From assembly GCA_963930775.1 (NCBI GenBank), contig OZ005702.1:5952001-6016000 (forward strand): a stretch of 64,000 nucleotides of DNA. Direction: 5' to 3'. The translations under genes were made by a program, and so were the position numbers. The notes beneath the pieces were generated by a model. The model ran no database searches. It was given only the letters and a program-made list of their open reading frames with translations, and was not told the DNA's origin. The stretch comes from Cliona cf. orientalis. Its lineage: Eukaryota; Porifera; Demospongiae; Clionaida; Clionaidae. Shown piece by piece: positions 1 to 64,000 of this stretch (its first letter is position 1; every line of letters starts with the position of its first letter).

Positions 1-699
1 TCAGTGATGAAGTAGAAAAAATTGAAACCATTCCAGGCCAACCACCAATCAGCCCCTTAGCCGCCTCAACCCCCACCCACCACCACCACTCTGAGCTGGA
101 GTCAATAGAGAGTAAAGATGACCCTAGCAGCAATGGGAGGCATCGTGTGCTGCAGCCTCCTCATGACAAGTCTCACCAGCAATTTGATGAATGGCAACTA
201 ACGGAAGAGTAGTGGAGGAACATACAAGACCAGGTATTAACTTCAAGCAAAGTAAGTTAATATAGCTAGTATTTTTCAGCAAAGGTAGTATGAGTATTAC
301 GTATATACAAATAAATTATGTAGCTGAGGTGGTGGTAGTCCTGTAGAGAGTTGAAATTTGACTAATGTATGTAGGTATAAAATAAACACAAACCAATTAT
401 TGGTAGCTGGATATCAATTTCATAGATTATTGAATCCGGCAGGGTGCTCCCGAGTATCACATTTGGTAGCTAGTCGTGAAGTACAGTTCATGGTGTCTCC
501 GCTTCATTGATAAATCTTTCATAGATGCCTCTGACAGAAAAACCATCGCACAATGACGGCAGGGCTGACCACAGATCACCAGGAGACGTCATTCACGCTG
601 AGAGACAGTTAGAGTGCAACCACAACCAGCGAAGACGAAAGACGAATAGTTGCACACAGTACAATAAAACCTATATGCTGGGGAAGAGTAGAAAAAAAG
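1..699. repeat. repeat fragments, no gene
   Basis: The segment that opens the window (accattccaggccaaccacc and onward to agccccttagc) returns near 690-740 and, in part, near 3040-3120. Between these blocks the sequence is AT-rich with short triplet runs and no convincing coding exon. A 63-codon open frame at 525-716 overlaps the repeat and has low-complexity composition, so I do not call it a gene. Confidence 0.5.
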
Positions 700-1290
700 C
701 AACCATTCCAGGCTAACCACCAATCAGCCCCTTAGCAGCCTCCATTTCAGGCCAATCACCAGATCTCTGTTTATAGTTGACAGAAATTATGCATGGGAAA
801 ATAGCAACTGTAAGTTAGTGTAGTAGCAAGTATCAGGAGTACATTACTCCTGCAAGTATGTAATGGGAAGAAATCGGCTTGCTGTTATTAGTCAATCAGA
901 AGAGTACAGCTACTAAATTATATTTTCTAGGAAGAAGTCATGCAGGAATGTGGAATAATGAGAAATTTCTACTTGTTTTTTTTTAAAACACCTCCAAACA
1001 AAATATGAAGTCAACATATTATGTTCAAATATTTTGGGGGATGCTTTGTAGAGCAGCATAGCACTGCATAAGCCAGTATCAGGAGTGACCTGAAGTTAGC
1101 TTTGGAGGCAGTGGGAGTGAAGGGCGTAAAACTTGTTCTTTCTAATGATTCAAGATTCATAGACACGGACACCTTGAGCCACACTGTTCGTAAAGTCTTC
1201 AAGAAATGTGCCAGAGACATCTTGGGGATCTATCCTTTCCCCTTGCATGTCACGGGGTTGGGGATGTGGTGGACTTTGATTAATTATTAA
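700..1290 (+). repeat. segmental duplicate, copy 1 (partner 3040-3560)
   Basis: This stretch aligns collinearly with 3040-3560. Shared blocks include tctgtttatagttgacagaa versus tctgtttacagtcgacggaa, the small palindrome caggagtacattactcctg, and tatgaagtcaacatat. The copies differ by scattered substitutions and by loss of most of the coding exon at the right end of the second copy. This is ordinary local DNA duplication. Confidence 0.7.
1102..1290 (+). pseudogene. SDDSRF-family C-terminal exon, copy 1
   Basis: The frame encodes a block with SNDSRFIDTDTLSH, a KVFKKCARDILGIYPFP run and a C-terminus near a TTGATTAATTA stop. The same block recurs at 2620-2834 and, as its upstream half, at 53060-53260 and 51402-51590. 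Conservation of the translation across copies with synonymous and conservative changes shows it was protein-coding. I do not recognise the family. No start codon or upstream exon can be assigned, so this is a partial gene fragment. A frame slip near the end is suggested, because copy 2 ends in VGDVVDFD while this one ends in GMWWTLIN. Confidence 0.45.
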
Positions 1291-2371
1291 ACACAAAGTA
1301 GAAAAAAAGCAAATTTAATGTAAATGAATAATAGTAGACAAATCTATGCTCCTTGGTTATAATTGACGATGAGTAAGATACTGATGGCATCGACTGGCTG
1401 TCTTCTGACTGTGGAACAAACAACTTGGTCTTCGATGGAATAGGGTTTTTCGAATCTTCTGAAGATGAACTATTCAAACGTGGACTTGGCAATGTATTCA
1501 AATTTGAGACATTAGGAAGCAATTCATGACTAATTTTTTTTATGAGTACACACAACTGTGAGGCAGCTTGTCCTATGGATGCAGCACCAAGAGTAAAATA
1601 AGGTATGGATGACCCGTTTTGAAGCAGAAAATCAAGCGGTTAAAGTGGAAGTCTACTCATACCATTTGACATCAGCAACTATTGTGACTGTCCCAGACTC
1701 GTGTAAAAGTTTTATCCGTCCCTGATATGTCATATCAAGGGCTCATAAAAAGGGCCCTCAGTTGAAATTCAAACGGATAGATGAAAGGGCAAAGCATCAA
1801 TGGATGATGGAGGTACCTGCTATTGTGGTTGCTGGCACTTTCACCAACAGTCATAGATAGTAAAATACCTTGTCTACAAATTATATTATAAACTGATTCC
1901 TAGCTTTAGATCTTCTACAAGTGCCGTTTTACTAGCAAGCACTTTTGTTGCACCTATGTATCGTAAGATTTGTTCATCTCGCATTGTGGCACTGAACTGT
2001 AGGGAGTTCCCCGTAAGCACATGGTTGCCATTGCGCGTGCGCACTGCCTCTCTGAGCTGAGCGAGGAAGCCCCTGCACATGCTTATTATTATTCATGATT
2101 TCAGAATGTTGCGCCAGCTGCTATTCACAATCACTTGTATACTATGATATATATTTTTTTCATTCCGATGCCTGTGTTCTCAGTATGGTAGTCATAATCA
2201 TAATGATACTGCAATAATATTATGTAAAATTTGGTACTAAAATAGAACCCTTGGACGCATTGAAGGTAATGCATTGCATGCCAATCATCTATAAGAAACG
2301 AATATTACTTTCATTTTAACAAGAGCGGAGCACAAACAGACACAGCCAAGAAGAAGTTAAGAGAGTAATCA
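1291..2371. other. no gene seen
   Basis: Short open frames occur on both strands but none carries a recognisable motif or is repeated elsewhere in the window. The stretch is AT-rich, and I see no tandem repeat or inverted-repeat element in it. Confidence 0.4.
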
Positions 2372-2605
2372 ATGCATAAGAGTGATAAAATTACCATCAC
2401 CCACTTTAGATTTAAAGATGACATGTTGATACTGGAGGAAGCAGACCTTTCTCTTCATATTTACAAGGGAAATATTCTCAGAATGCACACCGATAAAAAT
2501 GAAGTGACTCTAGTAGAAATTTCAAATGGAACAACACTTTGGTTTTACGGGTTTGCTGAAAAAGCAATGGGCGACCGACCTGTGGGAATTCCATTCAAAA
2601 ACTGA
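2372..2605 (+). CDS. short repeated exon, unknown family, copy 1
   Basis: The open frame of 77 codons contains FKDDMLILEEADLS, a KGNILRMHTDKNEVTLVEIS stretch and FYGFAEKAMGDRP. Near-identical translations appear at 3935-4177 and 32890-33160, and a decayed copy lies at 12595-12730. Most differences between copies are conservative at the protein level, which supports a real coding exon. No family is recognised and no partner exon is certain. In this copy the SDDSRF exon follows within about 20 bases in another frame, suggesting the two belong to one multi-exon gene. Confidence 0.45.
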   Translation: MHKSDKITITHFRFKDDMLILEEADLSLHIYKGNILRMHTDKNEVTLVEISNGTTLWFYGFAEKAMGDRPVGIPFKN

Positions 2606-2619
2606 AAATTCGTCTATCA

Positions 2620-2834
2620 AGATGCTTGCGCAGTTTCAGAAGAAATTGGTTTTGGAGGCAGCGGGAGCGAAATTTGTAAAGCTTGTTCTTTCTGATGATT
2701 CAAGATTCATAGACACAGTCATTTTAAGCCACACTGATCATAAAGTCTTCAAGAAATGTACCAGAGATATCGTGGGGATCTACCCTTTCCCTTTACACGT
2801 CAGGGGGGTTGGGGACGTGGTGGACTTCGATTAA
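2620..2834 (+). CDS. SDDSRF-family C-terminal exon, copy 2
   Basis: The frame reads KKLVLEAAGAKFVKLVLSDD, then SRFIDTVILSHTDHKVFKK, then DIVGIYPFPLHVRGVGD, and stops in TTCGATTAA. It aligns along its full length with 1102-1290, and its first half with 53150-53260. It is the best-preserved copy of this exon in the window. Function is unknown. The upstream neighbour at 2372-2605 may be an exon of the same gene, although the two frames are separated by a stop. Confidence 0.45.
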
Positions 2835-3039
2835 TTATTACACACTAAGTGGAAAAAAGCAACCATTCCAAGATAACCATTACAATCACTTAAGAAATCG
2901 TTTGCAACATCAATCCGAAGCATCAAAAATTCTGCTGCTGAACTTGGTGGTAACATAAAGGGTGGAAATTTGACCAACTGTGGAGTGGAGCTGCTCAAGC
3001 TAATCTTCAACCTTGGAACATAATGGTTTGCCCAGAAGG

Positions 3040-3560
3040 AACTTACCAATCAGCCCCTTAGCCACCTCCACCCCCACCACCACCACCACCATTACAACCG
3101 CCATTCCAGGCCAACCGCCAGATCTCTGTTTACAGTCGACGGAAATTATGCATGGGAAAAAGCAGCTGTAAGTAAGTGTAGCAGTAAGTATCAGGAGTAC
3201 ATTACTCCTGCAAGTATGTAATGGGAAGAAACAGGCTCGCTGTTACTGGTCAATCAGAAGAGCACAGCTATTAAATTATATTTTCTAGGAAGGAAGTCAT
3301 ACAGAAATGTGGAACAAAAGCGGCCAGGTATGTATTTGTAGACAAGGAGATGAGCAATTTCCACTTGTTTTTTTTTTTCGAGAGAACACCTCCAAATAAA
3401 TTGTGTGTTCGCTCCTTCACAAGACCTCAAAAATATGAAGTCAACATATGTTCAAATATAGGGATGGTTTTGCAGAGTGGCATAGCATTGCGCAAGCCAG
3501 ATTCAGGAGGGACCTGAAGTTGGTTTTGGAGCCACCCTGTTCATAAAGCTAGAAGTCTTA
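3040..3560 (+). repeat. segmental duplicate, copy 2
   Basis: Collinear with 700-1290 (see there). This copy has extra sequence around 3330-3440 (a longer T tract and an insertion containing ttgtgtgttcgctccttcac). It loses most of the SDDSRF exon between ttggttttggag and ccaccctgttcataaag. Confidence 0.65.
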
Positions 3561-3626
3561 AATTTGACACAGCACAATCCTTATATACACAAAATAATAA
3601 TTAAGCTGCATACATTTTTTTGTTAT

Positions 3627-3871
3627 AGTATGTGGATGCACACAGCTGCAGAATCCTCAAGGATTTTCAGTCTATAGTGGAGGATGGACTCATCAGAGAC
3701 ACAATGACAGCTAAAGACCTATGTTTCTCGTGTATTCGTACCGCATCATCTACCGTTGGATATGTCCACAAGGTCATTCCTATGCCTTATAATCTCCTTA
3801 ATGAGGAGGAGCTTAGAATACGGAGGAGGCAAGTCCAATACTTGATGAAACCAGTTCAAACACAGTTTTAG
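3627..3871 (+). CDS. hypothetical exon, unknown
   Basis: After a TTATAG acceptor-like site the frame stays open for about 80 codons, with DAHSCRILKDFQSIVEDGL, a cysteine pair around CFSCIRTASS and an arginine-rich EEELRIRRRQVQYL near the end. Composition looks protein-like, with mixed charged and hydrophobic residues. There is no second copy in the window and no recognised domain. It could be an internal or terminal exon, and its upstream exons are not identified. Confidence 0.4.
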
Positions 3872-3934
3872 GTGATGAGCGCACTGTGACTCAATAATAA
3901 TGCTGCATTTTTGATGTTTTGTTTTAATACTTAA

Positions 3935-4177
3935 AGAGAGCAATTGATGAAATTACGATGACCCACTTTAAAATTAAAGATGATAAAAGATGATACGTTG
4001 ATACTGGAGGAAGCAGACCTTTCTCCTCGTATTTGCAAGGGAAATATTCTCAGAATGCACACCAACAAAAACGAAGTGACTCTAGTAGAAATTTCAAATG
4101 CAACAACACTTCGGTTTTATGGGTTTACTGAAAAAGCAATGGATGACCGACCTGTGGAAATTCTATTCAAACACTGA
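3935..4177 (+). CDS. short repeated exon, unknown family, copy 2
   Basis: Second copy of the exon at 2372-2605, with EADLSPRICKGNILRMHTNK and FYGFTEKAMDDRPVEI. A small direct duplication of the words aaagatga near 3973 distinguishes it. The translation stays open to a TGA at 4175-4177. Family and function are unknown. Confidence 0.4.
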
Positions 4178-4504
4178 AAATTCATCTATCAATTTATGTC
4201 CCCTGCAACAATCCTGGCCACAGGAGATTAAAAGAATTTCAGCAAGAAAATAAGCTTTAAAAACATACTACTGTGAAGCCTCGTGGGAACCAGAAAATAA
4301 TTTGAAATGCGCCTGAGATGGTCCAGACATTAAAATAAAAGATTCATCCAGCTTCAGTGGCACACAAATCTTAAGTTTACTGTCGGCTGGAATAATGTCC
4401 TTCCACATGTTCAGCTAACACCACCATACATAGCAGATTCTGCATTCTCGCACAGAAAGTCCTCTAGACTCGCAAGGATTTTAGTGGCTGTTGTGTTGCA
4501 TTGT

Positions 4505-4860
4505 CTCAACTCATGCAGGACAAGTATGGAGAGACAGCACTGACAATTGTGTGTGGCCGTGGTAATCTAGAAACAGTTCAATTCCTCATACATCGAGGTG
4601 CTGTGGTCAACTTCGAGAGAAAGGTGAGACTATAATTACACAGTACACAGCAATGACAATTGCGTGTGGCCGTAGTAATCTAACTCCTCATACATCGAGG
4701 TGCTGTGGTCAACTTCCAGAGAAAGGTGAGACTATAATTACACCGTACACAGCAATGATAATTGCGTGTGGCCGTAGTAATCTAACTCCTCGTACATCCA
4801 GGTGCTGTGGTCAACTTCCAGAGAAAGTGGAGACTATAATTACACCCTACATAGCTTGGA
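4505..4860 (+). pseudogene. decayed ankyrin-repeat array
   Basis: The first unit is a clear ankyrin repeat: DKYGETALTIVCGRGNLETV followed by QFLIHRGAVVN. Two further tandem units of about 92-100 bases follow (from about 4631 and 4723), each repeating GETIITPYTA and IACGRSNL. Both have lost the segment that encodes the ETVQF helix, and the frame then slips, so HRGAVVNF becomes SRCCGQLPEK. The later units are therefore non-functional in the ankyrin frame even though another frame is open through 4904. Ankyrin arrays act in protein binding. This one is a relic, with no start or flanking domain visible. Confidence 0.6.
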
Positions 4861-4904
4861 ATTTGGTGATGAATCAAATTTGGCGGTTGTGGTGGCCTTT
4901 ATGA

Positions 4905-5284
4905 ACAGAAAGCACATAATCTGTTGATAGGTGTGGCTATGATAGCCAACAAAAGGGCACTATTTATGATGCTCATGGGCCGTGTTCATCAATTTGAAAC
5001 ATAACTACTAATTAAAAAAAAACCTTTTTTTTCATCATGTTCGATTAATTCGTTGTTTGTATATATTTCTTGCATTTTTGAGTGTCGACTGCAGTCCTAA
5101 ATGCCTTAATCCCAGCAATGAGCTCAACTCAAGTGTGTGGTTTGATTCGGGCTAGCTAGTATTCCTGCCCACACGTGAACCTTGATGGGGCGCTTAGGAT
5201 CATTGTCCTGCATGTAGCTCACATTATTCATAGAGCTTTCAAAAGCAAATTATTGTGATCCATTATCTTAGCCAATAATTCCTT
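4905..5284. other. no gene seen
   Basis: AT-rich sequence with an A/T run near 5010. No open frame of note and no repeat shared with the rest of the window. Confidence 0.4.
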
Positions 5285-5760
5285 AAGTGGTCAAGATAGA
5301 CCTTACGGATGCATACCATATATGTAGCCCCTGTTCACCCTGCCAAATATCATCTGTTGGATATTAGATGGAGTGGCAACACCTATGTGGATCAAGCCTT
5401 ACCATTTGGGCTCCGCTCTGCCCCCAAAATTTTTAATATGCTTGCAGATTTTACCATTACACTACCTGAATGATTTTTTGCTGCTGGGTGTGCCTAACTC
5501 ACAGGAGGGACAAGATTTTCGGAATATTACCCTGAACACATTTGCCAGGCTGGGCATTCCAGTGACAACTCACAAAACAGAAGGGCCAGCAACTGTCCTG
5601 GTCTTTCTAAGGATCCTTATCAACTCCTGCAACTTTGAGCTACGACTACCAGCAGATAAGCTCCACAAATTACACGATGCTATGTCGCAGTGGATGTGGC
5701 GGTCTGCATATAAAAGACAGGAACTGGATTGACTTTTAGGCCACCTATTCCACGCAGCTA
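5285..5760 (+). mobile_element. DIRS-type reverse transcriptase fossil fragment
   Basis: A fragment of reverse transcriptase of the DIRS order: a KIDLTDAYHI-like start, the catalytic-box region LHYLNDFLLLG, LGIPVTTHKTEGPATVLVF and LRLPADKLHKL. It is a broken fragment with several interruptions, and there are no terminal repeats, gag or recombinase attached. It lies at the left end of repeat R1 copy A, and a matching shorter piece lies at the left end of R1 copy B (15096-15480), so it was already fossil when R1 was duplicated. Confidence 0.75.
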
Positions 5761-5849
5761 GTTATCCCACAAGGCAACTTTTCTCTCCTCATTGTTGAAC
5801 ATCCCTCTCTAAGGAAACAGATACTGCAACTAACTAAGTATCAACAAAA

Positions 5850-6515
5850 ATGAATGCCACAAATGCTACAACAAGGGACTTGTTCATCAGGTTAGTGTCA
5901 AACGTACAAGTATACTATGAAGTTTGCATTTGTTTAAATATCCCAAGAAACCTATTCGTTGAGGAAAGACTGCCCAGAGGTAGTGCAGGAATATTTGCAG
6001 GTATTTTATATACATTTTATGTTTTCCTTGGTATACATGTATCTCTGCTACCCATATAGGCTTCATTAATAAAATGACTCTCCAAGGGTATTGTAAGACC
6101 AAGTTTGCCAGACTTGACGTGGACGGTAATAACAGGCCTGCTATCGAACAAGCAAACTCAGGCTCAATGGAGGCCCAATCCTTATGTCGGCAACATCCAC
6201 ATCTGACGAAGACGATAGCCAGGTGGACAATACGGTTGTGATTAGACCAGACGAGATGATAGAAGACCTGCAACCATAAGAGTGGAGCTCCCACGAAGAG
6301 TGACACGACCCACTCGAGCATCTGTGTGGAAATGGGAGCTGAGGATGGTGGCGGAGGCCAGGTATACCATCGTCACCATGGACACAAACTTAGTTACCCT
6401 CATCCTGGACGGAAAGGCCTTCAGGAGCAAGCTCTGGAATGCCATGGCCATCCTGCCAGCGCTGGCAACAGCCGTTGCTGTGGCGCTAATGCACAACTTT
6501 GGAGAGATTCTATGA
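5850..6515 (+). pseudogene. R1 gene exons 1-2, copy A
   Basis: Exon 1 starts at ATG 5850 (MNATNATTRDLFIRLVSN) and ends at 6000. A 59-base GT-AG intron (6001-6059, gtattt to catatag) joins it in phase to GFINKMTLQGYCKTKFARLD. The frame then runs through an acidic STSTSDEDDSQVD-like stretch, which is disturbed by small indels in this copy, into VELPRRVTRPTRASVWKWE, an EARYTIVTMDTN and ILDGKAFRSKLWNAM block and a LMHNFGEIL end. The intron is kept at the same site in copy B, so R1 spreads as DNA, not as processed mRNA. The protein family is not recognised. Confidence 0.5.
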
Positions 6516-6570
6516 GTAAGAAGATCTGAGCTGGCCCACTGCTGGCTGGCTGCCACTCCTCCTCTTAGAT

Positions 6571-6935
6571 ATATTCAGAGATAGACACAAGTTGGCTACA
6601 GAAACACTTCGAGTTCGTGGATGCAGCTGCTAATGAAATGGGGAAAATGCCCACGTTATGTGGTATCATTGTCCAAGCTCTAAAATCGTACCCACGGTTG
6701 GTAGTGGGGAAGAAGTTGGAGGTAATCTCCTTTGGGATAACCTTTGTACTAAGTAATTTTGGTGGTGGTGGTGGGGAGTTACTTTGATGGTGAACTAACT
6801 GATGGGCGGAGGGTGATAAGGCTTGTTGGCTTTCGAAATGCACAAAGAGACGTACTGGAATCGTACTACAAAACGAATCGACCAGTGAAGGCTGCCGCAT
6901 CCAATTCAACCAAACCAACCAGAAACTAGAAGTGG
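6571..6935 (+). pseudogene. R1 gene, OB-fold-like exons, copy A
   Basis: Following a TCCTCTTAG acceptor-like site, one frame reads a YIQR- or EIDT-type start, then FEFVDAAANEMG, PTLCGIIVQALKSYP and VGKKLEVISFGITFVLSNFG. After a (GGT)n run the frame changes to YFDGELTDGRRVIRLVGF, NAQRDVLESYYKTNRPV and a KLEVAIKDYTKI strand. The strand pattern and DG(R/Q)RVIRLVGF resemble an RPA-type OB fold, i.e. single-strand nucleic acid binding; this is inference from pattern only. The frame change at the GGT run occurs in all three long copies, so it is either an intron boundary I cannot resolve or an ancestral slip. Confidence 0.4.
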
Positions 6936-7008
6936 CGATTAAAGATTACACAAAAATTTCTCTTTCTTCGGAAGTGTGTGAAGATGGTAAAAGTCTGAAA
7001 CCAGTTAG

Positions 7009-7203
7009 TACCTGAAGATACAATGTAAACATTTCACTAGCGAGGAACACGATAAGCTGAGCCAGCACGTATCAGGTGTATACAGAATGTTTGTTGACAG
7101 CTGCAAAGAAGTGATGGCTAGTCGTGATGGTGGCCTGCACAGAGCTGAGGTGGTTAGATTACTGGAGGCTCACAACCAAATGCCATTGGACTGCCAGTGC
7201 TAG
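7009..7203 (+). CDS. R1 gene terminal exon, copy A
   Basis: From a CCAGTTAG acceptor the frame is open for 65 codons to TAG 7201: YLKIQCKHFTSEEHDKLSQ, then VSGVYRMFVDSCKEVM, then RAEVVRLLEAHNQMPLDCQC. The copy C equivalent (21691-21885) is also intact, while copy B is shortened by a stop. A helical composition with SEEHDKLSQ and LLEAHNQ suggests a small alpha-helical tail. Function is unknown. Confidence 0.5.
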   Translation, partial: YLKIQCKHFTSEEHDKLSQHVSGVYRMFVDSCKEVMASRDGGLHRAEVVRLLEAHNQMPLDCQC

Positions 7204-7501
7204 CTGGCCATAAGGTGTAAGTGTAAGTGTACTCACACTACTCCTATGGGAATTTACCTCCCACACTACTACACCTGTGAGGATGTAGGGGTACAAGCAA
7301 CTTGGAGCGTGGCAAACGCTAACCCTAACTTGTGGCATAACGAGAACCAGTATGGAACACACTGATTATTGATTATCAATTTTCAATTTTTTTGATTATT
7401 AAGTTTGATTACAAAATTTAGACTGGTGATTTTGAATTTAGAATATTTTTGTTACTTTATCGAATAATTATTGTACGTGGGAGTTACTGGATGAAGCTGT
7501 A

Positions 7502-7530
7502 TGTGAACGCATGAAGTAGAAATCAGAAAT
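7502..7530 (+). repeat. left terminal inverted repeat of the transposon
   Basis: TGTGAACGCATGAAGTAGAA continues as ATCAGAAATT. It pairs with 10560-10588 on the opposite strand, perfect from base 2 to base 23 and then weaker. The flanking TA is at 7500-7501. Confidence 0.85.
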
Positions 7531-7701
7531 TCGGTACAGGACTACATTTTGAGATATGGCCACTTAAAGTTTGACACTACTAAATTCTGGTGTTAAATAG
7601 TAATGCTTTCAGTACAACGTTTGCTATTGTACACTAACACTATACTATGATGTAATGAAATAATTACTAATTAATTAACCGATTACATCATGCTACGGAG
7701 G

Positions 7702-7850
7702 CTTTAAATAGAATGCGTTCTGTGCGAGTTCGTGCAGGCTCAGTTCAAGTTTGTGCGTGTTCTGGCAAGTTTGTGCGTGTGCTTGGCAAGTTTGTGCGTG
7801 TGCTTAGCAAGTTTGTGCAAGTTTAGTCCACCGTGTTTGGCAAGCGTATA
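7702..7850 (+). promoter_or_regulatory. TATA-like box and 21-base direct repeats upstream of the transposon gene
   Basis: A TTTAAATA box (7702-7709) is followed by three successive direct repeats that begin caagtttgtgcgtgt at 7746, 7766 and 7787, with a shorter fourth from 7808. The last unit ends about 25 bases before the first in-frame ATG (7851). Repeated 20-21 base units just 5' of a transposon gene could be transposase-binding or promoter elements. This is inference from position. Confidence 0.45.
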
Positions 7851-8777
7851 ATGGCCTCCAGGAAAGAGAAGCAGCGGCAGAATTATCTTGATGGAGTGGC
7901 CAGAAGACCACACTCGCACTCCAGAACTTTGAGAAGATCATTAGAAGGAGCAGCTGCTGCTTCTTCTGCCTCAACTTCCAGCATCTGTCCACAGTGCTAT
8001 CCAGTCTTGGCCCGCTACATTAGCGTGTTCAAATCAATGCAGCATTCAGGAACCGAGCTCAAGAAGAGAAAAAGATCCAACCCTTACCCGAAGAAACAGG
8101 ATACCGAGTTTCAACACCATCGAGATATCACCAAGCAAAATGAGTGGCTTAGGTCGAATGTTTTTGATTCTCTAGGTAACCACACACACACACACACCAC
8201 AATCTCTCTCACACACACACACTCACACAAACTCACTCTCTCTCTCTCACACACACACACACACAGGCAACTACCTGTATTGCTCCAATTGCATCAAGGC
8301 TGCCTTCGGTATCTCAAACGACAGATTAGCTCGTCAAAGGAGCATCAAGCGTAAGCAGGCTCAGATTCCAATTTCTACTCATACTAAACTGGAGGTTGAG
8401 GAAGGTCGCCTAGGAGACTATGTCATCATGCCTGCAGATATTGAAACGTCGTTCAAAATTTGGTGGAGAGGGCTTGATCCGTCAACGGTGGTGGATGTGA
8501 GGTATCCCCATGAACGACACGGAAATGCAGGGAGAACTTCCAACTCAGCCAAGACAAGCGTCCAGCAAGATTTCTTGGAATTTGTTGATCTGAACAGCCA
8601 GCCAAACGGCCGGTCAGCTGACTCGACAGGTCCAACTCGCTACTTCCTGCCGAAGTTTACCACCATTCAGACACCAAAGCCCAATGTATGTCACTACGAA
8701 GAACGTGTTCAAAGATCTGTAGTGGGAGAATTCAATAGGGCACAACGGGAAAGAGGTGGGCAACAACACACCATACG

Positions 8778-8828
<51 letters not shown>

Positions 8829-10116
8829 CTCTCTCTCTCTCTCTCTCTCTCTTACACCACATAAGCTCACTCAGTCACTCACTCTCACACACACACACAC
8901 AGGTAGGGGGGAGTGCTCGAACAGTTCGTCTCACAACTGGTTGAAGCTGCGTCCCAAGTTAGCGATCTGTCCTCACCAGATGGACTATTGCGACACGTGC
9001 AAGAAACGAAACGTGGAGATCCATGGAAAACAAACCACGGTCAATCGTCTACTCCAGTCTTGTACGGCTGATTCTGAGGAGGTGAAGAAGATAGACGAAG
9101 AGATTACTTCCCTCAAGCGTGATCTAGAGAATCATCGACAACAGGCTGAGAAAGCTCACACGTACCACGTAGATGTAACAAAGCGTTGCAAGGCAGAGTG
9201 GGAGGAAATGGAGAAGCTAGAAGCTAAATCAATACTGAGCGATAGCGAGAAGCAAAGATTTGCAGTTCTTCGCAATGGCTTTAATCTTGTTATTTCAGCC
9301 GACTACCAGATGGCAAAGATAGTCCCTTATTGGGGTCTGACAGCTCAGCCTGGCTGTACCTACTATCTACAGAAATTAAGTCACGATGTGTTCGGTATTG
9401 TAGATCACTCTACTGGGAAATCTACAGTTTACCTATTGGATGAACGCCTAGGGCCGAAAAACACAGACCACACTGTGTCATACATCACTGACTTCATCAA
9501 CAAATGTGCACCATGGATCAAGCGTGTCCACTTGTTCCTGGATAATGCTTCGAGCACCAATAAAAATTTTTACGCGATGGCTTGGGCTCATGAAATGGTA
9601 CAACAGAGCAACCTTTCTTTCCTTCGAATATCGTTTCTTGTGGCAGGGCACACAAAGTTTGCCCCTGATCTTCTCTTTTCGAGTATCTCCCAATCCTACA
9701 ACAGAAGTGACGTGTTTACTACACAGGAATTGAGTGAAATTGTCTCTGCACATGCAACAGCTGTTGTAGACGATGGACAGATTGTGTGCAATTGGAGAGA
9801 TAAACTTACAAAGTATAGTAAACTACCAGGCATTCGCTCTCTTCACGATTTTCTCTTCTTGAAAAATAGCGCTAGTAACACTGTAGTAGCCAAAGTAAGA
9901 AAGACGTGCTTCTCCGGCCCCTATGAGAACACTACAATGCACATTGCTAGTGGTCGTGACATAAGTGAAGATGTCATCCCTGACCCTGATCGAGAAAATT
10001 ATCTTGCCCTACACAAGATCAAAAGTCTGAGTGACTCAAAGATGAAGCATCTTCAGCAGATGTACAAAGACTTTGTGCCCAGGGACCGTTGTTTACCCTT
10101 TATTACACTGCCATGA
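7851..10116 (+). CDS. DUF7869-like putative transposase, three exons
   Basis: Exons 7851-8175, 8267-8755 and 8903-10116 join in phase 1 at both junctions to give 676 codons including the stop (675 residues). The first ATG in frame is 7851 (MASRKEKQRQNYLDGV). In order: a basic Ser/Arg-rich N-terminus; CPQC and YLYCSNCIKAAFGIS cysteine pairs that look metal-binding; a linker; a YCDTCKKRN cysteine pair; a coiled coil of about 60 residues (ITSLKRDLENHRQQAEKAH); and a C-terminal domain with SADYQMAKI, LFLDNASSTNKNF and VAGHTKFAPDLLFSSISQ. The last three motifs match what I remember of the DUF7869 family, whose spaced aspartates resemble an RNase H-like DDE core. Location between matching inverted repeats makes it the likely transposase. 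The spliced frame is fully open. Catalytic assignment is inference. Confidence 0.75.
8176..8266 (+). other. intron 1 of the transposon gene, microsatellite
   Basis: Starts GTAACCACACAC and ends CACACACAG; 91 bases. Apart from the five-base donor it is built from CA and CT dinucleotide runs. Splicing turns GG at the boundary into a glycine codon and continues in NYLYCSNCIKAAFG, a family-like motif, which supports the intron. Without splicing, the frame leads away from that motif. Confidence 0.75.
8756..8902 (+). other. intron 2 of the transposon gene, microsatellite
   Basis: Starts GTGGGCAACAAC and ends CACACACAG; 147 bases, largely (CA)n, then (CT)n, then CA again. It is a multiple of three and stop-free, so retention would add 49 residues rich in Thr-His and Leu-Ser. 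Splicing joins RAQRERG to RGECSNSSSHNWLKL. Confidence 0.7.
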
Positions 10117-10588
10117 AGGATCATTGTGTCGATTAATTTTTATGAGTGTTGTGCCATGCATTAATGTTGTCTAAAATTGTTAATATTGTGTGTATTGTGT
10201 TGCTGTTGTATGGTGAAAGTTAAAGACTTTTTGACCCATTAAATTTCTAACAGTAACTGTTGAAATCACCCGCGCACACAATCTCTCTCTCACACACACA
10301 CACCACACAATCTCTCACACACACACACAAGCTCTCGCTCTCACACACACACACACATCCAGCTTTCTCTCAAGGTGAAAGTTCAAATTTGACTTATTCC
10401 TATAGTGCAATAACAATGGTACAGTATGAATGCGGTTTATATTCTACTTAATGCAATAAAAACTACAAGTCAAAATGCATCAAAATTTTGATACAAGGTA
10501 ACTAAGGTACCAGACTACCTATCTACAGAAAAAAAAAAAATTTTCGCACATCGCACGCAAATTCCGATTTCTACTTCATGCGTTCACG
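10117..10588 (+). other. 3' region of the transposon with a third CA/CT tract
   Basis: After the TGA at 10114-10116 the sequence holds GT-rich stretches and an ATTAAA (10238-10243) that could be a polyadenylation signal. A third (CA)n/(CT)n tract follows at 10274-10358, flanked by gtaact at 10253 and ctcaag at 10369-10374, which could be an untranslated-region intron. Last come an A-tract at 10529-10541 and the right terminal repeat. No further coding frame is convincing. Confidence 0.5.
10560..10588 (-). repeat. right terminal inverted repeat of the transposon
   Basis: Reads gatttctacttcatgcgttc acg at its end; its complement matches the left end at 7502. The flanking TA is 10589-10590, followed by R1 sequence aagtctccaaataatag. 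Confidence 0.85.
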
Positions 10589-12215
10589 TATAAGTCTCCA
10601 AATAATAGTATCCCCAATGCAGATGACGGATGTCAGCACATCTACGTGTCCTGCCAAACTGAATAATTGCCAATTATGTATAAGCAAAACGTCTAGCACT
10701 TCAGAGTAATTATCTCTCTACTGTGTGGATACTATCTGAGACTTATTTTAAAGTGGAGGAGGGGAGGGAAGTAGAGAGCCAGCAGGTGATGGATATTATT
10801 ATGAAACTTAATGAGCTGCTGAAGGCTGTGGCGAAGGAAGCGGCTGCCAGTAAATGCATGTAGAGGACATCACTGACAAGAAGGAAAAAAGTCACAAAGC
10901 ACATCATTCAATATAGCAATCAAATGTAGTCTTCACTGATCCAAAAGTCTTTGACGAAGTAAACCAAAATTTGCTGGTCACAGCGCTAGTGGCAACTTAG
11001 CCAAGAAAAAATTGAAGATATAACGACAAACCTGAACGATAGCTGGTTGTTGATAAATATAATTATGCATCCATAAGAAGGTAGTTAGATGCTCAATAAC
11101 AATTTACTTTTTCTGTGCTAATCATTGCACACTACATGTGGCGTCATGGCTGAGCAGCAAGTCTCCATCGCCCCTTCTCAGCTCGCTAAAGCCAAAAGTA
11201 CAGTATGTAATCTAGATAATACTGAGGATGTTAGCAGTTATGATATAATAACATTATCAACATTTTTCAGACAAGCAAGATGCCGAGTAAAGTGGCCGAT
11301 GGTGGTGGAGTGGAAATAATATGTATACTTCTTTGTATGGAGAGTAAAAAGATAAATCAGAGAGGGAGTCAGCTCTGAACAAGCTCTTCAATAATATCGT
11401 AAGTAGCTACACATTATTCGTTTATTACGCTTCCGTCCAATGAAACCACCCCGCCTCCACATCTTGCAGAGTTGGAGTGCTGAAATTTCAAATGTGTGTT
11501 CACACAAGAAATGGAATAAGCGATATGTAAAAACATTGTAAATGGTAGTTGTGAGATGACAAAAAATTCAAGTTCATTTGGTTGGTAGGAACTTCTTAAA
11601 AGATGAATGTACGTATCAAAGGATCTCTGCACATGCTCCTTGCCACCAAGCATGGACGTCCACAGCTGTTTAATGATATTACCATTTTTGCAGAAGCATG
11701 CATCCCGAAGATAAAGAGCTCCTTTCTGGCTACCAATGATTCCAGGTTTGCCAGGGTAGTGACTAGAATTGAATATCTACTGCTGCAGTAATAGTAGCTA
11801 TAATTAATACGTATCGACTGTAACACTATACTATATTATTATTCGGCCAGTGCTTGGGATAAGGGCGGTGTGAGGGATTTGTGGAGAAAATTTTATTACG
11901 TAAAACTGAGTGTCCAGCGTACATCAACTTGATCTTGATGTTCACACACATTGCAGAAAAGATCCAAGAGGTCTTGTCAAATTTGGTTGTATAAGGGAGG
12001 ATATGCCTCACGGTTTTGTTGTGGAATACATTGAATGCAGCATTGTGTAGCATGCCACAGAAAAATACTCTCCAGATTTATCTATATTTTGACTATATCG
12101 CATGTTTTTTCTCCAGTTAAAAGCACGACGCAGCCACAACCTGTCCATAATATCGATAGCAGCTGCAGCCGGTTCCACTCGCCTTAAGAATTCTTCAAAC
12201 CTTCTCTATGTTTTT
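10589..12215 (+). repeat. R1 repeat copy A, right part
   Basis: Resumes R1 after the transposon and aligns with copy B from about 17032 to about 18590. Relative to copy B it has an extra block of about 475 bases (roughly 11325-11800), part of which is also found at 25605-25760, and it lacks about 310 bases present in B at 17890-18205. Short frames in the shared part (for example a TFFRQARCRVKWPMV exon near 11260) are too fragmentary to call as genes. Confidence 0.7.
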
Positions 12216-12594
12216 TTTGTTCCCGGATAGAGTGAGCGTTCTGTCGTGGAGCTGGCACACACTGACAAGGTATATCCATGAAGAGATATGCTTATTTGAT
12301 TTGGAAAGTGGTAAATGGCACATACTCCAGCATGTCCAAACAAAGCAAGCTCTTTGGCAATAGTTGGCAAGCAGAATAAAATTATTATCACTAATTGACA
12401 AAGATGAATAATTGGTACTGAAGAAGCACACTTTATTCCATATAACAAGCCGAGGATCGCTTGGGCTACAATCCAGTACAACTTCTTATACAGGGAGGAG
12501 GAGGAACTTCAAGATGAAAGTGGATCAGGAGAGCACATTGCTCCAATTTGAAATAATATTATATAGTCACTCAACAATTCATTCCAATCTCTCT
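12216..12594. other. no gene seen
   Basis: Overlapping open frames on the minus strand reach about 90 codons but overlap each other in two frames and have no motif. I leave them uncalled. Confidence 0.35.
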
Positions 12595-12730
12595 TAATAG
12601 TATTATAAGAATGTACACCGACAAAATCGAGTGACTCTAATGAAAATTTCGAATTGTATACTCTTCGATTCTATGGATTCACAGAAAAGCTATATGTGAT
12701 CTCTAGATATTCTATTCTGATCAAATTGTT
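12595..12730 (+). pseudogene. decayed copy of the ILRMHTDKNEVTLVEIS exon
   Basis: The nucleotide string gaatgtacaccgacaaaatc followed by gagtgactctaatgaaaatt aligns with the exon at 2485-2600 and with 33010-33130, but stops and indels interrupt every frame. It shows the exon family is also scattered in R1-flanking DNA. Confidence 0.5.
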
Positions 12731-12801
12731 GATTCCAAGCACACAATTGTAATTCTTAGAATGCTCATTTTTTCTATTTAGATTTACGGGTTGTACACTA
12801 T

Positions 12802-13287
12802 GTGCTGAGGGCCCACGCAGCCAGACCAATGCATTGTTCTTTGGTTATATGTGGTTTACGGAAGTTAACCATGAATGAAGTGCTTGGCCCCCGCCCGCAT
12901 ACGACATGCATGCACGTGCTGGTCATGTGCAGTTCACTGCCCCTTGCTAGCTACCTCGTGCTTCAATGTCAGCTATCTGAGCAGCTGGTGGATCCCGATA
13001 GTGCATTCGATGCGATTTTCTCCTACATGGCCACCCGTTACAGCCATTTTGCCCCACTGACAACCATTTTGTTTGACGATATCACCTTCCCTGACGCATT
13101 CGACACTCTCGACTTCCCCGATCCGACCCTCTCAGCCTCGCCTCACCACTCGCCGATGGCTTCTCTGCAAAGCCCCGATTGCGAAGGATCGCCCACGCCA
13201 CTGTTTACCCCAGAGCAGCAGGTGTGGATAGAGAACTTGATTACCACACTCAAAATCACCTGTTGTCAGTCACTTCAGCAGGTTTAA
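12802..13287 (+). CDS. hypothetical protein, GC-richer ORF
   Basis: An open frame of 161 codons with higher GC than its surroundings: a Cys/Leu-rich start, VDPDSAFDAIFSYMATRY, a Pro/Ser/Asp-rich middle (DAFDTLDFPDPTLSASPHH) and PLFTPEQQVWIENLITTLKI near the end. The PEQQVWIENLI block resembles short helices found at the ends of transposon-linked accessory ORFs, but I cannot name a family. The true start may lie at an internal Met or in an upstream exon. Base composition suggests a foreign origin or stronger coding constraint. Confidence 0.45.
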   Translation: MLRAHAARPMHCSLVICGLRKLTMNEVLGPRPHTTCMHVLVMCSSLPLASYLVLQCQLSEQLVDPDSAFDAIFSYMATRYSHFAPLTTILFDDITFPDAFDTLDFPDPTLSASPHHSPMASLQSPDCEGSPTPLFTPEQQVWIENLITTLKITCCQSLQQV

Positions 13288-13395
13288 CATTGAAACAATG
13301 CCATCACTGCTGCCCAAGTATGTAGCCTATGGAAAGGAACTGAAAGTTGTTGTTAAGCCAACGGTAAGCAAAACTAACAAAAGTATATTATAGTA

Positions 13396-13629
13396 GTGAT
13401 AAAGAATATTGGTATTCCCATGAGCTACAACCACCTCAGACTAGTAGAGCTACTCTTGATTCATGGGATGGATGATAAGAAAGTACATAGCATCATGAAC
13501 TTTGAGCTTGCAGGGGTGCATGTAGCACATCACAGAGGTCAAGCGACCCTCTACTGTTGTCACTCCACAGTGTGTATACAGTCAAGCCATAGCCAGTCTT
13601 GCCTGGACTATTTATATCAACACCCTTAA
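13396..13629 (+). CDS. hypothetical exon, weak
   Basis: Follows a GTAAGC donor-like site at 13362, which closes an upstream open stretch (MPSLLPKYVAYGKELKVVV). The frame here contains MSYNHLRLVELLLIHGMDDK and FELAGVHVAHHRGQATLYCC. It could be a second exon of the ORF at 12802, but no clean acceptor joins the frames. No family is recognised. Confidence 0.25.
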   Translation: MIKNIGIPMSYNHLRLVELLLIHGMDDKKVHSIMNFELAGVHVAHHRGQATLYCCHSTVCIQSSHSQSCLDYLYQHP

Positions 13630-13767
13630 AAACCTTACTACTGTTATTGGAAAGTGTTTAGTCCATTTCCCCAAAATGCCAAGATATAATTGACCCAACA
13701 ACACCATATATGTGAGTTGTCCACAACATCAAAAATAACAAATGTAATGATGGACATGTTAAAAATT

Positions 13768-15095
13768 TACAAAGCAAGGGCAAACTTTATAGTTTTAGTA
13801 CACAAGTCTCCAATGACCATACCACCAACCATCATTAATTGGCCGTCAGGGACAATAGCTGCGAAGCATGAACTTCGACCTATCGACATGTTACTAATCT
13901 CCTCCCAAGTATCAGTATCTGCATTATACAAGTTAACTGCCGTGCTACAAGAACCACCTTCACCCAAGCTCCGCCCACCAATGGCCAATAGCTGACCACT
14001 TAGTGACACACAAGTGCAGTCCGCTAGAGGTAGGTTAGCAATGATACTCCATACATTATCATCATCATCACTAATCTGCTTGGGAATATCCGATGTTTCT
14101 GTAGTACCTCCGCTATCTGGTGATGGGAGCTGACTATGTGATGACTGAAGGAGGTCTGCCAGTGAGCATACAAATGCTGCCGTTGAAGATGTCCCACCAC
14201 TAGTCTTGCCTCCTAATAAGTAGACTCTGCCATTGCAAACAGTGGCTGAGGAAAGTTTTAATCCAGAGGGCAAACTAGCAGCTGTAGACCACTGTAAGGA
14301 GTTGGTATCCATCAATTCCACTGTTGCTAATGCCTTTTCCTCCTCTGTAGATCCTTCACCACCAGCCACAATCAGAACACTCTCACTACTCAGGCAAGTA
14401 GTCCAGCAGCGCTTTGTTGGCATTGGAGGAAATACCTCAACCCAACACCGCATATCAACATCACCTGGAGAGTACGGACCAATACTCAAATCACTGTCCT
14501 TTTCACTCACGAGGCTGAAGAGCTGATTGGTGTTCCACCCACCAACAGCTGTCAGCATGCCATTGACTATAACCAGAGAGCAGCCCTGACAACGAGTCAA
14601 CAATCTGACACCACTTCTTATGGACTGAATCATATGCATAGATCTCAGATGAGTAACCATTCTTAAAGTAGACAGTGGAATCAGTGACTACGGCATCACT
14701 CCATCTGCATAGTGCTACTGGAGCACTCCCACTGCAGTATCATACTAACATCTCTACTCTTATTCCGGTTTTCTTCCACCTCCCTGTAATCGAGATAAGC
14801 TTCTTGTTGTAGGCTGTTTGAACTATACTTCTTACGAACTGGAGGTGGAGGAGGCTTAAGCTCATTGAGATGTCTTTGTAGCTCTGCTACCATTTGATTG
14901 CTCTCCTGTAGCTGTTGACGGAGGCTGGTTATCTCCTCATCTTTTGTTTGTTTCTGTTGTATTTCACGTTGCAATGCTTGGTCGAGCTGTATAATCTCCT
15001 CTTTCATGGCTGAAAGTGTAAGCTCCCATTCTTCTAACTGGTTCATGACCTGCTGAAGGTGGTGTGCCTGTTCAGCGAGCTCATCTTTCATCCTA
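13768..15095 (-). pseudogene. coiled-coil plus kelch-repeat gene, broken
   Basis: Read on the minus strand, 15095-14700 encodes a coiled coil (MNQLEEWELTLSAMKEEI, LQREIQQKQTKDEEITSLRQ) and a proline run (LKPPPPPVRKKY). From about 14700 to 13768 come kelch blades: WSDAVVTDSTVYFKNGYSS, VIVNGMLTAVGG, VLIVAGGEGSTEEE, RVYLLGGKTSGG, QLLAIGGRSLGEGG and QLMMVGGMVIGD. Two one-base frame slips are visible, one between the coiled coil and the first blade (about 14728, WEC instead of WERAPVALCRW) and one after YDSVHKKW (about 14607). The 5' end is cut at 15095 by R1 copy B. Kelch/coiled-coil proteins are usually adaptors or scaffolds. This copy cannot make the full protein. Confidence 0.75.
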
Positions 15096-15480
15096 TGTGG
15101 ATCAAGCCTTACCATATGGGCTCCGCTCTGCCCCCAAAATCTTTAATGCGCTTGCAGATTTTACCATTACACTACCTGAATGATTTTTTGCTGCTGGGTG
15201 TGCCTAACTCACAGGAGGGACAAGATTTTCGGAATATTACCCTGAACACATTTGCCAGGCTGGGCATTCCAGTGACAACTCACAAAACAGAAGGGCCAGC
15301 AACTGTCCTGGTCTTTCTAAGGATCCTTATCAACTCCTGCAACTTCGAGCTATGACCACCAGCAGGTAAGCTCCACAAATTACACAATGCTATGTCGCAG
15401 TGGATGTGGCGGTCTGCATATAAAAGACAGGAACTGGATTGACTTTTAGGCCACCTATTCCACGCAGCTAGTTATCCCAC
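15096..15480 (+). mobile_element. DIRS-type reverse transcriptase fossil fragment
   Basis: Same fragment as at 5380-5765 (LHYLNDFLLLG, TTHKTEGPATVLVF). It is broken, shorter than the copy A piece and begins abruptly at the kelch gene junction. No terminal repeats. Confidence 0.7.
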
Positions 15481-15555
15481 AAGGCAACTTTTCTCTCCTC
15501 ATTGTTGAACACCCCTCTCCAAGGAAACAGATACCGCAACTAAGTATCAACAAAC

Positions 15556-16193
15556 ATGAATGCCACAAATGCTACAACAAGGGACTTGTTCATCAGGTTA
15601 GTGTCAAACGTACAAGTATACTATGAAGTTTGCATTTGTTTAAATATTCCAAGAGACCTATTCGTTGAGGAAAGACTGCCCAGAGGTAGTGCAGGAATAT
15701 TTGCAGGTATTTTATATACATTTTATGTTTTCCTTGGTATACATGTATCTCTGCTACTCATATAGGCTTCATCAATAAAATGACTCTTCAAGGGTATTGT
15801 AAGACCAAGTTTGCCAGACTTGACGTGGACGGTAATAACAGGCCTGCTATCGAACAAGCAAACTCAGGCTCAATGGAGGCCCAATCCTTATCGTCAACAT
15901 CCACATCTGACGAAGACGATAGCCAGGTGGACAACACGGTTGTGATTAGATCCAGACCAGATGATAGAAGACCTGCAACCGTAAGAGTGGAGCTCCAACG
16001 AAGAGTGACATGGCCCACTCGAGCATCTGTGTGGAAATGGGAGCTGAGGGTGGTGGCGGAGGCCAGGTATACCATCATCACCATGGACACAAACGTCGCT
16101 ACCCTCATCCTGGACGGAAAGGCCTCAGGAGCAAGCTCTGGAATTCCATGGCCACCCTGCCAGCGCTGGCAACAGCCGTTGCTGTGGCGCTAA
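15556..16193 (+). CDS. R1 gene exons 1-2, copy B
   Basis: Exon 1 15556-15706 begins MNATNATTRDLFIRLVSN. The intron 15707-15765 (59 bases, gtattt to catatag) restores GIFA-G-FINKMTLQGYCKTK. Exon 2 continues open through SLSSTSTSDEDDSQVDN, VELQRRVTWPTRASVWKWE and ARYTIITMDTNVATLILDG. A one-base loss near 16127 then diverts the end, so copy C's FRSKLWNAM becomes SGASSGIPWP and the frame ends at 16193. The acidic Ser/Asp stretch followed by a basic Arg-rich block is the clearest feature. No known domain; location in the cell is unknown. Confidence 0.5.
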
Positions 16194-16462
16194 TGCATGA
16201 CTTCGGAGAGATTCTATGAGTAAAAAGATCTGAGCTGGCCCACCTCTGGCTGGCCGCCACTCCTCCTCTCAGATATATTCAGAGATAGACACGAGTTGGC
16301 TACAGAGATACTTTGAGTTTGTGGATGCAGCAGCTAATGAAATGGGGAAAATGCCCACGTTATGCAGTATCATCGTCCAAGCTCTAAAATCGTACCGACA
16401 GTTGGTAGTGGGGAAGAAGTTGGAGGTAATCTCCTTTGGGATAACCTTTGTACTAAGTAATT

Positions 16463-16708
16463 TTGGTGGTGGTGGTGCGGAGGTACTTTGATGGTGAACT
16501 AACTGATGGGCAGAGGGTGATAAGGCTTGTTGGCTTTCGAAATGCACAAAGAGACGTACTGGAATCGTACTACAAAACGAATCGACCAGTGACACTAGAA
16601 GGCTGCTGCATCCAATTCAATCAAACTAACCAGAAACTAGAAGTGGCGATTAAAGACTACACAAAAATTTCTCCTTCTTCGGAAGTGTGTGAAGATGGTA
16701 AAGTCTGA
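16463..16708 (+). CDS. R1 gene, OB-fold-like exon, copy B
   Basis: The frame reads YFDGELTDGQRVIRLVGF, NAQRDVLESYYKTNRPVTLE, GCCIQFNQTNQKLEVAIKD and YTKISPSSEVCEDGKV. The arrangement of short strands around a (D/N)G(R/Q)RVIRLVGF turn, a conserved LEGC and EVAIKDYTKI is what RPA-like OB folds show, so nucleic-acid binding is a reasonable guess. Copies A and C carry the same exon with one small indel each (loss of TLEG in A, an extra ACATACGT in C). Splice sites are not certain. Confidence 0.45.
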   Translation: MVVVVRRYFDGELTDGQRVIRLVGFRNAQRDVLESYYKTNRPVTLEGCCIQFNQTNQKLEVAIKDYTKISPSSEVCEDGKV

Positions 16709-18052
16709 AACCAGGTAGTACCTGAAGATACAATGTAAATATTTCACTAGCGAGGAACACGATAAGCTGAGCCAGCACGTATCAGGTGTATGCAGAATGT
16801 TTGTTGACAGCTGCAAAGAAGTGATGGCTAGTTGTGAGGGTGGCCTGCCCAGAGCTGAGGTGGTTTGATTACTGGAGGCTCACAACCAAATGCCACTGGA
16901 CTGCCAGTGCTAGCTGGCCATAAGGTGTAAGTGTAAGTGTACTCACACTACTCCTATGGGAATTTACCTCCCACACTACTACACCTGTGAGGATGTAGGG
17001 GTACAAGCAACTTGGAGCGTGAAAAACGGTACAAGTTCCCAAATAATAGTATCCCTAATGCAGATGATGGATGTCAGCACATCTACGTGTCCTGCCAAAT
17101 TGAATAACAATTGCCAATAATGTATAAGCAAAACATACAGCACCTCAGAGTAATTCTCTCTCTACTGTGTGGGTACCATTTGAGACTTATTTTAAAGTGG
17201 AGGAGGGGAGGGAAGTAGAGAGCCAGCAGGTGATGGATATTATAGTGAAACTTAATGAGCTGCAGAAGGCCGTGGCGAAGGAAGCGGCTGCCAGTAAATG
17301 CCCGTAGAGGATGTCACTGACAAGAAGGGAAAAAGTCGCAAAGTATATCATTCAATGAAGCAATCAAATGTAGTCTGATCCAAAAGTCTTTGACAAGTAT
17401 ATCAAAATTTGCTGGTGACAGCGGCAACTTAGCCAAGAAAAAATTGAAGATATAAGGACAAACTTGAATGATAGCTGGTTGTTGATAAATATAATTATGC
17501 ATCCATAAGAAATGATGATCTTTGGTAGTTAGATGCTCAATAACAATTTACTTTCTTCTGTGCTAATTAATGCACACTACATGTGGCATCATGACTGAGC
17601 AGCAAGTCTCCCTCACTCCTCCTCAGCTCGCTAAAGCAGACAAGAAGGGAAAGTCACAAAGCACATCATTCAATGAAGCAATCAAATGTAGTCTTCACTG
17701 ATCCAAGTCTTCGCTAAAGCCAAAGTACAGTATGTAATCTACTGATTTAGACAATACTGAGGATGTTTACAGTTATGAAGTAATAAAATTATCAACATTT
17801 TCCAGACGAGCAAGATGCCGAGAAAAGTGGCCGATGGTGGTGAAGTGGAAATAATATGTATATAATTAATACATACAGACTGTAAGATTATATTATTATT
17901 ACTATCATTAGTGACACACTATATAGCTATCTGTATTTACTACGATCATGACATACTGACTCTGCACAAGCAGTAAATAGTTTTCTGTACTATACTATTA
18001 TATCAGGTCATGCAGGTAGTAGACCATTGAGGTAGGCTAATGGGCATCTATC

Positions 18053-18358
18053 TTGGGAGGTGGTGGGGGCAAACATAGAGTTGGTAATTTTTGTTCATGT
18101 TGGATTCTATGTTTTCTCCAGTCCCTTAACGACGTCGAGTTTCGATACTTTTTCGGCAGATTATTTGCTGCTTCATCCACTATAATATTCTGCCATTCGC
18201 TTGAATCCGCCAGTGCTTGGGATAAGGGCGGTGTGAGGGATTTGTGGCGAAAATTTTATAATGTAAAAACTGAGTGTCAAGCGTACATCAACTCGATCTT
18301 GATGTTCACACACATTGCAGAAAAGATCCATGAGGTATTGTCAAATATGCTCGTATAA
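18053..18358 (+). CDS. hypothetical ORF in R1 copy B
   Basis: A 101-codon open frame with SLNDVEFRYFFGRLFAA, DKGGVRDLWRKFYNVKTE and NSILMFTHIAEKIHEVLSNM. The second half is present in copy A (11855-11990) with a frame difference. The opposite strand is also partly open (a DIMDRFWLRRAFNGRKNMR block at 18525-18450), so the coding strand is undecided. Confidence 0.25.
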   Translation: MGGGGGKHRVGNFCSCWILCFLQSLNDVEFRYFFGRLFAASSTIIFCHSLESASAWDKGGVRDLWRKFYNVKTECQAYINSILMFTHIAEKIHEVLSNMLV

Positions 18359-18590
18359 GGGAGGATATGTCTCACAGTTTTGTTGTGGAATACAGCATCA
18401 TAGCATGCCACAGAAAGATACTCTCCAGATTTATTTTGACTACATCGCATGTTTTTTCTCCCGTTAAAAGCACGACGCAGCCAAAACCTGTCCATAATAT
18501 CGATAGCAGCTGCAGCTGGTTCCAATGGCCTAAAAATTCTTCAAACCTGGTTTACTCTTTGTTTCGTTCCCTTCTCTATCGATGGTGATA

Positions 18591-19254
18591 TCATCATCAA
18601 AAGAGATATAAAAAATATACTGGTTCATGCTTCATTGCATCTTCATATAACACATTCCTTCCCCCTCCCCAGCTTGTCCTCTTCCCTGTGTAGATGTACT
18701 TAACATTAAAAGAAGGAAGTTTATCACATTTTGTCCTGTAACTCAGCACTAACTCATTACAAGAGCAGATGGATGGATCACTAATGACTTCTTTTTATGG
18801 ACGCAATGGAGCACTAAAGGCATCTCCACCACCTCCTCCCCCTCGGTCGAGCTTCGAATGCTGTCGAGCAGTTACTTTTCACAGCCCTCTCTCTTCCAAT
18901 GCCCAGTTTCAGTAGAAAAGGTTCCAGTGCAATGGTGGACCCAACCGAACAACAACCAACCCTGCCCGCTTTACCTCCGAGAAGCTCACTTGGCTCCAAG
19001 GGACGTTTGGCCAGCAACCTGCAAATCCAGAGTTGACAGGATTGAATCCCATCGCAACGACCACCAACCCGGATGCCCCAGGAGCTGCATTACCAGATGG
19101 AGGAGAGCTCATACGATAGGAGAACAGCATGTCTCCCCTGTCACACTCACTCACCCCCCCCCCCTTCCCCCTTGGCCAAGCGGTGGCATACCTACCTGCA
19201 TTTGAGAAGCAGGGGAACGAGCGAGTATCCTTAGTTACACAAAATCATGATATA
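18591..19254 (+). other. possible exons, proline/charged, unresolved
   Basis: Between 18830 and 19200 GC rises and two strands carry open frames. On plus, EKVPVQWWTQPNNNQPCPL and an alternative frame with TNPDAPGAALPDGGELIR are the most protein-like. A C-run at 19150-19160 precedes a possible exon with AVAYLPAFEKQGNERVSLVT. I cannot fix exon ends or strand and do not assign a gene. Confidence 0.25.
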
Positions 19255-19515
19255 CTGAAAATATATATGGATTTGACGTAAAACCAAACCTGGTATAATA
19301 ATAGTGGTCACTAAATAAGACAGGCACCTGTTCATTGGCAAAATGCCACCTTGGGGTGAACTTGATACAAGCCACCTCTAATGTAGCCACTGATTTGTGA
19401 CCCATATGGGTGACCATAATAGATAGGCTCCAGTATAATGGCTGGAACAAGAATACTGACAACAAATATTAATTAAATCATGTTAGCCTCTCAGTTATGA
19501 TCACTCATATTTTCT
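19255..19515 (-). repeat. repeat pair member (partner 41530-41830)
   Basis: About 260 bases match 41530-41830 almost base for base. On the minus strand both copies keep an open frame with LYWSLSIMVTHMG, KSVATLEVACIKFTP and WHFANEQVPVLFSDHYY. The family is unknown. Conservation of an open frame in both copies hints at a coding exon. Confidence 0.6.
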
Positions 19516-19994
19516 TATACAGAAAAAAGAGCTTGTTCCAGGCTATGGTGTCTATGTGCCTTATATTGAGCTGGAAGCAAAGTAACAAGCGAGTAAGGGG
19601 ACATGTGCAGCTCACTCTCATACACTGCCAATGTCACATAGGCATTTAAGTGAACGTTGCTGTCTAACAGACATGAGTGAGAGGAATGAAATATTATGCA
19701 TATGTAGCTATGCACGCATGTAAGTATAAAAGAGGAATCTGGCTATTTAGCATGGATAAATATATGATCATAGAAGTTATGAAACAGATTCTCAAATAAC
19801 CTCTATACTGCAAATTGTACTTGCAAGCTCACTCATCAACGATCGAGTGCCTTTTTCTTTGCCTCCATCTGTTCCAAATGTATATCATCCCTTTTACGAA
19901 GCGACTTGGCCTCCTGGTCTCAAGGACCTCACCTCTCTCCCGCTTCTCCTCCAACGAATCAATCTGAAAAATAAATTAATGTTCACTAAGTCCA
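19516..19994. other. no gene seen
   Basis: AT-rich spacer. Short open frames without motifs on both strands. Confidence 0.35.
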
Positions 19995-20200
19995 CAGCAG
20001 CTGTTCACTCATCTGAGCAGCCTCCTCTTCGCTCACTCCCACAACAGCCATGAACTCATCCGAGCAGCCTCTTCTCTGCTCACTCCACATCAGCTGTCCA
20101 CTGCCTCATCCGAACAGCCTCCTCCCCGCTCACTTTCATAATAGCCATCCATTCATTGAAGCAGCCTCCTCACTGCTCACTCCACATAGCTGCTGGGTCA
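19995..20200 (-). repeat. tandem repeat, about 55-base unit, four units
   Basis: Units share gagcagcctcctc and gctcactcc. On the minus strand each unit can read VSEEEAAQMSEQLLW, VSREEAARMSSWLLW or VSGEEAVRMRQW, but successive units fall in different frames. It looks like a tandemly amplified helical exon segment rather than a working array. Confidence 0.5.
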
Positions 20201-20233
20201 GTAGTGTCAGTGATGGCAACCATCCTGCCTAGA

Positions 20234-20461
20234 AGTTCACAGAAAGTAATCTATTCAAAACAACTCATGAATGTACTGCTGGTGCCACCACCATTGCCAT
20301 CAGCGCCACTAGCTCCAACGGCATCGTGGCCTCCTCCTCCTCCTCCTCCACCTCACTCTCGGTCGCCAGTGGCTGACAGTCTCAGGAGACGACTTGGTGG
20401 AAGAGGGAAGGGAGGACGAGGGGGGAAAGGAGGAATAAGAAAGAACTTGTACAAGATTTAG
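20234..20461 (+). CDS. proline-rich C-terminal exon, hypothetical
   Basis: The open frame carries VPPPLPSAPLAPTASWPPPP, then SRSPVADSLRRRLGGRGKGG and a basic GIRKNLYKI end. An AATAAA follows 4 bases after the stop, as expected for a terminal exon. A proline run plus a basic glycine-rich tail fits an actin- or RNA-binding accessory protein, but no domain can be named. The upstream limit is unclear because the frame is open back to about 20156. Confidence 0.35.
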   Translation, partial: SSQKVIYSKQLMNVLLVPPPLPSAPLAPTASWPPPPPPPPHSRSPVADSLRRRLGGRGKGGRGGKGGIRKNLYKI

Positions 20462-20768
20462 TAATAAAACATGTCAGCAACCGATATTGTTTAACATTAT
20501 TTTACTTCTATATTATCATTATTTACAGAGTAAGAACTGCATCGTTAAGCACACGGCCACAAGTATCACGGCAACAAGAAAACAGCCTCAGCCAACGTGC
20601 AAACACAGATAATATGCATGCATGTGCACGCTAATAACAAATAATATGAAATCATAAAATGATTACGTACGAGTAATTGATTCCTGTGCCCATGAGTTTG
20701 ACATGACAACTGTACAGGCGTTCATATTATATGATCATGGTATGGACAGAATGCAATATCACTGATAA
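20462..20768. other. no gene seen
   Basis: AT-rich spacer between the proline-rich exon and R1 copy C. No shared repeat. Confidence 0.4.
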
Positions 20769-20837
20769 AAAGACCAAGTTTGCCAAACTTGACGTGGACG
20801 GTAATAACAGGCCTGCTATCGAATAGGCAAACTCAGG

Positions 20838-21191
20838 CTCAATGGAGGCCCAATCCTTATGTCATCAACATCCACATCTGACGAGGACGATAGCCAGGTG
20901 GACAACACGGTTGTGATTAGACCCAGACCAGATGATAGAAGACCTGCAACCGTAAGAGTGGAGCTCCCACGAAGAGTGACATGGCCCACTCGAGCATCTG
21001 TGCGGAAATGGGAGCTGAGGGTGGTGGCGGAGGCCAGGTATACCATCATCACCATGGACACAAACGTCGTTGTCCTCATCCTGGACGGAAAGGCCTTCAG
21101 GAGCAAGCTGTGGAATGCCATGGCCACCCTTCCTGCGCTGGCAACAGCTATTGCTGTGGCGCTAATGCATGACTTCGGAGAGATTCTATGA
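20838..21191 (+). CDS. R1 gene exon 2, best-preserved copy
   Basis: Here the frame runs unbroken from STSTSDEDDSQVDNTVVIR through DDRRPATVRVELPRRVTWP, TRASVRKWELRVVAEARYTI, ITMDTN, ILDGKAFRSKLWNAMATLP and VALMHDFGEIL to a TGA that sits directly before GTAAGA. That donor-like site after the stop means either the gene ends here or the reading frame enters the next exon by another junction. The LDxxxxxLILDG pattern is also seen in 24800-24840 and 28050-28110, suggesting a wider host family. No biochemical role can be given. Confidence 0.5.
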   Translation, partial: LNGGPILMSSTSTSDEDDSQVDNTVVIRPRPDDRRPATVRVELPRRVTWPTRASVRKWELRVVAEARYTIITMDTNVVVLILDGKAFRSKLWNAMATLPALATAIAVALMHDFGEIL

Positions 21192-21240
21192 GTAAGAAGA
21201 TCTGAGCTGGCCCACCGCTGGCTGGCCGCCACTCCTCCTC

Positions 21241-21652
21241 TCAGATATATTCAGAGATAGACACGAGTTGGCTACAGAGATACTTTGAGTTCGTGGACGC
21301 AGCTGCTAATGAAATGGCCACGTTATGCGATATGATCGTCCAAGCTCTAAAATCGTACCCACAGTTGGTAGTGGGGAAGAAGTTTGAGGTAACCTCCTTT
21401 GGGATAACCTTTGTACTAACTAATTTTGGTGGTGGTGGTGGGGAGGTACTTTGATGGTGAACTAACTGATGGGCGGAGGGTGATAAGGCTTGTTGGCTTT
21501 CGAAATGCACAAAGAGACATACGTACTGGAATCGTACTACAAAATGAATTGACCAGTGACACTAGAAGGCTGCATGCCGCATCCAATTCAACCAAACCAA
21601 CCAGAAACTAGAAGTGGCGATTAAAGACTATACAAAAATTTCTCCTTCTTCG
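21241..21652 (+). pseudogene. R1 gene, OB-fold-like exons, copy C
   Basis: Contains EIDTSWLQRYFEFVDAAANE, VGKKFEVTSFGITFVLTNFG and, after the GGT run, YFDGELTDGRRVIRLVGF. A local duplication (acatacgtac) and another small insertion shift the second half relative to copy B. Confidence 0.4.
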
Positions 21653-21690
21653 AAAGTGTGTGAAGATGGTAAAAGTCTGAAACCAGTTAG

Positions 21691-21885
21691 TACCTGAAGA
21701 TACAATGTAAATATTTCACTAGCGAGGAACATGATAAGTTGAGCCAGCACGTATCAGGTATATGCAGAATGTTTGTTGACAGCTGCAAAGAAGTGATGGC
21801 TAGTCGTGAGGGTGGCCTGCCCAGAGCTGAGGTGATTAGATTACTGGAGGCTCACAACCAAATGCTATTGGACTGCCAGTGCTAG
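21691..21885 (+). CDS. R1 gene terminal exon, copy C
   Basis: Open for 65 codons after a CCAGTTAG acceptor: CKYFTSEEHDKLSQHVSG, RMFVDSCKEVMASREGGLPR and LLEAHNQMLLDCQC. Same length as copy A, with a handful of conservative differences. Confidence 0.5.
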   Translation, partial: YLKIQCKYFTSEEHDKLSQHVSGICRMFVDSCKEVMASREGGLPRAEVIRLLEAHNQMLLDCQC

Positions 21886-22175
21886 AAGTGTAAGTGTACT
21901 CACACTACTCTTATGGGAATTTACCTCCCACACTACTACACCTGTGAGGATGTAGGGGTACAAGCAACTTGGAGCGTGGCAAACGCTAACCCTAACTTGT
22001 GGTATAACAAGAGGAGAACCAGTATGGAACGCACTGATTATTGATTATCGATTTTCAATTCTTTGATTATTGAGTTTTGATTACGAAATTTAGACTGGTG
22101 ATTTTGAATTTAGATTTATTTTGTTACTTTTCTTATTGAATAATTATTGTACGTGGGAGTTACTGGATGAAGCTG

Positions 22176-22177
22176 TA
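22176..22177. other. empty target site for the transposon
   Basis: R1 copy C reads gatgaagctgTAcaagtctcc here, whereas copy A has the 3,087-base element between gatgaagctgTA and TAtaagtctcc. It documents the TA duplication directly. Confidence 0.85.
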
Positions 22178-22330
22178 CAAGTCTCCAAATAATAGTATCC
22201 CCAATGCAGATGACGGATGATGTCAGCACATCTACATGTCCTGCCAAATTGAATAATTGCCAATTATGTATAAGCAAAACATCTAGCACTTCAGAGTAAT
22301 TCTCTCTCTACTGTGTGGAGATTTGAGATT

Positions 22331-22365
22331 CCCTGGTTGTGGCCCAATTACAGCCACAACCAGGG
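22331..22365. repeat. perfect 13-base hairpin
   Basis: CCCTGGTTGTGGC, a 9-base loop, then GCCACAACCAGGG. It stands exactly where R1 copy C stops matching copies A and B. Confidence 0.8.
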
Positions 22366-23085
22366 CAGTTTATATAAGAAAAATACAACAAGGTGGGTAT
22401 AATGGATAAATATATGATATTGATTATAACTTAGTAACTTATATAGATGAAAGAAAGAAAAAGATAAGTGAATAAAATTTTATTTGTTTTCATTTGGATC
22501 ATGAATTTTTGTATTTTGCAGAAAAGGGTTTACTTCTTCTCCTACTACTACTCCTCCTTGTCCCCCCTCTCCTTTACCTAAATTTATCTTTCAAGGAATT
22601 AGTAACTGTAATTTTATTTTTTATTTATAAAAAACTTATAACTAAAAAATATAATGTACTATTATTCATCCAGAGAGATCAAACGATCAATTTGTAGTAA
22701 GCTAAGAACGATCGCCCACTTGGAAAAGGCTAAAAGTGGTAAATGCATGATCTGTGAGCAGTGGATTTCTAATAGCCCCCTCCCCACATCTATAGTGAAC
22801 CTCAACCTATATAAACCTTGAAAGAAGCAGTTCAAGTCTATAACTCCTTGCTATTTTAAGGTGGTTCACGAGTATATATATATATATGTGACAGGATCTG
22901 AGAAAAGGGACCATTTCGCGCTATTCCCGAATTTTCATTTTAAAACGCTTATATCTCTTATAACAATATCTGTCCTGTCCTGTCTCAATTTGAAATTGCA
23001 AAGGAATTCCATTTCTTTTCTTGGCAATACCTTAATGTACTGCAAACCTTACTACTCTTACCTTATGCTTTTCTTTTTTCTCTAA
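22366..23085. other. no gene seen
   Basis: Very AT-rich, with a (TA)n run at 22873-22887 and a short CTACTACTCCTCC tract near 22545. Open frames are Leu/Phe/Ile-rich artefacts of the base composition. Confidence 0.4.
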
Positions 23086-23086
23086 G

Positions 23087-23883
23087 CATGGATCAGCTTG
23101 GTAGCGCCGGACCCCTGCAGCAGCACGAGGAAAAGGATGGGGATGAGGGAGGTCATGGTGGGTCCCAAACTCCAAGGAGGAAGAAGTAAAATGAGGGCAG
23201 CAGCAGCAGCCGTACTCGTGGACCACCTCAGCCAAGGAGGAAGACTGCTGCATTTTTTACGTGAATAGACATAGTAGCTAGTACTATAAGTAGTAGCATG
23301 TTACTAGGGTACTGATGTGGATAACATCAATGCAGACCACTTTCAGAGGACTCAGAAGAGGAGTTGAGGCCCAAGGAAAAGAAAATGAAGAGTGTGCCTG
23401 AGGGGAAGACGGCAAAGAGCAAGTCCCTCTCCCTGTGTTTGCCGAGACGGTGACCTCCAACCCCTAATCTACTACCTGCTCCTCTAATTAACAACTACCT
23501 ACTCTAAAGACTCTACTACACTACCATAATATTGGACTCACTCCTCACAGGTTGAGCCTCAGGGAACAGCAGTGCTTGCAAGAGGGGTCCGAACCCTCTA
23601 CCTCTGCAGCCGAGCATACCGACACCGTACTAGTGAGTTATTGCCAGCAGTAGTGCCATTGGGTCATTCAATTAAATTATGATAGGCATACAAACGGCGG
23701 AGGGGTGGAGCCTACGACGATGGGGAGGTGGCATCCATACAGAGGCACTTTGAAACACACATCCAGCGAGGGGAAGCTCCGGCTCGTGAAGATTACCTGC
23801 TTGAAAATAGTAAAGTTCACGAAGGAAAGAACCGCACAAATAAAGATATTCAGGACAAAGTGAGACAATTGATCAGGAAATAA
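23087..23883 (+). CDS. multi-exon gene with SANT/Myb-like C-terminus, partial
   Basis: Probable exons: about 23090-23262 (DQLGSAGPLQQHEEKDGDEG, basic PRRKK, SSSSRTRGPPQPRRKT, but one in-frame stop between them); 23347-23450 after TTTCAG (DSEEELRPKEKKMKSV, donor GTGACC); 23550-23630 after CACAG (EQQCLQEGSEPSTSAAEH, donor GTGAGT); and 23689-23883 after GATAG (YDDGEVASIQRHFETHIQRG, DIQDKVRQLIRK, stop TAA). The last exon resembles the SANT/Myb-like tail (charged start, then HF..HI..G..P) found at the C-terminus of many transposon-associated and lineage-specific proteins in fish and cnidarians. The earlier exons are acidic or basic low-complexity linkers. The N-terminal catalytic part, if any, is not in the window. 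Confidence 0.45.
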
Positions 23884-24374
23884 CAACTGTCTAGCAATAA
23901 GAAATTCCATTAATTACATATGTGCGTTTCAGTGTCGTACTGCTCCTCACTTGCCACGGGACTTGGCTCTCCGTCCTCCCGATTCCCGCTCATCCTCCCG
24001 AGATAATTTAATTGGGCTTTGACCAATTATTCTGGCATAATTTTAGAATAATTTGGAGGCATTAGCATTGGTATTGAGCACAACGCCAGCATAACATAAC
24101 AGGCTCACGTTCACCAATTTGAAGGTGTGGGTAGGGAATTAGGGGTGTGGTTAAGTAAGTTAAGTTAAGGTGTGTGGTTTGACATGATCTTGTTCGATTT
24201 TTTGTGGTCACTCGCTGCTGGTTAGTTTGTTTTTCGGAGGTCTTGAGTAGATAAATCACTGATTTACTAGTTTGACCTTCGAAGGTCTCAGGTACAATGT
24301 TTTAATTAATGGTCTTGACTTGACCGTTTCGTTTATATACAACATCTTTCACCACATGTCAAATGAATGCCACC
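23884..24374. other. no gene seen
   Basis: AT-rich spacer with no shared repeat. Confidence 0.35.
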
Positions 24375-24840
24375 TTGCTTTTCAAGGAAGGTGAGGTTGT
24401 TAACATTATGTGCACACTGAGCTGCGACTGAACGTGTTTCTGCTTGAACTAAGTGCATAATATTCCTCCACCTTGAAGGACATCAGGATGGCGAAACTCT
24501 ACATCCTGGACACTGTGACAATATTCCCTTTGAAACACTGATTATTGATTATCGATTTTTGTTTCTTTGATTACGAAATATAGACTTGCTATTTAGAATT
24601 TATATTTTTGCTCTTCTTATTGCGAAAGTATTTTACTTGAAGTGTTTGCTATCCGTACGTTGATATGACATGTGATCTTACTAATTATATTGGTTTTCAA
24701 GGAAGGCGTGGTTGTTAACATTATGCACATGCTGAGCTGCGACTGAACGTGTTTCTGCTTGAGCTAATTGCATTATATTCCTCCACCTTCAAGGACATCA
24801 GAATGGCAAAATTCTACATCCTGGACACTAGTGTAGCTGG
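24375..24840 (+). repeat. direct duplication, units 24375-24525 and 24690-24840
   Basis: Both units carry ttttcaaggaaggtg/cgtgg, gagctgcgactgaacgtgtt and a short frame reading KLYILDT or KFYILDTSVAGLNLDE. The spacer contains a stretch (attattgattatcgattttt) also found at the transposon-flanking part of R1. The LDTSVAGL motif links these to the exon at 28060. Confidence 0.55.
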
Positions 24841-24989
24841 CCTCAATCTCGATGAATAGCTGTGGTCGAGGGAACCTGAAAGAGTTATCCCGTATCACAA
24901 AGACCTCGGTGCAGCACTGGCGCATACCTGACCGAATATGCAGATTTCCGATTTGACTCACAGCTCAAGTACAGTGAAAAGAGCACTCG

Positions 24990-25780
24990 ACGCGTTATGG
25001 CCGAGCAGCAAGTCTCTCTCACTCCTTCTTAGCTTGCTAAAGCCAAAGTATAGTATGTAATCTACTGAATGTTTGCAGTTGTGATATAATAACATTATCA
25101 ATATTTTCCATTTTCCCTAAGCGATGCAGAGGAAGCTGCACTGGTGGAACAGAATAATTTGTTTGGCTCGCCAAAGGTCTGGCCTCGATTCCACGGAGAC
25201 GTTAAAAAGTTTATAGAGGCCTGCTTGTCCCACGCAAAGAAAAGGATCCCTGCAAAGATGATCGTCACTAATGACCACAAATTATTTTCTGTTTCTCAAC
25301 AGTCCCTTTAGCGGAGGAGGTCCTACAAATCCAAGGAGTCCGTGTGAAACTGCTAGTGAACTTGTGGCTGGGATGTAAGCAGCATGGGCGGGAGAAAGCA
25401 ATTTGGACTACGTTACATGGGAATCTGAGCTTTTGTACATGTGTACAATAATGTACACAGTCAGGTTTGTTTGTTTGCCCAGGAATTTATATTTTTGTTC
25501 TAATTCACAAAATCCTTTGAAATTTTTTTTTTCCTGCAGCCGTTTACCAACAGCAGCACTCAACCAGGGCAGGACTCCCGCTTCCGCCGGTCCCGTAGTG
25601 TAGCACAAAAAATATGTATACTTCTTCATATGGAGAGTAAAAAAGAGAAATCAGAGAGGGAGTCACCTTTGCACAAGCTCTTCAAAAATATCTAAGTAGC
25701 TACATATTATTCGTTTAGTACACTTACATCCAATAAAATTACCCCCCTCCACATCTCGCGGAGAGATCAACTTGACATAA
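24990..25780 (+). repeat. R1-like fragments flanking a foreign exon
   Basis: 24995-25110 matches R1 (tggccgagcagcaagtctct) and 25605-25760 matches the copy A-specific block near 11325-11460. The intervening 25110-25600 does not match R1 and contains the exon below. Confidence 0.6.
25106..25309 (+). CDS. hypothetical exon
   Basis: After a TTTTCCATTTTCC tract the frame reads LSDAEEAALVEQNNLFGSPK, VWPRFHGDVKKFIEACLSHA and KKRIPAKMIVTNDHKLF up to a TAG. Composition is strongly protein-like. No family is recognised, and the upstream and downstream exons are unknown. Confidence 0.4.
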
Positions 25781-25838
25781 CAAGCTCACGGCGAATATTA
25801 TAGATATTCATATCATACAGCAGGCAAGTCAAGCTATT

Positions 25839-26350
25839 ATGGGTGATGAAGGAGAAGAATATTATAATCTAGAGGGTGTTTTGGATGCAGTGTGTAGGCA
25901 TTCGTACGAAAATAAGTATGATTTTAATAGAGCTAGCCATGTTCCCTTTCTGTAGACCCCACTGCTCCAGCACAGATGTCGCTGCCACCAGCACCAGAGG
26001 CGTCTCCGCCCCCCCCCTCGGTCGCTGCTACCACCACCAGTGAATCATCCAGGCCAAGTAGCGTTGCCTCCACCACCCCCTCCCCCTCGATCGCTGCCAC
26101 CACTACCACCAGAACCGCCGTCCCCATATGAAAATAAGTATGATTTTATCAGAACTAGCTCTGCTCCTTCTCTGCAGACCCCACTGCTCCAGCGTCGGCG
26201 CCGCCGCCACCAGCACCAGAGGCGTCTCCACCACCCCCCTCTCCCTCGGTCGCCGCTACCACCACCAGCAAATCATCCGAATCAAGGAGCGCTTCCTCCA
26301 CCACCCCCTCCCCCCTGGCCGCCGCCACCACCACCACCACTGGGATAAAG
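25839..26350 (+). CDS. proline-rich duplicated-unit gene, copy 1
   Basis: Starts MGDEGEEYYNLEGVLDA and continues RHSYENKYDFNRAS. A TAG follows where the two sister units have CAG (25953-25955), so this copy carries one nonsense change. Beyond it the same frame stays open through LLPPPVNHPGQVALPPPPPP, a second SYENKYDF-type unit (PYENKYDFIRTSSAPSLQ), RRRRRHQHQRR and NHPNQGALPPPPPPP to a stop near 26346. The gene is thus two tandem units of about 228 bases (YENKYDF head, basic middle, proline tail). Proline tails of this kind bind SH3, WW or profilin. Identity is otherwise unknown. Confidence 0.5.
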
Positions 26351-26664
26351 TAACCTCTGTGAATTGATGATGCTGGAGCCTACACAGCGCATACATACAT
26401 TGCACACTCCACGCTTGCCCATGCATGTGCAATGTCTCCCTGTGGTCAAACAAAGACTTATCAACAAAGAGAAATCCACGGTGAGACCAACTGATGAGCC
26501 CGATCACCATGCCGTGGTTGTAAATCTTTCCACCCTTGGGATCACCTTGTTGACTCTGGGAGGTGTTGAGAGCTCACACAGTTTAAATCAAAACAGAATG
26601 ATAGCCCTCACCTCCTCCAACGGTCTTGTTATATTATATTCCAAATATCATCGAATAACAAGAC
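26351..26664. other. no clear gene
   Basis: A 101-codon frame (26364-26669) contains THTLHTPRLPMHVQCLP-like sequence without repeats or motifs. I do not call it. Confidence 0.3.
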
Positions 26665-27140
26665 ATTAAGTAAGAAATCCCCTGCAGCATCTGCAGTTCT
26701 TCCCAATTCCAGAGGCACTAGTAAGAATGTGAATATTTGCATCATTTATCGCATTAATTTTGATGTTACATGTAAATACAACCTGGTGTGAGTTCTGTTA
26801 GGAAGAGGAGCCTGAGGAGTGGGTGCAAATCAGGAGGTGTGCGAGTGTACATGTGGCGTACGTGTGCATTTCAGTGTCACTCGTTTACACTGCATAATTA
26901 TGTCATTTATAGACCTAGTACCCAAGTCTGGAGCTGGCACTGACAGTAGCAGTGAGAAGTCCCCTGCAGTATCTCCTGTACTTCTCCCAAAACCTAGGGG
27001 CACTAGTAAGACTATCTTTCATGTGAATATATAAGTGGAATTTGCATTAAGTTTGGTGTTCAAATAGAACCTGGTGTGAGATCTGTTGGGAACAGGAGCC
27101 TGAGGAGTGGATACAAATCAGCAGGTGTGTGAGTGTACCC
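26665..27140 (+). repeat. tandem duplication with paired exons
   Basis: 26670-26850 and 26960-27140 align (gaagtcccctgcagtatctc / gaaatcccctgcagcatctg; cctggtgtgag...tgtt; gaggagcctgaggagtgg). Each holds a short exon, KSPAASAVLPNSRGTS or KSPAVSPVLLPKPRGTS, followed by a GTAAGA donor. It looks like an exon duplication in a Ser/Pro-rich protein. Confidence 0.55.
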
Positions 27141-27565
27141 CACTTTCTAAAAGATGAATGTATGTCATGAGCTATGTAGTAACTGGAAAGTAGTTTATTT
27201 CTTCTCCCTGTATTGAAGTAGGGATGACAGGATATTATTATTTATTATTATTAAAATAATCAATAATTTTATTATATTATTTCCATATCAGGTCAAGGCA
27301 GGTGGTCAATGTGCTATTGTAACCCAAGTTGATGGGGAGATGAAGGTGAGTAATAATAAATAAACTTAATCAATCACAGTAGCCCAAATTACATGTATTT
27401 AGATTAAGCAACAGAGAAACAAGATTAGGGATATACACAATGTCATGCATTATTCACCAACCCATGATGAACATACAGAAAACTTGACTGAGATAACAAA
27501 AGCTCACAGTGATTATTTATTGCTATTTAGATATTCATTTTATACAGTAGTCAAGTTCAGCTATT
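27141..27565. other. no gene seen
   Basis: AT-rich, with an ATTATT-rich stretch at 27230-27285. The last 80 bases duplicate the sequence upstream of 25839. Confidence 0.4.
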
Positions 27566-27947
27566 ATGGGGAATGGAGGAGGTAATTTCATTGCCATGTT
27601 AGTAATAATATTATTATCACTAACACTAAAATTTCAAGAATATTATAATCTAGAGGGCGTTTTGGATGCAATGGAGCTGGATGGTAGAGTGCGTAGGCAT
27701 TCGTATGAAAATAAGTATGACTTTAACAGAGCTAGCCCAGTTCCTTTTCTGCAGACCCACTGCTCCGGTGCTGCCACTACCAGCACCAGAGACATCTCCG
27801 CAACCCCCTCCCCCTAGGTCGCCGCTACCACTGCCAGTAAATCATCCGGGCCAAGGAGCGTTGCTTCCACCACCCTCTTTCCCCCTCAGTCACCACAGCC
27901 ACCACCACCACCACCGGAACCACAGTGGGTCTGGCAAACCTGGGTGA
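27566..27947 (+). CDS. proline-rich duplicated-unit gene, copy 2
   Basis: Paralogue of 25839-26350. ATG 27566 begins MGNGG, then 57 bases with GT-AG ends (27582-27638) that are absent as such from copy 1, then EYYNLEGVLDAMELDGRVRR, SYENKYDFNRAS and PVPFLQT. A one-base loss after LQT shifts the frame; the proline-rich tail (PLPVNHPGQGALLPPPSFPL) continues in another frame to 27947. If the 57 bases are read instead of spliced they are in frame and encode a hydrophobic FIAMLVIILLSLTLKF stretch. Confidence 0.5.
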
Positions 27948-28020
27948 CCTCCCGATGTACTCAGTTCCAAGCAGGTAGATGAAAAGGTTGGGTTAGCCAG
28001 AACCATTCGTCCATGGGTCA

Positions 28021-28239
28021 ATGTTGAACTTGAGACCTCTTTCATCTATAGTCATTCCTATGGGGCATTACTATCTCGATACCTCGGTGGCTGGGCTAAT
28101 TTTGGATGGGGAACTGTTTTTGAGGGTGCCCGAAAAGATGACTATGTTCATGCCCGAGCTAAAGTTCACCAGCACCAAAGCCGATCTTGAAGCTCACTCA
28201 GGGGCAGAGAGAATCAAGCTCGCATACAAATGGAGCTGA
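28021..28239 (+). CDS. hypothetical exon with LDTSVAGLILDG motif
   Basis: The frame reads MGHYYLDTSVAGLILDGELF, LRVPEKMTMFMPELKFTSTK and ADLEAHSGAERIKLAYKWS. The first part is similar to the fragments at 24803 and, more distantly, to the TMDTNVVVLILDGKAF block of the R1 gene. No named family. Confidence 0.4.
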   Translation: MLNLRPLSSIVIPMGHYYLDTSVAGLILDGELFLRVPEKMTMFMPELKFTSTKADLEAHSGAERIKLAYKWS

Positions 28240-28411
28240 GATTTTTTAGGTGGTGGTAGCTGTTTGACAATCACGCCCACTGCGAGAGTGGAACTCATGT
28301 CTGCACCTCAAGTGAGCTACAAATCATTGCTATTCTTATATTTATAAAGCATGCACCTGCAGGGCCTGCTACACTTTAATAATACATGTCCTATTTCTTC
28401 CATTATATGCA

Positions 28412-28745
28412 GTTTAGATGCATGGAATGGGTTGAAGAATTTTCTGAAGTTGGCCTGGAGAAAAGGCTTGACCTGATTGTGATAGCAACGGATGTAGACA
28501 CAGCTCTCCTCAGGATGGTACCTGAACTGCAGTTGCAGATCAAAAAAGCCTTGCTCTCTCCCCAAGACGAGGCTGATCTGGTCCCAGTGGTAACATTGTT
28601 CAATACATCTAATGTGATATCCGAACATAAGGCCGATTCCTCTACATGGAGGCTTGCCTTGTCCATTCCAAACTTGGGAAAGGAAGATATTGCCATGGCT
28701 TTCACATCTCTACTGCGGATTGCTGCACTGATGTGTAGTTTTTGA
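28412..28745 (+). CDS. hypothetical exon
   Basis: After an ATGCAG acceptor the frame reads FRCMEWVEEFSEVGLEKRLD, LIVIATDVDTALLRMVPELQ, KKALLSPQDEADLVPVVTL and NTSNVISEHKADSSTW, stopping at 28743. Strong protein-like composition, with amphipathic helices. Unknown family; may be the same gene as the next exon. Confidence 0.45.
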
Positions 28746-28792
28746 AGGTATTCATTGAAGCTGCATTTGTTGAGCCTTTGGTGTTGTACCAC

Positions 28793-29012
28793 AGAGTGTA
28801 ATACAGAGTGAACCCCTCACTACCACAGTGAAAGTTTCGCCCCGAAAGAAGTGGCGAGTTGAGGATGAGGGCCAGGCCTCCTCCAGTTCTGCAGCTGTTC
28901 CTGTACATGCACCTGAGGAGGTGGAGAGTGATTCTCTTGATTATAATCATCAACAGCTATCTGATATGCTTTTGTGCTGCTCTCGTGTTCCTTACTATCA
29001 CAGAATGGTTTA
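28793..29012 (+). CDS. hypothetical C-terminal exon, acidic/basic
   Basis: After ACCACAG the frame gives TTTVKVSPRKKWRVEDEGQA, SSSSAAVPVHAPEEVESDSL and a short tail ending at 29010-29012. A nuclear-localisation-like PRKKWR is followed by a Ser/Glu-rich segment. No domain is recognised. Confidence 0.4.
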
Positions 29013-29449
29013 ATATTTCAGCACTACTAGAGAGCCAGAAGTCTTGATAATGGAAATGATTGGCTTCTTTCATATCTTGCTCGTCAAAGTGGAGCTAAAA
29101 CCGAACCCATAATAGGGGTACCTTTTAAAAACAGACTGCATCTGTGCCTAAAGGGGTTCGGGTTCAGTGTGTTTCTTATTATCGCACCTTTGTTGTAACC
29201 AAGCCTGAACCAAAGTATTCATAATATTCCATATATATTCGTATAGTATTTAGTATTTATCATCACCTGTTCCTTATGCTTTCCAGGCTTTGGAACAAAC
29301 GAACCTCTCCTTACAGTACAACTCAGGTACACTAAGGCATGGGAGTACTATTTTGCGTATAGCGGCTGTTTCTGCTCATGAACATCATTTGCATCTAATT
29401 TGCATATCATTAACGAGCGTGCACGTGCTCGCTCTCCATATGTTTTGTA
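29013..29449. other. no gene seen
   Basis: No open frame or repeat of note. CpG content rises toward the foldback region. Confidence 0.35.
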
Positions 29450-29880
29450 TTGAGCAGTGAGGCAGCTAGCAACCAAGAAGTTACTGATCGATTTCCGGAG
29501 CAGAAGATGATAGTTTATGGCCGTAAAAAGCGACTCATCAGAACGTTAGATACCTCTGCTTCATAGATTCATCTGGGAGAAATGGATCTGGTTGCTTGTA
29601 GGTGAGCGGCAACAAGAAATACACGAACTAGCAGTGTATTTTGTTGCTTGTTGAGCACACAAGTCGACACCTCACTCAAGAACAAGCCTTCTATCCATCC
29701 TCCTAGATAGTTTGAGATACTCTAACATCTATTTAACTACCATACGAAGTTAGGAGAGAAACAAGGGCATCTTCTGCTCCGGAACTCGCGATTTTTGTTT
29801 GTAAATATCGTGTGCGGTTTTTGGTTACCACGCCCATAGGACTGGTTGCTATGGTAACAAATTTGGTCCTAAATTAGATT
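29450..29880. repeat. imperfect foldback region
   Basis: CCGGAGCAGAAGATG (29494-29508) is inverted as CATCTTCTGCTCCGG (29769-29783). Near the centre, caacaagaaatacac pairs loosely with gtgtattttgttg. Intervening sequence shows patchy complementarity. Higher CpG than its surroundings. It may be an old foldback transposable element; no clear target duplication. Confidence 0.45.
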
Positions 29881-30237
29881 AAGGTACCAACAATAAAAAA
29901 AAACAAGTCTGATGTACATATCTCAAAGACTTTCTCTGACTTTCAAGCTTTTTTATGGCGGATTACAGTGAGTATATTCCAGGTTAACCTCCCTCGATCT
30001 ATCATTATGCATTACATAAGTGGGAATAGAGTCACATGATAGGCATAACTTAACCAACCACCATGTGGTCAGTTTAAAGGTCAAGTAGCTCACTCACTGT
30101 GCCATTGGCAAGTCATTGACCAGAAGCAGTTGTCCTTCATTGTTTTGTCTATTACTAAACTAGTCGAGCTACCTTATCTGAGTCAAGATCTGAAAACTGT
30201 CATGTCTCACGCAGCGACCATTCTGGAATTATAAAGT

Positions 30238-30600
30238 ATGATGCTGTCTTCCTTGACACGTCCACAGTTACAACGCTATTGCACCAGGCTAGGTCTCCAA
30301 ATTACCGGTCAAAAGTCCGTTCTCGTCACGACATTACAACAAGCAATATCAGTGGCAAGTGGAGCTGCCACGACAAGTACTATCACGCAAACCACTGCCG
30401 TACCGTCGGTCTCTCCCACTACCGTATCTGTGGTAACCACCACCCAATCTACAACGTCTCTACCCGCTCTTCTCGGTAATCTTGGTCCACCAGGTGCCAT
30501 CGCGTGGCTAAATAGCATCGCTCAACAAGCGGCTCAAGCTGCCGTTAATCAAGCCCTGTCTATAACGCCATCCTTGCCAGGAGTGTGTGCTTTAATTGAG
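30238..30600 (+). CDS. SAP-domain ORF, threonine/serine-rich
   Basis: ATG at 30238 or 30241. The N-terminus LSSLTRPQLQRYCTRLGLQI, TGQKSVLVTTLQQAI is a SAP motif (two helices with the LxxxGLxxTGxKxxLxxxL spacing), a DNA-binding module of about 35 residues. A Thr/Ser/Val-rich linker and a helical WLNSIAQQAAQAAVNQALS follow. The frame meets a perfect hairpin at 30580-30610 and loses similarity to a normal protein. SAP ORFs like this occur in front of transposon and retroelement polyproteins as well as in host chromatin proteins. Which applies here is unknown. Confidence 0.5.
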
Positions 30601-30610
30601 CACACACTCC
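30580..30610. repeat. perfect 12-base hairpin
   Basis: GGAGTGTGTGCT, loop ttaattg, AGCACACACTCC. It lies at the junction between two open frames (30238-30600 and 30596-30853). Confidence 0.8.
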
Positions 30611-30853
30611 AATTTGTCATCAGATGCGATCATGAGCAATCTAAGGAACGATATTAAGATATACATGGAAGCAACAATCGCCCAGGTTAAGTCGAGGGCT
30701 GCATCAGAAACTGGACATATTTCAGTGGGGCACTCCCAAAAGCTGATATTTGGCAACCTATGCATTGGTGGCACTGTAGAAGAAAAGGAGGAGGAAGTGA
30801 GGCGATTGATGTCGAGGCATAAAGGAATAGCAAGAGCTGGTACAGTCTTTTAG
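30596..30853 (+). CDS. hypothetical exon following the SAP ORF
   Basis: The frame reads SNLSSDAIMSNLRNDIKIYM, EATIAQVKSRAASETGHISV and EEKEEEVRRLMSRHKGIARA, helical and charged. It may continue the SAP protein through a frame change or a short intron around the hairpin; gtgtgtgc...catcag has GT-AG ends but does not give a clean junction. No known family. Confidence 0.35.
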   Translation: MSTHSNLSSDAIMSNLRNDIKIYMEATIAQVKSRAASETGHISVGHSQKLIFGNLCIGGTVEEKEEEVRRLMSRHKGIARAGTVF

Positions 30854-31340
30854 CCCTCTTCCACATCTAGCCACAGTAGCTGGCAGATGTCCACCCGACT
30901 CTGTATCAGTCGTCAGTGCACGTATGGTATCTTAGCTTTATGTGTTGGTGTCCAATCTGGATCACTGTTGTTGCATGGTCTCTTTAAACTTCTTACTGGT
31001 AGCTCTTGGCAGACTAGGGCCTCTATGGTTTGGATGCTGCTGATAATTCAATCTTTGAACCTTTCCTCTCCTCTCCGTGTCTATGTACTGTTGAATGTAG
31101 CGCTGCATGTTATTTTATTTTATTTAACCAGCTCAATAGCATGTGTACTATCATGTGACTTGCTCAGCTTGGACAGCGTCTTCTTAATTTTTAGTTTTTT
31201 TTTTTCCATCTTCCTCTCTTTCTCCCTTGCCTCCTCCAATTCTAGTCAACATTACATTTCTCAACCGAGCAATACTACAGCATAGATTTGTGATGATCTA
31301 ATATAAAATAATGGTAACTACAATCAATCTTACTGTATAT
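30854..31340. other. no clear gene
   Basis: A 132-codon frame (30887-31285) is Leu/Ser/Phe-rich with a T-tract (31194-31205) and reads like translated AT-rich DNA. Not called. Confidence 0.3.
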
Positions 31341-31351
31341 TTCTCGACTGC

Positions 31352-31586
31352 AGTACCGCAAAGGGCTGTGAGAAACCTCGGAGCACAAATTGAGAATGGA
31401 ATACTAAAGGCTGGTGCTCCTTGGGTTCTTGGTCCTAATCTGATTTTTGATCACAATGGAAAAGAGGAGGACACACAAACGAGTGAATACATATGCATAC
31501 CAAGCAACAATCCGATCCTTCGTCCCATCCCTATCACGATGCAACCGGGCACCAAGGGACTAAAGGAGTTAATAACAGCAATGTGA
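31352..31586 (+). CDS. hypothetical exon
   Basis: After a GACTGCAG acceptor the frame gives VPQRAVRNLGAQIENGILKA, GAPWVLGPNLIFDHNGKEED and PILRPIPITMQPGTKGLKEL up to a TGA beside GTGAGT. Protein-like composition; family unknown. Confidence 0.4.
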
Positions 31587-31973
31587 GTTCTCCTGAAGCA
31601 CAACTTTTGCTGTGGAATTTTGTGCATTGCGGCTGGGTTAAAGTTGCTACACTACAATACGCTATTGTCAAAGAGAGGCTACTGGCACTTCCAAGGTGAG
31701 ACTATGATTAAAACTGGTGGAATACAAAGAATTAGTAGAAAATTTAATAGGAAGGTTATAGCTCACAGACTGACCATGAACTAACTTATACAGGTGACAA
31801 AGCTTCAAAAAAGCTCTCCTCTTGCTGAGAGAATCCAAGTTCAACGAGTGAAGATGGATGAGTACTCCATGATTTGGTACATAAATTTGTGGCAAACCTT
31901 TGAATGGACTCCAAAAGATCAATATCTTTTCTTAGTTTTAGCAGTGTTTTTGACCTACAAAGCTATGACAAAG
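31587..31973. other. no clear gene
   Basis: Open frames on both strands around 31668-31960, including KLQKSSPLAERIQVQRVKMD on plus, could be an exon, but strand and borders are undecided. Confidence 0.3.
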
Positions 31974-32523
31974 TATACATGCATCTCTGCTACCCATATA
32001 GGCTTCACTAATAAAATGAGTCCTCAAGGGTATTATAAGACCAATATCGCCAGACTTGATGTGGACGGTAATAACAGGCCTGCTATCGATCAGGCAAACT
32101 CAGGCTCAATGGAGGCCCAATCCTTATGTCGTCAACATCCACATCTGACGAGGACGATAGCCAGGTGGACAATACGGCTGTGATTAGACCCAGACCAGAT
32201 GATAGAAGACCTGCAACCGTAAGAGTGGAGCTCCAACGAAGAGTGACATGGCCCACTCGAGCATCTGTGTGGAAATGGTAGCTGAGGGTGGTGGCGGAGG
32301 CCAGGTATACCATCATCACCATGGACACAAAGATTGTTACCCTCATCCTGGACGGAAAGGCCTTCAGGAGCAAGCTCTGGAATGCCATGGCCATCCTGCC
32401 AGCGCTGGCAACAGCCGTTGCTGTGGCACTAATGCATGACTTCGGAGAGATTCTATGAGTAAGAAGATCTGAGCTGGCCCACCGCTGGCTGGCCGCCACT
32501 CCTCCTCTCAGATATATTCAGAG
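31974..32523 (+). repeat. R1 repeat copy D, fragment
   Basis: Begins in the R1 intron (tatacatgcatctctgctac), covers exon 2 and ends at cagatatattcagaga. Exon 2 is interrupted here by a stop after RASVWKW and a frame change after the first Ser/Asp stretch. Confidence 0.75.
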
Positions 32524-32889
32524 AGAGAAGAAGCATGGAAAGATGAAGCAACTAAATTAGCTTAAAGCATGAAAGATATTCCAAATGACAGGTCAGACTT
32601 CAGTGTTATAAAAATTATATATTATGATAATTATGTGAATAAGTTAATCTCTATACAAAATTTAGTTGTCAAATGAACATGCACCATCAACTAACTCGCA
32701 GGTTATAGGGCTTTATGTAATAATTATTACTATTAATAAAATCTGCCAGCTTTGTAGCTCGCTCAGAAATGTTTAGAAACATACATATGACAAAGCATTT
32801 AGAAGATTGGATCTGCCTTAATATGCTATTGGATACAATAATTGCAATATTATGTCAAGCAAAGAGAGCAGACATATCATAGCCAAGAA
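32524..32889. other. no gene seen
   Basis: AT-rich spacer without shared repeats. Confidence 0.4.
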
Positions 32890-33204
32890 CCTAAGAGAGC
32901 AATCCATAGGATTGATGAAATTACCATCATCCACTTTAAAATTAAAGATGACATGTTGATACTGGAGGAAGCAGACCTTTCTCCTCGCATTTGCAAGGGA
33001 AATATTCTCAGAATGCACACCGACAAAAATGAAGTGACTCTAGTAGAAATTTCAAATGGAACAACACTTCGGTTTTATGGGTTTACTCAAAAAGCAGTGG
33101 GTGACCGACCTTCGGAAATTATCTTGGTCATAGCTTTAGGTACTTGCATACACTCATTCGTACACGTCTATATAGCAGTCTGGTCGCGTCGTTGTTCGAG
33201 CTAA
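32890..33204 (+). CDS. short repeated exon, unknown family, copy 3
   Basis: Third good copy of the 2372-2605 exon: DEITIIHFKIKDDMLILEEA, KGNILRMHTDKNEVTLVEIS and FYGFTQKAVGDRP. After GDRP it leaves the common sequence and runs on for about 30 codons. The nearest downstream gene starts at 33206. Confidence 0.45.
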   Translation, partial: PKRAIHRIDEITIIHFKIKDDMLILEEADLSPRICKGNILRMHTDKNEVTLVEISNGTTLRFYGFTQKAVGDRPSEIILVIALGTCIHSFVHVYIAVWSRRCSS

Positions 33205-33205
33205 G

Positions 33206-33593
33206 ATGGTGACTAGTACTGTTATGCACCGCACGATTGGCACACCCCTCAGCCGCTATCATCTCGAATTGATTCTTTCTAAGGATGACCTGGAGGCAAA
33301 TCTGAATCTGCAGAAGTCCATTGTGGTACGTGATTATGATAATTAATATTACAAATAATTATTTATTTTTTCTTGTACATTCATCACAGGATTATGATCA
33401 ACGGAAAAGTGTACTGACTGAAAATGAGAGACAATTCTACAATCAATTTTTGAAGGAGTACATGTCTGATAAATCTGATTCGCCAGATATGGAAAGTATA
33501 GTGGTACATAAGCACTTGTGGCATTCAAAAAGTACAGTGCTTTTCTATACCTTTGCACAGCTAGATGACTGTGCCCTACAACCACACTTGTAG
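33206..33593 (+). CDS. small two-exon gene, unknown
   Basis: ATG 33206 opens MVTSTVMHRTIGTPLSRYHL, ELILSKDDLEANLNLQKSIV. The intron 33326-33389 (64 bases, GTACGT to CATCACAG, with a T-rich tract) joins in phase 0 to DYDQRKSVLTENERQFYNQF and LKEYMSDKSDSPDMES. The frame ends at 33593, though a further splice near SPDMESIV is possible because the sequence then loses protein-like character. Helical, charged, no known domain. Confidence 0.5.
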
Positions 33594-33834
33594 TATAATT
33601 AGATATTCCCCCCCCCCCACCCCCACATTTTATACAAGTGCACACAAAAAATTGAAATTTCAAATGCCAGAGCTCAGTCAAGCACAGGAAGTATCATCGT
33701 GCGATATTGCTACTATGAAGCCAGCGAAGTGCTTTCCGCGGGGCCAAAACAGAAGAGAAGCCTTTTCGTTGCATTTTAATGATTACTTTAAGATGATGTG
33801 GGAGGCTCGCAGTCTGTCGAATCAGACAACGAAC

Positions 33835-34260
33835 TGTTTGTGCCAGTCGTTGAGCAATGGAAACACAACAAGAGCACTATAACAGCGCCACACCAATTGG
33901 AAATTCATAAAAGAAAGGAGACTACAGTGGGTTGCACACTGCTAGTAATGTACTCCTGATAATAACTATACACCGTTTGTATTAACTGATTTGTAGGTAA
34001 AGAGAGAAGGGAACCAAGACGACATTAAACCTCCCTATAATATTTTTGTACACAGTGGGGAGTACAATCAAAAGGCTAGAAAAGCACTTCACCAGCCTTC
34101 AAAGACGACTGTATTTACTGTAGGATTGTAAAAAGGAAACTACAAAAGAGCAAAATATTTGTATAAAGTGTAAGTTCTATTTTTGTTTCTCGACTAACGC
34201 TATTCATTTTAAGAAGTGGCACTCTTGAGTGTTGCGACCATTTTCGTGGCTCCACTTGAA
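33835..34260 (+). repeat. repeat upstream of the transposase gene (partner 47220-47455)
   Basis: gttgagcaatggaaacacaa, gcgccacaccaattggaaat and tgtttctcgactaacg recur at 47220-47455 with about 180 bases missing there. It ends just before the transposase ATG, so it is probably the 5' region of that DNA transposon family. Confidence 0.6.
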
Positions 34261-34266
34261 CAGCAT

Positions 34267-35035
34267 GCCTCCCAAAACGAAGCGCCAAAGCAGCAGCTAG
34301 CAAGTGCTTGAGCTATCAAGCAGAGGAGAAGTGAAGGTGGGAGCTTCGAGGCTAACTCTGATGAGCAAGAGCATGGTGAAGCTGACCAGGAAAGTCTGTC
34401 AATGGCTGGTGATCCAGAAGAGGAAGACAATAACGCTCGAGATCGATTTTGATTTTGTTGAGGCTATTGCTGAATATGCGTCTGAGTGGGTTGAGTCCCT
34501 TAACTGGGACGACCTTCAGTCTCTCTCAATCTTCCTTTGGAACATGCTGCTAAACGTGTTAGAATATCAGCTGCTGACAGACGCGGCCAAACTCATTGCT
34601 AAAGTTATTGGAAGATGTGATCGCACAGTCAGACAATGGCAAAAACCTTCATCATTGATTCATTACAAGGCAAATACCAAAGGGTGTCCCTGTGGCAAAA
34701 CGAGGATCTGAATCGCCTTGCCACAAACTATATAAGAGAAAGTTCTTTTGTAAAGGGGAAACCCAATTTGACCAACAGCATGTTTTGTAAATATGTCAAT
34801 GAAGTGTTGCTCCCAAACAAAGTCCTTGACCCTGAATTTCCTCGCTCTGTGAGCATTGAAACCAGCCGCAAATGGCTCTATTTTTTAGGCCTCTCTATGA
34901 AAGGGCACAAAAAGGGCACCTACGTGGACGGGCATGAACGCCACATGTGTGACTATTACGTCATCAAGGGACCACCCCCACATTTAATGAACCACATATT
35001 ATTTACTTCCAGCGTTATTCAAGTACGAATTTGAA
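34267..35035 (+). pseudogene. IS630/Tc1-like (DDE_3-type) transposase, N-terminal part, broken
   Basis: MPPKTKRQ opens the frame. An acidic linker (DEQEHGEADQESLSMAGDPE) is in one frame, then a helical segment with a helix-turn-helix (DAAKLIAKVIGRCDRTVRQW) in a second, then NYIRESSFVKGKPNLTNSMF, CKYVNEVLLPNKVLDPEFPR, SVSIETSRKWLYFLG and KKGTYVDGHERHMCDYY in a third. The GKPNLT..F..WVN/YVN..LLPN and KKG.(F/Y)VDGHER blocks are typical of a DDE_3-type transposase family common in sponges, cnidarians and fungi. The catalytic DDE domain that should follow is missing. Frame changes lie near 34430 and 34655. A shorter relic lies at 50735-50920. Confidence 0.65.
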
Positions 35036-35215
35036 GTACTATCATGCGCTAGCTATATACTGCAGTACACAGAGTTTGGAAACCACTTGCTCGTTGCACT
35101 ATACCACTGTACAGAATTAAATACTTGGATGGAAGAGCTGGACAAACACTACAAAAAGAAGCTACAGTGGAAAAGTAGTACTACTCCCAGTAAGCCGAGA
35201 GTGTAAGGCAGTCCA

Positions 35216-35424
35216 GCAACTTCACTCCCTCCTATAAATGCCCCACAGTGGGCTGTTGATCCTGATTGGATTGGTCCAAATCCATTGTCTGGTATGTTTA
35301 TGGACTCGTTTCTTAGAAACTATCACCATCATTAATACTTATGCACACAGGAGAAAATGTTGGTTCAAATGATACAGAATCTGACATTGATCAAAACGGT
35401 TATTCTATTAATTCAGGCATGTGA
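35216..35424 (+). CDS. two C-terminal exons of an unknown gene
   Basis: Exon about 35216-35291 (SLPPINAPQWAVDPDWIGPN, PLS) ends at donor GTATGT. The intron, about 60 bases, ends GCACACAG. The next exon from 35352 reads GENVGSNDTESDIDQNGYSI, NSGM and stops at 35422-35424. The phase-1 junction keeps the frame. Upstream exons are not identified. Confidence 0.4.
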
Positions 35425-35921
35425 AAACATCTGGTCACTAAATTTGAATTTGCACATGAACATTTTTATACATTATAGGATAGCATGCAAAGGATAACAG
35501 TGAATGGTTTCACATACCAGCTAACTACAGACACGCACATTATGCTTTCTAAAGTTCCTATTATGCTATGCTCCAATTCCCAACACCAAGCCAATAATGC
35601 TCATTGTTTTGTACCTATTATGCTCTTAATTTCTCTCAATTTTTAATATTTTGTATATTAATAGATCATTTACATCATGTCATATAACTTGTGTAAATGT
35701 TCGTTAATGAATGGCAAACTTGACCACAACATCCTAATCAGTCTACATGACCACAAATATGTCATATCACTCATGTACTTATTCATGCCACCACCAGTGC
35801 TGGTTCAGTTTGGCAAATGCTAAGAGTGCTACAGCTAGCCTCCTTGCCAATCTAAGAGTGCTACAGCTAGCCTCATTATCAAAGTCACAGACAGAGCCTC
35901 AGTATCAAACGCTAAGTTGTG
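35425..35921. other. no gene; short direct repeat
   Basis: The word taagagtgctacagctagcc appears at 35820-35839 and again at 35851-35870. Otherwise AT-rich, leading into the DIRS fossil. Confidence 0.4.
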
Positions 35922-35989
35922 ATGCCGCCTAAACGGACTTCAGCCAAGCAGCAACAACGATTGACACCCGAGCAACATTCTCCACATGA

Positions 35990-37188
35990 CCGTCGACAGT
36001 CTTCGGCAACAACTCAAAGCACGAAACCTGTCGTCCACTGGAAATAAGAAAGCACTGGCTGAGCGCCTCAGTACCCCGTGGCCGCCAGCGCAGCCACAGC
36101 AGCACAGATCGATCGTCTGGTAGGAGCGGGGACGACTACCATGGCCCTCACTCTAGGTCCTGCTCTCGATCGCCCATAGCTACTCTCCAAAGGGCCACCC
36201 AGCGACATCAAACTTCGAGCCAGCGTGTACGAAGGCGCTATCGCAGTCGCTCGGCATCACAAAGCCAGCTCAGTACAAGTTCAGACGACAGCAGCGTCAG
36301 CCCAGCTCCCGAGAAGCATACTCGTTACAAGCGCAGAGGAGAGGGCAAGCACAAGAAGAAACACCACACACAGCGCAGGAGCCCAAGCACTAGCTAAGAA
36401 TCATCTACCAGCAAATCCTCGTCTTCTTCACAATCCAGCTCAAACCGATATGTAGGCGCCACCATCATCGTCACAAGCACTATCACACTCATACTAGCCG
36501 AAAGGACCGTCTACCCTCACGAACGAAATCAAAGCTACAACGGCTAGCAGTGTCATGCTGCCCTCCTCTACCGGAGAAGTATTCAACAAGGATTGCCCGT
36601 GGTGAGTACATATCATTCGATAAACTAACCATACCCGAGAAACGCCATGATAAACACCCCTCCAAGCGCTCTGGGAAGGTGGTATCAGACCTGGCTAGCT
36701 GGTTAGAAGCATGGAACAGATACGTGGGGGTAATCATTGCGTTACACCCCTCACGAGCCCTGGACATGCTTAAATATCAAACACTGATCACCACAGCATT
36801 TCGCGACTACCCGCCGGATGCATGCATAGACTATGACCGCCGATTTCGGCAGCTGGCAGCTAAGGACAAAACCTTAGCCTGGGGTAAATACAAGGAAGAT
36901 ATTTTCGTATGGTGTTTCTCACCAAAGCCTTCAAACGCTAATACAGGAAATTCTGCTAACTCACATCATTCCTTTCGCTTCGGCAAGCCAGGAGTCTTCA
37001 CACGATTGGGCCCAGCCACTGACTCAGTCACACACACTCCCGCAGGAGCAGAAATCTGCATACGTTTCATTTCAGCCAGGGGTTGCACCAAAGGCAACGC
37101 TTGCAAATTCAAGCATATGTGCAACAAAAAAGGGTGTGAAGGGGAGCACTCAGCTAGCAAGTGTCCCTCCAAACACCAGCCCGCTTAA
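35990..37188 (+). mobile_element. gag-like part of the DIRS fossil
   Basis: A SAP-like segment near 36000, a Ser/Arg-rich low-complexity stretch, then a gag-like domain (SDLASWLEAWNRYVGVIIAL) and a CCCH-type zinc-binding segment (CTKGNACKFKHMC) close to the end. Fossil, broken. Confidence 0.65.
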
Positions 37189-37194
37189 GCGTAT

Positions 37195-38125
37195 AATTAC
37201 CCCCCTACGACGCCTTCAGTTCGAGGCAGAGTTAAGGAGCCACGCAAACCCAGCTTGGGTACAAGAACTACTCAAAGGAATTGACAATGGCGTCTCACTG
37301 GGTTACCAGACAGAGATGCCAGCGCATCTCACATAACTTAGTATCAGCATTTAAGCACCCACACGTAATAGACGAAGAGCTCAACAAAGAGATTACAGCT
37401 CAGAGAATAGCGGGACCGTTTGACACCCCGCCAGTACAAAACTTGCAATGCTCGGGAGTGGGAGTTGTCCCAAAGAAAACAGGTGGTTAGCGGATGGTTA
37501 TGCATCTATCAGCCCCAGCTGAAATTAGCATTAACGATGGCATCAATAAAGACGAGTTTACCTTGCATTATAGCACCATCGATGACGCCGTCCGAATGAT
37601 TAATAAACTAGGGAGAAACACACTACTGGCAAAAGTAGACATAAAGAGTGCCTTCCGCACTGTACCTGTGAGACTGGAAGATAGAGAGCTGTTGGGAATA
37701 TACTGGAAGCAAAAGTATTATGTTGACTGCTGTTTGCCTTTGGCCTGCGCTCCGCACCCTTCATCTTTAACTAGTACGCAGAAGCCCTGGAGTGGATTCT
37801 ACGTAGCAACTACCACATACCAGATACCATCCACTATCTCGACGATTTTTTGATGGCAGGCAAACCCTCATCACCGGATTGTGAGCTAGCACTAGGGCGC
37901 ATGTTGGAGGTGTGTAGACGCCTTGGCTTCCCTATTGCACAAGGAAAAGTAGAAGGACCAACCAGGGTGATCATCTTCCTTGGCATTCTCCTAGATACAG
38001 AAAGCATGGAGCTGCGCCTCCCTCAAGATAAGCTGGAAGCACTAGTGTCACTTCTAAATAACTGGAACGAGAAAAAGAAGAAGATAACAAAGAGAGAATT
38101 ACTTTCTCTGATAGGCTAGCTATCT
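37195..38125 (+). mobile_element. reverse transcriptase part of the DIRS fossil
   Basis: Motifs seen: GVGVVPKKTGG, KVDIKSAFRTVPV, HYLDDFLMAGKP and LRLPQDKLEALVSLLNNW, in the order usual for DIRS reverse transcriptases. Fossil, broken. Confidence 0.8.
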
Positions 38126-38129
38126 TTTG

Positions 38130-38735
38130 CAGCCAAAGCTGTCGCTGCAGGAAGGCTCTTCTTGAGACGTCTTCTCGACCTGAGCACATCAGTACAAAAG
38201 CTCCACCACCACATCACACTCTCGGCCAGCGCCAGAGCAGATATCAAGTGGTGGAAAGACTTCCTTCCCAGCTGGAATGGAGTCAGTATAATGTTACAAA
38301 CCAACCGGACAACGGCAGCTGATCTCAAACTCTATACAGATGCATCTGGTACGCTGGGTTTCGGTGCATACTTCCAAGGAGCCTGGATCATGGGCACATG
38401 GTCACAGCAGCAGCTGGCTAATTCAATCCAGGGGAAAGAACTTTTCGCAATTATTGCAGCAGCAGCAGTCTGGGGCCACAAATGGCAAAGACAGAATATA
38501 TTGGTGTACTGCAATAATCTGGCCATTGTACAGGTCTGGCAAGCTAAATGTCCAAAAAATCAGGCACTAGCAACGCTATGCTGAAAGCTATTCTTTCTCG
38601 CTGCTAAAAATAACTTTAATGTAGCACTGAAACATCTCCCAGGCATTCATAACTGCATTGCTGATGCTTTATCCCGCCAACAGGTACTCCAATTCAAGCA
38701 GCTGGCACCGAAAGCAGACACAGAAGCCACCAGCA
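38130..38735 (+). mobile_element. RNase H part of the DIRS fossil
   Basis: LKLYTDASGTLGFGAYFQGA, IQGKELFAIIAAA and LPGIHNCIADALSR are RNase H hallmarks. Fossil. Confidence 0.7.
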
Positions 38736-38742
38736 TCCCTGC

Positions 38743-39745
38743 ATGGGTGACAAAACTCTAACACTTCGCCTCAAAACGCTGCAAGAACTGGCACTTGCAC
38801 CAGCCACAAAGCGGGCTTATGCCACGGGATCAAAACGCTACATTAAATTCTGTAAGCAGTACAACATTACACCATTCCCGGCCACAGAGCTCACCTTGTG
38901 CTACTTTGCAGCATATCTCAGCGAGCATTGTCAATATGCTACCGTACGGCTATACCTGTCTGCCATAAGAGCTGAGCATCTCAATAGAGGTCTACAAGAC
39001 CCCCTACAGGAAGCAGCACAGTTAAAATTGTTATTGCAAGGACTTCAAAAGCACTCACAGCCCAGGACCAGGCTACCCATCAGCCCAACACTGCTGCAGC
39101 AACTTGTCCTGGCAATCTTGGACGATCCTTTTTTCTGTCAGCTAGATAGGTATCTGTATGCTACGGTGGTCAGCATCACATTCTTTGGGTGCCTAAGAGC
39201 TAGTGAAGTAACCTACCCATCTTCAGACAGCTACGATAGCAGCAGACACCTCACTCTGGAAGATATCACTGTCCAGCACAGGGAAATACACCTCAGAATC
39301 AAATACAGCAAGGCTGACCAAACGGGTGTTGGAGCAACTGTTGTCATCGGACCAAGCAAACAAACCATATGCCCAGTGGAGCTGCTCAAGAAGTTCCTTC
39401 ACCTCAAAAGGCATGCACACAGAACTGATGCTGCCTTTCGGCTCAAGAATGGTTCTCTTCTCACAAGAGCTAACTTGCTATCCGTACTGCATAAAACATT
39501 GAACTCCCTCAACATGCCTGCAGAGCAATTTGGAACTCATAGTTTGCGCACAGACATGCCTGCAGAGCAATTTGGAACTCATAGTTTGCGCACAGGTTCT
39601 GCAACTGCTGCAGCAGAGGCTGGAATCCCGATAAAAATCATTAAGGCTATGGGGGAGGTGGTCCAGTGACTGCTACAGAAGATACATACGCACTCCACAC
39701 CGCACCCTCAGACATCTGACTCACAAACTCTGCACCTCGCAGCAG
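38743..39745 (+). mobile_element. tyrosine recombinase part of the DIRS fossil
   Basis: LAPATKRAYATGSKRYIKFC (core-binding start), ITFFGCLRASEVTYP and GTHSLRTGSATAAAEAG (HxxR box) identify a phage-integrase-like recombinase, the enzyme DIRS elements use instead of a DDE integrase. Fossil, broken. Confidence 0.8.
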
Positions 39746-40051
39746 TAACAGCAAGTTAACATCCTTACTCTGGTTGTGTTCTATGTTAAATTTGTTTGTT
39801 ATCAGCAGTCATGCTTCTCAAAAAAAAAGAGAGAAGGGGGGGCCTCTTGGTCAATCATATGGTTTGCATGCAGCTTGTCTAAGCTTGATTTTCTCTGCAC
39901 CTGGGTGCCATGTCCTGATCTCAATCAGATAGCATAGTATTGAAAGGTGATTAAGTGGAAAAGCAAGGTAGCCAAACTTAGATAAGGGAATTGACCACCA
40001 GGGCACCTTCACAGGATTCAGCTTGCTGGCTTCCCATGTGCACACATGCAT

Positions 40052-40091
<40 letters not shown>

Positions 40092-40167
40092 TCCAGCTAA
40101 AATTAAGTCAGAGCATGTTCTAATAGCCCCAGTTCTGGCATGGAAAGCAACTATTCATGCAAGGCTT
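39746..40167. other. spacer with CA microsatellite at 40051-40087
   Basis: A (CA)n run of about 37 bases is followed by unique sequence. No gene. Confidence 0.5.
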
Positions 40168-40285
40168 ACAGCACAATAACTGGACACGAGCATTAATAAT
40201 AATTGATACAGCACAATAACTGGACACGAGCATTAATTGATACAGCACAATAACTGGACAGGAGCATTTGCATACATAATTGATA
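40168..40285. repeat. tandem repeat, about 36-42 base unit, three copies
   Basis: cagcacaataactggacacg plus agcattaat...tgata occurs three times; the last reads gacaggagcatttgcat. Confidence 0.75.
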
Positions 40286-40439
40286 ATGTTTGGCCTTCCT
40301 TGGGGGGATAAACCTTGGGGCGGTCCCCAGCAGGATCCTACTCATCAGGCCCAATATATAGGATGGTAGGCTTAGTACCAACCAGCGTCGACACTATGCA
40401 TTGCCACCGCCTCAGCCTCTGCTCATGGCCAAACAAATA

Positions 40440-41106
40440 TGTGACCGGATTTGGGAAAACCCTCCGTATGGGATCCACGCGCGATTCGCGCAATGCGCGT
40501 TTTTAGTAGCTCAGGTTGAAATTTGTCAAAGCCCAGATTTTGTCATATACATGTCGAACAACCCTTCTTCTAACTGTTGCCGTCTTCTACGGAGGCTAGT
40601 CGTGCTATACGAAGGCGAAATAAGCCTTCATTTTGACCCACCTAGTCGGCACAGCCGCCGTACACGGAGCCCGTTGCTATGGGCGGTAATTAGAATTCTC
40701 ACCTAGAGACAGCTAGATTCATCGATCTACTGTACGTTCGCTCACCTTTTTAGCTTCTTGGGCATCTAAGAACAATCGGCTGTTGTTATCAACAACGAAA
40801 TTCAACTCTTGCTCGATCTTTACGTTCATTTCGAACGGTTCCGCCCAGGTCCATTTAATTGATTTCCGGGTCACGGTAGTATGCGGAAACGCCATACGCG
40901 TGCATAGCAACGCCTTTAGACCGTAATTTCTCGATTATTGGGGGTGTGGCGCGATCGCAAACAAAGCGCTGTATCTCTACAACCAAGCACACGATCGGCC
41001 TAAGACTTGAACGCGGGTTAGCTCTATGGTAGAGCTTATCAACCATGCATCAAACTCAATTTTCTGAAAAAATCCCATACGGAGGGTTTTCCCAAATCCG
41101 GTCACA
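40440..41106. mobile_element. non-autonomous DNA transposon with perfect inverted repeats
   Basis: 40436-40473 and 41073-41110 are exact reverse complements over 38 bases (aatatgtgaccggatttggg and onward). The symmetric AATA/TATT edge leaves the exact end open, but TGTGACC...GGTCACA flanked by TA (40438-40439, 41107-41108) fits. The interior has high CpG, no transposase frame, and a tRNA-D-arm-like word near 41018. The identical long ends indicate a recent insertion. Confidence 0.8.
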
Positions 41107-41529
41107 TATTAATATTGATACTAATATTACGTGAACAGGCAATATTGCATGGGGTATAGCAAGAATAACAACTAAACAGCATTGCAGCATTACAAGGAAG
41201 TTGAGAATACATTAATCTATGATAATTCGTTCGGAAATTTACACTTTATGACAGCTTTATTTCAAATAACTACCCAGAAAAGACAAGCTACAGCCATACT
41301 AGACTACACTACTCACTTAATATTAGAAAAGTACTATGTACTCGGTTGATTACCTGACTATCTCATATTTAACCCTATTATGCCAGCATTATGCTGGCAT
41401 AAAAAACCACCTATTATGCCCAAAGCAATGCCAGCATATTGTGCTTGTCTCTACAGCTAACTCTGCTGACTTAGCTTTGGAGCAGTCTGCATTTGAAGCA
41501 GGGGAAGGAGTGAGTTATCGATAAAGTCA
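41107..41529. other. no gene seen
   Basis: AT-rich. The words tatgccagcattatgctggc form a small palindrome near 41380. No coding evidence. Confidence 0.35.
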
Positions 41530-41830
41530 TAATGTACTGAAAATTGTTATGGATTTGACATAAAGCCAAACCTGGTACAATAATAGTGGTCACTGAATAA
41601 GACAGGCACCTGTTCATTGGCAAAATGCCACGTTGGGGTGAACTTGATACAAGCCACCTCTAATGTAGCCACTGATTTGCGACCCATATGGGTGACCATA
41701 ATAGACAGGCTCCAGTATAGTAGCTGGAACAAGAATACTGATAACTTTTAATTAGATCATGTTACCCTCTCAGTTATGATCACTCATATTATTATACAGA
41801 AAAAAGCTTGTTCCAGGTTATAGTATCTAT
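41530..41830 (-). repeat. repeat pair member (partner 19255-19515)
   Basis: See 19255-19515. Here the minus frame reads LYWSLSIMVTHMG, KSVATLEVACIKFTP and WHFANEQVPVLFSDHYY, and both ends of the shared block are clear. Confidence 0.6.
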
Positions 41831-41839
41831 GTGCCTTAC

Positions 41840-42064
41840 ATGAAACATGCATGAAATATGTGCATTACTCCATGCATGTAACATGCGTGTCCCTTATCTG
41901 AAAAACGTTCCAAATCTCTGCATGTTGCATGCATGCTTCAGGAATCATGCATGGAATAGCAAACTGTTTAATACTGTTACAGGAAATTTCATGCATGAAA
42001 CTTTCTGGTTATAGCCACAAGAAATATGCTGAAACATGCATGAAACATCCATGTTTCAGGTGCT
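41840..42064. repeat. ATGCAT-rich cluster with hairpin
   Basis: Many ATGCAT or CATGCATG palindromes in about 220 bases (for example catgcatgaaatatg and ttgcatgcatgcttc). It ends in CTGAAACATG...CATGTTTCAG, a 10-base hairpin at about 42031-42061. It lies directly downstream of the last NBAS exon seen. Confidence 0.55.
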
Positions 42065-42085
42065 CCACTTGAGTAGGGGACCTAC

Positions 42086-44053
42086 CTCTTTTAACATGAG
42101 ATGAATAACATCCAGGTTGGTTAAACCCTGCAATCTTCTCAAACTAAGACGACTGTCAGCATTGCACTATAAGGGGGAATAAAGGTTAAGTGACCTACAT
42201 GTACGCCTTAAAAGGTTACAAGCTAAGTATGCACTTTACTATAGCATAGCTTAGAAACTTTGTTTAATAAAAAACGATACACTTATGTAGCAGCTACACA
42301 TTATACAAGCGTTATCAAAGTTGTAAATCGGATGCATACCTTATAGACCAGGGTGTATAGGGTCTGGAGGTGATGGTGAAGCAGGGAAAGCTCCTATTAT
42401 CAAGGTAACATGATGAAAATGAAGTTAACATTGATCTTCTATCTTAGCTGACCTTGACCCCTTTTTCTATACCAATGGCAACAAGCTCCAATGCAGAATC
42501 AACCTGAAAAAAATAATTATTAATGACAATTTGCTAATTCTGCTACTTACATCATAATAGTACTGATGTACTGACATAACTATTCCTATCGTTGCATTAC
42601 TGGGTACACACACCTGACCAGAGAGTTCTTCTATTTCAGTTGCCCTCTCAGTAAACCAAGAGCTCAATATTTCACCAGAGCTGGGATTTCTAATGAGCAA
42701 CACATAACAGAGTAATCACCTCAAAATCATAGGCCTTTTGAGAATGCTATAAATTTTTTTTTTGCCATACGACAACCGAGGCTCAAAGTAAATTAGGTAG
42801 GCAGAGAAGCTTCAAATAGTCAAGGCACATCAACAAAATTACAAGTACATTTGCTGACCCATCCAGCACATACATGTATTTCTTCCAGTCTGGGCTGTCT
42901 TCATAGAGGAAGTCGGCATGGCTCAAATGAGATTCATCAAAGATGTGACACAACCTCCTAATAGCACAAAGTGAACAAATTTAATTATTGGATGCCTTGA
43001 GTTGCCAGGTTTTAGATAAAATTAATGTATTTTACAAAACTGGACACCAAATTGACAATTCCTACCTTAGAGCTTCACTCTCAACCCAGTCAGGTGACCT
43101 GTGCTTGGACTGCTCCCATTCTATAACTTGTCCAGATTCACTACAATTTAATAATAATACATCAACATAATAATATTATTATGGCATTGGATATTTGTAT
43201 ATATGTATGCCAGCATCACACTATTTTGCTACTTACTTGAGAGTTGGTAGCAACTGCTTGTAGCACTTTGGTGAAGTAGTCTCAGGGAAATTGGACAGAA
43301 TAGCAAGACTATAATAATATGAATCATTGTCAATATCATTCTGACATAGTGACAGCAACCATACCAATGAGGGAGAAGTAGTTCACCGTGATAAGTGAAG
43401 AGAGCCTCCAATGCTTTACAATTACTCTCCTGAATGCACAAAATATTGAACAAAAAATAACGATTTATGTTATTGCCGGTTGTACAAGAGTCAATACTGT
43501 TACATGAATATTATTATTAGCAGACATGCAGTTAGCAAGTACATGTACCGTAGAATCCCGGGAAAGCACCCATGCATGCACCACACTTCAAGGGGTCAAT
43601 GTAGCAGCTTCTATACAAACGCATGGAAGTTATACCGCCCATCGTGAGTTATGTTTAAGTGCCCATGGGTGCTTACCTGGGACACTACGGTATGTGCAAC
43701 TATGATAAAGTACCTTTCAAGAAATACTGATAATCTACATACAGTAGTACGGAGTCAACTAACCCTTGCATAGGAGACAGCAATCTTCACTAGGTTTCCA
43801 CTCCTGAACTCTTCAAACTGCTCTCCACTGTACTGCTCTGCAGCCAGCGACTCTGATCCAGCAATAACCTAAAATAGGCATAATTATACACTATGCTAAT
43901 ACGTATGGACAGTAACCAGTCCTAAATACCACTTTACAGAGTATCAGTTTTATGTGATACATTCATGTTATTACCTCATAAGTAGACAGTCGGTCGAGAT
44001 AGCTTAAGAAGAGATGGCGATTCTGGCAGATCGAGAACTGTAATGATGTCAAT
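42086..44053 (-). CDS. NBAS: NBAS homologue, ten exons of the Sec39 domain
   Basis: Minus-strand exons, in order: 44053-43975, 43868-43764, 43429-43365, 43308-43237, 43140-43066, 42957-42874, 42689-42614, 42503-42453, 42393-42340 and 42166-42086. All have GT-AG borders and compatible phases and give about 247 residues without a stop. Recognisable blocks: LSYLDRLSTYE, FRSGNLVKIAVSYAR, ALEALFTYHGELLLPH, LAILSNFPETTSP, KHRSPDWVESEALR, WFTERATEIEELSGQVDSAL and LHHHLQTLYTLVYK. These align with the Sec39 region of animal NBAS (FTYHG.DLLPHRLAILSNFPETTSP; W...RA.EIE..A.QVD.AL). NBAS is a peripheral ER protein of the syntaxin-18/RINT1/ZW10 tethering complex and also takes part in nonsense-mediated decay. 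The N- and C-terminal parts are not seen; either they lie behind larger introns or this is a partial copy. The exon preceding 44053 must leave two bases. Confidence 0.85.
43548..43690. mobile_element. MITE in an NBAS intron
   Basis: Ends CCGTAGAATCCCGGGAAAGC and the complement of its right end, CCGTAGTGTCCCAGGTAAGC, match at most positions. TA on both sides (43546-43547, 43691-43692). 143 bases, no coding capacity. Confidence 0.75.
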
Positions 44054-44094
44054 CTAAAGAAAAGAAAAAAAAATATATATATATATACAGAACA

Positions 44095-44219
44095 TTATGA
44101 TACAAAATGCATACATTTATGAATGCATAAAATTAATGCACAATACACGCAAAATACATATATTTATGAATGCATAAAATTAAGCATAATATATGCAAAA
44201 TGCATATATATATACCGTA
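44095..44219. repeat. tandem repeat, about 58-base unit
   Basis: Units carry atttatgaatgcataaaatt followed by aatgcacaatacacgcaaaa. A further unit appears at 44462-44505, separated by the MITE at 44220-44459. Confidence 0.65.
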
Positions 44220-44459
44220 TTTCTTCTAAAAATTCGGCCCTTGTAATTATTCGGCACCCTTTACCGAATGATTGAAAATAGTCTCTAATTTTCAGCAAAG
44301 GTCGTCATGCGTATATGCTATAAATGGGAATAGAATGCGCAGGCAGACAGTATGTTGAATATTAATCTCTAAAAATTCGGCAAAGTATGTTGAATATTAA
44401 CCTCTAAAAATTCGGCGAAGTAAAGCAATATTATTTTCATGCCGAATTTTTAGAAGAAA
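44220..44459. mobile_element. MITE, Tc1/mariner-like
   Basis: Perfect 19-base ends TTTCTTCTAAAAATTCGGC, TA at 44218-44219 and 44460-44461, 240 bases, no gene. Internal copies of ctctaaaaattcggc are visible. Confidence 0.8.
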
Positions 44460-44571
44460 TATGCATTCTTATGAATGCATAAAAATAATGCACAATACAT
44501 TTATCACAAAGGAATCTCATCTGATAAACCAAAATTTCATTATTAAGGAGTAAAGCACTTTAAGTTAGATA

Positions 44572-44772
44572 CCGAATAGCTGGAAATATATTGGCGGGAA
44601 TTAAATTTGGTGGTTGAACCCAAAATTGCTATTTCAAGGATTTAAATTTGGCGGTTGGGTACAGGATCACCATACGTATATATGCGAGTAAGAAATTTTG
44701 GCGAAATTTAATTCGGCAGTTGTAATATAGACAGCCAAACTTAACTCCCCGCCAAATTTTCCAGCTATATGG
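44572..44772. mobile_element. MITE with CCGAATAGCTGG-type ends
   Basis: Left CCGAATAGCTGGAAATATAT and the complement of the right end, CCATATAGCTGGAAAATTTG, with TA at 44570-44571 and 44773-44774. About 200 bases, rich in ttggcgg words. No gene. Confidence 0.7.
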
Positions 44773-46750
44773 TATACTTTCTGAGATAATACCTAACACC
44801 ATGATAGTGTTGCACCAAATATTCGCTCTAAATGACCAAAATAAAATTTTTAAACTAGTGCAGTGTAATATAGCGCTAAAGTTTAGAGAGCAACCTCAAA
44901 TTTTAAATTAAGTCAATTCCCAAATGAGGGGGGGGAGGGGGGGGTACACACACACACACACATCATTGACAAAATCTTAGATACGTTCACATTTCCAAAG
45001 AAGAGGAGGGGGTTCTACAGAATTCCTATAAATTCAAGTGGACACATTGTGTGGGTCAGATATATGTTATTGGAGTGACTGACAATGGAACTTGTACATT
45101 CTGTACATCGTCATTTTTCTGTGTTGCAGTTGCATGTACGTATCTTGGTAAGATATTCCCCAAGAACCTTCTACAATTGGCGTACTCAACAGGTAGGATA
45201 TGTGCACAGTCCTGCATGGCGATCGGTTCAAACGGTAGTGCAAGTGGCTACCAATTATTTATCCTATGGGTTTTCTTTTGCTTGAGTATCTTCAGAGTTA
45301 CAGAGACATCAACATCGAAGATAATATGCACGCTTCAACAGCTTGTAACTTTTGTCCAGACTGTATCATTTTGTCTAGTAAACGAAAAATAGAAACTCTA
45401 TCATAGTGCTAGCTACTACCCAACTTGAGCCTGGCGGCCCTGGCACAGAAAGTCTGTGGCTCTGGACAAGAAGGTCTTTACGTTGTCGTGGTCACGATCA
45501 GAGCCTACCGTAAGTTTCCTGTAGCGGTACGGATCGATCTATCCTGAAACGTCAGTTCATCCTGTTACCATAAAAACACCCAAATTATCTACGGTAGCTG
45601 TTCCAGTGTTACGGGTTTTTTCTGAAGCGTGGTAGCTAGTCAATTCAAACGGCAGTGAGTGTAGGTGAGTTAACAGTTATACACAAGACACTTGTATGTT
45701 GTCAAGAATATTTGACAATTATAATATTTTTATTAAGGATCCAGGAGAGAAATTTACTATATATAGTTATTAAGGTACCATCAAATTGCGTGAATATGAG
45801 GTGGGGAATATGATACCTAAACCACATCAAAATCATAAGTGAAAGACGCAAGGTCTAGTAATAAAACTTCTGTGACCTTCGCAGTACAGCTACCATCTTG
45901 ATCTCTTGTGTTTGAGGTCAACTTCAAAAGTGGTATATTTCAATAACAGACATCTCCAGACTCTCAAATTCAAACTTTACAAATCTTCCGTATACGTCCT
46001 TTAGAAGCATTGGAATGGAACCAGTACCTACTACAGGTATGAAGAATCAAGGCCCCAAAATATCAAAAAATGAAGCCTAGCTAGTAGCTGATCAGTAGAA
46101 AGCACATCCTAGTGTTGCATAGATTACTGACTTTGTGGGCGTAAACACAGAGTACTGGTCAACCAGACCATCATGATCCCTCTAGATAATGATATTCAGG
46201 ATGCCAGGTGTGCTGTAAACTACTACTATGCATCCTCCTCAGCTTTTCAGATAAAATTGCAGTTGTAGTGTATCACTGTAAAATGAACCAAAAAAGAAGT
46301 AGGTAAAGTAGTACCTGATATTTCAAGAAAGTTCTCAGTTACTGGAATGAGGGAAGAACGCAAATATGAAAATGTCGCAAAAAAATCTATGGGAGTTTGG
46401 ACAAGTTCAAGTCTAAGGTGGAGAGTGCTATGGAGACAAAAAATGCTCCAGAAACAGCTATACGTTGGAAGTGGCGAGAGGAAGGACACTGTGAACATAA
46501 TTATCTGAAATGAAGAGTCAGCAGCAACTAGAAGCAGTAAACATGGAGGTCAGGCAGTAGGGACTATCATGGCTGTATGCTAGAAAGAAGAAAATGGATG
46601 ACATTACAAACAGAAGGACCAAACTGAAGCCAGAGATATAATGTCAAACAAGTTAAAGAACAGCAATCCGTATTGTTAGTTTGCTCTTAAACTACACTGG
46701 TTGAGAAAATCTAATAAGAAATCATCTATGTATGCTTTAAAAGCCAGCAT
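44773..46750. other. no confident gene
   Basis: A G-run and (CA)n lie at 44925-44962. A 45085-45285 plus frame has HSPAWRSVQTVVQVATNYLS between splice-like words. At 45423-45505 the minus strand could read SDRDHDNVKTFLSRATDFLC between an AG and a GT, possibly an upstream NBAS exon, but I cannot confirm it. The rest is AT-rich spacer. Confidence 0.35.
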
Positions 46751-47008
46751 ATGCAAGAATTGGCTGCGTGGGCGTTGAAAACCTGGCTACGCGGCCGCAG
46801 TTGGTCAGATCTTGAAGATTTCAGCATCGCTTTTTCCTCTTTACTTCAGTTCAAGTCTACCATGGCAGAGTTCTCTCCCCCCCTGTATCGGTCTTTTAGC
46901 GAATCTTTTTTGCTAGACACATGCGTTGTGTCATATATTCTCAACGAAAATGCTGGTATTTATGATACGCCCGATATTCAAACCATCCCTATCATTCCCA
47001 GTACCTGA
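46751..47008 (+). CDS. hypothetical protein, single exon fragment
   Basis: The frame MQELAAWALKTWLRGRSWSD, LEDFSIAFSSLLQFKSTMAE, SFLLDTCVVSYILNENAGIY and PIIPST is GC-richer than its surroundings and reads like a real helical domain. No family recognised, no second copy. Confidence 0.4.
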   Translation: MQELAAWALKTWLRGRSWSDLEDFSIAFSSLLQFKSTMAEFSPPLYRSFSESFLLDTCVVSYILNENAGIYDTPDIQTIPIIPST

Positions 47009-47219
47009 ACTGGTTGGATTCATTGACCTTGGAGATGTCAACAATGTATTAATCAAGAATTGAAACGTCAATGTACAAATCCTGACATGCTGTAGCAGCC
47101 CACATGCTGACCTTTGTGATCAGGGGCATATTTTCTGATTTAAAATTCCCAAATGCCCAATTTCCAACAAATGGTACGACAGCTGATGTACTGTTACCGA
47201 TAGTGTGGGACGGAGTGAA

Positions 47220-47455
47220 GTGCCGGTCGTTGAGCAATGGAAACACAAAAAGAGCACTATAAGAGCGCCACACCAATTGGAAATTCATAAAAAGAAAGGA
47301 GACTATTTACTGTAGGATTGTAAAAAAGAAACTACAAAAGAGCAATTTTTTTGTATAAAGTGCAAGTTCTATATATGTTTCTCGACTAACGTTAATCGTT
47401 TTAAGACATGACATTCTGAGTATTGTGACCACCTTCAAGCAGAGATTTTGAAGAG
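47220..47455 (+). repeat. deleted copy of the transposase 5' region
   Basis: Matches 33840-34260 with an internal loss of about 180 bases. No transposase frame follows. Confidence 0.6.
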
Positions 47456-47839
47456 ACTATATAGTAAATAAAGGACAGATATCCAAGAAATAATTTGAAC
47501 CTACTTGCATTATTACAATCCTCACTCTCCAGCTTACTGCTGTAAGTACCACTACCTTATTTCCTGTGGCTGCAGTGTCAAACTGAAATAGTGACCATAA
47601 TATTGTGGCATGCCACTTTGTTTTCCTGTGTCCGTGGTTCAAAGCCGACTCCTCGGTTCCACTTCTGGACTAAGTGGTGTGCCACCTTGTTTTCCTGTGT
47701 CTGTGGTTCCAAAACTAAGGTGGACTCCTTGGTTATTTATTTATTATTTTTTTTCTACTCTTTGGCCTAGAGCCGGATGCACACAAACGTTCTCGCCTAT
47801 TTAGTATGCTACATATCCCTGGCTGGCAAAGGTTAGACA
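47456..47839. other. no gene; short internal repeat
   Basis: gtgccaccttgttttcctgt and a near copy (gccactttgttttcctgtgt) occur about 60 bases apart near 47610-47700. No coding evidence. Confidence 0.35.
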
Positions 47840-48060
47840 GGAGTTTTCATCCCAAAATTTGGATAAAAAATATAAACTTCCATTAAGTACATTTTAAATG
47901 GAATTATTTACTGAAGTTACCATACACAGAGTAAGTCATTATTAATGTGGTAGGGATACCAATAGTCAATGCAGCACAACGAAGATTGTTATGAAGGGAG
48001 GTATGCCATGTGATTATGATACGAAAGCCATAGCAAAATTGGCACAATTGAATCAAACTT
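47840..48060 (+). repeat. repeat pair member (partner 52735-52935)
   Basis: gagttttcatcccaaaat, ttatttactgaagttaccat, gtggtagggataccaatagt and gtcaatgcagcac recur in the same order at 52735-52935. There the block runs into a USP-like histidine box; here it diverges after gaaagccatag. Confidence 0.65.
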
Positions 48061-48224
48061 ATGCGGTGTGCTCATTGTGGGAAAGTGTACTCGCCACTAG
48101 GGAGACAAATCAGCTATGATGTAATACTTTATATTGTCGAGCCGTGTGCGAATAGTGATCATATTTTCTAACGGCGTAGAGCAAGAAAATTGCCGATATG
48201 TATTGCTGTGACATATACTTGTCG

Positions 48225-49140
48225 AAGTTCGTGTATACTGCAGGTAGCCCACGGCTTTCGTTTATCTTTCTGCTGATTCTCTAATGTAAATTCCAAGTGC
48301 ACTGGAAAAGAGTATATGCACCAACAAATAACTGTATCAAACTACTCTGCGATGCTTAACAACGATGAAATGCTATGAGAGCTGAGAAGTCCATGCTGTG
48401 GGGGTGACATACATTACAACTGAATCTGTTGTCACTCAGTAATGTCTTGACTGTTTGCCCAGTCTGTTGTGTTTCCATAATTCATAGTTCAATCTGCAGT
48501 TCTAGGAAGACAAAAAAACATAATATTGGATTACAGATTATTCTTAACATCACTACACTTGATCTTTGCTAGAGTGATCTGCAACTTCTGCATATGATCA
48601 GTAGGTACGGTGAAATATGTTGTCATAAGATTGTTGAAGTTCTCTCACGAAATAATGAATCCAAGACCAGGTATAAAACAAAAATTTTCAACATTCAAAA
48701 GGTGAAAAAAAAAAAACGTGGATAAAAAACAGAGAAAGATAATGAAATCATTACAAAATTATTTTTCCCATACATCATCATCACCCCAGTCATCCAACAA
48801 GAGAATCTCCAGCTGGGTAGCCTCTTTTACGATAGGCTTGACCTCAATATCAATGTACATCGCACTGCGAAGAAAAAGCGGAGCCAGAACCCATAATTAA
48901 ACACTTTTGCAGATTGGACCCACTAGCGTACTAGTTCACTTGGGTGGAAGTCGCAAGAATATCTGATACACCAATAAATGAACTGAGGGATCCAAGACAA
49001 GCATTGAAGTTGTGTCAGTGGTGGAGGGGTTCAGAGGAGTATGAGCTCCATGCTCCGCCCACGGCCATCTCTGAGCTTAGGAGCGCTACTGCTGCAAGTT
49101 TGTGTGTATGTAATATATGTAGCTCAGATGCATAAAAAGC
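48225..49140 (+). repeat. repeat pair member (partner 59655-60130)
   Basis: Shared parts are 48228-48365 with 59665-59820, and 48885-49110 with 59840-60065. The second part encodes VEPEPII-type and LRDP...LKLCQWW residues with an AISELRSATAAS end. The partner lacks about 500 bases in the middle. Unknown gene family fragments. Confidence 0.55.
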
Positions 49141-49703
49141 CATTGAAGTATATAGTGGATCGAGTTAAGTGTTATTATAACTTTATTATATGATGGTAGT
49201 GTTTATGGCCCTCGAGAAACAGTGTTGTGGGATGGTGGTGGAGATATATTTTAAAGGAAGAAAGATACAAAGATACAGTGCAAGTATCATCCAGACTGAG
49301 AGTGAGGCGGTGATAGGAGATTACTTCGAAACATGTCTGCCCAGATCCATTTGCCTATTTTCATACTTTTGGGTCACTTGATGACAAAAAAACTGTATTA
49401 CACAATATATATTGTATATAATTTTGTGTTGAACTTTGAACTGTTGAGTATACTAGAGCATTACATAATACGTAGAATATTCGAGAATATTTAGAACACG
49501 TGGTCAGTCAGTCTGATTTGTGTGGAGCTAAATGCAGTGTTACGTTAAGTGAATCAGTGATTGGTAATATCATTCAATAATCAAAGAATTCTACTTGCAA
49601 TGCTGCGTTGCAAAACTAGAGAGGAGCGGGGTAGAAACCCGCCGTCTGCTTCACCCTGATCCCACTGACTGATCCATCTGCCTCTCATCCCCAGGTTGGA
49701 TCG

Positions 49704-49982
49704 TTGTTTATTATACTGTTATTCAAGTCGTTAATAATCAGAAAGCAAACAAACGTGCGCGATGAAAGTACTAGTAAGCTAAGATGGAGAGCTTCATGGA
49801 CCTTTCTTGGATTTGAGACCATCTTGAAAAGGATTGAAAAGTGCATACAGAAGGAACAATGCAATGAAATCAATGATAGAATGGAGATGATTGAAAAACC
49901 ACAAGGTATCACCAGAGAGCAAGCAGATGAAATCAAAGCTCAATCAGCAAGAAGGAAGTTGCTGTCAAAACTGGTGAAGTGA
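49704..49982 (+). CDS. coiled-coil repeat fragment, copy 1
   Basis: The frame reads WRASWTFLGFETILKRIEKC, EQCNEINDRMEMIEKPQGIT, REQADEIKAQSARRKLLSKL and VK to a stop. It is a short heptad-type helix. A longer relative at 55370-55700 has the CNEI-to-EADEI segment twice. No known family. Confidence 0.4.
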   Translation: MFIILLFKSLIIRKQTNVRDESTSKLRWRASWTFLGFETILKRIEKCIQKEQCNEINDRMEMIEKPQGITREQADEIKAQSARRKLLSKLVK

Positions 49983-50734
49983 AGCCAGGTTGTCAGGATG
50001 GATATCAGATGGAGGTGATTTTAGCCCTATGAAAGAATTATTAAATCTGATCCTAGTGCATCAGTTTGCATCACATTTGGTGTTATCCGGACTACGTATT
50101 CACTCTATCAACCTTTCGATAAAAATGATGGCTGCTCTCAATGAAAGAATCGAGTCTGTTGAAGATAAATTGCAGTCCGTAGATGTACTGTACGTCACCA
50201 ACATTATCTACAATACTGATAGAAGGGGAACCCTATGAGGCTACTGCCTTTCATGATGGGAAAATCCAGTTGATCAGTATGCACTCCGCTACTGACAACT
50301 GTTGTGGGAAAAAACAAAAACAACACGATGATGCAGTACCAGATGTGGAAAATAATGACAAGCATTCAATCACTATCTCCGTAATTGTTTGCCACACCAA
50401 GTTGCCCCAGATGGAGTGCTGAAGAGTTTCAAATGATAGAAATCGGCAGCACAGTGGAGAACAGGTGGTTCTTTCCTGGGCACAATAATATTGTGGGTTT
50501 TGTCGTGGATAGTCACATTATTTTTAATGATGATGATGATATAGATGAAGCTAGATCGAGTCTTTCTCGCGAAAATCTTGAGAAGTATGTAGATATTAAT
50601 TTATTGGGATGATCATTGTCCATAAATTTCTGGACAACGCAAGTAATAACAGGTTTGGGTTCGCCCAACAGAACAACTATCACCACAGTACTATATACAA
50701 ACTGTATGATGATTAAAAAAAATGTGACTGAGTG

Positions 50735-50920
50735 TTGCAACCATTTTCATGTATACACTTAAGCAGCATGCCTCCCAAGATGAAGCGCCAAAAGCAGCTA
50801 GTAAGTATTTGAGCTGTCAAGTGGAGGAGAAGTGAAGAAGGGAGGTGATTCAGAAGAGAAAGACGACAACGAGATCGATTTTAAGTTTGTTGAGGCTATT
50901 GCCGAATATCATGGACACTC
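50735..50920 (+). pseudogene. IS630/Tc1-like transposase relic, first exon region
   Basis: gcatgcctcccaagatgaag and cgagatcgattttaagtttg match 34262-34470. MPPKMKRQKQL is followed by a GTAAGT donor, showing that the family's first exon is spliced. Most of the gene is deleted. Confidence 0.55.
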
Positions 50921-50950
50921 GAGAGTCTAAAATGAAAGAATAATATTATA

Positions 50951-51259
50951 ATGGACACTCTACCAACCGTTGGAGATGCTATACATCAAGTCGAGGAACT
51001 GGGATACCATATAACATATATATCGGATCATCCGGCTCACACTACAAGAAGAAAAAGAGAAGGTCTGTTAGATACCCCACATTTATATTGTGGTAAATGT
51101 AACAGTTACTATACCCTACAGAAGGTGGAGGTGCTGAAGGATCTTGTCACCACTGTGTTAAAAGTCGATCGTGGGATTCGGGTCAAGCTAGCTGGGGAGA
51201 TCATCCACGGAATGCAAGTCATTGAGGGGACTGACATAGTTATAGAAGTGATACTCTAA
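50951..51259 (+). CDS. hypothetical exon with CxxC
   Basis: The frame opens MDTLPTVGDAIHQVEELGYH and reads ITYISDHPAHTTRRKREGLL, DTPHLYCGKCNSYYTLQKVE, DLVTTVLKVDRGIRVKLAGE and IEGTDIVIEVIL to TAA. One CGKC pair could bind metal with a partner elsewhere. No domain assigned. It sits between the transposase relic and a DUF7869-like motif. Confidence 0.45.
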   Translation: MDTLPTVGDAIHQVEELGYHITYISDHPAHTTRRKREGLLDTPHLYCGKCNSYYTLQKVEVLKDLVTTVLKVDRGIRVKLAGEIIHGMQVIEGTDIVIEVIL

Positions 51260-51298
51260 GGTCTAAGACTTATACAATGTTGCATGAGAGTACAGAAC

Positions 51299-51412
51299 CT
51301 TCTTTTATATTGGTAGGACATACCAAATTTTCGCCTGATCATCACTTTGGTGACAAAGAAGTGTCACAATTTTATGCTTTTTTCCGTGAAAGTTTGCAGA
51401 GCAAACTATATA
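51299..51412 (+). pseudogene. second DUF7869-like motif fragment
   Basis: The frame SFILVGHTKFSPDHHFGDKE, VSQFYAFFRESLQSKLYT ends at 51410-51412. GHTKFSPDHHFG is closer to the common form of the family's signature than the GHTKFAPDLLFS in the transposon. Neither the upstream aspartate motifs nor terminal repeats are present, so it is a fragment. Confidence 0.5.
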
Positions 51413-51590
51413 CATGAGAGAACTCTGACACAAAACGAAAAATACGAATTGAACATAATATGTTGCAACATCTTAGGTGACTCGTTGGAAGAACGGCTGA
51501 GTCCGTTCCAATCTGGTACATTCAAAAAGGCATTCCGTGTGTCATCTGTGTCACCATTAGCAGAGATTGCAACGGTAGTTGAGAGAACGT
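51402..51590 (+). pseudogene. upstream half of the SDDSRF-family exon
   Basis: HERTLTQNEKYELNIICCNI, LGDSLEERLSPFQSG aligns with 53065-53160 (HERLLTQNEKYEVNICSNIL, GDSLEERLSPFQS). After FQSG the sequence diverges. Family unknown. Confidence 0.45.
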
Positions 51591-52734
51591 CCACTAATAC
51601 ACCCCAGCTGATCAGAAACTCGAGTGGTACTGTATTGGTGCCCTTTTACCGATGGATTGCTTACCTTGGCAAATTCTTTCGGACTATTGCCAGCGTAACG
51701 TCTTGTCACTGTTTCCGAACTTCATCCAACAAACCTGGAAAAAATATGTGCACACACATTTTCTGATACAGAAGCAGTTGAAATCGACTTGCTAAAGCTT
51801 GATGTATCAACATCAGACCTACAGACATCCATGCCAGAAAAAATAACCATTTCAGGGTTGGATCTGGAGATGGCAAATGCCAAGTAAGTCTGCATAATAC
51901 AGAATGTTAGCAGTAAAAGTTATTGAACTTTTATCTAAGCCACAAAAGGATGGTAAAGTTGTCTCTGATTCTCTGACGATCAGCTTGAGCCCACCTGGTT
52001 CAGTGGCAAATACAAGTGCAAGTTTTGTCTCCTGCTCAGTCCCAAAGTGTGCTCTCTAGACATCCTTCCTACTAGTATAGCATCAGCCTCAAATGCCATT
52101 CCTTTCCTACGCCCGGTCTGAACTTTTATACAGCCTGATGGTTGATCCAAAGCTCCCTCTCACTGCTTTAGATTTACATTTTTTGAGCATCCCCTTCCAC
52201 CCTGGCTGTGTTAGTGAAACTGCTAAGAAGGGTTCACTTTTCAAAGGATGTTGTGGTCATGGCAAAAAGGGAGGAGTGCTGAAGATAAGTCTCTTGAAAG
52301 GACACTCTTTTCAACAAACGAAGGTCCATCACCTAAGAGACGCCAACAGATATCTGAAGATAGGTCAGACGAGGCATCCGATTCCAACACCCACAGAAAG
52401 TAAAGAGTATATACAATAATATAGCAAGATTGAGACGCAATTTCCATGCAAATGTAACTGCCTAAGCTATAGTGAAGTGCTTCATTCCTTATCACTTCAA
52501 AGCGTTCACAAAAACACAGCTAAACATGCTGCAGATGTGTAGAAAAGCTTGATAGGCAACAAGAAAGAGAAAGGAAGTAAGCTAGTTTAATACTTTTTTG
52601 TTAATTTCACTGTATGATCTAACACAGGCTAAAGGAAGTAGATAGAAATCTTAGAAAAATCTATGACAATATAGAAAGTATTATTGCAATGTGAGCTCCC
52701 AGTACGTATAATCATCATCTAATTTCCTAATCCT
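51591..52734. other. no confident gene
   Basis: Frames at 51600-51766 and 52093-52419 (HPGCVSETAKKGSLFKGCCG) lack motifs and repeats. AT-rich toward 52700. Confidence 0.3.
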
Positions 52735-52935
52735 AGACGGGAGTTTTCATCCCAAAATTAGGATAAAAATTCCAACTTCCATGAGTACATTTAAAATGGA
52801 GTTATTTACTGAAGCTACCATACACAGAGTAAGTCATTATTAACGTGGTAGGGATACCAATAGTCAATGCAGCACTATAAAGAGTGTTATGAAGGGAGGT
52901 ATATATGCCAGGTAATAATGATCTGAAAGCCATAG
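52735..52935 (+). repeat. repeat pair member (partner 47840-48060)
   Basis: See 47840-48060. Confidence 0.65.
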
Positions 52936-53010
52936 TGGTCCATCATAGAGGAACACCGTATGGTGGACACTACACAACCTTCATTAGGCAGAAGAGTGAT
53001 AAGACAGCTT
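52936..53010 (+). pseudogene. ubiquitin-specific protease histidine-box fragment
   Basis: AVVHHRGTPYGGHYTTFIRQ, KSDKTA is the USP C-terminal box (VxHxGxxxGGHYxxxxR), where the catalytic His is the one in GGHY. A stop follows where USPs have a Trp-Tyr stretch, and the Cys box is not in the window. Peptidase C19 family; broken fragment. Confidence 0.55.
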
Positions 53011-53059
53011 GATCATGTCAAAGTAGATGGTGCAGTGGAGAATCCTTACAGAATAAGCT

Positions 53060-53280
53060 CCATGAGCGACTTCTCACTCAAAATGAGAAATATGAGGTAA
53101 ATATCTGTTCGAACATATTGGGTGACTCCCTGGAGGAACGGCTCAGTCCGTTTCAATCTAGTTTCCGGCGAGACTTGAAACTAGTGCTGGAGGCGGCAGG
53201 AGTCGAGGGGGTGAAACTTCTCATCTCCGATGATTCGAGATTTATAAAGACAGTAATCAATCCCATGCAGCAGTTACGTT
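53060..53280 (+). pseudogene. SDDSRF-family exons, copy 3
   Basis: HERLLTQNEKYEVNICSNIL, GDSLEERLSPFQSSFRRDLK, LVLEAAGVEGVKLLISDDSR and FIKTVINPM. This copy joins the two exon halves without an intron, which shows how the halves at 51402 and 2620 belong together. It ends early at CGTTAG. Confidence 0.5.
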
Positions 53281-53500
53281 AGATACAACAGCTGAAATAT
53301 GTACACTGTCACCAAGTAAGACCGACTTCCCAAAGTCTGAATTAAACACCACTAAGGAGACATATCAGCATATATATTATAGTAACACTAACCCTAATTC
53401 TAATCCAATGGATATCGAGTATTTCAGAAAGCCACGTAGAAGACTTAGATAATCCCATGACATGGAGTTTAATAATTATAACAAATCAATTTTTGAACAC
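53270..53500 (+). repeat. KTDFPKSEL exon repeat, copy 1
   Basis: The frame TLDTTAEICTLSPSKTDFPK, NTTKETYQHIYYSNTNPNSN and MDIEYFRKPRRRLR ends in TAA. Copies lie at 60890-61160 and, decayed, at 62880-63090. Conserved translation, unknown family. Confidence 0.5.
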
Positions 53501-53574
53501 AAGTATCGGTAGCGGAGGGATACTGGTCCTATGTAAAAAGGCAGATGTGCAGGCAAGAGGTCATGAACACCATC

Positions 53575-53845
53575 GCTCTTATCTTGACACGTGAAGCTAA
53601 ATTTACATACTATAGCTAGTACACTGTTTGTACTGTAAGTCAGTAATTGGTGGAATGTTGATCTGTCCCCTGTTGCAGTCTGTTCGAAGGGTTTGCTGCT
53701 TCTATCAACACTGTTCACTCTTATCTTGACACATGAAGCTAAATTTACATACTATAGCTAGTACACTGTTTGTACTGTAAGTCAGTAATTGGCGAAATGT
53801 TGATCTGTCCCCTGTTGCAGTCTGTTCGAAGGGTTTGCTGCTTCC
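53575..53845. repeat. tandem duplication, about 140-base unit, two copies
   Basis: ctcttatcttgacac(g/a)tgaagc through tctgttcgaagggtttgctg is repeated almost perfectly (53575-53705, 53716-53845). The two units differ at a few positions. Confidence 0.8.
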
Positions 53846-53999
53846 ACTGGAAGAGGGGCATATTCGAAGCAATGGAGTGGAGCTAGCAGTTACCGATAGA
53901 TGACGTTTGTGTGTATTATAATTATGTGGGTGTGGCACATTTCGCGCATGCGCATAAAAATCCTCGCGTCACGTGGCATGGCCTGTGTGCTTTGAATTT

Positions 54000-54168
54000 G
54001 GACGTGGCTATAGGCTAGGCTGTACCATTGTGTTGAATCAGTGTCCAGGATCTCAACTCTTGAGATTTGAGTTTTACCATCAAAACCTTCCATCACCACC
54101 AGCCACCTTTGATCTATGCATGGAGGTAGCTTAATAGAGTAGCTCACACACGACTGAACGAATTTCAA
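54000..54168 (-). pseudogene. kelch-blade exon fragment
   Basis: The minus strand reads SIKLPPCIDQRWLVVMEGFD, GKTQISRVEILDTDSTQWYS and LAYSH. This is one kelch blade (LVV.GG.DGK...VEI.D....QWY) with the GG turn degraded to EG. It is related in style to the minus-strand gene at 13768-15095. No neighbouring blades. Confidence 0.55.
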
Positions 54169-54436
54169 GTCGCTGCATGTCTACACCTTGTGAAAATCAT
54201 CTATAATATATATCATCTATTATATATACCACAGACATTTCCTTAGATTGTGCTTGAATGTTCTCAATTTTAATCTGTTCCTGACTTATGGTGTCCACTG
54301 CCAACCTACCGTCCCCAACAGAACAACTATCACCACAGTGCTATATACAAACTGTATGATGGATAAAAAATTGATTTACTCGTCGCTCTCGGCGGGGTGG
54401 TGGAGGGGGAGAGAGGAGAATGGGGGGGAGGGCAAC

Positions 54437-54652
54437 TCCTCACTAAGGAGGCTGTCCTGGTAGCAGCAGGTAACTACATACTACCTCTTATGAATGAGCT
54501 GGATGCTGTTAAGGGGAGATTTAATGATACTGATACAGATGAAGCCATAGTCATTCCAGAAATACCATATATAAGGATGGGGAGCCATTTATTACATGAG
54601 GGCTTTTTGCAACTTGTGAATAGGCAAGTTATTTTATCATTGTTATTGCCAT
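54437..54652 (+). CDS. hypothetical exon, copy 1
   Basis: LLTKEAVLVAAGNYILPLMN, ELDAVKGRFNDTDTDEAIVI and PEIPYIRMGSHLLHEGFLQL ends at 54652. The second half (EAIVIPEIP..RMGSHLLHEG) recurs at 57270-57345 and partly at 57610-57690 with damage. Unknown family, helical. Confidence 0.4.
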
Positions 54653-55264
54653 GAATATCAAAAATTGTAATTTTCTGAAGGGACGTATAAAAGTACTGCA
54701 TTCATTTTCCAGCTTCCTGTTTTTCATACTTAGCTCTATAACTGTTGCCTCTAAAACGGTCGTGCGTTCACTGAGATCACGTTTGAACTCTTCAAACTGT
54801 TCTTTGAGTTTCTCGGTTGTGTTCTGAAATTTTTCTTTAAAAAATGACTTATATTATATTATAAGGAGGCTAATGAAAAACAAGGATATCAAACGTCAAT
54901 TCAAAGGGAAAGGAGTTCTTTTGGATAAAACAATCGCAACTATCATGTGTACAATGTCATTAAATTTGCAAAACAGTGCATCATTTCCACACACTGAAGA
55001 TAACTTTAAGTATTAAACTATGCTTACAGCGGAGTACAGAATATGAAACAAATTGATAGCTGTCATGTTCTAGTCCTCTCTAGTACTTCTGATGACTATA
55101 TATCTTGAACCCCTGCCTTATAGAAATGCCATCTAGAACTAGTACATGTTGGTGAAAATATAATGTTGTATCATTGGCATTGTGGAACCAAGACTTGTTG
55201 TTTTCACAAGTGGCTTGGCTCTTCGCACAAAACATAACAACCAAATTAACATCACCACTAAAGA
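54653..55264. other. no gene seen
   Basis: AT-rich spacer without shared repeats. Confidence 0.35.
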
Positions 55265-55770
55265 AAAGTTGGATTGTTGTTTATTACACTGTTATTCAAG
55301 GCGTTAATAATCAGAAAGCAAATAAACGTGTGCGATGAAAGTACTAGTAAGCTTTAATATTCAAATATTAGGATGGAGAGCTTCATGGACCTTTCTTGGA
55401 TTTGAGACCACCTTGAAAAGGATTGAAAAGTTGGTTTGCATACAGAAGGAACAATGAAATAAAATCAAGGATAGAGTGGAGATGATTGAAAAACCGCAAG
55501 CTATCATCAGAGAAAAAGCAGATGAAATTGAGGCTAAAGTGGCCACTATTAAGGGAAAAGCAGCATCCCGGAAGCAATGCAATGAAATCAAGGATAGAGT
55601 GGAGATCATCAAAAAATCACAAGCTATCACCAGAGAGCAAGCAGATGAAATCAAAGCTCAATCAGCAAGAAGAAAGTTGCTGTCAAAAATGGTGAAGTGA
55701 AGCCAAGTTGTCAGGATGGATATCAGATGGAGGTGATTTTAGCCCTATGAAAAATTATGAAATCTAATCC
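55265..55770 (+). CDS. coiled-coil repeat fragment, copy 2
   Basis: Duplicate of 49690-50040. Around 55476-55700 the frame reads MEMIEKPQAIIREKADEIEA, KVATIKGKAASRKQCNEIKD, RVEIIKKSQAITREQADEIK and AQSARRKLLSKMVK, so the helix unit is present twice in tandem. Stops interrupt the part before MEM. Unknown family. Confidence 0.4.
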
Positions 55771-56790
55771 TAGTGCATCAGTTGAGCAGGCCAGCTCAAA
55801 GAGAAAGAGAAAGAGAAACAAACACAGTAATAAAACAACCCAAGTGAGAAATACATTTTAACTTACAACTAACTGTGGATTTAATACATGTACGTATTTG
55901 TGAAGGATAAATACTCAAGCAAGATATTTTCAATGTATCAGGCAAGGTGATATAGTTATACCATCACCACACACGAGGGCTGGATTTGTTAAAACTCTTG
56001 AAAGGGTGCCCAACATGCGAGCTGACTGAAGGTAGCATGATTGATTCATATAATTATTATATTATAGATTGGAAAGGCTGGAGATGAGTATGCCTTGCGC
56101 CAGGTGTGTACTGGTCAAATCGATCTGATCACTGAAGCTGGTTACACCAAGCCTGCCTCATCACTTAATAATGCAATCAAGTAGCTCAAGCTCCATAAGA
56201 GTGTTGTTGTCGAGATAAATATCATAAGAAGTACTAGAAGTTCATTAAAAGTACAGAAGTTGACTACAACACCTAGTCATTTCATGGTTTAGGGTGATAT
56301 AACCGATTACTAGGCATGAAAGTCAAAAGTCAAAGTTTGTTAAAACACCTTTATCTCAGAGTGCTTCTGCTATGATTAATAACAGCCACATTTCAAGTGT
56401 AGGTGAAGTAGCCATCATTACTCACAAAAATGGATCAATACAACTCAGAGTAGATGTGCATCTCAAGCATCTACTATCCAGTAACACAAAACCAACTAGC
56501 TGACTGATCCCAGATGCCGAGAATTGGCAAACTAGAGTGGTGGTAATGGTATCTAGAAGTATTACTATCTTAGAGTATTCCTTAGTGTTTGTTAGTGTCA
56601 AGGCCTGCCATTTTCATGCAGAACTTGAAATAAAAATATAAAATAAAGTGGTTGATGGCATTCCTTGCCCCTTTCCATAGTCTTGCCCCCCCTTGATGTC
56701 ATACTAGCTCGCTGTGCCCCCCCCCTTGGGAAAGTTTCTAAATGAAGGCCTGCTATAGTATGCTACATCTCACTCGCTCTGGACAATGTG
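55771..56790. other. mostly spacer; one possible exon
   Basis: At 56069-56181, after a TTATAG, the frame IGKAGDEYALRQVCTGQIDL, ITEAGYTKPASSLNNAIK is open to a TAG and protein-like. The rest shows no coding evidence. Confidence 0.35.
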
Positions 56791-56799
56791 TTACACTGA

Positions 56800-57267
56800 T
56801 CCATCTATCATCATGCAGGTGAATGGAAGGATAAACGAGATGTTTACTTTCTCTCCACCATTTATAGTGATGAAATGGAAATCATTACCCAACGGAGAAG
56901 AGGAGGCAGTACCAAGTCCGTCAACAAAGATAGGCTGATACTTGTCACCCCAAGCCATGTGTAAATTGTGATCAGGTTTTCTAATAGCGTAGAGTAAGGA
57001 AATTGCCGAAATGTATTGCTGTGACATGTAATCATCATCTTCACGCTGATAAGATAACAAATTCCTCATCGTTAACAATCCCAATAGCACAAGAGGTAAG
57101 TTGACCAACAGCATAGTCGAGGTCATCTCACTCAGTCTGGAAATACTTATTGATATCATCAAGCTATTTTCAACGGGGATTTCCAGTAGGCAGCCATGTC
57201 TATACGTAGGCCCCCAACGAAGTACAGTACATGTGTAAATTTTTTTATGATGATAATGATGATTCAC
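56800..57267 (-). pseudogene. minus-strand exon family, copy 1
   Basis: The minus frame contains YMSQQYISAISLLYAIRKPD, HNLHMAWGDKYQPIFVDGLG and NDFHFITINGGEKVNISFIL. Partial copies lie at 60415-60700 and near 48140-48220. Unknown family; the 5' part (57100-57267) is out of frame relative to the 60.6 kb copy. Confidence 0.4.
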
Positions 57268-58955
57268 ATGAAGCTATAGTCATTCCAGAAATACCATAAG
57301 GATGGGGAGCCATTTATTACATGAGGGCGTTTTGCAACTTGTGAATAGGCATGTTCTTTTATTATTGTGGTTGCCATGAATATCAAAAATTGTTAATATA
57401 TTTCTGAAGGGACATATAAAAGTACTGCACTCGCAGTGAAGGTCAAGTTCATCAAAAATCTATTACTATTACTATTAACTCTTTCTCTCGCTGAGCTTAT
57501 AATTTCATTGTTGCAAAATTAGCAAGTAAGATTTCCTTTTTTTCTTTTGTGTGTGTGTACCTAAGTCTGAGGTGGTGATTGTGCTATAATGATGATGCTT
57601 GTTCCACAATGGATACAGATGAAGCTAGATCGAGTCTTTCCAGAACAATGGGGAATCATTTATACATTATATGAGGGCTTCTTGTAACTTGTGAATAGGT
57701 GGTTTGAGTATGTCAGTAAAATCGTGCAGTATTGGTTCTCCATACACTGTGAACTTCATTCTACATGTCATCTGGACGTTCATACCACTTCTAGTCTATA
57801 TCTAGTATTTCATAGCTTCTAATAGAAGGGGGGGGGGCATCGCTAGTGATGGCAGCAGAAGACGTAGGGGGTCCAGAGTCGGAGGCTCAGAGGGAAGGCC
57901 ATCTCCTCCTGGAAACCACTACTTGGAAGCTCCTGGCCTTAGAGCCAGGATAGTAGTCTCGGGGAAGGGAAAATGTATATTAATATATACGGTGAACTAA
58001 TTTCGTAATTGTGACAGTCACTCCACTCTCCCATTTACACTTATGCAGACACCACATCTAGGAAAATGCTCCAAGTTGGGTTGTGGTATGCACGATGCAA
58101 CGCTATGACCGATGTCCGAACTAGCCATCAGCCTAACTGATGGTGATGTTGAAGTAGGAAAGTGCACGCAGTTGCTCTTTGCGTAAAGAATTGTGAGGGA
58201 CATTGCAGGAATTAATGATGACACTAAGATCCCTTAAAGGGAATGGTTGGAAAATCACTGATCAGTACACTAGAGATTGACTGGGATAGCAAGGAGAATG
58301 TTGAAACAGGGTTGCTCTCTTAAATAAGGGCTGTAACTGTAAAACTGGCTGCCACACTTCCCAATGTGATTTGTGAAGCGAAATGGAAAGTGTGGTGCAG
58401 GACGATGATGAAAATGTTGTCTCAAATTTAACGTTTATGTAGTGGTATGTGCACAGTTATCATCTGGCTCTGACAATGCAGCGGTAAAGGGATTGATTAA
58501 AAAATCAAGGTAAACATTCTGTTTTGAATACCATACTCTAGTAAAATATGAACACTATTAATTGTACTATGTCATTTTCTGTTTTTCACATTACTTCATG
58601 TTTGTGGTCATGTGTTACTATGGTAATGCATCCTGAAAACAAATAGTAGTTACGATGCTTTCTCAACGGATCATCTGGTAAGTGGAAGTTAGTTGAGAGG
58701 CCAACTAAGAGAGACAATGCTCGATCCATCTCAACACAACCTGCTTGTAGGGTGAGTTGCTACAACTAGCAGACTGGTTATATGTGCATGACTGCATCGT
58801 TATTCTGTAGATTGGCACAGCAGCAGTATAGTTGCCACCACTTGTGCTGGGGGAGAGCGACCTTCCTGCGATCGTCCCCTTGAACCAGTGCGACACCACT
58901 GATTGTTGATGAGATGCTGATTGTATACTGCATGTGTACGTACATTCAAGTAGCA
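57268..58955. other. degraded exon repeats and spacer
   Basis: Carries damaged copies of the EAIVIPEIP exon (57270-57345, 57610-57690). A G-run lies at 57830-57838. A short Glu/Gly-rich stretch (57850-57950) encodes a GGPESEAQREGHLLLETTTW frame with no match elsewhere. No intact gene. Confidence 0.35.
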
Positions 58956-59190
58956 CATGTACACACGCATTTTACGATGTGCTCCATATCTGTCGCCAGA
59001 TCACCCTCCCCCTCCGAGTCACTCTCCTCCTCCTCCTCCTCCTCCTCCTCCTCCTCCCTCCACAGCCTCACTGCCTGATTGTATTCTCCCACATGTGGAG
59101 CATCCTCCTCTCTCTCTTTTGCTGGTAAAGTTGGCTGTGTCCGAGTCGCTATCTGAGTCTACCCATTTCCGAACTCTCTTTACTGGCTGA
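58956..59190 (+). other. low-complexity CTC tract, possible proline-rich frame
   Basis: (CTC)n at about 59023-59055. One frame reads proline-rich and another leucine-rich. Likely a microsatellite rather than a conserved exon. Confidence 0.4.
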
Positions 59191-59654
59191 CGTAGTGACT
59201 CTACACCTTGATCTTGGGAATGCTGTGGTGGCTACTGGTACGTATCATCATCATCATCTAATTAGATCTAATTTCATCTAATGATTGATTGTTTTCTCCA
59301 CACAGGAAAAGTTCTTTGTATGAATTGCTGATGGTGAAGTGGAAACACTTTTTAGTCGAAAAGTGTTTTGAGTTCACATCAATTTTGTGTCCGTTCGACC
59401 AACATTTCACTAAAGGAAACCAAGAAACTTATTAGAAAAAAATTAAAATCAATTATACACTTAGACCACTATTGACTATCCAGTTATTCCATGAGCCAAG
59501 TTCTACACTCATCGCAGACTCAGTTTGTGTTTGGATAAGTTCTTTGTATGAATCATTGACGGTGTAGAAGAAACATTTCTTGTGGTAGCAGTCTCGTTTA
59601 GTCGGCAGTCTTGACATAAAATTAACTTACACTACACTATCACATATCACACAC

Positions 59655-60130
59655 ATTGAGTGAGTGAAGTTTGTGCATACTGCAGGTAGCCCTCAGCTTT
59701 TATTTACCTTTCTGCTGAGCTGATTAAGTACTGTAAGTTTCAAGTGCATTAGTTCTAAAAAGTATATGTACCAATAATATAACATTATCAAACTACTCTG
59801 CACTGCTTAACGACGATGTAAATGTAAAAACGTTAAAGAAAAAGTGGAGCCAGAACCCATAATTAAAATACTTTCGCAGATTGGACCTGCTGGCATATGA
59901 ATTTACATGGCTTGAAGTTTCAAGAATATCGGATATACCTATCAATGAACTGAGGGATCCGAAACGATCATTAAAGTTGTGTCAGTGGTGGAGGGATTTA
60001 GGAGTGTGAGCTCCATGCTTCCGCCCATGGTCATCTCAGAGCTCAGGAGCGCTACTGCTGTAAGTTTGTGTATGTAATATAATATGTAGTACAAGCCATC
60101 AAAGTAAAAGTATATAGTGGATTGAGTTAG
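59655..60130 (+). repeat. repeat pair member (partner 48225-49140)
   Basis: See 48225-49140. Confidence 0.55.
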
Positions 60131-60414
60131 TGCTATAGAGAGAAGAAAATGGGGGAGGGAAACTATTCAGTAAGGATATCCTGTACATTGAGGTACTAAC
60201 TATATGTAGATTCATCTCAATCTTTGAAAACTGCTCTATTTGAAAAAAAAGTAACATTCAGACAAGCTTCTGGAATGTTTTCATTGTTAATTTAAGTGGC
60301 AGGGCTGGTTGTCACGAGATCTTCGACGAGGAATGTGTGTCACTGTGAATTCGAATTCTGAGCAGAGATGATGTTATGGTTGGAGGTGGCATAATACTAT
60401 GCGCATGCGTACTT

Positions 60415-60710
60415 AACAGCATAGAGCAAGGAAATTGCCGAAATGTATTGCTGTGACATGTACTTGTTATCTTCATGCTGATAAGGTAACAAATTCCTCA
60501 TCGTTAACAATCCCAATAGCACAAGAGGTTAAAGTTGACCGAACAGTGCCGCCCTAGCGTAGTCGAGGTCATCCTATTCAGTCTGGATATACTTATCGAT
60601 ATCATCATTTGGCCACCAAGGTATTTCCAACGTGGAATTCCAATAGGCTGCCATGTCAGCACGTAGACCCTCAGCGAAGTCGGTGTACTCCAGCTGGCAG
60701 ACATCAGTGA
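60415..60710 (-). pseudogene. minus-strand exon family, copy 2
   Basis: The minus strand reads VCQLEYTDFAEGLRADMAAY, WNSTLEIPWWPNDDIDKYIQ, then a stop, DDLDYARAALFGQL and YMSQQYISAISLLYAV. The Trp/Asp-rich block is strongly protein-like; one stop sits between IQTE and DDLD. Unknown family. Confidence 0.4.
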
Positions 60711-60889
60711 GAGGCAGCTACCACAGTATGTCTCCCCGCATGGAGAGTGGAAGAAGGGAGAGGTGGCTTACAGGAATTTTATCCAAATGCATCTCAATAT
60801 AATGATGATATTTTTGAATTAGTGATTCTACACGTGGTTTCGGCTTTACATCTTGTTTATATCAATGTATCTTCATTGGCCACCAATAT

Positions 60890-61160
60890 GCATCAGTTAT
60901 GTTAGATACAACAGCTGAAATATGTACATTGCCATCTAGTAAGACTGACTTCCCAAAGTCTGAATTATCCAAATTAAACACGACTAAGGAGACATATCAG
61001 CATCTATATAGTAACACTAACCCTAATTCTAATCCACTGGATATTGTGTATTTCAGAAAGCCATGTAGAAGACTTAGATAATCCCATGATATGGAATTTA
61101 ATGATTGTAACAAATCAATTTTTTAACACAAGTATCAGTAGTGGAGGGATACACCGGCTA
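60890..61160 (+). CDS. KTDFPKSEL exon, copy 2
   Basis: Open from MLDTTAEICTLPSSKTDFPK through SELSKLNTTKETYQHLYSNT, NPNSNPLDIVYFRKPCRRLR to TAA at 61079-61081. It differs from copy 1 by a four-residue insertion and several substitutions. Unknown family. Confidence 0.4.
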
Positions 61161-61995
61161 CGATGCATTTTCGACGTTTAACGTGCCGTGGGAGACTGGC
61201 TAATTCGATGATGATGAAGAAGTCCTAATAATTATACATGGGTGAGCTAATCTGTGTACGATCTAACTATTATAGTGTATGAGTCTAAGATCACTTGGGG
61301 AATCAGTACTTGCAAGTACATGTATACTGCACACTGTAAGTTCATTTATCGAGTGAAATATTACTATTACACTTAATTCAAATTTACCATCAGACCCTCA
61401 TAGTCAGAGTCAACCCCCATCCCCACAACCACTGCACCATATGAGTGAGTATCTTTGATTGTATCACTAGCCTAAGGCTGCCTTAACATCAGATTGTCAA
61501 ATGTAGGTACAGCCCAATAGCTCACAGGACAAGGGAGAAAAAGAACAAGGAACAGTAACTGAACTCTACTGAACCACCCAAGTCATAATTTCTAAAAAAG
61601 ATTTTATGACAGTAGTGCACTACTGTCATGTTTAGCTCATAAAACAGAACTGGACAAAACCCAATTGCAATTGGTGACTGAGAACACATGCCTCTACTAA
61701 AGAGAAAGTTGTCACAGATGTTAACTGATCAAGAATAACAACAATAATATAAAATTATACCATTCTAATAAAATTAAAAGTAATATTATAATGCTGTGAT
61801 GCCATTAATTTCAAAGAATTGCTCATAATTATGAATTAACAAAGAGGAATATCTTAATTAATAAAAAAGGGTATGATTGCATCAGATAAGATTGATGATC
61901 AAGCATGAATTTCATACCGACAATTACCAGTAACAGAATTTCTCATTATAAATTAGAATGTATTAGATGTGCCAACTGCATAGAAAAACTATTAC
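61161..61995. other. no gene seen
   Basis: AT-rich. atgacagtagtgcactactg at about 61607-61628 forms a small palindrome. Confidence 0.35.
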
Positions 61996-62427
61996 TTGTG
62001 TGGTTTTGAGCCTATTTGCATTTATTGTGCATCAGAAGAGATCGAAGATTCCAAAGTATGCCAAATTTTGAAATTCGCAGCAAGTTCATATTCCCTTTTG
62101 ATGAGCAGCATGTCTTCAGACTCTGACACCAATAACAGTGATCAAACACTTCCACAATGCCAGGAATGCAGTCATATGGATCCAGTGTGTAGAAATCTTT
62201 ACTCGGTTGACTTAGTTGCACATTCTACAATCTATCTAATATTGTCAGCATCAAAAATAATACTATTTTTATTAATAATAAATAATAACTGCCCACTCTC
62301 ATGGTCAAGTGGTATTTCAAGGGAGAGGAAACAAGTTATTATAAGTCAAGTCGTGAGACGCACCATATCACTTAGCTTCACCATTCATGGAATACGCAAA
62401 ACCAACAATTATTATTATAGGCAATAG
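61996..62427 (+). CDS. hypothetical ORF, weak
   Basis: A 143-codon frame with Cys-rich MCGFEPICIYCASEEIED, SMSSDSDTNNSDQTLPQC and a hydrophobic IILFLLIINNN stretch that coincides with AT-rich DNA. The first 75 codons look more protein-like than the rest. No family; low confidence. Confidence 0.25.
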   Translation: MCGFEPICIYCASEEIEDSKVCQILKFAASSYSLLMSSMSSDSDTNNSDQTLPQCQECSHMDPVCRNLYSVDLVAHSTIYLILSASKIILFLLIINNNCPLSWSSGISRERKQVIISQVVRRTISLSFTIHGIRKTNNYYYRQ

Positions 62428-62879
62428 TACGCAAATGATGAAAATATTTTAGCTAACCAGGTTTCCAAACCATTACTGAGCAAGAACATGTCCAATTGAC
62501 AGTGATGTATTTATCATATTAACTACCTAAGATACTTGAACATCAATTAATAGTCCAGCAGTGGCTCTGATTCGAGCTAATTGCACAAAACATAACACTG
62601 GATTAGAGATGATCTAGCAGAGATTTTGGAATGTCGTACTTTTATAAAATACTAACAAAAATTATGCAGTAGTGCTATTAATTTTAGTCATCTGCAGCAT
62701 CACCAGTGCAGTCCATTCACCAGTAGTGTGCCAATGCCACCCATCCCCAAGACACAAGTTGAAGCGCAAAAACAGCTACAACCAACAAATCTATCATCAC
62801 TCTAGATACTAACGCTGCAACTATGTTGTTGAATGGATACTTGTTGCTTGGACCACATAAGAATAAGCTTTTAACCAAC
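62428..62879. other. no gene seen
   Basis: AT-rich spacer. Confidence 0.35.
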
Positions 62880-63090
62880 ATAACAGCTGAGCTACGCACA
62901 CTGTCACACCAGGTAAGATAAATTTGCCAGAGTCTGAATATTATCCAAATATTATGTGCCACCAGGGAGTCGAATGAGCCAGAAGATAGTAACCCTTATT
63001 CTAATCAAATGGATCTTGAATGTATTTCAAAGAGCCACTAAGAAGATTAACTTAGTACCAATACATAATTAAACACAGGTGTCAGTATAA
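62880..63090 (+). pseudogene. KTDFPKSEL exon, decayed copy 3
   Basis: aacccttattctaatcaaat and agccactaagaagatta align with copies 1 and 2, but stops and indels break the frame. Confidence 0.5.
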
Positions 63091-63234
63091 TTCAGATTCT
63101 AGTTGCCCACTTGAAGATCACATCAAACCATCATACAGTAAGAAATGCCTCAAGGACTGGATTTTACTCATGCAGTGTACATTATTTTAAATGTTATCTG
63201 AACATCTGAAATAGTGTAAACAGCAGGGTGCAAG

Positions 63235-63474
63235 ATGGAAGGATCATCTGAGCAAACAATGTGCAAAACATGCACAGCAATGCTAAGGCCAGAGCCAAGA
63301 TTACGGTGCAATACTTCTGAGCTTCATCCTGAATATGAAAAGGAAACCAGAATTGTAGACGATCCCCTTGCTACTTTAAGAGGCATGCAGCAAGCACCCT
63401 GGCAAGTGCACCCTTCGCAGACAACCATGCAGTTTGCTAACATGTTGCGACTACCAGCAGCAGATAGAAGTTAG
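63235..63474 (+). CDS. hypothetical exon with cysteine pairs
   Basis: ATG 63235: MEGSSEQTMCKTCTAMLRPE, LRCNTSELHPEYEKETRIVD and PLATLRGMQQAPWQVHPSQT. The CKTC and RCN spacing could suit a small zinc-binding unit but is not conclusive. No second copy. Confidence 0.35.
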   Translation: MEGSSEQTMCKTCTAMLRPEPRLRCNTSELHPEYEKETRIVDDPLATLRGMQQAPWQVHPSQTTMQFANMLRLPAADRS

Positions 63475-64000
63475 TGCTTGGATACCTAGTGAAAGGCTTT
63501 GAAATGTAACAAGAGCTGAGAGAAAAGTCTATGCTGTGGGTCAGTAACAAGAGGCCTCTCTGCCACAACAACCACAATCACAAGCGGACCATGGAGCCAG
63601 AGCTTTGTCTCCACCGCCCCCGGGCCCTCCTCCTCGGTTGCCACTGCTGCCACCACCACCAGCCGGCCATGGAGCCGGAGATCCACAGATTGTCACAGCT
63701 TTGTAAAACACAGTATAGTTTCCTTTTTTTATTCAAGAAAAATGCAGCAGTAATGTTATGTTATATGGCCAAACATGGCAGCTCCTTGAAACTAGTAAGG
63801 CACTTACTAAGTATAAGGCATAAGTACTAATTATATATTGTGAGAGTGGTTTCCAAGAATCACTGACACTGCCAGATACCAGTGTAGAGAACCTGTTGAA
63901 CACGTGATAGTGATGCTGAATAAGTTGTCATAGCAATTACTGGAAGGTCATAATAAAGGACACTAAACACACCTTAGCCTGCTTATAGTATCATGGGTGC
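63475..64000 (+). other. proline-rich low-complexity stretch, then spacer
   Basis: 63590-63690 contains two ccatggagcc(a/g)gag words around a CCGCCCCCGGGCC/CCACCACCACC stretch, similar in style to the proline-rich units at 25.9-27.9 kb. The rest has no coding evidence. Confidence 0.35.

Follow-up and report, generated by a model that had tools for sequence, protein, structure and literature searches.

A recently mobile DUF7869 transposon, probably of the Sola type, in the sponge Cliona cf. orientalis

On contig OZ005702.1 of the sponge Cliona cf. orientalis (assembly GCA_963930775.1), a gene for a DUF7869 protein lies between inverted repeats. This locus raises the question of whether the protein is a transposase and, if so, whether the element is a new type of cut-and-paste transposon, as the original prediction suggested, or belongs to a described superfamily. 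The stretch analysed, hereafter the window, comprises 64,000 nucleotides (positions 5,952,001 to 6,016,000, forward strand). The element proves to be a cut-and-paste DNA transposon that moved recently (Table 1), and its protein looks like a DDD transposase, judging from alignments and the model of a homologue. With a probability of roughly 0.8, we place it in the Sola type, most likely Sola2, by comparison with the published description of Sola rather than with Sola sequences.

The limits of the element were re-derived by comparison with its copies, which set both ends. The inverted ends had been recognised correctly, but with limits set one base too far out at either end; the first base counted was flank, which explains both the single mismatch among 23 bases and the TA flanks originally described. 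An inverted-repeat alignment of the window ends covers 7500–7531 and 10559–10590 (91%). An Rfam search of the window gave no match.

Table 1. Features of the transposon and its empty target sites (window positions).
Feature	Position	Strand	Basis or remark
Whole transposon	7503..10587	+	3085 bp; limits common to five copies
Left terminal inverted repeat	7503..7524	+	GTGAACGCATGAAGTAGAAATC
Right terminal inverted repeat	10566..10587	-	22/22 bases identical to left repeat
Target site duplication, left copy GTAT	7499..7502		flank comparison; empty paralogue is GTAC
Target site duplication, right copy GTAT	10588..10591		flank comparison
Empty target GTAC, paralogous unit	22175..22178	+	alignment of paralogous units
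Second empty target GTAC, another paralogous unit	17029..17032	+	alignment of paralogous units
Transposase gene, exon 1	7851..8175	+	gene reading; GT..AG in 5/5 copies
Transposase gene, exon 2	8267..8755	+	gene reading; GT..AG in 5/5 copies
Transposase gene, exon 3, including stop	8903..10116	+	gene reading; GT..AG in 5/5 copies
DYCDTC, CxxC metal-binding-like motif	8983..9000	+	sequence reading
PF25273 DUF7869 match	9370..9903	+	residues 428-605; Pfam E 1.1e-19
D405, first putative catalytic aspartate	9301..9303	+	D355, strand 1 of bacterial model
D485, second putative catalytic aspartate	9541..9543	+	D434, directly after strand 4 of bacterial model
D527, third putative catalytic aspartate	9667..9669	+	D476, start of helix after strand 5 of bacterial model

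The target duplication is 4 bp (GTAT) and not TA. The predicted empty site within the window was found twice, each time reading GTAC where the element is bordered by GTAT on both sides. Window segments 6503–7502 with 10588–11591, 16207–17862 and 21179–22319 are repeated units, pieces of which are 88–95% identical; the transposon was inserted in one of them, and the empty sites come from the others. Elsewhere in the window, translations at 36394–39669 read as DIRS/Ngaro-like retroelement frames (a 154-aa RNase H-like stretch, then a 334-aa tyrosine-recombinase-like frame), and a 306-aa frame on the minus strand (13767–14687) reads as kelch-like repeats.

We compared the flanks of 14 two-ended copies, comprising families A to E and three non-autonomous copies, which are those in hand rather than a genome-wide set. 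Identical direct flanks of 4 bp were found in 12 of the 14 and of 2 bp in seven; none had identical flanks of 3 bp or of 5 to 10 bp. When flanks were paired across different copies, 45/182 pairs agreed as well, because ATAT is so common as a target. Since agreement at ATAT between unrelated flanks is frequent, the telling duplications are the five others: GTAT, ATTT, ATGT and AAAT (twice). Matching 4-bp flanks are lacking in L043 and in L003, the latter adjoining a simple repeat rich in AT. In both L043 and the window copy (positions 7483–7492), the 10-mer GTTACTGGAT lies in the 5′ flank, 10 bases before the left end, perhaps by chance.

A search of the 217-Mb genome, proposed as a check on the original prediction, recovered five full-length copies on five contigs (the window copy and L002–L005; family A) at 97–100% identity, which is more than chance would give. 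They differ pairwise at 3–17 of about 3,000 aligned sites, all begin with GTGAACGCATGAAGTAGAAATC and end with its reverse complement, and four have their own duplication. Only L002 and the window copy keep a frame that is open as aligned; a single internal stop interrupts that of L004, and L003 and L005 have frame shifts as aligned, that of L003 possibly being an alignment effect at a repeat-filled intron. The remaining coding families are B (L041–L043; 699-aa frame, GTGAAGGCATAGAG ends), C (L044; 705 aa, GTGTGGTGGACTAGG ends), D (5′ end L056, 3′ end L009; 710-aa frame) and E (L040; 711 aa, GTGACAGTCC ends), while the non-autonomous copies (L058, L061, L063) measure 918–932 bp. No complete pair of ends was found for L038 or for L045, a 67–78% relative of family A.

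DUF7869 matches number at least 165 in this genome, ends having been examined for few. Among 150 matches listed, 109 (hand count) lie on contig C1, chiefly at 16–37 Mb, these being pieces rather than independent genes; C1 makes up 37.5 of 216.8 Mb (17%) and is possibly a repeat-rich or low-recombination chromosome. A further DUF7869 subfamily (L011, L021, L022), with the motifs D(R/G)M(D/E)Q and LDN...RENK(N/D), matches in separate pieces, as though split by introns.

The predicted three-exon gene of the window copy is confirmed as open from ATG to stop, with GT..AG introns and a product of 675 aa. PF25273 (DUF7869), the family originally named, is the sole Pfam match over cut-off (71.3 against a gathering cut-off of 26 bits); a search of NCBIfam returned nothing over cut-off. 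Of the PDB sequence searches, one gave eight matches (best E 0.29) and another none. The family C protein has a weak, below-cut-off Pfam match to DDE_Tnp_ISAZ013 (E 0.035). Both cysteines of DYCDTC are invariant in alignments of four sequences and of eight bacterial sequences.

Folded as a single sequence, exon 3 of the window gene gave a useless model (pLDDT 40.6), so the fold was carried over from a bacterial homologue of 22% identity. The homologue model is RNase H-like, and its matches are mariner transposases and integrases. Foldseek returned no match at E ≤ 0.001, the best being Mos1 at 1.2e-3, and a BFVD fold search likewise gave nothing at E ≤ 0.001. Three aspartates align across the relatives, apart from a Glu at the second place in L009; 41 residues separate D485 from D527, and local pLDDT falls below 50 at residues 471–478 of the bacterial model, around the third. 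Together, the alignments, the homologue model and its structural matches make it very likely that the protein is the transposase, as proposed, with the aspartates of SADYQM, LFLDN and FAPD as its likely catalytic triad.

We propose that the protein would bind the GTG...CAC inverted repeats through its Cys-bearing N-terminal part, the Cys motifs lying before the core, and that an RNase H-like DDD active site would free the element ends. These ends could then be joined to target DNA rich in AT, at positions staggered by 4 bp, with a preference for the palindrome ATAT, and repair would leave the 4-bp duplication. The window element may be autonomous, and the short 0.9-kb copies with similar ends may be moved in trans.

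Relatives also occur on bacterial contigs. A scan of bacterial and archaeal genomes gave ten loci, one of them in the isolate Desulfocicer vacuolatum DSM 3385 (L071) and others in several bins, with stop-to-stop frames of 577–693 aa at eight of the ten. The DUF7869 cut-off was passed by all three bacterial frames checked and in seven genomes searched, each with one match over it (G007 has another below). The family is rare in bacteria: in the class of L071 it was found in 7/389 genomes, of which four were seeds taken from the scan, and in three other groups in 2/42, 1/143 and 1/295 genomes, the seed counted in each. Inverted repeats surround the gene in six of 11 bacterial loci inspected (39–43 bp at L067, L068, L070, L071 and L072; 61 bp at L086), the fragments L073 and L075 and also L087 being left out; they were not found at L066, L069 (cut by a contig end), L074, L084 and L085. 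The ends of most bacterial elements contain (A)TGGGG, and inspection by eye found no clear target duplication in the six with repeats. The insertion at L070 truncates a signalling-type frame, and no long frame continues when the sequence is read across this insertion to infer a duplication. The neighbours of L071 look bacterial, their translations reading as part of an IS3-type integrase and as a sigma-54 activator. No relative was confirmed in the viral contigs searched, and the L071 protein matched nothing among plasmids and phages. A 17-row tree rejected a single clade of the 11 bacterial proteins (p-AU 1.8e-5); given the long branches that meet in it, this is a lead only. The 731-aa protein of L084 (G158:C142), whose genome belongs to the same class as that of L071, falls with the window lineage and not with the other bacterial proteins; it represents either a bacterial copy or eukaryotic contamination.

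Bao and colleagues are said to have described in 2009 the Sola superfamily of eukaryotic DNA transposons, with the group Sola2; to our knowledge, it has been little studied at the bench. In the available part of a 2023 review, Sola combines a DDD transposase, 4-bp duplications, sizes mostly of 2–9 kb, repeats of 11–1124 bp and an occurrence that includes bacteria and metazoans (PMC10741241). The sponge elements fit in size (coding elements of 2.5–4.1 kb among the two-ended copies in hand, 22-bp perfect repeats in the window), in the predicted DDD triad, in their AT-rich 4-bp duplications and in having relatives on bacterial contigs, albeit without a clear 4-bp duplication there; our placement rests on this fit. 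Excerpts on Sola2-type elements of two dictyostelids give duplications of AWWT in D. fasciculatum and of ATAT, AAAT or ATTT in the other (PMC3627910), and 10 of the 12 sponge duplications fit AWWT (exceptions GTAT and ATGT). The claim of a new type of element is not supported, as far as a description can stand in for direct sequence comparison. Against Sola, the six bacterial relatives with repeats show no clear duplications, unlike Sola as excerpted, and the model resembles mariner and integrases, whereas a 2014 classification, in the part available, groups Sola with RNases H1 (PMC3985635).

The same missing duplications would suit a DUF7869 superfamily of the same mechanism, distinct from every named eukaryotic one and not converging with Sola1, Sola2 or Sola3; the Repbase rule, as excerpted, is that member proteins find each other by iterated search at E < 0.005 (PMC4455052). 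That DUF7869 alone exceeded the Pfam cut-off and NCBIfam gave nothing points the same way, as does the accessible text of a 2017 review, where Sola is not named among at least six eukaryotic superfamilies paired with bacterial ones (PMC5718144); the 2023 review, on the other hand, does place Sola in bacteria. No open-access paper with the word DUF7869 was found, which is a weak argument. Sola as excerpted accommodates the triad, the AWWT-like duplications, the size and repeats of the element and the occurrence in bacteria, so we regard a separate superfamily as unlikely. It is similarly doubtful that DUF7869 forms its own DDD superfamily, with bacterial insertion sequences of its own (TGGGG ends, apparently no duplication) and at least two lineages common to bacteria and the sponge. 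A Tc1/mariner relative inserting at TA is highly improbable: TA does stand on both sides at the originally predicted positions in eight of the 14 copies, and Mos1 is the closest solved fold, but 4-bp duplications that include AAAT and ATTT contradict it, the Pfam search of the window protein found no mariner family, and the RNase H fold is common to DDE/D families generally. Equally improbable is a host or domesticated gene sitting between repeats by chance. The many DUF7869 matches with unexamined ends, and the incomplete L038 and L045, would allow it, but for the window copy it is contradicted by the empty paralogous sites and by the presence of five nearly identical copies, each on a different contig and all but one flanked by its own duplication. 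Kolobok and piggyBac, marked by TTAA in the excerpted source (PMC9587614), do not fit, with TTAA in 0/12 duplications; nor do Zisupton (8 bp according to the available part of PMC12730594) and KDZ, given the absence of identical 5–10 bp flanks in the 14 copies.

We propose a function for a Pfam family to which none has been assigned, namely that DUF7869 is the catalytic core of a transposase. If true, many 'uncharacterized proteins' would become transposon annotations. Its gene is open, its ends are perfect, its copies are nearly identical and empty sites are known, which makes the element a clean candidate for a laboratory transposition assay. Were the family distinct from Sola, it would represent a new eukaryote–bacteria transposon pairing.

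Among known systems, PF25273 shares the match over cut-off and differs in that a transposase core is proposed here. The bacterial DUF7869 elements (L071, Desulfobacterales HSG2 L070, Thiomargarita nelsonii L068 and others) share a homologous, similarly long protein encoded by a single gene, and differ in their mostly (A)TGGGG-containing ends and lack of clear duplications. Mos1 carries a DDD triad, and in this and in the fold of its catalytic core it resembles the homologue model. It differs in the PDB searches, which gave no sequence match, and in the TA duplications of Tc1/mariner, as excerpted from PMC10741241. The Sola2-type DFa-2 of D. fasciculatum encodes an 888-aa transposase, and relatives bearing Fanzor1 exist (PMC3627910, in part), whereas the window element encodes 675 aa and no second long frame was seen in it. 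With Sola2, as far as the excerpts describe it, the element shares the DDD triad, 4-bp AT-rich duplications (ATAT, AAAT, ATTT), inverted repeats, size and an occurrence in bacteria and animals.
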